Positions 1 through 56,052 of a stretch of DNA of 56,052 nt are shown piece by piece. Source of the DNA: Candidatus Altimarinota bacterium (GTDB taxonomy: Bacteria; Patescibacteriota; Gracilibacteria; BD1-5; UBA2023). A model generated the notes under the pieces. It saw only the letters and a program-made list of their open reading frames with translations. It had not been told where the DNA came from and did no database searches. Position 1 is the first letter of the stretch. Every line of letters begins with the position of its first letter. The position numbers were made by a program, and so were the translations under genes. Location: assembly GCA_024709505.1 (NCBI GenBank), contig JANJWP010000017.1, forward strand, positions 1 to 56,052. The letters are read 5' to 3'.

Positions 1-309
1 CGTGAGCGTGTGCGTCGGGGAATGCACGATGAAGCACCGCGCCGATTTCTGGAGCGCGGTCGATTCGGCGGCGATGGCCGCGTACACCGAACGGACGTTG
101 GTCTTGACCACGGCGTCCTTCGCGTCCTGCCGGTATCCCGAAAGCGCGAGGAGCCCGACGGTCGCGAGCACCGCGAGGATGGCGATCACGACGATGAGTT
201 CGGCCAGGGTGAAGCCCGAGAGCTTGGTGGAAGCCGCCTTCCGAAGCGCGCGGGAAACGCGACGGGAAACGGAGTCGGAGAGGCGGAGGGGGGAATTGGG
301 GAGATTCAT
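1..309 (-). CDS. type IV pilin-like protein (3' end outside window)
   Basis: Pilus subunit or pseudopilin; 103 codons are visible and the C-terminus lies beyond the window. A 32-residue basic leader ending KLSG is followed by FTLAELIVVIAILAV, a class III prepilin motif. The Gly-Phe peptidase site and the glutamate at +5 are present, and the hydrophobic helix runs to about residue 55. The leader is long for a pilin. A -10-like TATACT (342-347, minus) lies upstream with only a poorly spaced -35. The core resembles the pilins at 36367 and 37103, so this is probably a third subunit of the same machine. It stands apart from the efflux operon behind it. Family is clear; the exact role is unknown. 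Confidence 0.85.
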   Translation of the reverse strand, partial: MNLPNSPLRLSDSVSRRVSRALRKAASTKLSGFTLAELIVVIAILAVLATVGLLALSGYRQDAKDAVVKTNVRSVYAAIAAESTALQKSARCFIVHSPTHTLT

Positions 310-386
310 TTTTCCGCTTTTAAAAGTTAAAATTCCGGTTAAGTATACTGGTTTTACCGTTTGTAAAAAACGAAAATGGGGGATTT

Positions 387-1070
387 TTACTTGCTGGACG
401 ACCAAAAACCCTTCTCAATCAATCCGTCCCGTACTTGAATGACCCGACCCGCCCGACGGCTAATCGCCGGATCGTGAGTAATGAGAATGATGGTTTTCCC
501 TTCCTCGTGGAGCTTTTCGAGAATCGCGAGAATCTCGGAACCCGTTTTGGTATCGAGGGCTCCGGTGGGCTCGTCGGCAAGGATGATGGAAGGGTTGCCC
601 ACTATCGCACGCGCGATGGCGACGCGTTGTTGTTGTCATCAGGAGAGTTCGCTGGGTTTGTTATCGGCCTTATCAGAAAGTCCTACTTTCTCGAGAGCGA
701 GAAGCGCGCGAGTCTTACGTTCAGATTTTCCGATTCCTTGATATGCGAGCGGAAGCATTACCTGTTCAAGCGCGGAAAGGCGCGGAATGAGGTTATATCC
801 TTGAAATATAAATCCCACCTTTTTTCCCCGAAATTCGGATTGTTCGTCTCAAGAAAGCTTTTCGACCGGGGTTCCGTCGAGAACGTATTCGCCTCCGCTT
901 GGAGCATCGAGAATGCCAATGATGTTCATGAGGGTCGATTTTCCCGAACCGGAAGGACCCATGATCGCGACGAACTCGCCGGGTGAAATGGAAAGGGATA
1001 TCCCTTTAAGAACGGGAACGTCCTCCGGCCCCATCCGGTAGGTTTTCGTAATGTTTCGAAGCGTAAGCAT
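387..1070 (-). CDS. ABC transporter ATPase, MacB/LolD type
   Basis: Cytoplasmic ATPase of a three-gene efflux or lipoprotein-type exporter, 227 residues, normal for the family. Walker [10 protein letters not shown] is near residue 40, then a Q-loop ([13 protein letters not shown]), the signature [14 protein letters not shown], Walker [12 protein letters not shown] and the switch histidine THD. The two signature glycines are both UGA (636-641), and another UGA lies at 849-851, so the standard code breaks the gene into fragments. It is last in an operon after the permease (3261-4478) and the membrane fusion protein (1107-3242), 36 bases behind the latter. Substrate cannot be inferred. Confidence 0.95.
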
Positions 1071-1106
1071 GAAAGGTTGGGAAAAGCGGTTGAATCGGTT
1101 TTTCGG

Positions 1107-3242
1107 CTATCTCGCGAAGTTTCCTCCGGAAGAACCTCAGAAATTTCCTCCCGAAGACCCTCCGAAACCTCCGCCTCAGGAAGATCCGCCGGACATTCCG
1201 CCCGAAGGCCTGCTACGGTTGCTCGCGGGATTGAAAATGGAAAACGCCCCGTTCGATCGGACTCCGGCAGTGGAAATGGAGAAAGCCGTGCTTACAACCT
1301 TGTCGCTAATTTCGATTCCTTCGAGAATTTCGGTATTTGTGCCGTTCGTAAGCCCAGTTTTCACTTCGACGGGACGCGGACGACCTTCCTTCCATACGCG
1401 GACGACCTTCTTTTCATTGGCACTGGAAATGGCTGCAGTAGGAACCATCACGACACCGGAACGCTCTTCGGTAACGATCGTTACGGTCGCCGTCATGCTA
1501 TTGTACAGGCGCAGTTCGTCCGATTGGAACCATATGACGGCCTTGTACGAAACGACGCCCTGGCTGGTCGCAGGAGTCGGATCGACTTCGCCCACCGTTC
1601 CGGTAAACGTTTCGTTCGGATACGAATCGAATTTGATCGAAGCCGATTGCCCCTCCCGAACCTTCACGACGTCGAGTTGATCGACTAAGACACTGATTTC
1701 GTAGAGTCACGGGACTTCTACCGTGACGCTCGTCGCCGAATCGGCGGAATTGGAATTCGTGGAAATTTCGCCGACCTTGCCATTGCTCGCGGTAATGATT
1801 CCGTCGAATCCCGCGACGATCTGATAGTCTTCTTTTTTCTTTCGCGCCTTCGAGAGGGAAATTTTTACCTGCTCGATTTGATTGAGAGCTGATTGAACCT
1901 CTTCCCTCGTTGGGCCGTCGAGCATTTTGGCATAGGAGAGGCGGTTGACCCTGAGCGCCTCTTCGAGCGAAGCGACGGAATCTTTCTTCTGTTGGATTCT
2001 CAATGCGTAGTCGCTTGCGAGTTTTGCTAAAGAAGCTTTGGCCGAAGCGAGGTTCGCTTCGAGCGAACGGACGTTCGATTCCTGTTCGAGGAGGTTTTGA
2101 TTTTTATTCGCGACGGTATTGTCGGCGCCCTGTCTTATGAGCGAAGGATCATCCATCGCCGCGATCTGTTTGCGCGTCGAGGCCGCGTCATTCAAATACG
2201 AAGCGAATTTCGCACGGTATCCCGAAGCGCTGCTCGAAAGCGATGAAATGGTCGATGACGTCATCGAAGACGCGGGAATGGTCGCGTCCAGAGCGAGGGA
2301 AATCGCATCGGCCGCGACCACGGCGGCATTCGCCATGTTTTCGCGTTCGAGCAAAAATTCCAAAACTCCTCCGGTATTGCTAAAATTGGCCGAGGGAAGT
2401 TTTTCGGCATATCTCTTGACGGCCGAGCGGAAAATCGCGAAGGCCTCCTGGGCTTTGACGCCCTTCTCGCTATCTTTAGCGGAAAACTCGGAGGGGCTCG
2501 TGAAATCATCGAAATTCAGTGCCGAATCTTCGAACGTCTGTACGAACGCCCGAGCCTCGGAAAGTTGGGTTCCAGCGCTTACCGAAGCCGAAGAAAGGAT
2601 GTACGCGAGATCAGTGGACGATTTAGCCACCGTGTTTTCTGAAGAAGCCCTTACGTAGTCAACGTCGCTCTTGAGGGTTTCGAGCCTTTCCCTCCCGATA
2701 GCGAGAGAACGTTCGGCTTGTTCGACCGAAGCGGTTTGGTCGCCGATTTTCGCGTCGCGCTCCATTTCGAGGTTCCGCATTTCATCGGGGGCGATGGCGA
2801 GAGCGCGTTCCGAGGCGGCGATGGACGCCTCCATTTTTACCCGGTCGTATTCGGTGACCCCAGCGAAAAGCTTATCGTAATTGAGTTGGGCGTTTTTAAG
2901 GGAAAGCTCCTGCGAACGGATATCGTTATCCACGTCGGTCGAATCGACTTCGGCCAGCACCTGTCCTTTTTTCACGCGGTCTCCGGGCTTCGCGTTCCAT
3001 TTGACGATTTTTCCGTTGGAATTGAATTGGAGCATTTGGGTGGATGCGGTAGTCGTCGTTCAGACTCCTTGGATCGTCGAGCGCACCGAACCCGTAAACG
3101 CTGCTACCGCGTCTTTTTCGGTCGGTCGGACGCTTGGCGCGGCGGGATTCGAAGAAGGCCAAAAATACCAGACTGAAAATCCAACGGAAAGCGCGAGCGA
3201 AAGGCTTGCGAGAGGATGTCTCTTAACGATGGAAAAATTCAT
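1107..3242 (-). CDS. membrane fusion protein, HlyD/MacA type
   Basis: Periplasmic adaptor of the efflux operon, 711 residues. A membrane anchor (residues 10-28) leads into a lipoyl-like half motif (KIVKWNAKPGDRVKKGQVLAEVD region, about 78-100). A long, probably coiled-coil Ala/Glu/Lys/Ser-rich region follows (about 105-480), then the second lipoyl half with FDGIITASNGKVGEIS and a beta-barrel region. UGA is read as Gly at 3060-3062 and elsewhere. The C-terminus is a Gly/Ser-rich tail of about 35 residues with repeated GGSSGG and GGNF, where UGA sits among ordinary glycine codons. The coiled coil is long for MacA. It lies 18 bases after the permease. Stop is TAG at 1107-1109. Confidence 0.9.
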
Positions 3243-3260
3243 GGGAGAAAAGTGAGAAAA

Positions 3261-4478
3261 CTATTCGGAACGGAGCGCGTCAATAGGACGGAGTTTGGCG
3301 GCCTTATACGCGGGAAGCAGTCAGAAAACGATTCCGATCGCGACCGAACACCCGAACGAAAGCGCGACCGAATACGGCGTTATCACCGCCGGAACTGAAA
3401 GCATCGAAGCAATATGTACGATGGCGTAACTCACGGCGATTCAAAAGGCTCCGCCGAGAAAAGTAAGAACCACCGCTTCCGTCAGGAACTGCACGATGAT
3501 GTCGGCGTTGAGCGCTCAGATGGAACGGCGGATTCCGATTTCGCGAGTACGTTCCGACACCGAAACGAGCATGATGTTCATAATGCCGATGCCTCAAACG
3601 ACGAGCGATATCGAAGCGATGCCGGCAAGGAACATTTTAAGGGTATCGGTCACGCTTGTCATCGTCGCGAGCATGTCGGCGGAACTCGATACCGAAAAAT
3701 TCGCGGCGTTCGGGTCGGAAATTTTGAATTTGGCGAGGTAATGGTTGGTAATGGACTCTTTCGCCTTGTCCATCGAGTCGGCCGATTCGGCCATTATCGC
3801 GAATTGGGAGACATATTTGTTTCCCAAAAATCGGTCCTGCAATGTGGTGATGGGCACGTAGATGGCGTCATCACTCGAAGCCATCGGACCGCTCCCCGAT
3901 CATTTCGATTCGGCGATTCCGATGACTCGGAGGTACACGTTTCCCACCTTGATATCCTTTCCGAGGGGGTTTTCGGTTCCAAAAAAGTTCGTCGCGGTCG
4001 TCGGTCAGAGCACGGCGACCTTGGAGCGTTCTTCGACGTCGGACTCCGAAATGAAGAGCCCATATTGGGCCTTGATGTTTTTTACTTTGGAATATTCCTC
4101 CTCCACCCCGTAGACGGTCGTGCTCGCGTTGATGGAACCCACGATGACTTGCCGGGAAGTTTGGGCAATGGGTGAAACAGCTCCAACGCCTTCGATAGCG
4201 CGGATTTCCGCAGTATCTTCAGTCGTAAAAATGTTCGAAGTCCGCACGTTGGTTTGACGCACGTCACCCTGCCGGCTTCCTCCGGGACGAAGGGTAAGGA
4301 GATTGGTTCCAAGCGATTCGATATTCGATTGGATGCTCCGTTGGGTTCCTTCGCCGAAAGCGAGAAGCACGATGACTGACGCGACGCCGATGATGATTCC
4401 AAGCGACGAAAGGGCCGTGCGCATCTTATTGGCGCGAATGCTTCGAAGCGCGTTCTGAAGGTGTTCGAAAAACGGCAC
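3261..4478 (-). CDS. ABC transporter permease, MacB/FtsX type
   Basis: Membrane subunit of the MacAB-like exporter, 405 residues. It has the MacB layout: N-terminal LRSIRANKMRTALSSLGIIIGVASV leading into TM1, a large periplasmic domain (about 45-275), then three C-terminal TM segments with [25 protein letters not shown] and the end motif LLPAYKAAKLRPIDALR. Six in-frame UGA fall where MacB has glycine, for example VLGPTTA, LVVGIGIM and RRSIGA. The start is GTG at 4478; no ATG lies close upstream in frame. It is first in the operon. I see no clear promoter in the 88 bases before it. Confidence 0.93.
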
Positions 4479-4566
4479 GGGAACGGGGAAAAAATACTTT
4501 CCGAATGATATCCGAGCAACTTAAAGCGAAGTTGAAGGAACAAAGGATTTTACGAAGAATTCAGGC

Positions 4567-5823
4567 TTAACGGCCAAATTTCTCCGCAATCGCCCTTCCT
4601 GCAGCCCGGCCCGTAGACCAGCACGATTGAAGGTTGAATCCTCCGGTCACGGCATCAACATCGAGGACTTCGCCCGTAAAATACAGGTTTTCGATCAATT
4701 TCGATTCCATCGTCGCGGAATCGACGAACGAGGTGTCGATCCCTCATGCGGTAACGAATTCCTCTCCGGGACGAGTTCCGACCAAGGTTACGGGAATTCC
4801 AAGCGAAAGGAGGCGGCATACGGATTTCCGCTCTTCGCGCGAAACGGTGGCACATTTTTTTTCTCCGCTTACCCCCGAAAGCGCCACGACCGTTTCGGAC
4901 AAGCGCCGGGGAAGAAGGAGGGAGAGGACGTTTTTCCATTCTTTTGCCCCGTTTTGGAAAAACGCATTCGAAATCTCCGCTTCCCAATGGTCAAACGTCC
5001 TGGAAGCATCGGGGGAAATCCGCAAAAAAATGGGCGTTGACGGCGAACATTCCGTAAAAGCGAGCCGCGCCGAAAGTTCGAAAACGGCAGGACCGGTAAT
5101 GCCGAAGTGCGTAAAAAGCAGTCCTCATTCGGAGAACGACGCCCCTTCGGAAAAAAGTTTTGCGCGGGGAATCGCCAAGCCCGAAAGCCCTTTCGTCCAA
5201 TCTTCGAGGGTTTCATAGGCGGAAAGCGATGGCCGAAGCGGCGTGACAGGGTGTCCAAGCGACTTCGCGAGCGCATGTCCGGAACCGTCGCTTCCGGTTT
5301 TGGAATAGGCGGCTCATCCCGTGGAAATCACGAGCGCATCGAAGCGTTCGTGCGTTTCCGAATGCGATACGAAAAATTCGGAACGCCCTCCCTCCCCCTT
5401 CTTCACGCGAACCCCTTCGACTTTGGTCGAAAGCCGCAAATCGATTCCCCCAAGGGCCCGTTCGAAAACGGCTACCACCTCATCGGCCGAATCGGAGACG
5501 GGAAACACCCGAAGGTCGTCTTGGGTTTTGAGCGGACACCCGTGCGCGGCGAACCATTCAGCGGTCTTTTTCGGAGAAAACGCTCAAAGCACGCCTTCAA
5601 GAAAATCTCCGCCCCGAACGTATTTGGAGAGAAGTTCTTTTTTCGAACGGATTCCAGTCGTAACGTTGCAACGGCCACCCCCCGTAATGGCGACCTTTTT
5701 TCCCATTCGGGGATTTCTTTCGAAAAGCGAGATCGATTCGGGCGAAAACCCAAGCTCCACCAAGGTGGCGGCAAGCATCATGCCCGAAGCTCCGGCGCCG
5801 ATTATCGCGATTTTTTTGGGCAT
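4567..5823 (-). CDS. FAD-dependent oxidoreductase, HI0933/BaiN family
   Basis: Flavoprotein of the HI0933-like (BaiN/YhiN) family, 418 residues, full length. The N-terminal FAD-binding Rossmann motif is IAIIGAGASGMM, then GKKVAITGGGRCNVT, diagnostic for the family. The C-terminal block VTAGGI...TMESK...NLYFTGEVLDVDAVTGGFN ends in a second FAD-contact region. UGA supplies Gly in VTAGG (UGA GGG), in STGAAYS and elsewhere. The physiological substrate of the family is poorly known. It follows the unknown gene at 5845-6375 by 21 bases, so the two are probably co-transcribed. Confidence 0.92.
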
Positions 5824-5844
5824 CGATTTTTCCGGAGTTCGAAA

Positions 5845-6375
5845 TTACCGGAGAGGATGATAATCGAAATCCTGTTTCGGCAAACCGTAAAGGCGTTCGT
5901 GATTTTCACAAAGGATCGCGATTTCGGCGATGACCTCGTTTGGGAAACCCGCGCGGTGGTATTCGACCTTCCCGTTCGCGTCCGGAGACCTGGAGACGCG
6001 TTCTTCGATCACGCTGAATTCCTTGACGGTAATGGCGAAAAGTTCGGGATTTCCCCATGCGACCCGAAACTTCCGCAAGACATGGGGATACTTGGCAATG
6101 GCAACGGCGGTATCGGGAGTGAGCGTCGGATTGTGTTTCGGCTTTCCACTCGCCAACACCCTTTTAAGCAGGGCGTCCCGGTAAGGGTGTTTGCCGAACG
6201 GCTCATCGATCACGCCGGAAACGGCGTCGCAAGCCCGATCGCGGACCCCGGACGTTCCTTCGGTTTCGTTGGCATTCGACGAAAGGCCTCCCCCCTCGTC
6301 TATGTCGAGGAGCACGAAGTGATCGAAGGAGACTTTCGGTTCCGATTCGGGATCTTGGGAATTCTGATCTCCCAT
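5845..6375 (-). CDS. hypothetical protein
   Basis: 176-residue soluble protein, not recognised. The first 60 residues are acidic and low-complexity (DIDEGGG, SNANETEGTSG), suggesting a disordered head. The rest looks folded, with the strings HPYRDALLKRVLASGKPKHNP and AWGNPELFAITVKEFSVIEERV. No signal peptide or membrane segment. No UGA codons. It is first of two genes with the flavoprotein, behind a promoter at 6403-6432. A regulatory or partner role for the oxidoreductase is only a guess from position. Confidence 0.7.
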   Translation of the reverse strand: MGDQNSQDPESEPKVSFDHFVLLDIDEGGGLSSNANETEGTSGVRDRACDAVSGVIDEPFGKHPYRDALLKRVLASGKPKHNPTLTPDTAVAIAKYPHVLRKFRVAWGNPELFAITVKEFSVIEERVSRSPDANGKVEYHRAGFPNEVIAEIAILCENHERLYGLPKQDFDYHPLR

Positions 6376-6402
6376 TTCACAGGCATTGATCGTGTAATTT
6401 TT

Positions 6403-6432
6403 TACATATTAACAAAATCATGGCGTTGTCAA
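6403..6432 (-). promoter_or_regulatory. promoter for 6375-4567 operon
   Basis: Minus-strand TTGACA (6427-6432), an 18-base spacer and TATGTA (6403-6408), 28 bases before the start codon. The -35 is perfect, the -10 weak. Confidence 0.45.
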
Positions 6433-6448
6433 CCATTGATACGAAAAG

Positions 6449-6480
6449 AAAGGAGGATTCCCCGAGGGGGATCCTCCTTT
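6449..6480 (-). terminator. intrinsic terminator after 6487-7920
   Basis: Near-perfect hairpin (arms AAAGGAGGAT / ATCCTCCTTT with a C5/G4 inner stem) just after the TAG at 6487-6489. On the minus strand it is followed by a T-rich tract (TTTCTTTTCG), which gives the direction. Confidence 0.8.
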
Positions 6481-6486
6481 CCGCTT

Positions 6487-7920
6487 CTACGAATTATCGA
6501 TCTTCATGCATACCGTTCCGAGTTGGGTCGTCCAACTGTTACGGTTATACCCCCTTCATAAACTGTATACGTCCCAACTGTACAATCATCCCATGTAAAG
6601 GCCGAAGGCGGTCTGCTGGAGGTATCCGTTATCGTTCCACCCCTTCAATTCCGTGGAACTTATCTGCGAATATCCGGTCGGACACGATCCCGTCGCAAGC
6701 AATCGTTGCTGGATAACGGGTTGCCGGTTTCCTACGGGATAATATTTCCAACACGTATTGTTTACGTGGGTATCATGATAATGCACCTGCGCGTAGGTCT
6801 CCCCTCCATGACCCCAGCTGTACATCGGCCCGAATACGGTGGCGCTGTCGTTGTACTGAAGGTAGTTGTACCTCGAAGAACCGAACGAAGACGTCGGCAT
6901 TCCGCTGTATCCCAAGTCCGTGCAGGTGGAGAGGTTCCTTACCCCGAGAAACACCGGATACACTCCGTTTTTCGTCGCGCCGTCTTCGTCTACGCCCATG
7001 ACCTTGAAACAGGTTCCATTGACGGTCGAAGAGGTCCACCATCGCGCGATGTATCCGTTCATGTTGGTATGGCTTCCATACGACCAACTATCCACGTAAC
7101 CGAGATAGGCCCCGTTATCGTTGGACATGAAATACCCCCAATCGTTAGCCCCTTTCAATTGCGCATGGGGAACGTAATGGTACCCGTCCCCCGTAGGACA
7201 AAGGGAAGCGTTGTTCGTTCCATAGGCAAAGAGCGAAATGTGCGGCCGTCCATTGGTGGTAAAAGTCCGGTGGCAGAGATACGCCGGTCCGTTCGAGAGC
7301 GCGTAGTGCATGTTCAAATGTTCGTGGCCCGCGCTGTAACCGGATTCGGCACTGATGTTCAATCCGTTATTGGTTATTTGAACGTACACGTAGCCGTTGC
7401 GATTGTAATTGCCCAATGCCTCGAGCGTCCATCCGGATGGACAGTTCGACGCCGAAGCGACGGACATCACCACTGTGTAAGCCTTCCGCCCCAATGCGTC
7501 GGATGAGGCGTTCGAATTATCGGCGCCGGGCGTCCAAGCGGTTCCGCTCCATTTTAGGACTTGTCCGGCAGTCGCGCTGCCGGAAGCGAGTTTGGACGGC
7601 GAAATTCCCGTTGCGATTTTCGAATCGGTAACGGCGGAGTTGGCCATGTCATCGGTAGCGACCGAGGATTTGAACGCCAAAGATCCGAGCGCTTGCAGTT
7701 GCGAATCTATCGAAACGAAATTCGCCGCTACCTTATTCCATTCCGAAGACGAAAGCGTCGATCAGGTGGAGGCGGTACCGACCGCCTGGAGCGCCGTATA
7801 CGCCGAATACCCCACCGAGAGGGTTATTACGGTGGCGAAAAACGCAAATCAAGAAAGCACGGCCCTTCGAATGCCCATATGCGGAAAGTTATTGATAGCT
7901 GGGATCGATTCGTTCGCCAT
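6487..7920 (-). CDS. secreted tail-fibre-like surface protein
   Basis: 477 residues. An N-terminal pilin-like or signal-anchor segment (RRAVLSGFAFFATVITLSVGYSAY region, about 18-40) is followed by an Ala/Ser/Thr-rich stalk containing ATDDMANSAVTDSKIATG and AGQVLKWSGTAWT. Those are the short repeats seen in phage tail-fibre and surface stalk proteins. The C-terminal 330 residues are rich in Tyr, Trp, Asn and Gly with scattered Cys (SCPTGYS, NCPSGWT), a probable beta-rich binding head. UGA encodes Gly at LSGFAF, ASTGST and YMGGLY. Probably an adhesin exposed on the cell; the ligand is unknown. It could instead be a pilus-tip protein, given the N-terminus. Confidence 0.75.
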
Positions 7921-8018
7921 GGTAATTTTTTTTCAATCGAAAAACAAGATATTTTTAATGTTAAATTATCACTTACGAATACATTTTGTTTTTTTGGAGA
8001 AGCGGATACATTTCGGCC

Positions 8019-9158
8019 ATGCCGAAAAACCTCTCCTGACTCGCCGGGCTCCGCGCCCTTGCCTGCTTAAGCGTGGTCGCCTACCACCTCAACCAGCAAC
8101 GTTCCATCGAAAACCTCTCCGATTGGAATTGGGACCTCTATCAGTTCGTCGAAACTTGGCCCGTCACGGTAAGCTTCTTTTTCGTGCTTTGAGGATTGCT
8201 CCGTTCGGCCCCCTATTGGCGAACGATTCTCTCGGGAGATCCCGCTCCGGAACCGAGGAAGGCCCTAATCGACCGGTTTTTACGCATTGCCCCGGCTTAC
8301 TACGTTGCTTTCGCGGTAACCATCGTGGCGGTATTCCTCGTTCAATGAGGCATGGAAAACGCCCTCGCGAGGATTTTTGCCGGGTTCGCGTTCCTTTCAT
8401 GGATCCATCCCTCCACGTTTTTTCCCGCCGATTTCAACGGGCCGCTTTGGTACATCGCTTTCGACATGACCGGAGGATTGTTGGTCGTTGCAATAATGGG
8501 AACGCTCGTCAAGCTGAAACCGAAATGGGCGGTACCGGGTCTCGCGGCTGCGGCGGGAATCCTCCTTCTCGCGCATTTCGCATTCATGAAAATCCCCTTC
8601 CCTCCGGGGCACGGCCCAACGGCGGAATGGTTCCCCACCTACAACCCCTTTCTCTTCTGACTCCACTTCCTTCTCGGAATGGCCGCGTGAGGCGTCGCGA
8701 TTCGGATGGAAAAAGAGGGCGTTCGCCCCTCGCATTGGTTCGACTTCGCCTTTCTCGCTTCATTTTTTTGAGCGTTCGCCTTTCTCTGGCACATCCGCGA
8801 AGCCCAAGATTTCGCCTATTCATGGCCGAACGGCCCTTACCGGTTCCCTTTGGTTCCGCTCCTCCTCGCCATGGCACTCGTTACCGTAGCCTATACCAAA
8901 AAGGTTGGGAAATGGCTCGATAACCGTCCGTTCAAATGGATTGCGGGGTTTTCGTATTCGGTCTATCTCTACCATGCCCTCGTCATCGCGCTCTTGCGGC
9001 ACTTCGTTTTCCCCGGACATTCGGTGGGGTATCCCGAATGGTGGGCGCTTGTTGTCCTAAGCTTCCCCCTTTCGTTCGCCATCGCCCATCTCAGCAACAA
9101 ACACGTCGAAATGAAAGCGGTTATTTGGTACCGGAACCGGCAAGAGAAAAAACCGTAA
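8019..9158 (+). CDS. acyltransferase 3 family membrane protein
   Basis: Integral-membrane acyltransferase (Acyl_transf_3, OafA/YrhL-like), 379 residues with about ten hydrophobic segments. The N-terminus LSGLAGLRALACLSVVAYHLN holds the conserved arginine and histidine of the family, followed by FFFVLGGLLRS and RFLRIAPAYYVA. The members transfer acetyl or other acyl groups to sugars of surface polymers or lipids. UGA is Gly at LSGLAG, VLGGLL, VQGGME, LFGLHF and AAGGVA. It is divergent from the tail-fibre gene, with 98 A+T-rich bases between that contain no promoter I would defend. Confidence 0.88.
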
Positions 9159-9222
9159 TGGGTTGCCAAAATCGTTTTCGTGGGTATGGTGCATTCACCA
9201 AAACAAATCGGAGGAATTCCTC

Positions 9223-9747
9223 ATGAAAAACCCGGACCTCGTTTGGGAATCGGCACCGAAGTGGCGGCACGCCATCCTGTTCCTTCCTTTCCTGTTCCTT
9301 TCCTTCGCTTTCCTTACGGCGAGCACGGCCTTCTTCCAGGATGAAATCCCCTTCCTTCAGGCATTGTTTTACGCGGTAATGGGCGGCGCCTTCGGGATCG
9401 GCTTCCTTACGGAATGCCTTCCGGGAACGATCGCGTTCATCCGTTCCGAACCGTTCATCCGTTTTTCGGAAGACGGCGCGAAATGCGGATGGAAAAATTA
9501 CCGCTGGGACGGGGTGCACGATTTCGGAAACCAACTGGAGGATTCCAAAAAACTCGCATTCCTCGACGAATCGGGAAAAATCCTCTTCGGAATCGATCTC
9601 TCATCCGGATCGAACGACGATTACGAAGGAGCGGAAGAAGTTTTGAAGCGGATAATCTCGAAATTCCGAAAGGAGCGGAAGGATGCCGAGAGGACCTCCG
9701 CTCAAAGTTCCCATGACGATTGGGGTCCTTCCGGCGGACGGTTCTGA
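9223..9747 (+). CDS. membrane-associated hypothetical protein ending at UGA
   Basis: 174 residues if UGA at 9745-9747 terminates. Two hydrophobic segments (about 15-35 and 45-70) are followed by a soluble acidic domain (FIRFSEDGAKCGWKNYRWDGV onwards), a PH-like layout but not a family I can name. The start is set by a strong Shine-Dalgarno (GGAGG at 9210-9214) in front of ATG 9223. Odd: there is no in-frame TAA or TAG before the terminator at 9785. Reading UGA as Gly would run to TAA at 9919-9921, through the terminator and into the opposing gene. The gene has no internal UGA. Either UGA stops here or there is a sequence error. It sits 64 bases after the acyltransferase. Confidence 0.65.
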   Translation: MKNPDLVWESAPKWRHAILFLPFLFLSFAFLTASTAFFQDEIPFLQALFYAVMGGAFGIGFLTECLPGTIAFIRSEPFIRFSEDGAKCGWKNYRWDGVHDFGNQLEDSKKLAFLDESGKILFGIDLSSGSNDDYEGAEEVLKRIISKFRKERKDAERTSAQSSHDDWGPSGGRF

Positions 9748-9784
9748 AAAGAATCCGCCCGCGCGAAACACCCTTTCATCCATC

Positions 9785-9811
9785 AATCCCCCCGGAGGTT
9801 CCGGGGGGATT
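9785..9811 (+). terminator. intrinsic terminator between convergent genes
   Basis: Perfect 12-bp stem AATCCCCCCGGA / TCCGGGGGGATT with loop GGT, followed by TTTATCG on the plus strand. It serves the plus gene ending at 9747 and may also stop the minus transcript ending at 9822. Confidence 0.8.
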
Positions 9812-9821
9812 TTATCGCGCT

Positions 9822-10241
9822 TTACGGGATATGAAGAAGTTCCTTATTCGAAGCAAAAAGTTCCCGCATCCGACCGAGAATTCCCATCTGCAGGCAATAT
9901 ACGGCGATAGTCCTTTCATAAAGCCCTGGAGAATCCGCGTTTCGGAAAGGAGCGAGCCCGTGGGCTTCGACGTCGAGACGTTCGGCAGAACCGTATACGA
10001 TGGCTTCCACCCTTCCGGAAGTCACGTATCCGATGAGCCATCGGTGGTTTCCGTCGGGAATCGCGTAGCGCAATCCGTTCACGCGGAGCCCTTCGGGAAT
10101 CTCGAACGCCGGTATGGGGGACGAGGCGACGGTAGGGGTACCGCAAAGCGCGGCCCTTACCCGTTCGACGTCGAGCTTGGTCCGGTCGAAATAGTACGAA
10201 TGGACTTCTTCCGCGATAAGTTCCCGACGTTCCATGTTCAA
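9822..10241 (-). CDS. hypothetical protein, possibly ParB-like fold
   Basis: 139 residues, not firmly recognised. The string PDGNHRWLIGYVTSGRVEAIVYG resembles the DGxHRxxA segment of ParB/Srx-like domains, and RVRAALCGTPTV might be the strand and helix before it. This is a weak pattern match. No signal peptide and no UGA codons. It lies 41 bases downstream of alaS on the same strand, so it is probably carried on the alaS transcript. The converging terminator at 9785-9811 lies just beyond its stop. Confidence 0.65.
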   Translation of the reverse strand: MNMERRELIAEEVHSYYFDRTKLDVERVRAALCGTPTVASSPIPAFEIPEGLRVNGLRYAIPDGNHRWLIGYVTSGRVEAIVYGSAERLDVEAHGLAPFRNADSPGLYERTIAVYCLQMGILGRMRELFASNKELLHIP

Positions 10242-10282
10242 ACGGTTGAAAAAGGTTTCGATTCGAGCGCCCGAAATGCCGG

Positions 10283-12109
10283 CTACCCCTTTCGAAGCAC
10301 TGCCTTAATTCGGCGCACGCCGGAGGAAGACGCTTCTTCTTTTACGATCTTGAAGGTTCCGATTCCGTCGGAAGTTTCGATATGGGGACCTCCGCAAAGT
10401 TCTTCCGAATAGACGGTTCCGTTTTTTCCGACCATCTTGTAGACTTTGACGACGTCAGGGTATTTCTCCCAAAACGATCCGATGACTCCGCGGGATTTCG
10501 CGGCCTCCTTGGCTTCTTCGGAAACGGCAACTTCCAACCCGGAATCGATGGCTTCATTGACGTAGGCTTCGACCGCGGCGATTTGCTCCGGGGTCATTTT
10601 TTCGCCGTGGGTGAAGTCGAACCGGAGGCGTTCGGCGGTAATGTTTGAGCCCGCTTGCGCGACGTGGGAACCGAGAACCTTGCGGAGTCCCGCGAGCATG
10701 AGGTGGCAAGCGGAATGGAGCGCGACGGTTTCGCCGGATTGGTCTCCGAGACCGCCCTTGAACTTGCCTTCGGCGGCAGTTCGGGAGAGTTCCTGGTGTT
10801 TGGCGAAGGCGGCGTTGAAGCCTTCCGTGTCAACGGTGAGTCCGCGCTCCTTCGCGAGTTCGACGGTCATTTCGACGGGAAATCCGTAGGTATCGAAAAG
10901 GGTGAACGCCTTGCTTCCGGCGATTTGGGTGATTTTCTGTCCGGTTTTCTCAAAAGCGATGTCGAATCCCTTTACGAGCTTTTCAAACTCGCGCATTCCA
11001 TCCTTGATGGATTTGGCAAACTTTTCTTCCTCCTTCGAAAGTTCCGCGAGGATTTTTTCGGCGTTGTTCTTTACCGATTCGTAGACGTCCTCGAATTTGG
11101 CGACGTACATTCGGGCGATTTCGGCGACGAAGGGTTTTTCGTATCCCATCTTATAGGCTTCGCGGATGGCCCGGCGAATGAGCCGGCGCAGCACGTAGCC
11201 CTGATCGACGTTTTTGGGAACAGCCCCATCGGAAATCATGTGGGTCGCAGCACGAAGGTGGTCGGCAATGATTCGGGTTGACGTGCGAACCGAATTCCAA
11301 TCGACGTTTTCCTTCGAATCGGTACCGAAAATTTCGTGAATCCTCTCGATAACGTCGGAAAAAATGTCGGTATGGTACACGGATTTTTCTCCGTTCAATA
11401 CCGTAACGCACCGTTCAAGCCCCATTCCCGTGTCTACGCAGGGTGCGGGCAACTTCTCCAAAGTATTCGCGTCGATGCGGTTATACTGCATGAACACGTT
11501 GTTCCAAATTTCCATCCACTCCTTGGAATGGGTGCCCTTGTTTCCCTTGGGCTCCCCCTCCCCTACCCAGTAAAAGATTTCGGTATCCGGTCCGCACGGG
11601 CCGGTCGGTCCGGCCGCCCACCAGTTGTCTTCTGCCGGAAGGTAAGCGATGCGTTCGGCGGGCATGCCGAGCGACTTCCAAATATCGGCCGATTCCTCGT
11701 CGCGCGGAGCGTTTTCGTCGCCTTCGAAGACCGTCACGGAAATCATCTTTGGGTCAAGTCCGAGCCATTTTTTATCGGTAAGGAACTCCCACGACCACGC
11801 AATGGATTCCTCTTTGAAATAGTCGCCCAACGACCAGTTTCAAAGCATCTCGAAAAACGTGAGGTGGGTATCATCGCCCACTTCTTCGATATCGTTGGTT
11901 CGGACGCACTTCTGAACGTCGGCGATGCGTTTGCCCATGGGGTGCGGTTCGCCCAAAAGATACGGGACGAGCGGCTGCATTCCGGCAGTATTGAAAAGGA
12001 CCGAAGGATCGTTTTCGGGGATAACCGGAGCGGAGGGGATGATCGCGTGGTTTTTGGTCTTGAAAAATTCGAGGTATTTCGAACGGATGTCGGAAGAAAG
12101 GATTTTCAT
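10283..12109 (-). CDS. alaS: alanyl-tRNA synthetase, C-terminally short
   Basis: Charges tRNA-Ala. 608 residues against about 875 in E. coli. The class II catalytic core is complete ([41 protein letters not shown] with UGA as the glycine at 11840-11842), followed by the helical tRNA-binding part and the editing domain ([22 protein letters not shown]). It stops right after the editing domain, so the C-Ala/DHHA1 dimerisation domain is missing, as I recall for other reduced genomes. The start is ATG 12107-12109 ([12 protein letters not shown]). A promoter at 12160-12187 drives it independently of thrS. Confidence 0.96.
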
Positions 12110-12159
12110 GGATTTCGAACGGAAAACGAAAAATGCGGCACATTCCGCAAACGTCGAGA

Positions 12160-12187
12160 ATTCTAGCGAAAAGACGGCGTTTCGCAA
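12160..12187 (-). promoter_or_regulatory. alaS promoter
   Basis: Minus-strand TTGCGA (12182-12187), 16-base spacer, TAGAAT (12160-12165). A small hairpin, TGCGG-CACATT-CCGCA on the plus strand (12134-12149), lies in the leader. Confidence 0.55.
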
Positions 12188-12254
12188 ATCCCAAAAAATC
12201 CGATTGCCCTCCCTCGTTTCGCGAGGGGTTTTGACTATCATGAAAAATCCGCGA

Positions 12255-12288
12255 AAAAAATCCCCCCGACGAATCGGGGGGATTTTTT
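12255..12288 (-). terminator. thrS terminator
   Basis: Perfect 15-bp stem AAAAAATCCCCCCGA / TCGGGGGGATTTTTT with a four-base loop, 37 bases after the thrS stop. It separates thrS from alaS. Confidence 0.9.
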
Positions 12289-12324
12289 CGTGATTTGATG
12301 GCTCTGAAAACGAACCGCCTTCGT

Positions 12325-14139
12325 TTACATCGCTTCCAAAAACGCCTTGAGTTCCGAAAGAGCGACTTTGGATTCCTCTCCGGCGGCGCGAACCGATACC
12401 GAACGGGCTTCGGCGTCCTTTTCGCCGACGATGAGCATGACCGGAATCTTATCGGTTTCGCCTTGGCGGATCTTTTTTCCAAGCGATTCGTCGCGGTCGT
12501 CGAGCGTGAAACGGAGTTCGTTGTAGCGGAGCGGCTTCATGAGGACGACCTCGCGAAGCACCGATTCGACCTCGCGGGCATAGGGGATCGCCGCGTCGGT
12601 AACGGTCAGGATTCTGACCTGTTCGGGAGCGACCCAAAACGGGAAGCGTCCAGCGTTCATTTCGATGAGGAACGCCATGAACCGGTCAACCGACCCCATG
12701 AGCGCCATGTGGACGATGGCCGGAACTTGGTCGGAACCGTCGGTATCGACGTAGGTGATGCCGAATTTCGGAGCGATGGAAAAGTCTACTTGGATAGTGG
12801 AGAGGGTGTCTTCCTTGCCGTTGACGTTACGGACCTGGAAGTCGATCTTCGGACCGTAGAAGGCCGCTTCGTTCGGAGCGTCGAAATACTCGACCCCGAG
12901 CTGGTCCAAAACGGCGCGCATCGCGGTGACGGAGTCTTTCCATTCCTCCGTTTCCTCGCCGTATTTTTCGGCGTTGTTTTCAAAATCCGGAAGCGAGAAG
13001 CGGATCTTGTAGTCGCGGATTCAGAGGGCCCCGTAAGCCCGGATGAAGCGTTCGAGCGCTTCGCCAATAACCTCGAGAAGCTGGGAGCGCATAGAGTAGA
13101 CGTGGGCGTCGTTTTGGGTGAACCCCCGGACGCGGATGAGTCCGGAGAGCGTTCCGGATTCTTCGTAGCGGTAGACGGTTCCGTATTCCATGAGCTTGAA
13201 CGGCAGTTCGCGGTAGGAGCGCGGTCGGTTCAGATACACCTGGTGGTGCATGGGACAGTTCATGGGCTTCAGGTAGAACTTTTCGGGAGCCTTGCCGTCT
13301 TCGGCCCCTTCCCCTTTCAGGTTGACCATCTCGATGGGCGCGAACATGCCGTCGGCGTAGTGCGCCAAGTGGCCCGAACGGGCGAAGAGGTCGGACTTGG
13401 CGATATGCGGAGTGTAGACGTATTTATACCCGGCGCCTTCGGCTTCCTGGGTCATGTACTTCTCGAGCGTCTGGCGAAGTTTCGCCCCCTTGGGAAGGTA
13501 GATGGGCAACCCCGAACCAACCTCGTCCACGATGGCGAACAGTTCCATCGATGCACCGAGCAAGCGGTGGTCGCGCTTTTTCGCTTCCTCCATCATTTTG
13601 ACGTGGGCGTCGAGTTCTTCCTTGGTATCGAAGGCAAGCGCGTAGATGCGGGTAAGCATCGGGCGCTTCGAATCGCCCTTCCAATAGGCTCCGGCAAGTT
13701 TTTCGAGCTTGAAGGCGTTTTCGTTCAGATCGGCGGTTTTGTCCACGTGGGGACCGCGGCACATGTCAACGAAGGTTTCGGTGCCGTTTTGCGCGACGTT
13801 GCGGTAAAAACCGATTTCGGTTTCGCCCTTCGCCGCGAGGTCGTTCGCCATTTCGACCTTGTAGTCTTCGTTTTTGGATTCGAGATAGGCGACGGCCTCT
13901 TTGACGGGAAGCTTGTACGCTTCGAACTTCTGGTTCTGCTTGATGAGGTTTTTCATCTTCTTTTCGATGTCTTTGAGCGATTCGTCGTTGATCGAAACGC
14001 CGCCGAAATCGAAATCGTAATAAAAGCCGTGCTCAATATCCGGGCCGATGGCCATCTTGGCTTCGGGATAGAGCGATTTTACGGCTTGGGCCATAAGGTG
14101 CGCGAGCGAGTGGCGCTTGGTGGAGATGGGGTGGGACAT
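12325..14139 (-). CDS. thrS: threonyl-tRNA synthetase lacking the TGS domain
   Basis: Charges tRNA-Thr. 604 residues against about 640 in E. coli. It begins directly in the tRNA-SAD editing domain ([11 protein letters not shown] with HxxxH; CRGPHVD), so the N-terminal TGS domain is absent. The class II core follows ([24 protein letters not shown]) and then the anticodon-binding domain ([12 protein letters not shown]). UGA is Gly in ALGIRDYKI. The start ATG 14137-14139 is preceded by a leader with a terminator hairpin and a threonine-rich mini-ORF, so expression is probably controlled by attenuation. Confidence 0.96.
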
Positions 14140-14180
14140 GGGAAAGCTTTCGTAATGCGGATATCCGCGAAACTAAAATG

Positions 14181-14214
14181 AAAACCGCCCCGCCTTTCGG
14201 ACGGAGCGGTTTTT
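14181..14214 (-). terminator. thrS leader attenuator hairpin
   Basis: Lies between the thrS promoter and its start codon. In minus-strand RNA the arms AAAACCGCUCCGUCC and GGCGGGGCGGUUUU pair fully with two G-U pairs. The plus strand has A/C mismatches there, so the structure is built for the minus transcript. A U-rich tract (UUUUCAUUUU) follows. The 5' arm AAACCG can alternatively pair with CGGUUU at the end of the leader mini-ORF. Confidence 0.75.
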
Positions 14215-14236
14215 GAAAATGCTGGTGAAAACACTC

Positions 14237-14293
14237 TTAAACCGTCGCCCGAATGCGGGATTGGGTGGTGGGAGTGTCCGGTTGTGCGACCAT
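14237..14293 (-). CDS. putative threonine-rich leader peptide of thrS
   Basis: 18-codon ORF from ATG 14291-14293 to TAA 14237-14239, starting about 46 bases after the -10. It reads MVAQPDTPTTQSRIRATV, with four Thr codons of 18 (ACT CCC ACC ACC clustered, and ACG near the stop). Its last codons contain CGGTTT, complementary to the 5' arm of the attenuator. A ribosome stalled at the Thr cluster would leave that segment free, while one at the stop would cover it. There is no clear Shine-Dalgarno, the main weakness. The ORF happens to share frame with dapD upstream. Confidence 0.5.
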   Translation of the reverse strand: MVAQPDTPTTQSRIRATV

Positions 14294-14338
14294 GCGAGGA
14301 GTTCTCGGGTTGGTGAAGGTGTTTTCGAAGATACGGGA

Positions 14339-14366
14339 AGTATAGCAAGAATGCCTTCGGAGTCAA
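14339..14366 (-). promoter_or_regulatory. thrS promoter
   Basis: Minus-strand TTGACT (14361-14366), 16-base spacer, TATACT (14339-14344). One mismatch from consensus in each box, placed about 200 bases before thrS, implying a long leader. Confidence 0.75.
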
Positions 14367-14383
14367 CTGCCGAAAAGCCGCCG

Positions 14384-14416
14384 AAAAGAAAAATCCGCCC
14401 CATCGGGACGGATTTT
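14384..14416 (-). terminator. dapD terminator
   Basis: In minus RNA AAAAUCCGUCCC pairs with GGGCGGAUUUU (one G-U), followed by UUUUUCUUUU. It begins 18 bases after the UGA that ends dapD and lies before the thrS promoter. Confidence 0.85.
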
Positions 14417-14434
14417 AAACCGGAAAAACCGGCG

Positions 14435-15781
14435 TCAGTTCTTGTGAAGATCGGCGTTGAGCGCTACCACCCCGGTCGTGGGAACGGCTTCGACCGCGCC
14501 GTCCAGACTGTTGCGGCGGTAGGTCAAACCGGACTGGCCGGAGAGGAACGAACCCTTGATGGAGATGGTCACCCGGAAGGCGCCGTCCATGTTTACGGGT
14601 TCGAAGTTCAGGGCGAACATCTCCTGCCCCTCGAACTCCTTCCCGACTTCGGCAAGCGTCTCGGAGGAAAGCCCTTCGGCTTCCATCTTCGAGAGCACCT
14701 GCGCGACGTTCGCGAAGAGGTGGTCGAGGTCGGCATTGCTCGGAAAGCCTTCGCGCAGTTGCGAAGGAGTCCCGCGGAACACCCGCACCTTGGAACCGGC
14801 CGTAACGTACAGTCCGGCCTCGACCTTGCAGTCGTCGCCGAGCGAAATGCCGATTCCGCCGTTCGCGCCGATAAGGCAGCGCTTACCGACGCGGACCTTC
14901 TCCTTGCCGCCGCCGGAAAGCGTGCCCATGGTGGAGGCGCCGCCGCCGAGGTCGGAGTTTTCGTCCACCACGACTCCGGCCGAAATCCGGCCTTCGATCA
15001 TGCACTTGCCGAGCGTGCCGGCGTTGAAGTTGACGAAACCGGCATGCATCACCACCGTACCGGGAGCGAGATGCGCCCCCAGGCGGACGTTGTCGGCATC
15101 GCCGATACGCACGTCGGAGAGAACCACGAAGTCGGTCATGCGGGGGAACTTGTCCACCGAACGCACCGAAAGCGGAGCCCCGTTCACGGTCATATATTCC
15201 AAGTTGAGATCCTGGAAATGCGCCGCTTCGACCGGGCCTTCCTCTTCGGTCCACGCGCAATTGGTCAGAAGCCCGAAAACGCCGTCGAGGTTGATGGAGT
15301 TGGGCACGGCCTTGCGGTAGGAGAGAAGGTGGAGACGGAAATAAGCGTCCACGGCCGAAACCGGGGGCGCCTGCAAGTCGCGGACGACGATTACCACCGG
15401 ACGGACTTCGCCGTCGAGCGGCTTCATCGAACGTGCCGACATCGCCACGGCCTTGACCGCGTCGATGTTGGCATGCTTGCCGCCGTCGCCCTCGAAGGGG
15501 GCGAACGCCACGGAGAGGAGGTCCATCTGGTCGGCGTCGAGGTAAGCGACCGGGGATTCCCCGGAACCGAGGCCCGCGACTTCGGAAAAGACGGCCGCCG
15601 AACCGAAGTTTTCGTTGCGGTTGACGTGCGGAAAACGTACCGAAAGCACGTTTCCGCTCCGGCCGACGTGCGCGAGACCGATGGCGAAAGCCTCCGGGTC
15701 GGCGTAGCCTTCGCGGACCTTGATGGCCGCGACGGCGGAGCTGAAGGTGGTCTTATCGGCAATGCCAAGGATGGTATCCAT
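14435..15781 (-). CDS. dapD: tetrahydrodipicolinate N-succinyltransferase, ending at UGA
   Basis: Succinyl-CoA-dependent step of lysine/diaminopimelate synthesis, in the cytosol. 448 residues. The trimeric left-handed beta-helix core is clear ([65 protein letters not shown]). The C-terminus [13 protein letters not shown]...LNADLHKN matches the end of Pseudomonas-type DapD as I recall it, so the protein naturally stops at the UGA at 14435-14437, one of only two genes here ending in UGA. Reading on would add 66 residues through a terminator to TAA 14237. The gene has no internal UGA and looks richer in G+C than its neighbours, which hints at transfer from a standard-code donor. The N-terminal third ([20 protein letters not shown]) is longer than usual. 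No other lysine gene is nearby. Confidence 0.9.
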
Positions 15782-15879
15782 GGGTTCCTACCCCTTTCTT
15801 CACAAAAAATGTAAATGAGCGCGCCGCGGGAGTTTTTCCAAACCTCGCGACATCGTGTGCCGACAAATCGGACTCGCAA

Positions 15880-15907
15880 TTTATAGTTACGAAACACTGC
15901 AAGTCAA
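15880..15907 (-). promoter_or_regulatory. dapD promoter
   Basis: Minus-strand TTGACT (15902-15907), 16-base spacer, TATAAA (15880-15885). The stretch GTTTCGTAACTATAAAT is identical to part of the promoter at 41599-41626. Confidence 0.7.
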
Positions 15908-15916
15908 ATATCACGG

Positions 15917-15944
15917 TTGACAAAAATGCTCGAGGGCTTATAAG
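15917..15944 (+). promoter_or_regulatory. promoter for 15972 gene
   Basis: TTGACA (15917-15922), 16-base spacer, TATAAG (15939-15944), 27 bases before ATG 15972. Divergent from the dapD promoter, with the two -35 boxes 9 bases apart. Confidence 0.7.
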
Positions 15945-15971
15945 GATTTCGTTACCCTTTAGGCAAAGAAC

Positions 15972-16373
15972 ATGATTTTGATGGACGGGAAAGGAGGTTC
16001 GTGGGAAGAGGCGATGCTCGAAGACGTCCTTTGACTCAGGCAAGAACTCCGCGCCATCGTCGCGAAGGTTCCAACCGATAGGCAAAGGAAAAACGCGCAA
16101 GCCCTTTCCTTAAAAGAACGGCGCGAAATCCAAGCCTTCGCAACCGAACGACAAGACCTCGTATTGAAGCTCCTTTCAGCGGCCGAAGAATCCACCGAAA
16201 GATTCCGCGAAGCCGCGCTCGAAGCGATTGTCTCGTTCCGACAAAAAGAAACCCATTTCGAACGCTCCATCGACCGGTTTTCGACCGGATCCGAAACGCG
16301 GATGCGCGTGCTTCGAGCCATCCGTCCGAACGGGGAAAAATACGCGACCGAGATCGTGCAGTACCTCGAATAG
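15972..16373 (+). CDS. hypothetical coiled-coil protein
   Basis: 133 residues, charged and mostly helical (LSLKERREIQAFATERQDLVLKLLSAAEESTERFREAALEAI region), no membrane segment. The end, LRAIRPNGEKYATEIVQYLE, looks like a small separate helix pair. UGA is Gly at VLGLRQ. ATG 15972 and ATG 15981 are both possible starts. A purine-rich AAAGGAGG at 15990-15997 could instead serve ATG 16013, which would shorten it by 14 residues. Not recognised. First of a run of unknown genes on the plus strand. Confidence 0.65.
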
Positions 16374-16412
16374 GACGCATTTCGGCAGGATAAATTTTCA
16401 TCCTTTTAGAAA

Positions 16413-16823
16413 ATGGCAATCCCAAAAAAGACTCCTCCCGGAATGCAAGAGAAAAAAGCGGAAGATTGGAAGAAAAGCATGAATGAACGAATCCGAACGA
16501 ATCAAGAATGGTTGCTCCCCATCATGCTGGCGCTCGCGACCGGATGAATCGGATTCGTCTCAACCTCTTTAAGCGGCATGAAAATAAATTTTTGGGTTAG
16601 GGGATTTGCAATTTTCGGGGTGTTTTTGCTTGTTTTAAGCATTCTTTCCGTTCTGTTCCATCTCTACCTTGATATGAAATGGTCAAAACGATATTTGAAA
16701 TGAGAACTGAAGAATCCCGAAAAAATAAATAAGCTCTCCCGTCTCATGGATACGGGATTCTGGCTTCTTGTTTTGGGAATCGTTTTAATCTTCATCCTCT
16801 ATTCCTATGTCCAATTCGGCTAA
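16413..16823 (+). CDS. small hypothetical membrane protein
   Basis: 136 residues. A hydrophilic basic head (PKKTPPGMQEKKAEDWKKSMNERIR) is followed by three hydrophobic segments (LLPIMLALATGGIGFVS; GFAIFGVFLLVLSILSVLFHLY; TGFWLLVLGIVLIFILYSY). UGA is Gly at ATGGIG and LKGELK. The topology suggests a small inner-membrane protein; function unknown. It overlaps the next reading frame by 17 bases, which suggests translational coupling. It lies 39 bases after the coiled-coil gene. Confidence 0.7.
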
Positions 16824-16923
16824 CCAAAATTCGAAAGGCGTTTCAAAATCCTACGAGGACGTTCCGACAAAGCCAAATCTCTACGAAGACGTTCCGACAA
16901 AGCCGGAAAATTTCAATCCCTAA
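16807..16923 (+). CDS. 38-residue protein with repeated YEDVPTKP
   Basis: Starts inside the end of the membrane protein gene (ATG 16807) and ends TAA 16921-16923. The octapeptide YEDVPTKP occurs twice, separated by NL, coded by a nearly exact DNA repeat. The rest is polar and low-complexity. It may be a short disordered linker protein or a decayed gene end. Not recognised. Confidence 0.45.
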   Translation: MSNSANQNSKGVSKSYEDVPTKPNLYEDVPTKPENFNP

Positions 16924-16988
16924 ATCCCCCGATATTTGCGAAGGGACTGCGAATATGGCAGAATGGAGCGGTAACCGAACCGACTCCC

Positions 16989-18080
16989 ATGGGAACGGAA
17001 GCCGCCGCCATCGAAAGACCCGAAATCAAGGAGCGCCCCATCCAGCCGGAAGCGTCATTTTCTTTAATCGACGCCATTTCCGGACAATTTCTCGGTTCCA
17101 AAAATTCCGATACTCGTTTCCGTGCGGAAGCGCTCCATTGGAAACAGGTGCGCGAATTCGGAGAACTCCATTCCCGATATCCATGAATGCGGTTTCCATC
17201 ACGGGCGGACGAAAGCCATGCCGCAAAAGGGGTTGAAACCGCGCCGGAAATGGTTGCGTCCTTCAAGCGCGAACTCTATGGAAAACTCGGAATAGCGGAA
17301 AATAAGGATTCCGCAAATGGGCTTGGGAAATTCAAACTCGGCCTTGCCGACGGACTCGTGGGAGACAATATCGAAACGGTCGAAGCGCTTCTGGAAATTG
17401 GAATCGATAAAGTAGCGGAGACTCTCCTTTCGATATTTTCGTCACTCGAAAAAGTAAAAGAATTCCTTTTGGCAGTGGGAAAGGAGCTTCTTAAAAATTT
17501 TCAAAATCTCGCGTCGTTCGAACCATACGAAACCGGGAAAGCGATATGAGCGCTCGGTTTTGGGGCAATCGGAAGCCTTGCCAAAGCGACTGGAAAAGAA
17601 GGGGTCCGTCATGCCATAAGAAATTCGACAACGGAACGCGTGAACAATGGCATTGCCGCCGTGGCGGATGCCCGCCGATGAACGGAACAGGCGGAAGGTT
17701 ACGTTAAGTGGTGATTTGACAAGCCCCATACCCCGAAAGATTACCTCGCGTTTTTTAAAAATCTGAATAAGAATTTCAACGTGAACGAACTCGCGTCCAA
17801 TCCGACGCAAACCATCGAATTCAGCCGTTCGATGGAAAACCTATCCGAATTCATTCAGCGGGAGAGGGTGCGCATGTCCAAAGAACAAATTGACGATTTC
17901 TACGACGAAATCATGGAGCTGAGGAAAAACATGACGCCGCTCGTGAGTCAATTGGAAAAACAAGCAAATTTGACGTGAGGAGGTCGGGCAGTACTCATCC
18001 CCCTTCGAATCGCGCTCACGAACGTTGAAACCGCCGCAAGTAGGCTCAAGCCGAATCTCTGGCAACCAATAGAACAATAG
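16989..18080 (+). CDS. hypothetical helical protein
   Basis: 363 residues read through five UGA codons (as Gly in YPGMRF, AIGALG, RRGTEQ, KWGFDK and LTGGGR) to TAG 18078-18080. The middle is amphipathic and partly hydrophobic (KFKLGLADGLVGDNIETVEALLEIG; ETLLSIFSSLEKVKEFLLAVGK; GALGFGAIGSLAKATG), the C-terminal third highly charged (FIQRERVRMSKEQIDDFYDEIMELRKN). No signal peptide. ATG 16989 has no obvious ribosome site. Not recognised. It may act with the membrane protein upstream, given tight spacing and shared strand. Confidence 0.7.
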
Positions 18081-18109
18081 ATGACGGATTTTTCTTACCA
18101 TACGCCGCC

Positions 18110-18508
18110 ATGACTCCCCAGACTCCTTCGCTCTTCTCGGAACAGAAAGCCCAAATCGATGCGGCTCTTTTCAAATACCTCGCCAGATTTGAAAACGGCG
18201 GACTCGACCGTCTCGTCGAAAAGTGGTGGAAGACGTATTTCGATCGGCAAGATGCGGAGACCGACGAATCGCGATTCCGGGATTTGCTTCGAACGCAAAT
18301 CGAAGAGTACGTCGCCTACTTGTCGAGCAGACCCGAAAAAATCGATTACGATTTGGCATATAGAATGAATTGGGTCGAGGGGGCGTACCGGGAACTTCTG
18401 GATGACGGATTGGAAAATCCGAATTCGACCAAACAAGAAGAGACGATTGAGCGGGTCGGCGCGAAAGCGAGAATCCTCTCGATACTGTGAATTGGAAAGG
18501 AGCGTTAA
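18110..18508 (+). CDS. hypothetical protein
   Basis: 132 residues, soluble, rich in aromatic and charged residues (FENGGLDRLVEKWWKTYFDRQD; YLSSRPEKIDYDLAYRMNWVEGAYRELLDDG). No recognised family. One UGA (18488-18490) is followed by four codons and TAA, so the protein ends either SIL or SILGIGKER; the second follows the code used elsewhere. It is the last chromosomal gene before the integrated element. Confidence 0.65.
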
Positions 18509-18509
18509 A

Positions 18510-18641
18510 GTGGACATGAAAGAAAACTATGTCGCTTGGTTAAACTGCTGGAAAGCCTTTCCAGGACTTAAGAGAGCTGTGTGTAAAAGAAAATCCAATG
18601 CTTCAAGCATTGGATTTTCAGGGTGGTTTATACGATGGTAG
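18510..18641 (+). CDS. possible 43-residue protein overlapping a terminator
   Basis: GTG at 18510 sits seven bases after a good Shine-Dalgarno (AAAGGAG, 18496-18502), giving a Trp- and Lys-rich 43-residue peptide. Its coding sequence runs through a perfect hairpin (18590-18618), and its TAG lies in the att core. The ribosome site argues for it, the overlap with a terminator argues against it. Confidence 0.25.
   Translation: MDMKENYVAWLNCWKAFPGLKRAVCKRKSNASSIGFSGWFIRW
18590..18618 (-). terminator. stranded terminator of the tRNA operon
   Basis: Perfect arms AAAATCCAATGCTT / AAGCATTGGATTTT, followed on the minus strand by TTTTCTTTTAC. No minus-strand gene now ends nearby. Removing the element would place it 16 bases beyond the tRNA-Glu 3' end, so it is probably that operon's original terminator. 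Confidence 0.7.
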
Positions 18642-18645
18642 CGCT
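18634..18645. repeat. left attachment core (attL)
   Basis: GATGGTAGCGCT, copy of the tRNA-Glu 3' end. It joins chromosomal sequence on its left to element sequence on its right. Confidence 0.8.
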
Positions 18646-18732
18646 GAGATTTTGGGAAATCGAGTCAGAATAATCGAAAAAATTATAGCTCGTCAAGGAA
18701 TTCAAATCTATGATTTTGAAAGGTGCTGGTAA
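18646..18732 (+). other. orphan 3' coding tail of the serine recombinase
   Basis: If the element is circularised at the core, the recombinase frame (GAT GGT AGC GCT) continues here without a break for 28 codons (GAG ATT TTG ... TGC TGG) to TAA 18730-18732. It would give a basic, Ile-rich end including RVRIIEKIIARQGIQIYDF. The methylase ATG follows 12 bases later. An open run of this length could arise by chance, but the spacing to the next gene supports it. Confidence 0.6.
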
Positions 18733-18744
18733 TGGCTATTATTC

Positions 18745-20151
18745 ATGCATCATAGTAATCTCGAAAATCGAATGCAAACAATACCCATTTCATCATTTCA
18801 TAAATACTGGGGGAAAAAGCCGTATTTTCTTTCTAAATACATAATATCAAAATACACAAAAGAATGAGATCTTATTCTTGATCCATTTTGCTGAAGCTGA
18901 TCGTTGGTCATTGATGCCGTTCTTAGCAATCGAAGACTTGTGTGACAAGATATAAACCCAATAAGCACAAGCATTAACAAATGATTGACCTGAAATATCC
19001 GGCACGAGGAACTGAGACGGGTTTGGGAAGAAACACTCAAGCCCATTTGTGTTAAACTTGAACTGAAATACTACAGCGATGTAGGTGGAAAATTAATCAA
19101 ATCTTTTTTGAGAACCAAAAAAGATGACACAATAAATGCAATTTTACTAAAAGACTGAGAAATAAAGAGAAACGCTGACGGGTTGGAAAATAAATGGATT
19201 CATGAACCATTTATTCCGCATTGGTGATTTGAAAAACCAATGATTTCGAATTCAAGACTTACTGTTAAGAAAAACACAAAGGTTAAGGATTATTTCACGG
19301 ACTTGTCATTACGATGCCATAGCGAACTCTTATTCGCTATAATAAATCTTAAACCAGAACATCAAGCCTTCTTTATGACGGCTTTTACTGCAAATATCGC
19401 AAATTGTTCAAAACTTCTTCCTCCAATAAAATCAAGATGAATTTTTGCTCCCTGAGCATGGATGACGTGATTTTACATAGCAAATGAATACATAGAAAAT
19501 AACGTATTTCATTTTTATTGAAATCGCGTCCAGAAACTCCTTAAGGCAAAACAGTTTTTTGAGGCCAATTCTACAGGCATGCTGTCCGAAGGTATGGAAG
19601 AAGTTATGGGTTCGGAGAGTAATTTCATATTCACCACAGGGGATGCAAAAAATATTCAAATAGATTCCAATACGGTGGACGTAATAATAACCGATCCGCC
19701 ATACTGATGAACGGTACCTTATCTGGAACAAAGCGCGATTTGGAATGCCTTCATAAATGTGGAGCCGAATTTACTTGAAGAGATCGTAATTTCCGACTCC
19801 AAGGAACGAAATAAGGGAAAAGATGGATTTCGCAAAGATTTGTTCAATGCATTTTTGGAAATGAACAGAGTTTTGAAAGATACTGGAAAATTAATTTTAA
19901 CCTACAATTCCGTAAGTCTAGATGACATGAATAAGCTGAGTGCAATATTACGAGACACTGGATTTCAGATACTGAATGTATCTAACGTCGTGCAGAAAAC
20001 TAAATCGCCAAGACAGCTTAATAGAATAAATGTCGTAGGCTGAGACCTGCTCATCATTTGAGTAAAGTCCGCCAATCCAACACTATTCGAGTTCAATGAA
20101 GATGTCTTATCAAGGCTTGAAGAAATAAATCTCCATAATTTCATGAATTAA
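18745..20151 (+). CDS. DNA methyltransferase (DPPY, amino-methylating class)
   Basis: Site-specific N6-adenine or N4-cytosine methylase, 468 residues. N-terminal SFHKYWGKKP leads to AdoMet motif I, DPFCGSG (residues 46-52, both glycines UGA at 18892-18894 and 18898-18900). The catalytic motif IV is TDPPYGG (316-322, both glycines UGA at 19705-19710). Order I then IV with a long insert, which is probably target-recognition sequence. UGA is a common Gly codon here, so the gene cannot be expressed as full protein under the standard code. The stop is four bases before the next gene's ATG, so they form a restriction-modification pair. A+T-rich relative to the chromosome. Confidence 0.88.
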
Positions 20152-20155
20152 CTAT

Positions 20156-21253
20156 ATGAGCAAAATTCAAATAGAAAAATTGGAAGAATTATATAAAAAT
20201 ACCGATTTCAACTGAATTCTGGAAGGCTTCGAAAAACCTGTCTATAAAAAGTTTTTTCTACTTAAATCGATTTGTAAATGACCATCATTTAAGTCTTTTA
20301 ATGTTTTTCTCTCAAGCAAAAAACTTCCAATCGAAAAAAAAGTCAAAGATTGATTCGGCGTATATTTTAAGAATGCCGATGTTGCGATTGCAATGATTGA
20401 AGAGTTCGTACGAAGCGAATATGATAGGCTATCCCAGAAAATCATTATCGATTCTATAATTGCCGAGCTCAGTAAATTGCAATGCTTTGATTGGGGATGA
20501 ATATATCAAAACGCTCTTGAATGAAAAATTGTCAAGAATGTACAGAAAACATACATTTATGACGAAATAAAAAAATCACTAACATGAAAGCTTTTTGAAT
20601 CGTATCTAAATTACTGATTCACAAGCTGGTATAGTTATTGGTCCTCCGTGATTGTCGAGCATTATTTCAAGATGCACAAACGGATCATGCCAACCGTTGG
20701 TCTTGTAAAGTACATTGACTTCTTGTTTGACGACATTCCTATGGACCTAAAGGTCACCTATCTTCCCCAAGAATATATCGATATGCGAAGGAACGAGTCC
20801 AAATTAGATCGAGAATTTAAGGTTTTGAAGAGTAGGATGGCTGGAATCAAGGGGATGGACTTCAGTGTAGAGAATTTAATGACAATAAACAATGCTATCA
20901 ATGCATCTAAAAATTTAGGCCTAGATGTATTCGGAGAGTTGAAGGATTTTAGAAAAAAAATATCTGACAATCTGGCAAATGATTTATCGAATGAAAAAGA
21001 AAAATTGCTATCCTGGCTATATGAAAATCAATGAACAAGAAGATATGACAACTCATATAGATTGTTCCTAATTTGCATTGATGACATTTCGATTATTGAT
21101 GCATGGAAAATGAAAATCAACAAAGGCCTCCAATCAAAGATCAATGAATTCTTAGATAAGTGACCTAATTTAATGGAAGTGAAATATCAATGGGAAGGAC
21201 GAAGCAAGACAACGAAAGCTAGTGCATTAATCGTCAGAAAATCAGAGCTGTAA
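20156..21253 (+). CDS. probable restriction endonuclease of the methylase pair
   Basis: 365 residues, read through several UGA codons. Central KYIDFLFDDIPMDLKVTYLP carries a PD-(D/E)xK-like site: Asp188 or Asp192, then D197-L-K199 on a beta strand. That hydrophobic-xDLKVT pattern is typical of type II nucleases. An aromatic block (TSWYSYWSSVIVEHYFKM) precedes it. The position four bases after the methylase is the strongest argument. No helicase motifs, so type II rather than I or III. Specificity unknown. A+T-rich, with UGA as a frequent glycine codon. Confidence 0.7.
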
Positions 21254-21289
21254 ATTAACTAATAATATACACATATTTTTAGTCAAAAG

Positions 21290-22132
21290 GTGTGCGTCTT
21301 TATAAATCCGAAACCCGAAAAGGAAGAAATCGTCAATCTAATTCAGCGATTCTTTCAAAGCGAAATTTCCCACCAGCATTTTGCAACCTGGAATGACGAA
21401 CGTATTCAAATCAGAAGCTATGATGATAAAATAGGCTTTAATCTGATGGAAGGGCATCACGGCGTTGAGGACGACATCCTTTTTTTCAAGCTTGCAGAGG
21501 CGTGAATAGTCCGAGTGCGCCTGTATTCCCTGAGTTACTGAAGGGATTTGCCGTCATGAAAAAAAATATGTACCTTGCTCGATAAATATGCGATTCGCTC
21601 AGGTTACGTCAGCACTTCTGAAACCGGAAATTCCGAAGTGGACATGCATGCCCTCATTTCGTCATGAGAAATGGGGAACCTTCTAGCGCTAACGGAGAAG
21701 CTGATAGACGAAAGCATGGAGGACGATGAATATTTCGAATGGGACGGAATGTTCTTCATGGAAGTCGATTTAAAATTTTCCGAATTCCTGGAAAGAGTCA
21801 CGGACTATTTATCCGAATGTGGCCTCGTGAATCCCGAAGAAGCAAAAGGCGTATTGATTGAAAGGTTGAATCAAAAAATTAAATACGCATGAGATGACTT
21901 GGAAATCAAATTCACTCTTAAGGAGTTTTTTGATACCTATCCGAGTATTTATTGAATGCTGAAGCATTTGGAGAGAACTGGGAAAATTGACATCGAATCC
22001 ATCGAAATCATCGAAGACAGGCAAGTAAAATTATGAGTATGGGAACCCGCAACCGTAGTGCTAAGCATGAAATCGAACGTCTCAATGCTAAGGCCGGAAT
22101 TCAGCTACACGGCAAATGTTTCTAAAAAATAA
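21290..22132 (+). CDS. hypothetical protein
   Basis: 280 residues from GTG 21290 through several UGA (Gly) to TAA 22130-22132. Acidic and soluble; no membrane segment. Segments of note are CVFINPKPEKEEIVNLIQRFF, SYDDKIGFNLMEGHHGVEDDILFFKLAEAG and VDLKFSEFLERVTDYLSECG. Not recognised. Placed behind the restriction-modification pair with a 36-base gap, so it may be an accessory or another defence gene; this is position only. The start is uncertain because no strong ribosome site is visible. Confidence 0.65.
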
Positions 22133-22176
22133 GGAAGGATGTTGAACTTAACGGACTTACGCTATCCATCAAATGA

Positions 22177-22455
22177 ATGGACTTCCAGCTTGAAGCTGGA
22201 GGAAGAACGGCATCCTATATCAAGCTGATTATTGATTGCCGATCGGATTGAAAAAACGAAGTGACATTTGAAGAAATGGTGGAAACGTACTCGAATTCCC
22301 CTTCGAATTATAAGTGAATAGGCGTGAATGATTTCGGAGCCGAAACAGCAAGAACCCTCCTGAAGTCAAAATGATACTTGATTTGAGGCGCACTTCGAAC
22401 AAATGAGAAAACCTTCTTTCGGGTAACCAAAGACCGCATAACAATGCCGTTTTAA
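22177..22455 (+). CDS. small hypothetical protein, possibly 5'-truncated
   Basis: 92 residues, MDFQLEAGGRTASYIKLIIDCRSDG onward, with UGA as Gly at four places. Upstream in the same frame lies ATG 22033 (MSMGTRNRSAKHEIERLNAKAG), broken by a TAA at 22123-22125, followed by further plausible coding sequence (DVELNGLTLSIKG). So the real gene may have begun at 22033 and carry a nonsense mutation, or two tiny genes adjoin. The 22033 start overlaps the end of the preceding gene. Not recognised. Confidence 0.5.
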
Positions 22456-22519
22456 TAATATTTGGGTAAGTTTGGGCCCCAGGGGCTAAATAGGAAAAGC
22501 GCTTGAAATCAGAAGAATT

Positions 22520-22548
22520 AACCGTGCGAATCAACCGCACGGTTTTTT
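22520..22548 (+). terminator. terminator of the methylase-nuclease block
   Basis: ACCGTGCG / CGCACGGT stem with T6 behind it on the plus strand. It closes the A+T-rich block; the sequence turns sharply G+C-rich immediately after. Confidence 0.8.
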
Positions 22549-22655
22549 CGTCCTGCGGGTCGCCACCGCGGGCACAGCCGCTTGGCGGGACGGCTTCCCG
22601 GTTCACCGGGATCCGCCCGCCTGCGGCACGCCGAGGCCGGCTCGGCAGGCTCTTT
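22549..22655. repeat. G+C-rich cluster of hairpins, candidate origin region
   Basis: Non-coding stretch just before the rep block with consecutive inverted repeats: CGTCC.../...GGGACG (22549-22593, imperfect), TCCCGG-TTCA-CCGGGA (about 22597-22612) and GCCGAG-GCCGG-CTCGGC (22630-22646). Such dense secondary structure near a rolling-circle Rep gene could be a single- or double-strand origin, but no nick site is identifiable by eye. Confidence 0.45.
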
Positions 22656-22667
22656 ACGATTAACCCC

Positions 22668-22934
22668 ATGCGAATCATCAGAAGGGACGAACAGCCCGAA
22701 ACCCTCAAAGCGAGAAAAAGGGCGAACCCGGATTTCTACACGCTCTGCATCGACTCGTCCGAATTCGGATGACGGAAATTCAGGCGGAAAGCCCGGAAAG
22801 TATGACGCGATTACCGGAAACTCTGATACCGGATCGAGAAGATATCGTTCTTCATGCGGACGCGCTGAGGAACGGAAAGGATTAGCGCCAGGTTCTATAT
22901 GTCCCGAAACGCGACCTATGCTCCGATTCAATAA
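22668..22934 (+). CDS. small highly basic protein upstream of rep
   Basis: 88 residues, about a third Arg or Lys (KARKRANPDF; GGRKFRRKARKVGRDYRKLGYRIEKISFFMRTRG), with UGA read as Gly at four positions. Likely binds nucleic acid. No recognised family. Its position directly before the replication initiator suggests a replication accessory or copy-control protein; this is inference. The stop TAA is at 22932-22934. Confidence 0.6.
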
Positions 22935-22994
22935 TATCGGAGCAGTAACTACCGAAACCACGAAACCAGCCTCCCGGGAGCGAACTCTATTTTA

Positions 22995-23010
22995 GAGCTC
23001 GCGCGAGCTC
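22995..23010. repeat. 16-bp perfect palindrome before rep
   Basis: GAGCTCGCGCGAGCTC, centred about 26 bases before the rep ATG. Candidate operator for rep autoregulation or part of the nick region. Confidence 0.5.
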
Positions 23011-23027
23011 ATAGTTTTTCCCAAACC

Positions 23028-24038
23028 ATGAGCGCAAACAACGCACTTACCGTCCGCATGGACGACATACTCCACTTCTGACTGGACGAACTCGAAGCTT
23101 TCGCGTCCTTCCGTCAGGAATACCTTTTCGAAGGCATGGACTGCGACAATTCCAACGTCCGCCAGTTCGAAGACTACGTGGCCGAGAAATCCATCGTCCA
23201 ATGATACCTCTACAAAATCACGTTCATCCGCGAAAACCATCCCCTCTTCGCCTACTACAAGGGCGATCCCGGGGCTTCGGTCAGAACGCGCGATTACGTG
23301 GTCGCTTATTCCAGCGCCTTCAGGATACTTTGAGAAACCGGAGTCCGGGAGTTCGTCGAGAAGCACTTCGACATCCACAAACTGAGGCGTTTCGACGTGT
23401 GCCTCGATCTCCCCTACCCCATTTCCCGAATAGACAAAGAATTTCCAGCGCCCAAACAGAAACACGCGGAATTCAGCGGGAGCGGCTGAGCGCTCGAAAC
23501 CCGGTACATCGGGGAAAAGCGGAACTCGCTGAACAAGCGCCAGCTCGTCCGCGTCTACGACAAGATCGCGGACACCGTGAAGAAGGGCAAACAGCTCCTC
23601 TATTCCGAATACCTTTCCCTCGAAGCGGTCACCCGCGTGGAATTGGAAATCCGTTCGGAGCTCGCGAAGAACGTGGAATTCCACGAGGCCTTCGACCAAC
23701 GGAAGCTCTTGGGGATATTCAAGAACTACCTCTCCAGACATACGGACATCTTCGACAGTCTGCCCGAACCGAAGGAAACCCTCTTCCGAAAGCGCGAAAC
23801 GGTGGACGGCGACACCATCCAAGACCGTTCTTACTGGACTCATAAGGCTAAGCTTTTGCGCGGAATAGCCAAGAACATGCTCAAGGTCGGCATCTGCCCG
23901 GTCGAAATGCTCATGAAGGACGGCATCCTCACGGAAAGGACGAAGGCCGCCATCTGATACAAGCATTTCGCCCTCTACCAGAAAGACCTGCAGATCCGCG
24001 CCAACTGGAGCAGGAAGATACTCCCTAAGTTCCGTTAG
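23028..24038 (+). CDS. replication initiator, Rep_trans (rolling-circle) type
   Basis: 336 residues. The conserved core resembles the Rep_trans/replication initiation factor family: RFDVCLDL (121-128), ETRYIGEK (157-164) followed by RVYDK (175-179), and RVELEIRSEL (203-212). Members nick one strand at an origin and stay covalently bound through a tyrosine, supporting rolling-circle replication or integrative-element transfer. UGA is Gly at HFGLDE, VQGYLY, ILGETG, GSGGAL and AIGYKH. I cannot assign the catalytic tyrosine with certainty; one is in the ETRYIGEK block and another in RVYDK. Codon use and G+C resemble the chromosome, unlike the methylase block. Confidence 0.8.
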
Positions 24039-24040
24039 GC

Positions 24041-24163
24041 ATGCTTACCGTAGCGGAATGCAGGGAATACCTGCCGGCAGGATTGCCGGATGAAGACGCG
24101 GAAAGACTGATTCAGTTGCTTTGCGATTTCTGGAAGGATGAAGTTAACCTCCTCTGTATTTAA
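24041..24163 (+). CDS. 40-residue protein after rep
   Basis: Starts three bases after the rep stop. Acidic: MLTVAECREYLPAG, then DEDAERLIQLLCDFWKDEVNLL. A small helical protein, not recognised, probably translationally coupled to rep. 112 A+T-rich bases without clear signals separate it from the ankyrin gene. Confidence 0.5.
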   Translation: MLTVAECREYLPAGLPDEDAERLIQLLCDFWKDEVNLLCI

Positions 24164-24275
24164 GAAATATGCGTATATACTAAGATTAGCATTCCTAAAT
24201 AATAGCAATGTTTATTGCATGATATTTACGCATGGAATAAATACTGGAAACCTTTAATGAGATAAACCAGAACAC

Positions 24276-25808
24276 ATGAGAGTTTTCATATATATAGCTT
24301 CCGCATATCTCGCATGATGGGCAGCTTGATTAATAAATTTAAAATCAATTCCGAAGTTAAAAGAATGGATAACTGAAGACTTCAGTGATACCAAAATTGG
24401 CTCATGAATTGTTTTCGTAATCATTATTGCGATTCTTGAAACAAGACTCTCAGCAAGAACTAGAAATAGTAAATTAACCCAGTTAGCCCTTTTCGAGGGC
24501 TTATGAGTATTTTCGATATCGATAAGTATTCCAAAACTTCTATGATGGGATATAGGCCTTATTTGAATCATTACGATGATTGCGTGCACTGTAGTCTTGG
24601 TAATATCCACATTCTTCATCTATATCATGACGCGAGTTATGCTCACATTCAGGAAAAGAGTGAAGCTGAGCAATGGCGAATTGACGTACGGAAAATATCA
24701 ATGGTTTATCTATATATCAATCATATTGGGCTTAGCGCTGATATCTGGATATGCGTGTAATTGGATGTTGAGTAAATTTCTAATCAATTGAGTAACAAGA
24801 AATGAGGTTCTAATCATGTCAGCAATCTTATCAATTACATTTACCGTCACGCTTATTAAGTTAGATAATTTTGACCTAGAAAGATTAGTTAAAAAATTTA
24901 TAGCCATGAACAGGCTCGACGACAGTACATCCAATATCAAGAAGGCAAAATTCAAAGACGTTAAAAGAAAGATAATTAAATCAACCCGCACCACTGCAAA
25001 CGAAATAAAAAAGACGGGGGGCGATGTTAAAATTTCTGGAAAGCTAAATCTAAAAATTAGCGAAAAATGAGAAGTTGAAATAGAAAATCAAATCAAAGAT
25101 GCCGCGATAGTGTCGGTATATTGAAAGGTCGAGGCAATAAATTCGGATGACTTATTAAAATTTATTTCAGATACGAAAATTAAGTGCGATCCGAGCCTAT
25201 CCTTAGAAGCAGCAAAGGAATATCTTGAAGAGCAGCTATCAAGTCAGTTGAAGGAATATATTGATGGATACGTAGGACTCGTAAAAGCCGGTGAAAAAAC
25301 GGCATGTCTGTGAGCTTGAATCGAGCCTGTCGAGCAAACCTTATACCACGCATCCGTAGAAGGAGATACTGAGTTAGTACGCAAATTGATTAAAGAAAAT
25401 CCAGAAATCGATATCAATAAGCAAAATGAAATAGATGGATGGAATCCGTTGTTAATAGCGGTCGCCAATAAACATAAAGATACAGCGAAATATCTTTTAT
25501 CCAAAGGCGCAAGCGCTGATGCAAGAAATTATGCACACTGAGCGGCTCCGATGCATTTCGCCTGCAAATATGGATTCAAGGATATCTGCAAACAACTCAT
25601 TGAATACTGAGCGAATATAAATATCAGGGATGATTATGGAAAAACGCCATTGATGTATGCTTCCGAATTTGGACATTTTGAATTGGTTCAGTACTTAATT
25701 GTTAAATGAGCAAACAAGAAGATTAAAGACTTACGCGGAATGAGCGCATTTGAATATGCGAAAAAGGAGAAATATTGAGAAATATTGAGAATACTCGTAA
25801 AAAAATAA
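24276..25808 (+). CDS. membrane-anchored ankyrin-repeat protein
   Basis: 510 residues. The N-terminal 200 residues hold about six hydrophobic segments (for example VFIYIASAYLAGWAAGLI, IGSGIVFVIIIAILE, YQWFIYISIILGLALISGYA). A charged linker (205-340) follows with KRKIIKSTRTTANEIKKTGGD. The C-terminal 160 residues are five ankyrin repeats (TLYHASVEGDTELVRKLI; NPLLIAVANKHKDTAKYLL; APMHFACKYGFKDICKQLI; TPLMYASEFGHFELVQYLI; SAFEYAKKEKYGEILRIL). UGA falls on conserved ankyrin glycines (HGAAPMH, EYGAN, VKGAN, KYGEI). Ankyrin domains bind partner proteins, so a membrane receptor, exclusion or host-interaction role is possible. A+T-rich; it ends one base before the recombinase ATG. Confidence 0.85.
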
Positions 25809-25809
25809 C

Positions 25810-27300
25810 ATGTCCTCCATCATCTACTGCCGCAAGTCCACCGACAAGGACGACCGGCAACTGAATTCGCTGGAGCACCAGCTCCAGAACTGTCGGAACA
25901 CCGCCAAGCGCCTCGGCCTAACGGTCGTTAAAGAGTTCGTAGAGAGCGCCAGCGCCAAAACCGAGGGCACCCGCCCCGTGTTCAACGAAATGATCGCCAT
26001 GGTTCAGAAAGGCGGCATTGATTGCCTGCTCTTCGACGAACCCAAGCGCCTCTCGCGCAACTACATGGACGGAATGCTCCTTCTGAGCCTCTTCGACAAG
26101 GGGAAAATCCGCAAGCTCGTCTGAACCACCCGCACCTATTCGTTCGACGAACCCACCGACAAGCTCATGCTGAGCTTCGAGCTCGCGCTCTCCAAGCTCG
26201 ACAACGAAAACCGCGCGAAAGACACCAAGAACAAGATGGTGACGTGCGCCAAGAAAGGCAGGTGCCTCACCAAAGCCCCGTTCGGATACCGGAACGTCAC
26301 CGTCAAGAAGGGTGAGAAGACCGTCATTATCGACCAAGAACGGGCGGAAGCGGTCAGAACCATGTTCCGCATGCGCAAAGACCGGTACAACTTCAAGGAC
26401 ATCCAAACCTTCTGCCGCGAGAAATACCCGCACCTTTCCAACTTCAACCTCGCCAACATCCAGAAGATCGTCACCAACCGTTTCTATCTAGGCATCTGCA
26501 AGTTCTCCGGGCAAGAATACCCGGGCATGCACGAGCCTATCGTATCCAAAGAGCTCTTCGAAGCTGCAGGCAACGCCTGAAAGGGCAACTACGCACGAAA
26601 GGAAGAGACGGCCAAGATATCGCAACCGCTCAAATGATTCTTGGTCGACATGTCCGGCCACCGCATGCCCGCCTATTCGAAACTCGGGCGGATCTACTAC
26701 AAGAGCCAGAACTGGAGTCCCGAGAAAGTGAACGTCTCCGAGAATTACGTTTTCGACAAGGCGGGCGAATACTTCAAAGAATTCGACATCGACTGGGCGA
26801 AGTTCGAAGCGCTCAACGGGGCGATCATCCGGGACATCATCAAGAACATGGATTCAGGCAACGCGGAACGGACGGAGGAAATCAGCCGCAAAATCGGCCA
26901 AATAGAAAAGCGCAAATCCGTGCTCCTCGATTTAAGACTGGACGGAAGCATCGAAGAAAGCGAATACCGCGACAAACTCAAAGGGATGAACGAGGAGCTC
27001 GTGGAACTCCGCAAAGCATCCGAAAAGACGTTTTCCGGCAAGGATTTCGAGAAGACCTTCGAAGAATTAATCGAACTGTCGAAAAGCCTTTACCAAAGCT
27101 ATCTCCGGGGTGACAATCTCCGAAGGGCCGAACTTCTCAAAAACGCGATAATCGAACTCCGCGTAAACGACAAAAAAGAGCTCGTATTCAAGGAAAACGA
27201 ACTCTTCTCTGCCCTCAAAGGGGTTGTTTTATCTGATGGTAGCGCTACGGAGAATCGAACTCCGGTTTGCGGGATGAAAACCCGACGTCCTGACCACTAG
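25810..27300 (+). CDS. large serine recombinase (element integrase)
   Basis: 496 residues in the integrated state. The catalytic domain starts IIYCRKSTD (Ser10) with DEPKRLSRNYMDGM, then the recombinase domain (APFGYRNV; VTNRFYLGICKFSGQEYPG) and a coiled-coil end (EISRKIGQIEKRKSVLLDLRLDG). The usual zinc ribbon is degenerate: PLKGFLVDMSGHRM and IYYKSQN lack the expected cysteines. UGA is Gly at 26122-26124, at NAGKGN and at LKGFLV. The last 18 codons and TAG 27298-27300 are borrowed from antisense tRNA-Glu; in the circular form the frame would end instead at 18732. It begins one base after the ankyrin gene. Confidence 0.9.
27235..27246. repeat. right attachment core (attR) in tRNA-Glu
   Basis: GATGGTAGCGCT, in frame with the recombinase (codons GAT GGT AGC GCT) and, on the other strand, the acceptor stem and CCA end of tRNA-Glu. 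Confidence 0.8.
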
Positions 27301-27311
27301 ACGATAGCGCC
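27237..27311 (-). tRNA. tRNA-Glu (UUC)
   Basis: 75 nt with encoded CCA. Acceptor GGCGCTA pairs with TAGCGCT (G1-U72 wobble), D arm GTCTAGTGGTCAGGAC, anticodon loop TTTTCAT (UUC), T arm CGGAG-TTCGATT-CTCCG. The top pair of the anticodon stem is mismatched. Integration restored the gene intact. Confidence 0.93.
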
Positions 27312-27330
27312 ATGCAATCTTCTTGGCTTA

Positions 27331-27536
27331 TTGGTCGGAGACGTGGGACTCGTTCGCTCACGCCGCTTTCGCGGCTCCGCGAGACGGGCCGGGACGAAAG
27401 CCAAACCGTTGGCTTTCTCGAAACCGCTCCGCGGTTTCGTCCTCCGTTCTCGTCCCACGTCATCCGTGAGATTCAAACGGTCGAGGTCTCCTTGCTTCTT
27501 AACGTACTTGGCATTTGGTCGGAGACGTGGGACTCG
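27331..27536. repeat. duplicated tRNA-Pro 3' end flanking a structured insert
   Basis: TTGGTCGGAGACGTGGGACTCG occurs at 27331-27352 and again at 27515-27536 as the real tRNA-Pro 3' end. Between them lies G+C-rich sequence with hairpins GCCGC-TTTC-GCGGC (27362-27375), GAAAGCCAA-ACCG-TTGGCTTTC (27395-27416) and CGAAACCGC-TCC-GCGGTTTCG (27419-27439). These are enclosed by GACGTGGGAC (27340-27349) and GTCCCACGTC (27452-27461). No gene seen. Possibly the scar of an older integration at tRNA-Pro. Confidence 0.6.
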
Positions 27537-27592
27537 AACCCACAACCCCGTGCTCCCAAAGCACGTGCGCTAGCCAATTGCGCCAGTCTCCG
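27516..27592 (-). tRNA. tRNA-Pro (UGG)
   Basis: 77 nt with encoded CCA. Acceptor CGGAGAC / GTCTCCG, C1-G72 as expected for Pro, anticodon stem CGTGC-GCACG around TTTGGGA (UGG). Confidence 0.95.
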
Positions 27593-27611
27593 ATGCTTAT
27601 AGAGCGAAAAA

Positions 27612-27688
27612 TGGTGGGTGTGCGTGGATTTGAACCACGGACCTCGTCCTTATCAGAGACGCGCTCTAACCACCTGAGCTACACACCC
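27612..27688 (-). tRNA. tRNA-Ile (GAU)
   Basis: 77 nt with encoded CCA. Acceptor GGGTGTG / CACACCC, anticodon loop CTGATAA (GAU), T loop TTCAAAT. Confidence 0.95.
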
Positions 27689-27702
27689 GAGGGAAAGACA
27701 AA

Positions 27703-27778
27703 TGGAGCGGGCGATGGGACTCGAACCCACAACAGTCTGCTTGGAAGGCAGGGACTCTAGCCATTGAGCTACGCCCGC
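27703..27778 (-). tRNA. tRNA-Gly (UCC)
   Basis: 76 nt with encoded CCA. Acceptor GCGGGCG / CGCCCGC, anticodon loop CTTCCAA (UCC). It reads GGN-type glycine codons; it is not the UCA-anticodon tRNA needed to read UGA, which is not in this window. First gene of the Gly-Ile-Pro-Glu operon. Confidence 0.95.
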
Positions 27779-27818
27779 AAAATGTCTTTCACGCCGGGTT
27801 TCCCCTGAACGCTCGGGC

Positions 27819-27846
27819 ATTGTATGGAAACCTCCATGGCTGTCAA
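27819..27846 (-). promoter_or_regulatory. tRNA operon promoter
   Basis: Minus-strand TTGACA (27841-27846), 16-base spacer, TACAAT (27819-27824), 40 bases before tRNA-Gly. Confidence 0.8.
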
Positions 27847-27876
27847 AACGATTTTGAAGGATTTTTTCCACCGTTT

Positions 27877-27905
27877 TTGCCAGGCCGGACAAAGCGTGCT
27901 ACGAT
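27877..27905 (+). promoter_or_regulatory. promoter for 27931 gene
   Basis: TTGCCA (27877-27882), 17-base spacer, TACGAT (27900-27905). The -10 overlaps a potential ATG at 27904, which therefore cannot be on the transcript; the start at 27931 is preferred. Confidence 0.6.
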
Positions 27906-27930
27906 GTTTGGGTATCCGTTATTCCACCCC

Positions 27931-28488
27931 ATGTCCGAAAAGGGAAAAGCTCCCGATTTTCCGGGATTCAACGTCGCCGAACACCGCTCCATGCTCGCGG
28001 GAATCGATGCTTCCAAGATATCCAAACCCGAAAGGGCGGCCTTCGACGCTTCCCTTGCCGTTCCGCCTCCCATGCCTCCGGAAGGAAGTGCGGGCGTATC
28101 CGACGAGGGGCACGAAATCTTCGATAAAATTCCGGCGGTCATCGATAAGGTCAAGCGCTCCCGCGAAGCCGTAAAGAGTTTCTACCAGTCGCTTTCCAAC
28201 ATTGCGGGAGTTTTCGAATACAAGGAAAGCCGCACCGACGAAGAGACCCGTTTCCTCCACGAAGTCCTCTCGGGACGCATGCGCATCGCCGGAGACTTAA
28301 ACCGCAAGGGCGCAAGTGCCGACGAAGCGAGCATGCCCGTTCTCGAACGCATTGACAAAGCGGAATGGCTCGCCGAAAACGGCGCGCCAAAATACGCCGA
28401 AAAGGAAATCATCACCGTCGAAACGCAAATCGCGCTCATCGAAGAACGCATCCGCATTGCCTATTCGGCCATTGCCCCCAAGGAATAA
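27931..28488 (+). CDS. hypothetical protein
   Basis: 185 residues, acidic, mostly helical, no membrane segment or UGA. A proline-rich hinge (AVPPPMPPEGSAG, about 45-60) separates a short head (PDFPGFNVAEHRSMLAGID) from a helical body (IPAVIDKVKRSREAVKSFYQSL; AEKEIITVETQIALIEERIRIAYSAI). Not recognised. It converges with recJ with no spare base: its TAA ends at 28488 and the recJ stop begins at 28489. Confidence 0.7.
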   Translation: MSEKGKAPDFPGFNVAEHRSMLAGIDASKISKPERAAFDASLAVPPPMPPEGSAGVSDEGHEIFDKIPAVIDKVKRSREAVKSFYQSLSNIAGVFEYKESRTDEETRFLHEVLSGRMRIAGDLNRKGASADEASMPVLERIDKAEWLAENGAPKYAEKEIITVETQIALIEERIRIAYSAIAPKE

Positions 28489-30138
28489 CTAAACGACGAA
28501 GTCCTTCACCGTCAGTACGATCCCGCTCCTGCCCATCCAACGTTCGATTTCGGCTTCGCATATGAGATCGAACGTTTCGCGTCCGGAGAGTTCCTTTTCG
28601 AACCCTCAAAACCCGAAGGCGTTGATCTTTCCCGAAAAATGGTATGGGACGAGCTTGAAGTGCTTGCCGTCTTTTCCGAGTTTCTCCAAACGGGCCCGCA
28701 CTCCTTTGAAAAAGAACGTCGGTTTCTGGAAGCCGATTCCAAACGGTCCGTAAGAACGGATTTCTCGAACCAAACGTTCATCGACGGCGTCGAGTCCAAG
28801 AACGAGATCGGCAAAAATTCGGCGCTCGGTTTGGGCGACGTTTTGGGAGAGAACGCGTGCCCGTTCGGAAGCCTTGCTCCGGAACTCTTCGAACCGTCCG
28901 GCCGAAATCGAAAACCCCGCCGCCTGCTTATGTCCGCCGAAGGCGAGGAAAAAATCCTTGAACTCGGTCAAAAACGCCACCATGTCGAAGCCCTCGGGAG
29001 CGCGGCAGCTCGCCACCAGCTTGTCTTCTTCGCGCTTGAGCGCGATGGACGGTTTGGCAAAAGCCTCGCATAAACGCCCCGCGATAAGGCCGATGATGCC
29101 GTGTTCTATTTCGTCGGATTCATAAAACGCGACCCCCTCCGACGGATTGGTCACCCGCATCGCGTGGTTCAAGAAATATTCGGTCGAACTTTTTCGAAGC
29201 GCGTTCAAGTTTTCGATTTCGGCCAATAGGTCGTCCACCCGGTCGTCGGAAGCCAAAAGGAGCTTCAATGCCGTGTAGGGCGTGTCCATCCGTCCCGCCG
29301 CGTTGATGCGGGGACCGATATGGAATCCGATAAGATCGGCGACTTCTTCCTTGCCTTCGGCCAATTTCCGCAAACCCGACGAGCGGCTTTTTTTAATTCT
29401 TGCGAGTCCGAGGGAAACGATGGCGCGGTTCTCCCCGACGAGCGGCATCATGTCGGCCACGGTTCCAAGAGCGGCGAAATCGACGTATTCGGCGATTTTG
29501 GATTCGTATTCCGAAGGAGAAAAGACCTTCGACGCTACGCCCGAGAGGAATTTGAACGCCACTCCTGCGCCGGCCAAATGGTGGAACGGATAGGTCGTGC
29601 CCGGAATTTTGGGATTCAACAGCGCGACGATTCCTTGGGGAACGACCTCCGGAACGGCATGGTGATCGGTAACGATAACGTCCATTCAGAGTTCGTGCGC
29701 CCGCTCGACGGTTTCGACGTCGCGCGTTCAGCAATCCACCGATACCACCAATTTGACCCCGGCCTTGGCGAGCTCCTCCATGAAATACGGCTTCATTCCG
29801 TATCCGTCCTTTACCCGATGAGGAAGCCTATACGACACTTCAACTCCGATGGAATGAAAAAAACGAACGAGCATCGCGGTGGACGAAACGCCGTCCACGT
29901 CATAATCACCAAAAACTACGACGCGCTCCTTTTCGCGGCGGGCCCGGAGCAGGCGTTCGACGGCGGCATCCATCCCCGGAAACGAAAACGGATCGTGCAA
30001 ATCCTTAAACGACGGCGAGAAAAACGATGCCAAATCCGCCGAAGGATCGATGCCGCGGTTTTTTAAAATCACGTCGCGGAGCGGCGTTTCGGGCGGATGG
30101 TTCGGAATTTCGAGGCGGCAGCCTTTGAGGGTTCGCAT
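28489..30138 (-). CDS. recJ: single-strand DNA exonuclease RecJ
   Basis: 5'-3' single-strand exonuclease of recombination and mismatch repair, 549 residues, near the usual core length. The DHH phosphoesterase motifs are complete: VVVFGDYDVDG (motif I), VSVDCGTRD (II, Gly is UGA 29728-29730), ELGMDVIVTDHH (III, Gly is UGA 29686-29688), then the DHHA1 domain with FGGHKQAAGF, and the OB-fold end. UGA also encodes Gly in FGFGFEK. Start MRTLKGCRLEI at 30138. The 288-base gap before it holds a large inverted repeat. Confidence 0.96.
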
Positions 30139-30267
30139 TGGGTGGTGGTTCTATCCGTCGCTTCGCCCGAGGATGTCGAGACGTGAAAAAGGAGAGGAAT
30201 ACGCGAGTATATCCCCTCCCCCGTCTATGGCAACGAAAAATGCGGGAAAAGTGCCGGAGCCGCTTCC

Positions 30268-30404
30268 GGACGGAACCCGCCCTTCGCACGCAAACGTCCT
30301 CGGAAGAAAAAAGACGCTTCCGACGACATCACGAAGGGCCGGAGGAGGAACGCCTTTTTTCTTCCTGCGAATTGTTTGCCAGCGCTGAAGGGCGGGTTCC
30401 GTCC
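30268..30404. repeat. 137-bp nested inverted repeat between recJ and pilT
   Basis: Outer arms GGACGGAACCCGCCCTTC (30268-30285) and GAAGGGCGGGTTCCGTCC (30387-30404) pair perfectly over 18 bp. Inside, GGAAGAAAAAAG and CTTTTTTCTTCC pair over 12 bp with further partial pairing to TTCC/GGAA. No target-site duplication flanks it and no gene lies inside. The remaining gap sequence, 30139-30267, shows nothing else. It could be a processed RNA hairpin of the pil transcript or a miniature element. Confidence 0.7.
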
Positions 30405-30426
30405 ACGTGCGTCCACGCCTTCCCCC

Positions 30427-31512
30427 TTATTGCACGTTGTCGCGGACGTATTTGGGATTGTTCGCGTATTTGAGTCCTTCTTCGAGCGAGATTTCCCCGT
30501 TTTTGACGAACTCGACGATGTCCTGTTCGATAACCTGCATCCCTTCCCTTCTCGAAGTCTGCATCACCGACGGAATTTGGTGGAGCTCGTTTTCGCGGAT
30601 GAGGTTTTTTACCGCGGTCGAGTTCGTCATGATTTCTTTGGCAAGGAGGAGTCCCGAACCGTCGCCCTTCTTCAAAAGGCGCTGCGAGAAGACGCCCACG
30701 ACCGAGTCCGCCAACTGGAGGCGGATCTGGTTCTGCTGCGCCGCGGGGAACGAGTCGATGATGCGCGAGATGGTCTGGTGGGCCGAGCGGGTATGGAGCG
30801 TCGAAAACACCAAGTGTCCGGTTTCGGCCAGTTTGAGGGCCATTTCGATTTCTTCGCGGTCGCGCATTTCGCCAAAGAGGATGACCTGCGGGTTCTGGCG
30901 CATCGCCCCGATGAGCGCGGTATTGTAATTGGGAACGTCGCGCCCGATTTCCTTTTGTTCGACGATGGATTTCTTGTGCGGATGGATGTATTCGATGGGG
31001 TCTTCGATCGTGATGATGTGCTTGGAATAGTTGGCGTTGATTTCGTTGATCATCGCCGCGAGCGTGGTCGATTTACCGGAACCCGTCGGCCCCGTGACGA
31101 GAATGAGTCCCTGTCCGACCTTGGTAACGTCCTCGTAGATGACGGGGAGCTTAAGGTCCGAAAGTTTCGGAATGCTCGAAGACAGTTGGCGGAGCACCGT
31201 CATGTAGTACCCCATTTGAAAAGAAATGTTTCCGCGAAAACGCGCCCCGTTGAATTCGAACGAAAAGTCCAAGTTCTTCGTCCGCAACAACTGCTCGTGC
31301 TGTTCGAAGGTTATGAGCGACTGAGCGAAACTCTTGGCCTCTTCCGGGGTCACTTTTTCGATTCCCTCGTCGATATGCACGATTTCGCCCGAAATCTTGG
31401 CGCCCGGATGGGTGCCGACGGTATAATAGAAGTCGGATACGCGGTTGTCGATTACCACGCCCAAGAGCGCGTCGCGGATGGGATGGTTGGGGATCATCGA
31501 GTGGTCGAGCAT
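30427..31512 (-). CDS. pilT: type IV pilus retraction ATPase PilT
   Basis: Cytoplasmic hexameric ATPase powering pilus retraction, 361 residues, family length. Walker A GPTGSGKST (near 145), Asp box TIEDPIEYIH, Walker B QVILFGEMRD, His box HLVFSTLHT. The C-terminal KNLIRENELHQIPSVMQTSRREGMQ is the PilT-specific region with the helical AIRNLIRE-like element. No UGA codons. Last in the operon pilB-phosphatase-pilC-pilT, 33 bases after pilC. Confidence 0.96.
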   Translation of the reverse strand: MLDHSMIPNHPIRDALLGVVIDNRVSDFYYTVGTHPGAKISGEIVHIDEGIEKVTPEEAKSFAQSLITFEQHEQLLRTKNLDFSFEFNGARFRGNISFQMGYYMTVLRQLSSSIPKLSDLKLPVIYEDVTKVGQGLILVTGPTGSGKSTTLAAMINEINANYSKHIITIEDPIEYIHPHKKSIVEQKEIGRDVPNYNTALIGAMRQNPQVILFGEMRDREEIEMALKLAETGHLVFSTLHTRSAHQTISRIIDSFPAAQQNQIRLQLADSVVGVFSQRLLKKGDGSGLLLAKEIMTNSTAVKNLIRENELHQIPSVMQTSRREGMQVIEQDIVEFVKNGEISLEEGLKYANNPKYVRDNVQ

Positions 31513-31545
31513 AAGAAGGGAATCAGGGGTAAGGATCGTTTGGAC

Positions 31546-32784
31546 TTACATTTTCTTCGCGACTTCTCCAAGCTTGAAGAGCGGGAGCATGATGGCCAAG
31601 ATGATGGTGCCGACGATGGCTCCGACGAAAACGATGATGAGCGGTTCGAGGGCAGCCATGATGTTGGCGATGTATCGACGGAGTTCGCGGGAGTAGTTTT
31701 CCCCCACTTTCATGATGGATTTTCCGATCGTTCCGGTTTCTTCGCCGACCGAAACCATGTGGACGAAGTCGAGGGGAAAGATGGGGTTTTCGAACTCGAT
31801 TTCCTTTTTGTGGTCGGTCACGTTGAGTCACATGGCGGCCGAAACCTTGATTCCGGCTTCGACTTCGTTCTTTATGCGGATGATGTCTTTTTTATAGTGG
31901 ATGTTCGGAACGACGTCCGCCGAGGTTTCGAGCGCTTCGAGCATGAGCACGCCCGCGTCGAGGAGGAGGACCATCGAGTTGATGAAGAGGATGACGTTGA
32001 GCTGCTTGTTGATGTAGCCGAAAATCGGGAGCCGCAAAGAAACGTATCCGAAGATCATTTGCCCCAGATAGGTCGTTCGAAACCACAAAAATACCACCAC
32101 GAAAATGAGGAACCCTCCAAGAAGCGGCATCCACTGGGTAATGAGGAAGTCCGAGAGGTCCATCATGAACTGCGTGAGCGCCGGAACGACGACGCCGTTT
32201 TTTTCGAACACGGAGGTAATCTTCGGCAGGATGAAGGTGAGCATGAACACCGCCATCGCGAGCGAGAGGAAAACGAGGATCACCGGATACACGAGGGCGC
32301 TCTTGATCTTCGCCCGGATTTCGATGTTTTCCAAAAGGGTCTTCTCAAGGTCGGAGACGACGCGCGGGAGCGTACCCGTCTTCTCCCCGACTTCGATAAG
32401 CGAAATGACGAGCGGATCGAAATACTTCGAATGGGCGCGCAGGCTTTCCGAAATGGTCAGTCCGTGATCGAGATTCTCACGGGTTTCGGCGACGATTTTC
32501 GCGAGTTTTGGATTGGAAATCTGACGCGAAATGATGGAGAACGCGGTTTTGAGGTCAATGCCCGAAGCGAGGAAGCTCGAAAGCTTGTTGATGAACTGCC
32601 ATACCTCCTTCGGCCTGATTCCGCCAATGACGACCGGTTGGCTGAGTTTGGCCGCGATGCGCCCCTGTTTGGCGGCGCGCTTCTTGTGCATTTCGCTGCG
32701 GGCCTTTTCCAAAAGGCTCGTGAACTTCGAGGGATCGAAGGTCCCGTCGTCGCGGATGAATCGGATTTTTCGGTCGAAAAACAT
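31546..32784 (-). CDS. pilC: type IV pilus platform protein PilC
   Basis: Inner-membrane platform (GspF family), 412 residues. Two T2SSF repeats, each ending in TM segments (FINKLSSFLASGIDLKTAFSII..., PVILVFLSLAMAVFMLTFILPK; FVHMVSVGEETGTIGKSIMKVGE..., VGAIVGTIILAIMLPLF). UGA is Gly at 31825-31827 (AAMGLNVTD). It connects pilus subunits to the PilB and PilT motors. It lies six bases after the phosphatase gene, so translation is probably coupled. Confidence 0.95.
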
Positions 32785-32790
32785 GGGGTG

Positions 32791-34746
32791 CTAAATTTTG
32801 CCGGAACGGGTAATGATTTCGACGATTTCGCGGATGACGATTTCGTTTTCGCCCTTCTTCTGCAATTCTACCAGGGTTTCGTATTTTCTGCGAAGGCGTT
32901 CTTCGAGCTTCATCATCTTGAACTTGTCCTCGTTGGCGATGATTTTTTCCAAATACTTCTTCATCCGGTCGTGAACGAAACCTTCGCGGTAGTTTTCTTG
33001 GATGCGTTGTTTGAGTTTGAGGAATTCGCCCATCTTGTAGAGGCGGTCCAATTGCATCAGGCGGATTTTGAGTTCGCGTTCGAATTTTTCCTTGCGGAGC
33101 ATTTCGACGATTTCGGCGCGATTGCGGTTTTTGAGATTGCTGCTCGCTTCTTCGCCGCGCAGTCCGACTTCGTTCAAAATCGCCTGGAGTTCGTTTTTAT
33201 CGACGATGACGTCGCGGTCGGTATTGCGGATCCAAATGAATCCCGAAACGTCGTCGTCGAAATTGGGAGCGTAGTCGTTGGCGGCTTTATAGATTTGCTT
33301 ATAGGCCTTGTCCGGGTCGTATTCGCTCTTCACGAGGGCCGCCTTGAAGCTCTCGGCCAAACGGTCGAGGCCATATTGCTCGCCGCCCGGAGCCGGGCGC
33401 GACTCGACGAATCCGTCAGTATACCCGAAAAGCGCGTCGCGATGCTTCATGGGGAGTTCGCGCGGACGGATGGAAGAAACGTTTTTGATCAGGCGCACGC
33501 CCAACGCCACGTTTCCGGGAACGATGAGTTCGATCTTCTTTTCGGCATGGTGGAAATACACCATCTTGTCGTGTCCGGCGCCAATGTACTGCAGGGTGTT
33601 TTTTTCGGCATCGTGTTCGAAAAAGACCGCCGTGACGAACATGCGGGCTTTGATTCGGTCTTTGAGGTCGTTATTGATGCGCATGACGAGCTCGGGGAAC
33701 GACTTGATTTTGCGTGCGTGCTCATGGAAAAGCTTGGAGAGCGCCGCGACCGTGAAACCGGCCTGCACGCCATGGCCGGTAGCGTCTCCAAAATAAAAGA
33801 CCGTTCGCTTTCCGTCCTGGTAAGAGCCAAACGTGTCCCCGACGATTTGGTCTTTTCCCCGAATTTCTCCAAAAAAGTCGAATCCCGGAATCGAAAACCC
33901 CGAAACCGCGCGGGCGGTTCCCATTTTTACCGCGTCAAGAAGTTGCTCGGAGCCTTCGGGCATGTCGATGATGCCTCCGGCACGCAAAAGGAGCGATTCG
34001 ATTTCTTTGAGACTCCGCTGTTCCTTGACGTAGGCTTCGCGCTCCCGGCGGCCCTTGTTGAAATCGGCGTACCAAAGCTTCATCTTTTGGAAGACGTTCA
34101 CGCTCAGTCCCTCGACGGCGTTTTTTTGGTCCTTCAAATCCACGCCGACTTCTTCGATGAATTTTTGGAGGCGTTTTTGGTTTTCGGCCTGCTTTTCGGC
34201 CTTGGTCTTTTGGCGCTCGCTCAAGTCCTGCACCTTCGTCAGGAGACGGATGGCCTTAGGGTTTCCCTCGAAGGTTCCCACGAGGGCGCGGGCCGACTGG
34301 AGGGCTTTGACGTAGTCTTTCTTCTTGATGTTCGCGTTCACTTCGCGTTCCATGTCTTCGAAGCGGCGCTTTTGCAGGAGTTCGGCCGCCTTTTCCTCGG
34401 CCTTCACCTTTTCGTGCTTCAAATCGTCAAGAAGCTTCGAAACGGCGCGCTCCCATTTATAGAGTCCGTCCAAACGGACGGAAAGCTGTTTCTTTTTTTC
34501 GGCGGCGGCGCGGGCGACGTCTTCGAGATTGGTCGATTCGAGCACCGAGGCCTTGCGTTCGGCCTGTTCGGTGTAGGTGATGTGCGTTTTAACCTTTAGG
34601 AGGAGTTCGTGCGCGGCCATGAGCGCGGTGTCGTAATTCCCGGCTTTCCGGTAAGCCCCAATCCAATCGACCGCCTCGGTAAAACCGGTCACCGCCTCGG
34701 AGGCGGCTTCCTTTTTTCCGAAGAGTTTTTTGATAAGGTCAAACAC
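32791..34746 (-). CDS. RsbU/SpoIIE-type PP2C phosphatase in the pilus operon
   Basis: 651 residues, soluble. Coiled-coil N-terminal half (about 40-270, KAEEKAAELLQKRRFEDMEREV; KTKAEKQAENQKRLQKFIEEV). A SpoIIE/PPM phosphatase domain follows (about 290-510), with GDTFGSYQDGKRTVFYFGDATGHGVQAGF, IGAGHDKMVYF and LFGYTDGFVE containing the metal-binding Asp residues. A C-terminal helical domain (about 530-651, LKIRLMQLDRLYKMGEFLKLKQRI) ends it. No UGA codons. Such enzymes dephosphorylate Ser/Thr or anti-anti-sigma proteins. Its place between pilB and pilC suggests control of pilus assembly; the substrate is unknown. Confidence 0.88.
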   Translation of the reverse strand: MFDLIKKLFGKKEAASEAVTGFTEAVDWIGAYRKAGNYDTALMAAHELLLKVKTHITYTEQAERKASVLESTNLEDVARAAAEKKKQLSVRLDGLYKWERAVSKLLDDLKHEKVKAEEKAAELLQKRRFEDMEREVNANIKKKDYVKALQSARALVGTFEGNPKAIRLLTKVQDLSERQKTKAEKQAENQKRLQKFIEEVGVDLKDQKNAVEGLSVNVFQKMKLWYADFNKGRREREAYVKEQRSLKEIESLLLRAGGIIDMPEGSEQLLDAVKMGTARAVSGFSIPGFDFFGEIRGKDQIVGDTFGSYQDGKRTVFYFGDATGHGVQAGFTVAALSKLFHEHARKIKSFPELVMRINNDLKDRIKARMFVTAVFFEHDAEKNTLQYIGAGHDKMVYFHHAEKKIELIVPGNVALGVRLIKNVSSIRPRELPMKHRDALFGYTDGFVESRPAPGGEQYGLDRLAESFKAALVKSEYDPDKAYKQIYKAANDYAPNFDDDVSGFIWIRNTDRDVIVDKNELQAILNEVGLRGEEASSNLKNRNRAEIVEMLRKEKFERELKIRLMQLDRLYKMGEFLKLKQRIQENYREGFVHDRMKKYLEKIIANEDKFKMMKLEERLRRKYETLVELQKKGENEIVIREIVEIITRSGKI

Positions 34747-34769
34747 GTTCCTCCTTTTCGTTTACCAAT

Positions 34770-36005
34770 TTAGACGAGCTGCATCGCCTCTTCGATGCTG
34801 GTTTTTCCCGTGGCCGACTTAATGAGCGCGTCCTGGACGATGGCGACCATCCCGAGTTCGCGCGCTTTGTGATCGATTTCGGCGGCGGAAGCCTTTTCGA
34901 GGATGAGCGGATGCAGGGCTTCTTCCATGACCAGCACCTCGTGCACGCCGATGCGCCCCTTGTACCCGAAATCGTCGCACTCCCCGCATCCTACCGGCTT
35001 ATGGAAATCGACGGAGGCGAGATCGTCGTCAACGACGCCCGAAAGCTGCTCGGCAACGCGGTCTTTCAGCGAACCTTCCGAAAGTCGGTGCGAAGCTCCG
35101 CAATGGGGGCACAGGCGGCGGACCAAGCGCTGGGAAATGATCATCTTCACCGAAGAAGTGATGAGGAACGGCTCGATGCCCATGTTAATGAGGCGTTGGA
35201 TGGTTCCGGCGGCGGAGTTGGTATGGATGGTGGAGAGGACCAAATGCCCCGTGAGGGCGGCCTCGATGGCGAGGGTGGCGGTTTCCTTGTCGCGGATTTC
35301 GCCAACCATGATGATGTCCGGGTCTTGGCGCACGAGCGAACGGAGTCCGTCGGCGAAATTGAATCCGATGGCCGGGCGGATTTGGCTTTGGTTAATGAAC
35401 GGAATGTTGTATTCGACCGGGTCTTCGAGGGTTGAGATATTGTTTTCGAGCGGGTCGAAGTAGTTGAGCATCGAAAAAAGCGTCGTGGATTTTCCTGAAC
35501 CCGTCGGCCCCGCGACGAGGATGATTCCGTAGCGGCTTTCGAGGCTCGCTTTAATGCGTTCGAGGTTCACGTCGAGAAAATCGAGCTTGTCGAGATTCAA
35601 AAGCGACGTGTCTTGTCGCAACATGCGCATGACGACCTTTTCGCCGTCGGTAACCGGAAGGATGCTGACGCGGATGTCGCAGTTTTCGCCCTTCTCTTCC
35701 GAAACGTAGGCGATCTTTCCGTCTTGTGGGCGGTATTTTTCGTCAATGCGGAGGTTCGCCATGATCTTGAGGCGCGAGATGAGCTTGGCATACTCCTCGT
35801 GACTGACGCGATCGATGAAAACGAAGTCTCAAGAAACGCGGAAACGGACGTTGATGGAATCCTTTGACGGTTCGATGTGGATGTCGGAAGCCGACTCGGA
35901 AAGGGCGAAGTCAAAGAGCGCGTTGGTATACGCGATGACGTCGCCGATGTCTTGTTTAACCTCTTTGGAGAGGAATTTTTTTGGGTCTTTTTCTTTGTGG
36001 AACAC
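34770..36005 (-). CDS. pilB: type IV pilus assembly ATPase PilB (short N-terminus)
   Basis: Extension motor, 411 residues against 560 or so in typical PilB: the N-terminal GspE-N domain is missing. It starts in the N2-like domain (ALSESASDIHIEPSKDSINVRFRVSGDFVFID, Gly is UGA at 35829-35831). Then Walker A GPTGSGKST, Asp box STLEDPVEYNI, Walker B DIIMVGEIRDKETA, His box HLVLSTIHTN, and the zinc-binding cysteines CPHCG...GCGECDDFGYKGR. Start GTG 36003-36005, shortly after the promoter at 36031-36059; an upstream in-frame TAA at 36018-36020 excludes a longer form. Confidence 0.94.
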
Positions 36006-36030
36006 TGTGCGCGCGGGTTACCTTTGCGCC

Positions 36031-36059
36031 ATTATAGGATATCTTGTGCCCGGACGCAA
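36031..36059 (-). promoter_or_regulatory. pilus operon promoter
   Basis: Minus-strand TTGCGT (36054-36059), 17-base spacer, perfect TATAAT (36031-36036). Leader of about 20 bases with AAAGG before the GTG start. Confidence 0.8.
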
Positions 36060-36252
36060 ATCGCGCCCACTTGCCGTTTGGCTTCGGAGTGGTAAAAACC
36101 TGGGGACGAAAACCGTGTTTGCGAAATCGTTTTTCCACCCCTTTGTCACCGGGGGATTTGAAAAATATCAAATTTAACATTGATTTTATTTTTAGACACG
36201 TAAAATACGGACGTTCGGACGTATCTCCGGATTCCGTAGCAAAGCCTTCGAA

Positions 36253-36299
36253 AAATATTGCGTTCAATATTTGACAAGGAAAAAATACTATGGATTAAT
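36253..36299 (+). promoter_or_regulatory. pilin promoter with operator-like inverted repeat
   Basis: TTGACA (36271-36276), 17-base spacer, ATTAAT (36294-36299, weak). An 8-bp inverted repeat AAATATTG-CGTT-CAATATTT (36253-36272) abuts the -35. A leader hairpin CGCGGAA-ACC-TTCCGCG (36313-36329) follows. The remainder of the 361-base gap between pilB and the pilin (36060-36252) is A+T-rich and holds nothing else I can name. Confidence 0.5.
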
Positions 36300-36366
36300 A
36301 ATCTCGTTCAATCGCGGAAACCTTCCGCGTTGACGTTTTATCCCCCCTACTTTTTTTCTTTTTCAT

Positions 36367-36966
36367 ATGACCGTACAGGCAATGAAGGCTACCAAGGGTT
36401 TCACCCTCGTCGAACTCATCGTAGTTATCACCATCCTCGCGATCCTCGCTACCATCGGTTTCCTCTCCCTCCAGGGCTACACCCAGGACGCTAAGGAAAC
36501 CAAGACCGTCGCGAACCTCCGCACCGTCGCATCCGCTATGGTCAACGAATCGGCTATTTCCGGAAAATCCATCGCTGACTACATCGATCCGGTTGCCGGA
36601 GCCAAGGTTACCGCTACTGGTACTGTTAACAGTGGATACATCGATCTCGCGAATAACGACGAATACGTTGCGGGTGACGTTAACGCTGCCGCCCTCAAGA
36701 TCGACGGATCCAAGTTCTTCGACAAGAACGCCGCAGGTGTTGAACAGAAATTCCGCGCCGCCGCCGTTACCTTCAAGGACGGAAACCGCTACCGCTCGAT
36801 GTTCCAGGTTGCCGGAACCCTCAAGACCGCAACCTCTGAGGTCGGACTCGTAGAAGGTTCCTACGCTAAGGGCGTTGGTCCGGACGATTACGCAGGCATC
36901 ATCGAATCCACCACCCCCGCAACCTCGGTTACCGCAAACGGTGCGATTCCTTACTCTCTCAACTAA
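36367..36966 (+). CDS. major type IV pilin (candidate)
   Basis: 199 residues. Leader MTVQAMKATKG, cleavage before [15 protein letters not shown] with Glu+5, hydrophobic helix to about residue 40, then a soluble Ala/Thr/Val-rich head (VNSGYIDLANNDEYVAGDVNAAALK). No cysteine pair. It uses translationally favoured-looking codons (ATC, CTC, GGA, AAG) with more GTT and GCT than its neighbours, and has its own promoter and strong terminator, all fitting a highly expressed major subunit. Start could also be ATG 36382 (MKATKG leader, six residues). Divergent from pilB. Confidence 0.9.
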   Translation: MTVQAMKATKGFTLVELIVVITILAILATIGFLSLQGYTQDAKETKTVANLRTVASAMVNESAISGKSIADYIDPVAGAKVTATGTVNSGYIDLANNDEYVAGDVNAAALKIDGSKFFDKNAAGVEQKFRAAAVTFKDGNRYRSMFQVAGTLKTATSEVGLVEGSYAKGVGPDDYAGIIESTTPATSVTANGAIPYSLN

Positions 36967-36990
36967 TCGTTGAAAGTTTTCGTTCCTTCG

Positions 36991-37015
36991 AAAAACGCCC
37001 TCCGGGGCGTTTTTC
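36991..37015 (+). terminator. pilin terminator
   Basis: AAAAACGCCC-TCC-GGGGCGTTTTT followed by CTTTTT, 25 bases after the pilin stop. Confidence 0.9.
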
Positions 37016-37035
37016 TTTTTCCCGTCGATATCGCA

Positions 37036-37063
37036 TTGAATTTTCGATAAGATTCGCTACCCT
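37036..37063 (+). promoter_or_regulatory. promoter for second pilin
   Basis: TTGAAT (37036-37041), 16-base spacer, TACCCT (37058-37063), 40 bases before ATG 37103. Moderate match. Confidence 0.45.
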
Positions 37064-37102
37064 AGGAAGGAATCCTTATTCGCCTATCCCTTCTTCGAGC
37101 GT

Positions 37103-37858
37103 ATGCAAAGCGTTTCGAACCGCGGGGGTTTCTCTTTAGTGGAACTCCTCGTCGTCATTACCATCCTCGCCATCATCTCGGTGGTCGCCTATACCAGCTT
37201 CGGCGGAGCGACCGACAAAGCCAAAAATTCCACCAAGCTCCAACAACTCTCGAGCATCGAGGGGGCGCTCAACCTCTTTTACCAAGAGCGCAACTACTAT
37301 CCCATGCCCGCCGCCAAGGGCGCGAACGAGCTTTGGGGGTATGACAATGCGGCTACCGCGCTTCTTACCAACACCCTCACGACCACCCTCGACGGCGATG
37401 CCGTTACCGACGTCACCGCAGGAGCAGGCGGAGGCCGCGTCATGAACGGCGAAGCGACTCCCGCGCAAATCGGCGCCAAAGGAACGATGTCTTCGGCCGT
37501 TTTGGGCAAACAATACCTTTCCCAAGACCTCTTCGACCCTTCGGTAAAAGACGTGAAGGTCGGCGATACCAAAACCATGAAGGATTTCGGCGTTGGGCAC
37601 TACGTTTACGGCGTCTACGCCAAGAACAACGCGGCCGGCCCCTGGGATTCGACCTCAAAAAAAGGGCTCGCCTACAACCTCGCGGCCACCCTCGCCGACG
37701 AACAGAAGGGCGAAATCGTCAAAGTCTCGGGCAATTTCGATTCTAAGTTCAACAACTGCGTTACCTGCCCTTCGTCGCTCATCGGTCCGGGCGGCGTAAC
37801 CGGTTCGGGCGGTCTCCTCGATGGAGACGCCGCCGCCGCGTATCCGATTTCGTTCTAA
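37103..37858 (+). CDS. type IV pilin / pseudopilin
   Basis: 251 residues. Leader MQSVSNRGG, mature start [19 protein letters not shown] with Glu+5. The head begins like type II secretion GspG-type pseudopilins ([33 protein letters not shown]) and ends in a Gly/Ser-rich tail with a single CVTC motif near the C-terminus. No UGA codons. Distinct from the major pilin in head length; probably a minor pilin. clpP follows 44 bases later without an obvious terminator between. Confidence 0.9.
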
Positions 37859-37902
37859 CTCCCCGTCCGCACCTTCCCGGCGCGGTTTTCCCCAACGTCA
37901 CC

Positions 37903-38538
37903 ATGTCCACCCACTACGATCCCATCGCCGGATTTCCGGCTAAAAAGCCGAAGCGTTCGACGCTCATTCCCACGGTTATTGACAAAACCCCCTCGGGCGA
38001 GCGCGTCTACGACATCTATTCGCGCCTTCTCGAAGACCGCATCATCTTTTTGGGCGACGCCATCGATTCGGCGGTAGCCAACACCGTCATCGCCCAGCTC
38101 CTCTTTTTGGAAAAAGTCGATCCCAAGGCGCCCATCACCATGTACGTCAATTCTCCGGGTGGACACGTTACGGCCGGACTCGCCATCTACGATACCATGC
38201 AGCACATCAAGCCCGACGTCTCGACCGTCTGCGTAGGGCTCGCGGCTTCGATGGGAGCCATCATTCTCGCGGGCGGAACCAAGGGCAAGCGCTATTCGCT
38301 CCCCCACTCCGAAATCATGATCCACCAACCCTTAGGCGGCGCCGAAGGCCAAGCCATCGACATCAAGATCGCGGCCGAAAACATCATCAAGACCGGAGCC
38401 ACCCTCTACGGAATCCTCGCCAAACATACCGGCAAGCCGGTCGAGCAGGTCGAAAAAGACTGCGACCGCGACAACTTCATGACCCCCGAAGAAGCCCTCG
38501 AATACGGGCTCATCGACAAAATCATCAAGAACCGCTAA
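37903..38538 (+). CDS. clpP: ATP-dependent Clp protease proteolytic subunit
   Basis: Serine protease forming the ClpP barrel that works with ClpX or ClpC, 211 residues. The catalytic triad is Ser116 (GLAASMGA), His141 (EIMIHQP) and Asp190 ([11 protein letters not shown]); [12 protein letters not shown] is the substrate strand. No UGA codons. An N-terminal extension of about 20 residues ([19 protein letters not shown]) precedes the mature start [13 protein letters not shown] and could be a processed propeptide. Confidence 0.97.
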
Positions 38539-39009
38539 TTGAATTCCTCCGCATTTAACAGCCCGGCCGTTTTCGTCTCGACGTTTTCGGTCGGGCTTTT
38601 TGCCGACCTTTCGACCAAATTCGCGGCACGAAGCTTTTTAAGCGAAGACATCCCCTTCCTTGGCGGATGGATTACCCTTCGGCACGCCGAAAACCCGGGC
38701 ATCGCTTTTTGAGCGCCGCTTACGGGACTGCCGCTCAAAATCGTGACGGTGGCGCTCATCGCCTTGGTGGGTTACTATTATTTTCGGCACGAACTCCTTC
38801 GGGGAAAACTTGCCGTCGATGCCGCCTACGGCGCGTTTTTGGCCGGGGCCGTAGGAAACGGGTACGAACGTCTCGCGCACGGAAAAGTCACCGATTTCAT
38901 CGACGGGAAATATTTTGCCATTTTCAACGTCGCCGATATCATTATTACGCTATCCGCCGCGGCGCTCGTGGCCATTCACCTTTCCCATGAACGAAATCGA
39001 AAACGCTAA
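38539..39009 (+). CDS. lspA: signal peptidase II (lipoprotein signal peptidase)
   Basis: Membrane aspartyl protease that removes lipoprotein signal peptides, 156 residues. TM1 with DLSTKF, then AENPGIAFGAPL (the N-x-G-x-AF motif, second Gly UGA), GAVGNGYERLAHGKVTDFIDG and FAIFNVADIII, containing the two catalytic aspartates. The start is TTG 38539, directly after the clpP stop; there is no ATG in frame and TM1 needs this position. A hairpin within the first codons (AGCCCG... / ...CGGGCT then T5, 38558-38602) could attenuate clpP-lspA read-through. Works after Lgt, encoded at 40344. Confidence 0.9.
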
Positions 39010-39751
39010 CGGAGAGCATTCCCCGGAAGAACTTCTCGGCCCGCCGAAAACCGACATCGTTTCGGTCGGCCTCGCCACGCTTTGAAGCCTCGTTTCGGGC
39101 TTCGTGGGGGGCATCATCATCATGCTCGCGACGCTTTTGTTCCTTCGGGCCGCCAAAATCGCTTCGCCCGGAATTTTCCCCTACGTTCTCGCGCTCGTGG
39201 GATTCTTCGCGATATTGGTTTCGACCTATTTGTCGCTCTTCATGAATTCGCTCGTCTTTCCTCAAAAATACAAGGAAGGGCTCGCCACCTTCGGGCAGAC
39301 GTTCGCGTTTTCGATTCTCATGTTCGTCCTTTTCGTGCCGCTCTACGTCTACATGGGGGCCGTCAACGTCGAACGCATCGTTTTCGCTTTCACGCTCCAT
39401 ATCCTCATCAACTCGCTCGGAGTCCTTCTCATTGCCGAAATCCTTTCCAACTACCGTTATTCGGTGCTTTCGGTCTATTCGTCGTTCGCGGGGTTCTTCG
39501 TCGCCTCGGCGGCTACGACGGTGTTTTTCATGAATTTCAGCGAATCCGACCGGATGCTCTATTCGCTCGTGGGGGTCATCGTCGTCGTGGGAGTGCTCAT
39601 GAATTTTTTCCGGCTCCTTACCGAATTGGCCTACTACCAGTTCTACAAACTTACCGGGCTCGACCCGCTTGGAGACATTTACGCCCGAATCGAACGCGAA
39701 GAAGCCGAAATTCTCGCCAAGGCTGAGGCCGAACTGACGAAGTTCGACTAA
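38987..39751 (+). CDS. multi-pass membrane protein of unknown function
   Basis: 254 residues with about six TM segments (for example GFVGGIIIMLATLLFL, FPYVLALVGFFAILVSTYLSLF, AFSILMFVLFVPLYVYMG, VGVIVVVGVLMNFF), acidic N-terminus (MNEIENANGEHSPEELLG) and charged C-terminal helix (IEREEAEILAKAEAELTKFD). One UGA (Gly) at ATLGSLV. Overlaps the end of lspA by 23 bases, so translation is coupled. Not recognised; perhaps involved in the same envelope-biogenesis cluster. Confidence 0.75.
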
Positions 39752-39796
39752 TTCCCGCCCATATCCGATCCGTTCCCCATTTGACTCGCCCAACCC

Positions 39797-40342
39797 ATGC
39801 TCCAAACCGCCGCGCGCAAAGTGCTCGAAACCTATCTCTCCGAAAACCGGATTCCCGCCCTTTCGGAAATCGGCATTGCCGAAAGCGAATACGCCAAAAC
39901 CAAAGACCCCGCGTTCGTCACGCTCTACAAGGACGGAAAGGTCGTCGCTTCGAGCGGGCGGATCCACGCCAAAAACGAATCGACCGCCAAAGAGATGGTC
40001 GAAAACGCCCTTTCCTGTCTGAAAGATCCCCGGATTTCCGGACTCGTCGCCGGAGCTTCCGATTTGGAAAACGTTCGGATCCGCGTAGACGTATTGCCTC
40101 CGTCCAAACGGCGGGTGCTGGCCAAAATTTCGGACCTCGATGCGAAAAAAGAGGGGGTCATTTTCCTCGCCCAAGGATTAAACCGGCTTGCGGTCCTCCT
40201 TCCGGGAATCACCAATATCGCGAGCAAGGGCGAGGAACTCCTTTCGATCGCCATTAAAAAAGCGGGATGCGACGCTTCGAAGCTTTCCGAAGGCGATTAC
40301 GTCGTTTACGGCATTCAAACCGAAGTTTTTTCGGATTTTTAG
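39797..40342 (+). CDS. AMMECR1 domain protein
   Basis: 181 residues, single AMMECR1 fold: FVTLYKDGKVVASSGRIHAKNESTAKEMVENAL, DPRISGLVAGASDLENVRIRVDVLPP, DLDAKKEGVIFLAQGLNRLAVLLPGI. The family is widespread, and its biochemical role is unresolved. The usual strictly conserved LRGCIG hexapeptide is altered here (ASSGRI in the matching position), so any activity tied to it is doubtful. One base separates it from lgt. No UGA codons. Confidence 0.85.
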   Translation: MLQTAARKVLETYLSENRIPALSEIGIAESEYAKTKDPAFVTLYKDGKVVASSGRIHAKNESTAKEMVENALSCLKDPRISGLVAGASDLENVRIRVDVLPPSKRRVLAKISDLDAKKEGVIFLAQGLNRLAVLLPGITNIASKGEELLSIAIKKAGCDASKLSEGDYVVYGIQTEVFSDF

Positions 40343-40343
40343 C

Positions 40344-41087
40344 ATGCCCGTCTTCGAACTCGATTTCTTTGGATTCCGGATTGCCCCCACCTATTACGGA
40401 ACGGCTTACGCCTTGGGGTTTGCTTTGGGATATTGGCTCTTGCGACATCGCCGGGTCGTTTCGCGCGAGCGGCTCGACGATTTGGTCTTGTTCGTGTTTT
40501 TGGGAGTGTTTTTTGGCGGTCGTCTCGGATACGTTTTTTTCTATGACCCCGGCTATTTCCTTGCCCATCCGTGGGAAATTCCCCAAACGTGGAAAGGGGG
40601 AATGAGCTTTCACGGAGGGGTCGTGGGAGTGATCCTCGCCATGTGGGCCTACGCTAAAAAATACCGCGAACCCTTTTTGCAAACCGCCGACGAGGTCACG
40701 CTCGCGCTCCCCGTCGGCATCATGCTTGGGCGGATAGCCAATTACATAAACGGCGAGCTCTTCGGTTTCGGCCCGTATTCCGGACCGTTCGCCATGATGG
40801 TGGACGGGATCGGGCGATTCCCCTCCCCCCTCCTCGAAGCGCTTCTCGAATGACCCGCCCTTTTCGCGCTGCTCTCTTTTGTCGCGGCACGTCGCCCAAA
40901 ACCCGGAACCGTCGCCGCGACGTTCCTCTGAGGATACGCGGCCTTCCGTATCTTCGCCGAATTCTTCCGCACCCCCGACGCGCACATCGGATACCTCTTC
41001 GGATGGCTTACGATGGGGCAACTGCTCTCTTCGCTCATGCTCGCCGCGTCGGTTTTCCTTCTTTTCCTTTTTTCCCGTGATCGATAA
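40344..41087 (+). CDS. lgt: prolipoprotein diacylglyceryl transferase
   Basis: First step of lipoprotein maturation in the membrane, 247 residues. Conserved [25 protein letters not shown] (His of the active region) and the signature [13 protein letters not shown], then [16 protein letters not shown] with a UGA glycine. A second UGA gives [15 protein letters not shown]. Seven TM segments are expected. With lspA in the same strand cluster this provides the lipoprotein pathway; an Lnt is not visible. The end overlaps the next gene by 11 bases. Confidence 0.95.
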
Positions 41088-41619
41088 GAACCTTACCAAA
41101 CTCCTCGTCCTCTTGGGGGCGGCCGGAACCCTCGTGAAGGTTTTTCAGCCGCAAATCGCCGATTTCGGAATCTGGGCGGCAACGCCCGGTTACGGAGCGG
41201 CGACCGTCGTCGCGAGCATTTTCGTCTGGCAGTTCGTCCATTTGGGATTCTTCCACTTCCTTATGAACGCCTTTTTGCTCCTCTATTTTGGAAACCCCTT
41301 GGAACGCACGCTCGGAAAACCGCGCTTCGCCGCGTTTTTCGGATACTCCACGGCGTTTGCGACCGTCTTGATCATGCTCTTGGAAAGCGGACGCGCCGCG
41401 GTTGGACTCGACGCGTTTTCGATGGCCGTTTTGGGATACGTCGCCGTCCGGATGCGCGAAAACCGACATCCTGAAATGGGCGGGGCCGTCATGTTTCTCT
41501 TTTTGTTCGTGGCTTTTTCGTTTCTTGGAGGATACGGACTCGCCGCGAGCCTTTCCGGAATTGCCGCGGGAGTTTCGTTCCGGGTTTTGGAACGGATGTT
41601 GACTAAAAACGTTTCGTAA
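41077..41619 (+). CDS. rhomboid-like membrane protein, probably inactive
   Basis: 180 residues, about six TM segments. The rhomboid hallmark [26 protein letters not shown] is clear. The catalytic serine motif GxSG is replaced by [11 protein letters not shown], and the C-terminal TM lacks the catalytic histidine ([16 protein letters not shown]). So it is probably a pseudoprotease or a very divergent member. Start GTG 41077, overlapping lgt by 11 bases. The promoter of the next gene is embedded in its last codons. Confidence 0.75.
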
Positions 41620-41636
41620 CTATAAATACGAAACGT
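41599..41636 (+). promoter_or_regulatory. promoter and inverted repeat before 41648 gene
   Basis: TTGACT (41599-41604), 16-base spacer, TATAAA (41621-41626). A 10-bp inverted repeat ACGTTTCGTA-ACTATAAA-TACGAAACGT (41609-41636) encloses the -10. GTTTCGTAACTATAAAT is shared exactly with the dapD promoter. Confidence 0.7.
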
Positions 41637-41647
41637 AACTTTCTCCC

Positions 41648-42127
41648 ATGACCGCTTTCAAAGACGCGTTCCGAGCCGCAGCGCTCTCCGCCCCGTTAGT
41701 ATTCGCTTCGCCGACTGCCCTTGCCAATCCGCCTTCCCCGGAAATCGTCCGAACGGTCGAATCCGTTCAGGTTCGGGTGGGGAAAACCGTTTCGGACAAA
41801 GGTCCGGACGTTTCAAACGCGATAAGCAGCGATCTCGTCGAAGAAGTCCGCCTCCATCTCCACATCGAACGCTGTTACGCGCTCTACAACAAGTCAAACA
41901 ATGCCGCCGAATGGCTTTCCGCCATTGGCGAACTTGACCGCGTCAACGATGAAACGGCCGGAAAGTACGATAAAAAATCGCAGGCCGCCTTCGAACGAGC
42001 GAAGGAGCGCCTCCAAAAGGCACGGTCCAAAGCCGGAGTTCCCTTTTATCGCATCATGGACGGGAACCGCGATATCAAGGAGGGCGAAAAATCCTGCCTG
42101 GTACGAAAAACGGGAGTGAAGATGTAG
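41648..42127 (+). CDS. secreted hypothetical protein
   Basis: 159 residues. Sec signal peptide (FRAAALSAPLVFASPTALA, cleavage after ANA or ALA near residue 26), mature part helical and charged (KYDKKSQAAFERAKERLQKARSK) with two cysteines (RCYALY; SCLVRK) that may pair outside the cytoplasm. No UGA codons. Not recognised. Its own promoter, shared in sequence with dapD's, suggests common control. Confidence 0.75.
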   Translation: MTAFKDAFRAAALSAPLVFASPTALANPPSPEIVRTVESVQVRVGKTVSDKGPDVSNAISSDLVEEVRLHLHIERCYALYNKSNNAAEWLSAIGELDRVNDETAGKYDKKSQAAFERAKERLQKARSKAGVPFYRIMDGNRDIKEGEKSCLVRKTGVKM

Positions 42128-42132
42128 GTCCG

Positions 42133-42177
42133 GAAGATTCGAAAAACGGGGATTACGTCCCCGTTTTTCGAATCTTC
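42133..42177. terminator. bidirectional 19-bp terminator hairpin
   Basis: Perfect arms GAAGATTCGAAAAACGGGG (42133-42151) and CCCCGTTTTTCGAATCTTC (42159-42177), loop ATTACGT. The right arm also encodes the last residues (KIRKTG) of the minus-strand gene, whose TAA is in the loop. Confidence 0.85.
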
Positions 42178-44618
42178 GCGAGCATCGTCTCGATATCGGT
42201 ACGCAGGCGTCGCGTCTTGTTGAGCATTTCTTCGTTGGCATGGGCGTAATATCCGCCGACTTTCACGAGGCCGGCGTTGTCATTTTCCATAACGGTGGTA
42301 ATGGCAAGCGGATACCGGTGTTCGGTCTCGCCCAATTTGAAGGCGATTTGCACTTCTTCGAGCTTTTCGAAAACGGGCGGATTATCCTGGGTATCGTCGA
42401 AAAATATCGAAACGCCATGGTCGCTCACGTTGCGCATCCGTCCGACGGAATACCCGTCAACGAGCACGGGGATGACGAGGTCGTTGCCGATCTCGATCCG
42501 GGCGCTGTCGTTGCGGCGGTCTCCATCCGCATCGAGCAGGGATCCTTCGTCGTTTGAGAGAGCCTTGAGGAATTCGTATTTTTCGTCGCACGGCGAACGA
42601 AGGAGCGAGAGGCTCCTAAGCGGACGAATCCGGGCTTCGTTCATCACGTTTCCGGCCAACATTTTCAACACGCGCGATAAAAAGATTTTTCGCAAGCGGT
42701 CTTCGAGCCGGGAAACTTCGGCAACCGAAGGATCCGAACTCACGTAGGCGAAAAACGACTGCGGCGCCGAAGCGAAGACCGAAGCCGGATCCGAAGCGGA
42801 ATTTTCGGACAACGTTTTGGAAAACTCGGGCGGATAGAGGGACGACGCGATGGAAAGCCCTATCTTTTCGGCCATGGTTTGCTCGTGGGTTTCGACGGCC
42901 TTGATGGCAGCGGAATATTCGTCGGAATTCTTCGCGTCATCAAAGAAGGCGCGGTCCTTGGTGGCCATGGACTTTCGTCGGCGGACGTATTCGTAGGGCT
43001 GGAGAAGCGGGCCGAACGCTTGGGTTTCAGCGGGCGTAAGGGGTTCTTTCCGCGACATTCTGACGTCGAGGGCGTCCCACGCTTCGGACAAGCCCTGAGC
43101 GCGGATGAACGATTCGATCTGTTCGACTTTCTCAAGGCGGCGGCGGCGCTTTTCGAAACGGCGGATGATTTTCCGGGCCTTCAAGGTATCGCGCAAGGCG
43201 ATGAATCCCGTGACGGGATTCGCGAGGGAATCGGTCAAATCAAGCTGTTCAATGGAGGCGTTCTGGGCGTAAAAACTCGTCCCAGCGGCCTTCTTGATGC
43301 GGATAACGTCGGCAACCACGAAACAGTTCACGGCCGAACCGGTGATTTCGATTTCGCGGGCAAAGAGCACGCTGCCTTCAGCCTGGGAAACCGTCAATTT
43401 CCCCGCCGGCGCGTACAAACGGGCACCCAAAGCTTTTCCTTCGACGGCGATGTCGCCGTTTTCCGCTTCGATCAAACCCTGGTTCTCGACGTTGCCGACC
43501 AATCGGACGTTCCCGCTTTTCGACGTGACCGTTCCGCGGACGTTTCCGTGGATTTCGGCATGGCGGACCACCAGGCGGTACTCGCGTTCGATATCGGAAG
43601 CCTGTTCGAATTTTTCGACTTCCACTTCGAAAGAGCCGGTTTTCACCCCAACCGGAAAACTGTTTTTCGCATGGGGAGAAACCGAAATTCGCCCCTTGGG
43701 ATCCACTTCCACATATTGTCCGCCCAAGTTCGTGGCGATGACGGTTTTCCCGTCAATTTCGGTAACGTAGGTTCCGTCGCCGGCGTTTCGGGAAAGGTCG
43801 AAATCCTTTACCGCAAGGGGGGAAAGCGTTTTTCCGCCCACGCTTCTACCGGATTTTCCGGGTACGGCCGGAATTTTTTCCAAAAGCGGATGCGGACCGT
43901 CTCCGGATGGAACCTGGGGAAACGAACATTCGTAAAAATGAAGGTCGGAACGTCCGTTCGGACCGGGCTCCTTTATTGCCCTCACTGGTTGGAGCTTGGC
44001 TCGCGGAAGAGGTTTGGCATTGCTTCCTTCGGTTACTGCCACCGCTCGGGCAACGAGGTATCTTCCCGGTTTTTTCGATCATTCGGCAAGAATGGATTCG
44101 AGCGATCCGGTATCGATTCCGCACCGGATCCCCCCCTTCCAAAGCGCGGCAAGAAATTCGTCGCGGTCGGCGGGCACGGGAGCTCCGGAAAAAAAATCGT
44201 AATGCCCCTCCTGTTCGCCGCCGATGATGGCCCGATCAAAGGCGGGAAGTTTTTGGGGATCGATGGGTCGAATGCTTCCTCCGATGCGCAAGCGTCATTC
44301 GGAAAAATCACCGGTTCCCAAAATCGCCTCCATAATTTTGGCGTATTGAAAATCCTCGATGACGAAGGCTTCCTTGAAGATGGAATCGAGGGTCGAAATG
44401 ACAACGGCATCGACCTCTCCCTTTTCGGGGAGCACGAAATAAAACCCGTCTTCCCCCAAGGCCAGATGGCTTTGTCCGTTCGCAATGAGGTTGAGCAGGA
44501 ACGACGTGGACGAAACGACGCGTTCGGACGTCGATTTTTCATCCGTCGAATCGGGCGCGTTCGGAGACGGTACCAAAGCGATGTCGGCAAGCGGTTCCCG
44601 GTTCTGATTTTGGTCCAT
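42153..44618 (-). CDS. FapA/DUF342 protein with C-terminal PilZ-like domain
   Basis: 821 residues, soluble. N-terminal domain (1-200) with FLLNLIANGQSHLALGEDGFYFVL and YLVARAVAVTEG. A DUF342/FapA beta-helix follows (about 250-480): YRLVVRHAEIHGNVRGTV, GNVRLVGNVENQGLIEAENGDI, AGTSFYAQNASIEQ. Then a helical part, and a PilZ-like end with RRNDSARIEIG and RNVSDHGVSIFFDD (the D/N-x-S-x-x-G signature). PilZ domains bind cyclic di-GMP, though the RxxxR arginines are only partly conserved here. Two UGA glycines join three fragments (SEGRLR, AEGSKK). Six bases behind the receiver-TPR gene; probably surface or motility regulation. Confidence 0.8.
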
Positions 44619-44623
44619 GTCGG

Positions 44624-46507
44624 CTAGAGGCTTATCGATTTAAGGAAATCGTCGTCGTCGAATCCCGGATTGTCGGACGGCGGAGCCGCGGGCGGTGAAT
44701 CGGGGGTTTTGGCGGGCGGCAGAGTTTTCGCGCTCTCGCCCATTTGAGGAATCGCGTCCCGTTGGTATTTTTTCGTCACGCGCCCCATGAGCATCGTCAG
44801 CATGCCGACGTGCTTGGAACCCGGATCGATCTTCTTGATCCGGGCAATGAACTCATCCGCCTCGTCGAGGCGGATTTTATCGAATCCGGAATGATCCACG
44901 TACATGAGGGTGATTTGCGCGGCTTTGGCGAGAATTTCGGGATTGTTGGGGGATTCTTTCACCATGGCCTCCATGATACGCAGCGAATGTTCGCGGGAAC
45001 CGGATCGAAAGAGGGCAAGGGCGCTGTCGAGGGTTTGGGTCAGGCTTTTTACGGCTTGATCGGTCGCGGCGGTCACCTTTTCGAGCACTTCGGGTTTGTG
45101 GGAGAGCCGTTTTTGCGCGATTTTTTTTACGGTTTGCGCTCCCTTAGCCGAACCCTGGAGCGCGATTTCAAGGGCCCGTTCGGCCACTTCGGAATGCCCG
45201 GCCTCAAAGCATCGGACGGCGAAATCCGCTTGGAGGCGTTCGTTTACGGAAGCGAAGTCGCTCTCGCCGGACTCGTGGATTTTCACGGCCTTGGCAAGCG
45301 CTTCTTCGGCCCGTTTGGAATCGCCCTTTTTGGTATGGATGGCATGTTCCATGGTGGCATTGCAGAATTCGGCGGTTTTGGCGTGTTCGGTTTTGGAAAA
45401 ATGGGAGGCCGCTTCCTTAAGAGCCTTCATGGCATCTTCGAAATTGCCGAGTTCGAGTTGTGATTCGGCCAAAAGGGCGTAGTTGGAAGGATGGTTGGTC
45501 GAAAGGTATTTCCCGTCCCGGGTAACCTTGAGGAGGGCCGTTTTCGAAGTTTCGAAATCTTCGTTTTCGATGGCCGTCAACGCAAGAAGCTGTTGTCGGT
45601 CGAATCGCCGGGGAGACCGGTCCACGGCTTTCTGCATGACCGATTGAGCTTCCGTTCCGCGACCCGTTCCCAAAAGAAGCTCCGAGAGCGAATCGTATCC
45701 CTGCATGTAGTCAGGATGTTCTTCGGTCATTTTCCGAAGGATTTCTTCGGCTTCGGTCCGCTTTCCCAAGTGAAAAAGCGAACGGGCGAGCCCGTCTTTG
45801 GCCACGGGATTCAATTCTTTTTTTCCCGCCGCCCTTTCGGATTCGAGGATTTCTTCGTAGGACTTGCGGGCGTTTTCGTAGTCGCGGAGTTCGAAATAGA
45901 TTTGGCTCCGCAAACGCTTGGCTTTTCCAACGAATCCCTTCCCCCGTTCGACGTATTCGTTGCAGAGCCGGAGGGCTTGGGCGTAGTCTTTTCGGTCGAT
46001 GCAGACAAAAATCGGAAGGAGTTCCTCGCGATTGCGAATGGCTTCGTCAACGCGGGCCTCGACTTTCTCGGGAGTGTTTTCGGTTTTGAGGATGTAGGCG
46101 TCCGGCGCGAATTCCAAAACGGACATGACGCGTTCGGAAAAATTTTCGGCCGTGAGCATGACGAAAACGGTCGAAAGCGGAACGAGCCGGAGCCGCCGGA
46201 TTTCTTCGAGGAATTCCTGGGCCGTCCGACTGTCTCAAAGCTCGTATTCGCAAAGGATGATGTCATAGTTTTTCCGCAAAACGGCATCGACCTTCCCGGC
46301 CGTGGCGGCAACGGTTCGGGAAGTGGCCTCCTCCTTCCGTTTCTTGATACGATGGATCGCGTCGAAATACCCCTTGGACTGTTCGAGACTGTTCCCGTTG
46401 GCCGTCTTGGTTTTGACGTCGGGAAAGAGCGCGTTCGAAATGGTCGTCGCGTAACTTTGGTTGGGATCGATGTAGAGGATGTCCTTGTTCTTGATGAGGA
46501 TGGCCAT
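44624..46507 (-). CDS. pseudo-receiver domain fused to TPR repeats
   Basis: 627 residues. N-terminal response-regulator-like domain (1-155): DILYIDPNQSYATTISNAL, YDIILCEYELGD, TVFVMLTAENF and DAYILKTENTP keep the Thr and Lys switch residues. The phospho-acceptor position reads CEYE instead of an Asp, which may mimic a permanently phosphorylated state. TPR-like helices follow (about 160-570, AKRLRSQIYFELRDYENARKSYEEILE; NYALLAESQLELGNFEDAMKALKEA), and a proline-rich end. UGA is Gly at YELGDS. First of two genes with the FapA/PilZ protein; a scaffold in pilus or surface signalling is likely. Confidence 0.82.
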
Positions 46508-46540
46508 AGGCGTTAACTATAGCCATTTTCCAAAAAAACG

Positions 46541-49516
46541 CTAGCCCCGCATCACCTCCTTCCAAAACCCCGGATCCGAAATCTTCGACCACGCATCGCG
46601 GATTTCGGATTTAAGACGCTCGAAATCCTCGTCGGTAAAATCGACTTCGACGGTTCGATAGTCGCCGTCTTTCCCTTCGACGAATTCGAGCGTGAGCGAA
46701 GTCGGTCGGTATTTCGACGAAAGGCTCGCGTCAAGTTCGAAGAGGAGCTTATAAAAAAGAAGCTGGCGGAAATATTTTCCGTCGGAGTTGGCGGTAAGCC
46801 CCTTGATTTCGTTAAGGCTCTTCGCTCGGCCCGTCTTATAGTCCACCAATCGAACTTCATTGGCGCTTGCGGGAATAAGCTCGATCTTGTCAATTTTTCC
46901 GGTCAACGGAATGTTCTCGAAAACGACGTTTCGCGGATAAAAGTTATACTCGAGCTCGAGCGGGATTTCGAGCCTTCCGGAATGGAGGGAATACCATCCG
47001 GCAAGCCCTTCCCTTCCCTTTTTCAAGAGTTTTTCCCGCATTTCGGGCGGAAGCACTTCCTGCCGGAGGGAGCGTTCAAAGTCCGAAAGGAGGGTTTCGA
47101 GACTTCCTTCACGGCCCTCTTTTTTCCACGAGAGATAAAAGAGCTCCAAAGCCCGATGGTAGGTTTTTCCAAACACCGTATATTCGTTGTCTTCAAACGG
47201 ATATTTGAAAATGGAATCCCTTAAGAAAAGTTTCGGATCTTCGAGAAATTTCGAGAGGTCCGAGGGCGAAAGCCGGTAGGTTTGCAAGAATTCGCGGACG
47301 TAGGCTTCTTCCCCTTCGGTCATTTCCGCGGAGAAAAGCGCCGTCGGACGGAGTTCGGCGGCGATGACTCCGGCATAATCGACCGGCTCCGCGTTTCTCG
47401 AAGGCTCGACGGAAAGTTCGGTCAAAAACTGCGAAGCGATCTTCATTTTGTTCCCGTCCGATTCCGAATAGCTCAAGAAAAGCTTTGATTTGGCGCGGGT
47501 AATTCCCACGAAAAAGAGGCGGCGTTCTTCCTCGTCACCGTCACCGACGATTCCGGCCGAACCGTCTTTGAGCACCGCGCCGGGAGGAAGTCGGAGTTGG
47601 TCCACGTTTCGGCGACCTCCCCAATTTCCTTCGGAAATCCCCGGAATGAAGACCGCTTCGTATTCGAGCCCCTTCGATTGGTGGGCCGTGAGGACTTTGA
47701 CCCGTCCCGGAATTTCAGAAAGGCGTTTCGACGGCAATGAAAGGGAATATTTCCGATAGTATCCGATGCGCTTCAAAAAACCCGCGACGGTAAGGGAGGG
47801 ATTGCCGACCCCCCACGATTTCGCCGTTTCAAAAAGGGTGAAAACGTCTTCGAGGTCAGAAAACGACCCCCGCTTTTCGACGAAATCCAAAAACCCCACC
47901 GATTCGAACGCGCGCTTGAAATCCTCGTAGAGTTCGGCGTTTTTCGGTGCGGCGTCGCTGATTTTTCGATAAAACCCCAAGAGGGCGTCGGGATTCGAAA
48001 CGCCGATGTCGGCAAGCAGTTCGGCATCGGAGAGAACGTCCAGGAACCTGAGACGGTCTTTTCGGACGTAGTTCATCTTATGGAGGGCGCGGTTCAACCG
48101 CAAAACGTCCGAAGGCTCGATCGCGAATAATCCCGAACGCGCGAGACGAATGACCTTTTCTTCGGAAACCGCCGGATCGGAGGCCGTTTCGAGGAGATTG
48201 AGGGCAAGGGTGACGAATTCCGAAGATAGCGCGTCTGCCGAAGCCTTGCTTTCGACTCCCACGCCGTTTGCGGCGAGAAATGACGCCCATTCCTGCGTTT
48301 CGCGGTTGGTGCGGGTAAGAACGGCGATTTCTTCCGGTTCGACGCCCCCTTCAAGCATCCGCCGGACTTCGCGGAGGACGACCGCCTTTTCTTCGAGGGG
48401 ATTCGAATGGACCATGATCCGAAGTTCGCCCCCTTTTCCCGAATGGTGGGAACGGAGGGTTTTTTCGATTCCGGGAACGTAACGTCCGATGCGTTCCCGA
48501 TTGTGGGAAACGCTTTTTTCGGCCAAACGGAGGATTTCGTCGGTCGAACGGTAGTTGTCGGTCAGCACGACGAACTTCGTTCCCTCGTAGCGCTTGGAAA
48601 AATGGAAAAGGTTTTCGAGCGAAGCTCCCTGGAAGCGGTAAATGGATTGGTCGTCGTCGCCAACGGCCATGACGTTGGGGGTTTCGGCCTCCGAAAGGAT
48701 GGCGTCGATCACCCGGTTTTGCGCGCCCGACATGTCCTGAAATTCGTCGAGCATGACGAATTGGTAGCGTTCGGCGAGCGTCGCGCGGAGATCGGCATCT
48801 TCTTCGAGCACTTCGCCGACGTACGAAATCATGTCGGAAAAATCGTAGAGGCCGCGCTCATAACAGGCCGACTGGTATTTCCGGTATGCGTCCGCGAGGT
48901 CGCGGAGCTTGCCCACGTGCTTTTCTTGGCGCGATTTTTCGGTGGCGTATTTTTTGAGTTCGGGTTTTATTTCCGAAAGGATGGCCGCATATTCTCCGGC
49001 GAGGGCGTCGGTCGCGCGGTCGAGCGATTCTGGAGATACGGCTTCCTGCTTGAGTTTGCCGATTCGGTCACGGATGTGAGTGAGGTAAAAAAACGGGTCA
49101 TGGTCCGAAGAGAGGTGTTCGTAGCGCGATTTTTCGATGATTTCTTCAAGGAGCGAAATCTGTTCGACGTCGTCAACCGGCCGCATCGCCCGGAACCGGA
49201 GGAATTTTTCGGGAAACATCCGGATGACGTCATTGGAAAACGCGTGGATGGTCGAGACCGTAATTTTGTAGGCGTCGGTTCCAAGAAATCGCAAAAGGCG
49301 CTTTTTAATCGAAACCACCCCCGCTTCGGTAAACGTGGTGATGAGGAGGTTTTCGGGTTTCGCGTCGGTCTTGGCAAGAATGTTGGCCGCGCGGCAGGCG
49401 ACGATTTGGGTTTTTCCGGTTCCGGGACCCGCGATGACGACCACCGGACCATAGAGGGTTTCGGCGGCTTCGCGTTGGGCAGCATTGAGGCCGGAGAGGG
49501 CCTTTTGAAGTTCCAT
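46541..49516 (-). CDS. UvrD/Rep-type helicase with C-terminal RecB-like nuclease
   Basis: 991 residues. Superfamily 1 motifs: Walker A VIAGPGTGKTQ, VSTIHAFSND, DEFQDMSGAQ, GDDDQSIYRFQGAS, VLTDNYRST, LTAHQSKGLEYEAVFIPG, RRLFFVGITRAK. The C-terminal domain (about 740-990) has NEVRLVDYKTGR and YFRQLLFYKLLFE, the active-site strands of RecB/AddB PD-(D/E)xK nucleases. So it is a single-chain helicase-nuclease that could replace RecBCD/AddAB in break repair. ATG 49516 is favoured over 49546 because GGGGAGG lies eight bases before it. No UGA codons in almost 1000 residues. Confidence 0.93.
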   Translation of the reverse strand: MELQKALSGLNAAQREAAETLYGPVVVIAGPGTGKTQIVACRAANILAKTDAKPENLLITTFTEAGVVSIKKRLLRFLGTDAYKITVSTIHAFSNDVIRMFPEKFLRFRAMRPVDDVEQISLLEEIIEKSRYEHLSSDHDPFFYLTHIRDRIGKLKQEAVSPESLDRATDALAGEYAAILSEIKPELKKYATEKSRQEKHVGKLRDLADAYRKYQSACYERGLYDFSDMISYVGEVLEEDADLRATLAERYQFVMLDEFQDMSGAQNRVIDAILSEAETPNVMAVGDDDQSIYRFQGASLENLFHFSKRYEGTKFVVLTDNYRSTDEILRLAEKSVSHNRERIGRYVPGIEKTLRSHHSGKGGELRIMVHSNPLEEKAVVLREVRRMLEGGVEPEEIAVLTRTNRETQEWASFLAANGVGVESKASADALSSEFVTLALNLLETASDPAVSEEKVIRLARSGLFAIEPSDVLRLNRALHKMNYVRKDRLRFLDVLSDAELLADIGVSNPDALLGFYRKISDAAPKNAELYEDFKRAFESVGFLDFVEKRGSFSDLEDVFTLFETAKSWGVGNPSLTVAGFLKRIGYYRKYSLSLPSKRLSEIPGRVKVLTAHQSKGLEYEAVFIPGISEGNWGGRRNVDQLRLPPGAVLKDGSAGIVGDGDEEERRLFFVGITRAKSKLFLSYSESDGNKMKIASQFLTELSVEPSRNAEPVDYAGVIAAELRPTALFSAEMTEGEEAYVREFLQTYRLSPSDLSKFLEDPKLFLRDSIFKYPFEDNEYTVFGKTYHRALELFYLSWKKEGREGSLETLLSDFERSLRQEVLPPEMREKLLKKGREGLAGWYSLHSGRLEIPLELEYNFYPRNVVFENIPLTGKIDKIELIPASANEVRLVDYKTGRAKSLNEIKGLTANSDGKYFRQLLFYKLLFELDASLSSKYRPTSLTLEFVEGKDGDYRTVEVDFTDEDFERLKSEIRDAWSKISDPGFWKEVMRG

Positions 49517-49553
49517 GCCGGAGGCCTCCCCACCGGGTGTCGGCAATTTGGAA

Positions 49554-49615
49554 TTGGCGGACTCTTGGGGTTGGCGGACTCTTGGGGTTGGCGGTTGGCG
49601 GTTGGCGGTTGGCGG
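49554..49615. repeat. short tandem repeats upstream of the helicase
   Basis: Two copies of a 17-mer TTGGCGGACTCTTGGGG (49554-49570, 49571-49587) followed by four TTGGCGG units (49588-49615). Non-coding, just before the minus-strand helicase start. Slippage-prone, so its length may vary between cells and affect expression. Confidence 0.85.
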
Positions 49616-49728
49616 TTCGGCACGGAAAAAACGGAAATGGCAGTATTGCTCCCGAGTATACCGGAGCCGCGAGCGTATTCAATGAAAAAACGAAGATGTT
49701 CGGAGGGCAAAAAACGAATTTCGGAGAT

Positions 49729-49757
49729 TTGCGGGGGAACGGAAAATGCGGTAGCAT
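49729..49757 (+). promoter_or_regulatory. promoter for 49790 gene
   Basis: TTGCGG (49729-49734), 17-base spacer, TAGCAT (49752-49757), 33 bases before the ATG. Confidence 0.5.
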
Positions 49758-49789
49758 GGGAATGGCTATCCACGAAAACCAAAATTCCC

Positions 49790-50644
49790 ATGAACCACGC
49801 CGACTCCCCTCTCGCACCGAACGCGAAAAACGTTCCGAAAACCGCTCCGCAAGGAACCGTTTCTCCGGAAAACCGCCGTTTTAACGAACTCGTCGAAAAC
49901 GGCAAATTCGGCACGATCCTCAAGGATCCGGCAACCGGCGACGTCGCCGTCGTCTTCGCCGAAGGACTCACCGCAAAACTTACCCGGGAAGAAACCTTCA
50001 CATCCACCCCGGAATACGGTTCCGAACCCAATCCCGGAGACGACCGATCCTTCGTCGCGCCATCGGGAAAACCGTTCCATCCGCGCATCGAACAACGTCC
50101 GATGACGAATGCCGAAATCCTTTCGGTCGCAAAGGCGAAGATCGAAAAGGCCAAACGGGGCGAACCGCTTGCCGCAAGGATTCCGAAACTCCTCTCGGAA
50201 TTCGGAGTCGCGCTCGAAGAAAACGGCAAGCATTTCCGCCTCTCCGATTCGAAGGGCGGCGCCCATCTCGATTTTGAAATCCAGGGAAAAACCACCCTCG
50301 AACGACAAAAAAAGGCTGCCCAGCTGCACTACCTTGTAGGACGCGCCATCGAAACCATGCGCGCCTGCGAAGCAAAAAATCCGCTTCTCGCGGAATGCCG
50401 GGCCTATTCCGACATCGATCCCATCGTTTCTTACGGATACCGCGAACTCAAGATCGATGACAAACTCTTTGGGGACACCGTCATCGCTTCCGGAGAAGAA
50501 CTCGCCGGACTCACGAAAGGCGAGCGACGAAACTTCGCGGAAAAACTCGCCCCCTTCGTCAATTCGATCTTCAAATCCCGCTACGAGAGCATCGTGAAGA
50601 AAAACGCTCCGGCATACGCTCCGCTCGCGATGGACGACCGCTAA
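49790..50644 (+). CDS. hypothetical protein
   Basis: 284 residues, soluble, no UGA. Disordered N-terminal 30 residues (APNAKNVPKTAPQGTVSPENRR), then a mixed domain (FNELVENGKFGTILKDPATGDVAVVFAEG), and a helical second half (TLERQKKAAQLHYLVGRAIETMRACEAKNPLL; GELA-like GEELAGLTKGERRNFAEKLAPFVN). Not recognised. It converges with the 61-residue gene on the other strand, their stop codons sharing two bases. Confidence 0.7.
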   Translation: MNHADSPLAPNAKNVPKTAPQGTVSPENRRFNELVENGKFGTILKDPATGDVAVVFAEGLTAKLTREETFTSTPEYGSEPNPGDDRSFVAPSGKPFHPRIEQRPMTNAEILSVAKAKIEKAKRGEPLAARIPKLLSEFGVALEENGKHFRLSDSKGGAHLDFEIQGKTTLERQKKAAQLHYLVGRAIETMRACEAKNPLLAECRAYSDIDPIVSYGYRELKIDDKLFGDTVIASGEELAGLTKGERRNFAEKLAPFVNSIFKSRYESIVKKNAPAYAPLAMDDR

Positions 50645-50826
50645 ATCGAATCCAAAAGCCCTTCCATCTCGGAAGCGGCTTTTTTCTTTTCGGCCTCCTC
50701 CTTTTCGTGGAGCTCTTTGGCGATTTGGTCGGCTTGGGCGAATTGTTCGGCCATGCGGCGCATCGCGGCCTTGGTTATCGGTTTGGCGCGCCCGTTTGAG
50801 GCCGGGGCGAAATCAGAGAAACCCAT
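50641..50826 (-). CDS. 61-residue hypothetical protein
   Basis: Small charged protein: a basic head (NGRAKPITKAAMRRMAEQFAQ) and a helical tail (IAKELHEKEEAEKKKAASEME). It follows the sugar transferase by 20 bases on the same strand and its TAG overlaps the TAA of the converging gene. Not recognised; gene-like spacing supports it. Confidence 0.55.
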   Translation of the reverse strand: MGFSDFAPASNGRAKPITKAAMRRMAEQFAQADQIAKELHEKEEAEKKKAASEMEGLLDSI

Positions 50827-50846
50827 AGGCGGAAATTATCGGTGAG

Positions 50847-52265
50847 CTATTTCGAAAAAACGACGGCGACCGTCTTGAAGAGGATCTTCAAATCGAGAAC
50901 GATGGACCAGTTTTCAATATAGAAAACGTCAAACCGCACCTCGTCGTCGAAGCTGTTCCGATGCCTGCCATTCACTTGGGCCATGCCCGTGATCCCGGGC
51001 TTAAGGGTGAGCACTCGCTTTTGGGACTCGAGGTATTTTCCCACTTCTTCCGGCAAGTGTGGCCTCGGTCCTACGAGACTCATGTCTCCAATAAGCACGT
51101 TGAAAAGCTGGGGAAGTTCGTCGATGTCAAAACGGCGGATGAACCTTCCGACGGGCGTGATCCTCGGATCGTTTTCGATCTTGAAGAGCGGACCGTCGGG
51201 ACGCTCGTTTTTTTGAAGCAGTTTAGCCTTGAGTTCATCGGCATCCGGACGCATGGAACGGAACTTGAACATGGAAAACGTTTTTCCAAGCCTTCCCACG
51301 CGAACGCTCCGATATACAGGGGCATGAAAATCGGAAACCCACACGACGAAGGCCACGGTAAGCAAAAGCGGAGAAAGCGTCAAAATCAGGAAGGCCGCCG
51401 CGACCACGTCGAAAACCCGTTTCAAAATCCTTCCCCACGGACCGAGTCCGATGCTCACAACCTCCACGACCGGGACGCCGGACACGAACGTAACCTTGGT
51501 GCGCCTCGATTCCGAAAGAAGGAAGCGGTCGGCATAACGGTAAGCGACCCCGTAGGTGCGGGCAATTTCGAATATGTCGTGCAAGTCGGACTTCGTAAAA
51601 TCGGAATCGAGGGAGACGATTTCTTCGAATTCGCGGTTCCGACATCCCTTTAAAACGGCTTCCTTGCCTCAGAAATACCCCCGTCCTTTTCCATTCGGGT
51701 TGGCAAGTCCAACGATTTCGTAGCTCGGATTCGAGCGGATTTCGGAAAGCACGTCGGATTCGCCGCCGCCCGAGAGTACGAGCACCCTTCGGGCCGGAAA
51801 ACACCCGCCGGAAAGGAGCGACGACCGGAGCGAGGAAAATCCCCATCGAATCATCGAAACGCCAACAACCGAAATCGCGAGGGCGAAAAAGATGATGAGG
51901 CGGGGAATTTCGGCATTGGTGAGATATCCCGTACTCAAATAGGAAAGCGCAAGAAAGTAGAGGAACCACGAAAACGAAACCGAAACGGTTTTGAAAAATT
52001 CCTCGATTCCCCACGCGTCGTCGTAGGCGATGCGGTAAGAGCCGCGCAAAAATGAAACGGCCACGTAGAGCACGGCCCCGGAAGCCGCGAAAAAAAAGAG
52101 TTGGGATTCGGTAATGCGCTGTATGGGAAGCTGCACTCCGGGGATGAGGTCGGTTACGAGGCGGATTTCGCGTCCGGCGTAAAACGCCGCGAAAACCGCG
52201 GCCGCCTCGACGGGGACGCGGAACATCCGGAAAAAAAGTTCGTGCCTGCGCATGAGCGCGAGCAT
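50847..52265 (-). CDS. polyprenyl-phosphate sugar phosphotransferase (WcaJ/WbaP type)
   Basis: 472 residues. N-terminal membrane domain with about four TM segments and a nucleotide-binding-like middle (ARRVLVLSGGGESDVLSEI). Then the bacterial sugar transferase catalytic domain: KRVFDVVAAAFLILTLSPLLL, FKFRSMRPDAD, DELPQLFNVLIGDMSLVGPRP, KPGITGMAQVNGR. It loads the first sugar-phosphate onto undecaprenyl phosphate for capsule or exopolysaccharide. UGA is Gly at YFGKEA. ATG 52265 and ATG 52253 are both possible; a TATGCT -10-like box overlaps the former. Confidence 0.92.
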
Positions 52266-52289
52266 ACCGATTTTAAAAAATCCTGCAAC

Positions 52290-52318
52290 TTGCCGAAAGG
52301 CCGCAAAAGGGATAAGAT
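52290..52318 (+). promoter_or_regulatory. promoter for 52349 gene
   Basis: TTGCCG (52290-52295), 17-base spacer, TAAGAT (52313-52318), 31 bases before the ATG. Confidence 0.6.
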
Positions 52319-52348
52319 GTTCCCGTTCGAAAAGATTTCCCCTCCCCC

Positions 52349-52885
52349 ATGCCGACAGAATCGTTTTCCCCGCTCGCCGTCGCGACGTTCGCGTTCCTGC
52401 CTTTCGTTCTTGCGACGGCGCACCGGGCCCATGCGCTTTCAAAGCTCCGCGGTCGCATAGAGCGGCGGTCGAACGCCGTAATCGACGCCTTTTTCCATAA
52501 GGTCGATAAAATTCCCGTCATCGTCGAAACCATCCGGAAATACGCTCCGAAAGACGAAATCTACGCCGAACTCGTCAAACTTCACCGTTCGGCCATCATC
52601 GCGAACGTCACGTCGGTCTACGACATTTTGGAAATCGACGCGCGAATCTCCGCGAAATTCCGCTTTCTCATGCAGCTCTCGGTGCGCATTCGGGAAATTT
52701 CCCGCGACGGAAACTTTCTCTACGCGCGAAGCATTTGGATGTACCACGAAAATTTCGCCAAAGAGGAAATCGAAAAAATGGACGAGGAAATCCGCGACTA
52801 CGAGCGGCTTCGAAAAAGCCGGGCATTCACGGTTTTTGGCGTATTGCTCCCCGCAAAAGAAATCCTGCCCGTTACGGGAAGGTAG
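52349..52885 (+). CDS. LemA-like membrane-anchored protein
   Basis: 178 residues. One N-terminal membrane helix (SPLAVATFAFLPFVLATAHR), then a long helical bundle resembling LemA proteins: RIERRSNAVIDAFFHKVDKIPVIVETIRKYAPKDEIYAELVKLHRSA, and ending IRDYERLRKSRAFTVFGVLLPAKEI, comparable with the YN-x-fP end of LemA. The assignment rests on pattern, not on an exact motif. Function of the family is unclear. No UGA codons. Convergent with cysS. Confidence 0.6.
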   Translation: MPTESFSPLAVATFAFLPFVLATAHRAHALSKLRGRIERRSNAVIDAFFHKVDKIPVIVETIRKYAPKDEIYAELVKLHRSAIIANVTSVYDILEIDARISAKFRFLMQLSVRIREISRDGNFLYARSIWMYHENFAKEEIEKMDEEIRDYERLRKSRAFTVFGVLLPAKEILPVTGR

Positions 52886-52896
52886 CCATTGTCGGA

Positions 52897-54348
52897 TTAT
52901 GCCCGTTCGAGAAACGATCCGTCCTTGGTATCGACGATCTTGTATCCTTTCGCAAGGATTTCGTCGCGCAGACGGTCGGCGGCGGCATAGTCTTTAGCAG
53001 CTTTGGCGCGGTTTCGGTCTTCGAGCATCATGTCGAGTTCGGGCGTGACGGACACGGTTTTCAAAAGGTCGAAGTCGAAGATCGCGAGCACCGCGTCGAA
53101 CGACCGGAACATTTCCACGACCGATTCTTTCTCGGGAGCGGTCATGACGCCGGCGTCGATCGAGGCGTTGACGAAGGTTTGGAACGCGAACACGACGGCA
53201 AGCGCTTCGGAAGTGGAGAAATCGTTTTCGAGCGCTTCGACGTAGGCCTGGACGTAGCCTTGGAGCTCGTTTCGGAAATCGCGGCGGACCTTGCCGTCTT
53301 TCGCGGCATAGCGAGCGAGTCTGCGGAAGGTTTCGTCGAAGCCTTCGACGGTGCGCATCGCCGCCTCCAAGCGGTCGAAGGTGAAGTTGAAGTTCTCGCG
53401 GTATTGGGTTTGGAGCCCCATCATGCGGAATCCCCGATAGACGGAGGTTTCGCGGTTCGGGTATTTGGCGGCGACGTCGCGGAGGGTATAAAAATTCCCG
53501 GCGGATTTGGCCATTTTCTTATTGTCAACCAAAAGGTGTCCGCCGTGCATCCAGTATTTGGCGAACGGCTTGCCCGTGCAAGCCTCGGTTTGGGCGACTT
53601 CGTTTTGGTGGTGGGGAAAAAGATTGTCGATTCCGCCCATGTGGATATCGATCTGCGGACCGTGGTAGCGCATGTTGCAGGCACTGCATTCGATATGCCA
53701 TCCGGGACGCCCCGGGAGTTCGATTTCCTTTCCGTCCACGGTCAGTTTCGCCATCCATTGATTTTCTCCGTCGGAAGCTGCGTCATAGGCTTTCCAAAGG
53801 GCGAAATCGGCGACGGAATCCTTTTCGTATTCGTCGTTGGAAATGCGGACATTCGAAATCATTCCCGAAAGGTCGAGATGCGCGAGCTCGCCGTATTTTT
53901 TAAACTTGGAAATCGAATAGTAGACGCTCCCGTCTTCGGAGACGTAGGCGTATCCCTTGTCCAAAAGGGTTTGGATCATCTTCACCATGTCATCGACGAG
54001 CGTCGAGATGGGAACGATCTTATCGGCCGGAACGACGCGGAGTTTGGCGAGGTCTTCGAGAAAGCATTCGGTATAGCGTTCGGTCAGTTCTTTGAGCGGA
54101 ATCCCCTGCTTTTGGGAATCGCGGATGGTTTTGTCGTCGATGTCGGTCACGTTCATTACCGTGTCTACGCGCCATCCGAGATAGCGAAGCGTCCGAACGA
54201 CGAAATCTTCGAACAAATAGGCCCGGAGATTGCCGATATGGGCATAGTTGTAGGGCGTGGGGCCGCAATAATAGACCTTGACGCTCTCCTGGCGGAGGGG
54301 GCGGAACGGTTCGAGTTGGCGGGTGAGGGTGTTATGGAGGTGGAGCAT
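52897..54348 (-). CDS. cysS: cysteinyl-tRNA synthetase
   Basis: Charges tRNA-Cys, 483 residues, full length. Class I HIGH motif as HIGN (37-40), KMSKS as KMAKS (277-281), and zinc ligands Cys28, Cys220, His245 and Glu249 (YYCGPT; WHIECSAC; FPHHQNE). The C-terminal anticodon-binding helices end RNRAKAAKDYAAADRLRDEILAK. No UGA codons. The promoter at 54395-54422 lies about 45 bases upstream. Confidence 0.97.
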   Translation of the reverse strand: MLHLHNTLTRQLEPFRPLRQESVKVYYCGPTPYNYAHIGNLRAYLFEDFVVRTLRYLGWRVDTVMNVTDIDDKTIRDSQKQGIPLKELTERYTECFLEDLAKLRVVPADKIVPISTLVDDMVKMIQTLLDKGYAYVSEDGSVYYSISKFKKYGELAHLDLSGMISNVRISNDEYEKDSVADFALWKAYDAASDGENQWMAKLTVDGKEIELPGRPGWHIECSACNMRYHGPQIDIHMGGIDNLFPHHQNEVAQTEACTGKPFAKYWMHGGHLLVDNKKMAKSAGNFYTLRDVAAKYPNRETSVYRGFRMMGLQTQYRENFNFTFDRLEAAMRTVEGFDETFRRLARYAAKDGKVRRDFRNELQGYVQAYVEALENDFSTSEALAVVFAFQTFVNASIDAGVMTAPEKESVVEMFRSFDAVLAIFDFDLLKTVSVTPELDMMLEDRNRAKAAKDYAAADRLRDEILAKGYKIVDTKDGSFLERA

Positions 54349-54394
54349 GGCTTTTTACATCTAAAAGAGATTTTCTCCGGAAGGAATCAGGAAT

Positions 54395-54422
54395 ATCTTA
54401 AAGAATTCCATGGGAAGTCCAA
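54395..54422 (-). promoter_or_regulatory. cysS promoter
   Basis: Minus-strand TTGGAC (54417-54422), 16-base spacer, TAAGAT (54395-54400). Confidence 0.6.
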
Positions 54423-54650
54423 AGAAATCCTTGCCAGTGGAAAATTGCTAGCATCTCGATTATTAAATTTAGATTGCGATTCCATGCTTGCAAGGCGTAA
54501 AAGAGAAACAGAATGCAAATCATTCGTCATAAAACATTTTGGAATCGCAATTACACTTAATATCTGCGCTTCGTTCAGAAAAAGGATGTTCCCAATACCC
54601 ATTGGCAACAATTGATTTTCGATAAAAAGCCTTGGGTTACGAGATTCGGG
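54423..54650. other. gap between cysS and the giant repeat protein
   Basis: A+T-rich stretch. A minus-strand ORF of about 71 codons (ATG 54602 to a TAA at 54387) crosses the cysS promoter and shows no family features, so I do not call it. No terminator hairpin was found behind the repeat protein stop at 54651. Confidence 0.5.
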
Positions 54651-56052
54651 TTATTGGCAACGAAGGTTTTCTATGAATACCATTCATTGATCGGGACATG
54701 CCGGATGCATTCCCCGATTAGCATAGCACTGTGTTCCAATTGATGCGCAAGCACCACCGGAAACTACTGACCCCGAACATGCCGTAGTATAGCCCGCTAC
54801 AGTCTCACCGCACTGCCATCCTTTCGATTGCCAAGTTCCCGAAGCACACGCCGCATTCGACTTCGAACAACTCGCTGTCGTTCCTCCGTATTGCCCAACG
54901 CACGACCACGTTCGCGTGGTTCCGCAGGCAGTTGCTCCATTGTCTCACGAAATCGTTCCTGCGGTACATGCGCCAGCCGTACTCGAGCACACCCCGTTAA
55001 TCGAAGCTTTACAAGTCAACGTTACGCTATCCCATCAGTACGAAGTAGAGCATTTGTATCGGCATTCTGTCGTGCTCGCCGTGGCATTGTACGCCGTCGT
55101 CGAATCGGCGGGAGACCATGCGGAGCCGTTCCAAGTTTGGAGATAGGAGGAGACGGTGTTCCAATCTGTTCAGGTGGCAGGCTTCGCCGCGCAGGAAAAA
55201 GTCCGGGTGTTCGCCGTGCAGTTTCCCGCTACGTTCGTCACGTTGGCGGCAAGGGACGCGGGTCCGTTGGTGGTAGTGGAACAGGCATAGCCGGTCCGGG
55301 TCGCCGTCACGTTGTTGCAGACGGTGCCGTGCGGGATGCCCGTGCGGGAGAAGTTCCCGGAGGCGTCGGCAGCGACGTTCGACCCGCAGACCGAGACGGT
55401 CGCGCCCGCCCCGTTCGCTCAGAAGGAACCGGAGACGGCGTAGGTCAGCTGCGTCCACTGCGCGTACCACGTGACGTTCGCGGTGACGACGGTGGAGGTG
55501 GTGATCGCGGTTCCTCCGGAGGTCGCGGTGAACCAGCCGGCGAAGGCGTATCCGGTGCGGGAGACGGTGGCGAGGGTTCAGACGGCGGTATTGTAGGTCA
55601 CGGACTTCGTCGCGGGACTCGGGGTTCCTCCGCCGTTGGCGTCGAAAGTGACTACGTACTGGCGGGGGGCGGAGCAGGACGCGGCGGTCGCGGGGGCGGC
55701 GGAACAGGTCCACGCGTAAGTCCCGGCGTTCGTCGTGACGGCGCTGGCGGTTCCGACGGAACAGAGGTTGGCGGCCGGGGCGGAGACGGTCGCGACGGCG
55801 TTCGCGGTTCCGCAGGCCGGGTTCTGGACCCACCGCGCGTACCACGTCACGTTCGCGGTCACCGCGGTGGCGGTCGTTACCTGGGTCCCTCCGCTCGTGG
55901 CGGTGAACCATCCGGCGAAGGCGTATCCGGTCCGGGAGACGGTCGCGAGGGTTCAGACGGCGGTATTGTAGGTCACGGACTTCGTGGCGGGACTCGGGGT
56001 CCCTCCGCCGTTGGCGTCGAAAGTGACTACGTACTGGCGGGGGGCGGAGCAG
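54651..56052 (-). CDS. giant secreted protein with InlB-type repeats (5' end outside window)
   Basis: At least 467 residues are visible, ending TAA 54651-54653; the N-terminus lies beyond the window. It contains Listeria-Bacteroides (InlB B/Flg_new) repeats: VVTFDANGGGTPSPA, TVSRTGYAFAGWFTATSGGT, VTANVTWYARW. These alternate with Cys-containing segments (NPACGTANAVATVSAPAANLC; TWSCVGQYGGTTASCSKSN). The C-terminal 250 residues are Cys/Thr/Ser-rich with at least 20 cysteines, so many disulfides are expected. UGA is Gly at TAVGTLA, GSFGANG, ATGTDW, SYGWDS, ISGDNG and DQGMVF. Surface adhesin is the likely role. Confidence 0.85.
55571..56052. repeat. 375-bp tandem repeat within the giant protein
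   Basis: Sequence from 55571 recurs from 55946 almost base for base, including GTGACTACGTACTGGCGG at both ends, a period of 375 bp (125 residues). The second copy runs off the window. High identity implies recent duplication or gene conversion, and an assembly could miscount copies. Confidence 0.85.

Follow-up and report, generated by a model that had tools for sequence, protein, structure and literature searches.

A putative 8.6-kb integrative element with a large serine recombinase and a Rep_trans-type protein at tRNA-Glu in a code-25 bacterium

The window analysed here, a stretch of 56,052 nucleotides from Candidatus Altimarinota bacterium (contig JANJWP010000017.1), very probably holds an 8.6-kb integrative element at tRNA-Glu. 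We put the probability at about 0.82 for a reading in which a large serine recombinase (LSR) and a Rep_trans-type protein form the backbone, a methyltransferase with a candidate restriction partner and an ankyrin protein are the cargo, and the cycle and the array at the tRNA gene are as proposed below. The first-pass annotation had described an integrative element that uses tRNA-Glu and carries a Rep and a serine recombinase, all of which stands; what it had missed is the array, the recombinase frame that runs into the tRNA and the relatives that consist of arms only. The sequence itself shows the core with its arms, the genes, the LSR reading frame and the array (Table 1), as well as the recurrence of the pattern within the phylum, and the element is one member of a widespread class of LSR elements at tRNA ends.

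Table 1. Features of the element and its flanks, in window coordinates.
Feature	Coordinates	Strand	Basis or remark
Decayed right arm of an older LSR element (G019/L063 type)	18536..18633	+	own terminator hairpin
Left core copy GATGGTAGCGCT, 12 bp	18634..18645	.	
Left attachment arm (GAGATTTTGGGAAATCGAGTC)	18646..18667	+	blastn vs L053
DNA N4/N6 methyltransferase	18745..20151	+	PF01555 7e-18, PDLC03319 1e-81; 16 in-frame UGA
365-aa ORF, candidate restriction endonuclease	20156..21253	+	abuts methyltransferase
280-aa ORF	21290..22132	+	open frame, no family match
92-aa ORF	22177..22455	+	weak phrog_37387
Rep_trans/pT181-type rolling-circle initiator or MobT-type relaxase, 336 aa	23028..24038	+	
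Membrane protein with C-terminal ankyrin repeats, cargo	24276..25808	+	Ank_2 4e-29
LSR, 496 aa (code 25)	25810..27300	+	PF00239 1e-23, PF07508 8e-12, phrog_95 6e-59
Right attachment arm, last 31 LSR codons before the core	27142..27234	+	
Intrinsic-terminator-like hairpin, tRNA-Glu direction	27172..27204	-	stem 27178-27185 / 27197-27204, then U6
Right core copy GATGGTAGCGCT, 12 bp	27235..27246	.	spans tRNA-Glu 3' end
tRNA-Glu(UUC), target gene	27237..27311	-	ARAGORN; 3' end = attachment core

Attachment sites and the array at tRNA-Glu

The earlier statement that the 12-bp core of the tRNA-Glu 3' end is duplicated 8.6 kb away proved correct: both copies of GATGGTAGCGCT were located, 8601 bp apart. 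In the whole 1.17-Mb assembly the 12-mer occurs just twice, both times in the window, and it was present in none of the dinucleotide shuffles of the window, so the duplication is real and far beyond chance. As in tDNA islands, an intact tRNA-Glu stands at one end and a displaced fragment of the tRNA 3' end at the other. Positions 18636-18667 are 97% identical (32 bp) to the tRNA-Glu junction in a same-genus relative, G001 (blastn against locus L053); there tRNA-Glu is likewise occupied, and no empty site was seen. The first-pass annotation had also called for a search for free circles, and none was found among viral contigs, plasmids and short contigs: the viral contigs and plasmids held no relatives of the Rep, and the short contigs had no end overlap.

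To the left of 18634 the sequence resembles the tail of the L063 LSR, which sits at tRNA-Glu in genome G019, in two collinear blastn matches (88% over 43 bp, E 1.5e-8; 83% over 35 bp, E 0.004). The right-arm HMM matches 18536-18633 weakly (E 0.12), and a perfect hairpin lies inside this older arm. Because the left flank matches the L063 tail, position 18634 reads as an element-element junction, at which the present element abuts an older, decayed LSR element. The boundaries first proposed are the outer ends of the two core copies, but the left flank is an older decayed arm and not chromosome, so that rejoining the flanks would give the tRNA plus the older arm and not bare chromosome. With an older element of the same kind beside the present one, the tRNA-Glu site has, on this evidence, the form of a tandem array, and tandem arrays are also seen in relatives (L053, L056, L057, L060, L065, L144). 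A 363-aa gene to the left of the older arm (16989-18080), with patchy distant relatives in G020, G024 and G014, could belong to the older element as cargo.

The recombinase and its reading frame

The 496-aa protein has a Resolvase followed by a Recombinase domain, with PF00239 and PF07508 both above cut-off and the catalytic serine in its N-terminal motif. Residues Y6, R8 and S10 are invariant in 19 homologues, and R80 and R83 of the catalytic region are also invariant in the family. The frame contains no stop before the core; it crosses the core into the antisense strand of the tRNA and ends at a TAG (27298-27300) inside tRNA-Glu. The C-terminus predicted from the sequence is SDGSATENRTPVCGMKTRRPDH in the integrated state and SDGSAEILGNRVRIIEKIIARQGIQIYDFERCW in the circle, where the frame would enter the left arm.

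This arrangement recurs. Among 17 other tRNA-adjacent LSRs, a set that leaves out L084 with its broken frame, 16 have frames that stop within the tRNA or past it, and the remaining one (L061) has a one-base gap in its tail; over order and phylum together the frame enters the tRNA in 63 of 70 tRNA-adjacent LSRs. Forward frames were compared over the stretch from the conserved LSR end to the tRNA, in intervals of at least 30 nt. The frame of the LSR was open in 28 of the 31 intervals under the standard code (+1 in 9, +2 in 7) and in 10 of 14 under code 25 (+1 in none, +2 in 2). Openness into the tRNA is specific to the LSR frame. At one locus, L205 (G309:C8), the LSR frame ends in a tmRNA gene instead of a tRNA.

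The right arm and the arms without recombinase

The last ~31 codons before the core form a nearly gap-free alignment in 27 copies and are in frame even where the LSR is absent. Their profile stands far above noise in the window's order and is hardly present outside it, where weak matches (E 1e-4 to 1e-3) were counted as noise. In the window the arm folds at -26.6 kcal/mol over 76 nt, the best terminator-like hairpin reaching -20.1, and the hairpin with its U-run lies 33-65 nt downstream of tRNA-Glu. Of 19 loci in the order, 17 have a terminator in the direction of the tRNA within 100 nt, a feature present in 33 of 190 shuffles; loci from outside the order show little enrichment (16/24, compared with 97/240 shuffles). 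The element would thus make up for the original terminator, which its insertion moves away from the tRNA. That the right arm is merely a generic terminator was considered and rejected, since it occurs once, plus the decayed copy, in the window's genome.

At least ten right arms that adjoin a tRNA lack a full LSR on their upstream side (L053, L074, L075, L083, L088, L155, L158, L160, L162, L168), and for two of them a matching far end was found. In G001 (L053, contig C34, 5334-6250) an arm-bounded element of 0.9 kb at tRNA-Glu encodes a HepT/MntA toxin-antitoxin pair and no recombinase; its left arm is 97% identical to that of the window, its right arm 95% identical in protein, and the tRNA-Glu there shows three consecutive att-like junctions. 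On contig 51 of G051 (L088, oriented 2295-4376), 2.08 kb with ORFs of 290 and 128 aa and no recombinase lies between 12-bp cores at tRNA-Glu(CTC). A further locus (L166, G014:C1:189000-206000, at 12588-14694) has three degenerate right arms spaced 0.8-1.2 kb apart before tRNA-Glu, with cargo that differs between the arms and includes a zinc-metallopeptidase gene, in a cassette-like array devoid of a recombinase. The natural reading of such sequences is that arm-only elements are mobilised in trans; most of the arm-only loci may instead reflect decay after loss of the LSR. In one tandem array (L057, G037:C3, 4194-4402) the first 30 LSR codons are followed directly by the right arm, as in an internal-deletion derivative.

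The Rep protein

The 336-aa protein of the window has no Pfam match on its own; PF02486 (Rep_trans) is touched by 6 of 13 homologues, with a best E of 0.0025. A search of PDB sequences with the Rep profile gave no match, so the fold was searched instead: an AlphaFold2 model built from 13 sequences (pLDDT 82) matches 4cij/4cwc, pT181-type initiators from Geobacillus and Staphylococcus, at E 1.6e-9 to 7e-8. The replication protein of Rep_trans type named by the first-pass annotation is thus supported by predicted fold and weakly by sequence, in a match that does not separate initiator from relaxase. In most relatives the Rep lies 1-5 kb upstream of the LSR (twice each in G034 and G037, and in G046, G052, G056, G051 and G057), so that, judged from gene order, Rep and LSR form a conserved backbone. 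GC-rich inverted repeats upstream of the Rep (22521-22660) could hold its origin. Elsewhere in the window's own genome, contig C27 (G000:C27; L183, L269) carries a second Rep-like gene and a distant LSR; this pair was considered as a second copy of the element and rejected, no tRNA being near the C27 LSR.

Cargo and UGA use

Both the ankyrin membrane protein and the large serine recombinase of the earlier description were recognised, by Ank_2 and by the Resolvase and Recombinase domains, respectively. The restriction-modification system fared less evenly: the methyltransferase is clear from PF01555 and PDLC03319, whereas the restriction half is a candidate suggested by the 365-aa ORF, which has no family match. 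Homologues of this ORF occur in three genomes, one with a methylase-like stretch nearby; it was not found in plasmids.

The cargo genes have a GC content of 0.34-0.42, and UGA encodes 41-55% of their glycines, compared with 28% in the Rep, 11% in the LSR and 0-6% in host genes (six chromosomal genes and recJ). The cargo looks recently acquired, and a UGA-rich relative, not the window's host, is suggested as its source. The reading of UGA as glycine in the window's genome is supported by the methyltransferase motif DPFCGSGS, in which UGA encodes each of the two glycines, and by a UCA-anticodon tRNA that adjoins tRNA-Gly(GCC) on G000:C27, as expected for UGA decoding. The share of UGA among cargo glycines upholds the earlier proposal that heavy UGA use limits the element to UGA-Gly hosts: it can be expressed just where UGA is glycine.

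Spread across the phylum

Of 380 genomes sampled from the phylum, 231 contain LSRs that match the family profile. The tree holds 103 distinct LSRs, drawn from the order set and from three phylum samples (best profile matches, best PF07508 matches and other LSRs of the same genomes), and 96 of these have enough downstream sequence. A convergent tRNA or tmRNA 3' end lies within 400 bp of the conserved LSR end in 70 of the 96, the samples being best-scoring rather than random matches and all within the phylum; the same test with recJ as control gave 0 of 20. The PF07508 sample has a lower tRNA share, about 16 of 27, and of the 26 LSRs that have no tRNA, some are internal members of tandem arrays (L056, L060, L065). 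The genes hit cover the isotypes Glu, Gln, Lys, Arg, Cys, Asn, Phe, Leu, Trp, Ser, Val, Thr, Met, Ala, Ile and Pro as well as tmRNA. On the LSR tree the isotype changes 60 times, against a shuffled mean of 72, with Phe forming one clade. A named genome collection yielded one weak relative, with a tRNA-Ile near its LSR.

Duplicated cores of 12-13 bp are also present in L056, L065, L068 and L088. Seven of 36 relatives have a duplicated core of at least 10 bp, a length that none of the reversed-core controls reached; most relatives have no long duplicated core, so the far ends of those elements are unmapped. The use of tRNA ends by LSRs is common within this phylum, not exceptional. The first-pass remark that tRNA ends are seldom used by serine integrases is in line with published work (PMC3218068), whereas within this phylum 70 of 96 were counted at such ends here. 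In the part of the literature covered, no report of LSRs at tRNA genes in this phylum was found, nor a description of the features combined here or of their phylum-wide spread.

A proposed cycle and its alternatives

In the cycle that we propose, the excised circle would be copied by rolling circle. LSR dimers would bind attP, whose right arm would be the 3' end of the LSR gene, and a target comprising the tRNA-Glu 3' end and adjoining sequence. Exchange within TGGTAGCGCT would insert the element and leave the tRNA intact, bringing a new terminator downstream of it and swapping the LSR C-terminus between the circular and integrated forms. We infer the binding of the LSR, the excision and replication of the element, termination, and whatever the C-terminal switch may do. 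A point against this cycle is that canonical serine integrases are not known to recombine attP with attR, which leaves the tandem arrays unaccounted for.

Among Rep_trans proteins are both replication initiators and MobT relaxases (PMC5704250); the element may therefore be an integrative mobilizable element (IME). That it is chiefly an IME, in which a MobT-type relaxase would nick an oriT and the conjugation machinery of another element would move the circle, seems rather unlikely to us. The fold match is compatible with initiator and relaxase alike. The Rep_trans family includes the MobT relaxases of Tn916/ICEBs1 and those of many streptococcal IMEs, which can start rolling-circle replication as well (PMC5704250). 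Against this reading, the ORFs of the element revealed neither a coupling protein nor any other transfer gene; the two roles are not mutually exclusive.

Two further explanations seem improbable to us. The tRNA-Glu array might be a graveyard in which the 12-bp repeat is the relic of an immobile island, as the clearly decayed arm next to the element and the broken LSRs of several relatives (the first copy in L056, L084, L057) would suggest; against this, all element genes are open under code 25, the five catalytic-region residues are invariant in the LSR family, the core copies are identical and the cargo still has a foreign composition and UGA use. Alternatively, LSRs might adjoin tRNAs simply because tRNA loci tolerate insertion, the frame into the tRNA being a passive lack of stops. 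The 3' ends of tRNAs are indeed insertion hot spots for tyrosine-integrase elements generally (PMC4383910), and code-25 frames, with two stops only, stay open longer. Such passivity fits poorly with an LSR gene that is directed at the 3' end of the tRNA and meets it at an exact junction, with end-to-tRNA intervals whose other frames are mostly closed, standard code included, and with ~31 terminal codons kept in frame even in copies that have no LSR. An integrative element with a Rep and LSR backbone is the reading that we prefer.

A more ambitious generalisation, that tRNA and tmRNA 3' ends are the standard LSR landing sites phylum-wide, together with an attachment site lodged at the end of the LSR gene, an antisense-tRNA C-terminus switch between integrated and excised states, and trans-mobilised two-arm elements that accumulate behind tRNA genes as cassette-like arrays of defence and toxin-antitoxin genes, is tentative, and we rate it at somewhat less than even odds. 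Serine integrases are widely used tools, valued for their short sites, and reviews set them apart from the tRNA-targeting tyrosine integrases. If the generalisation is true, the phylum would hold many natural integrase/target pairs with defined landing sites, covering nearly every tRNA isotype. It would also explain one way in which very small genomes, those of changed-code hosts included, exchange genes, and would offer a test case for integration-dependent control of an integrase.

Comparison with known systems

Integration into tRNA genes by serine recombinases is described as rare, the named cases being phiRSM1 and one mycobacterial AICE group (Ghinet et al., PMC3218068), and the 29 streptococcal ICEs that have a serine integrase all interrupt protein genes (PMC4701971). 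The window element resembles the filamentous phage phiRSM1 (tRNA-Ser) and the mycobacterial AICEs (tRNA-Leu) in having a serine recombinase at a tRNA gene (PMC3218068). AICEs likewise combine an integrase with a replication initiator, often of rolling-circle type, but they carry an FtsK/TraB transfer gene; none was found among the ORFs of the window element, which is therefore not classed as an AICE.

An att site inside the integrase gene, with exchange of the C-terminus, is known from the streptococcal rumA ICEs and phage Mx8 (PMC4701971). As in these systems, serine and tyrosine, respectively, the att site of the window element lies in the 3' part of the integrase gene and exchange of the 3' end would alter the integrase C-terminus. 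Unlike the rumA ICEs, whose protein-gene target is disrupted, the window element and its relatives keep the tRNA or tmRNA 3' end intact; moreover, the stop codon of the window LSR comes from the antisense of the tRNA and no conjugation module was recognised. No report of an LSR frame that enters a tRNA was found in the portion of the literature covered. With the IMEs of Rep_trans/MobT type (PMC5704250) the element shares an integrase, a Rep_trans protein, a cargo of restriction-modification or toxin-antitoxin genes and the 3' end of a gene as its site, whereas IMEs at tRNA or gene 3' ends mostly have tyrosine integrases and the window element has a serine recombinase and no coupling protein that could be found.

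The best NCBIfam match of the window LSR is CcrA (5e-23), at 82 bits against a cut-off of 700, which leaves it outside the SCC recombinases. SCC elements have traits in common with the window element, namely a serine recombinase that targets a conserved gene at its 3' end, tandem composites and recombinase-less elements; their target is rlmH and their recombinases are CcrA/B or CcrC, whereas the window target is tRNA-Glu. Integron cassette arrays, built on the tyrosine recombinase IntI and attC, differ from the window element with its serine recombinase, and are like it in the array habit alone.
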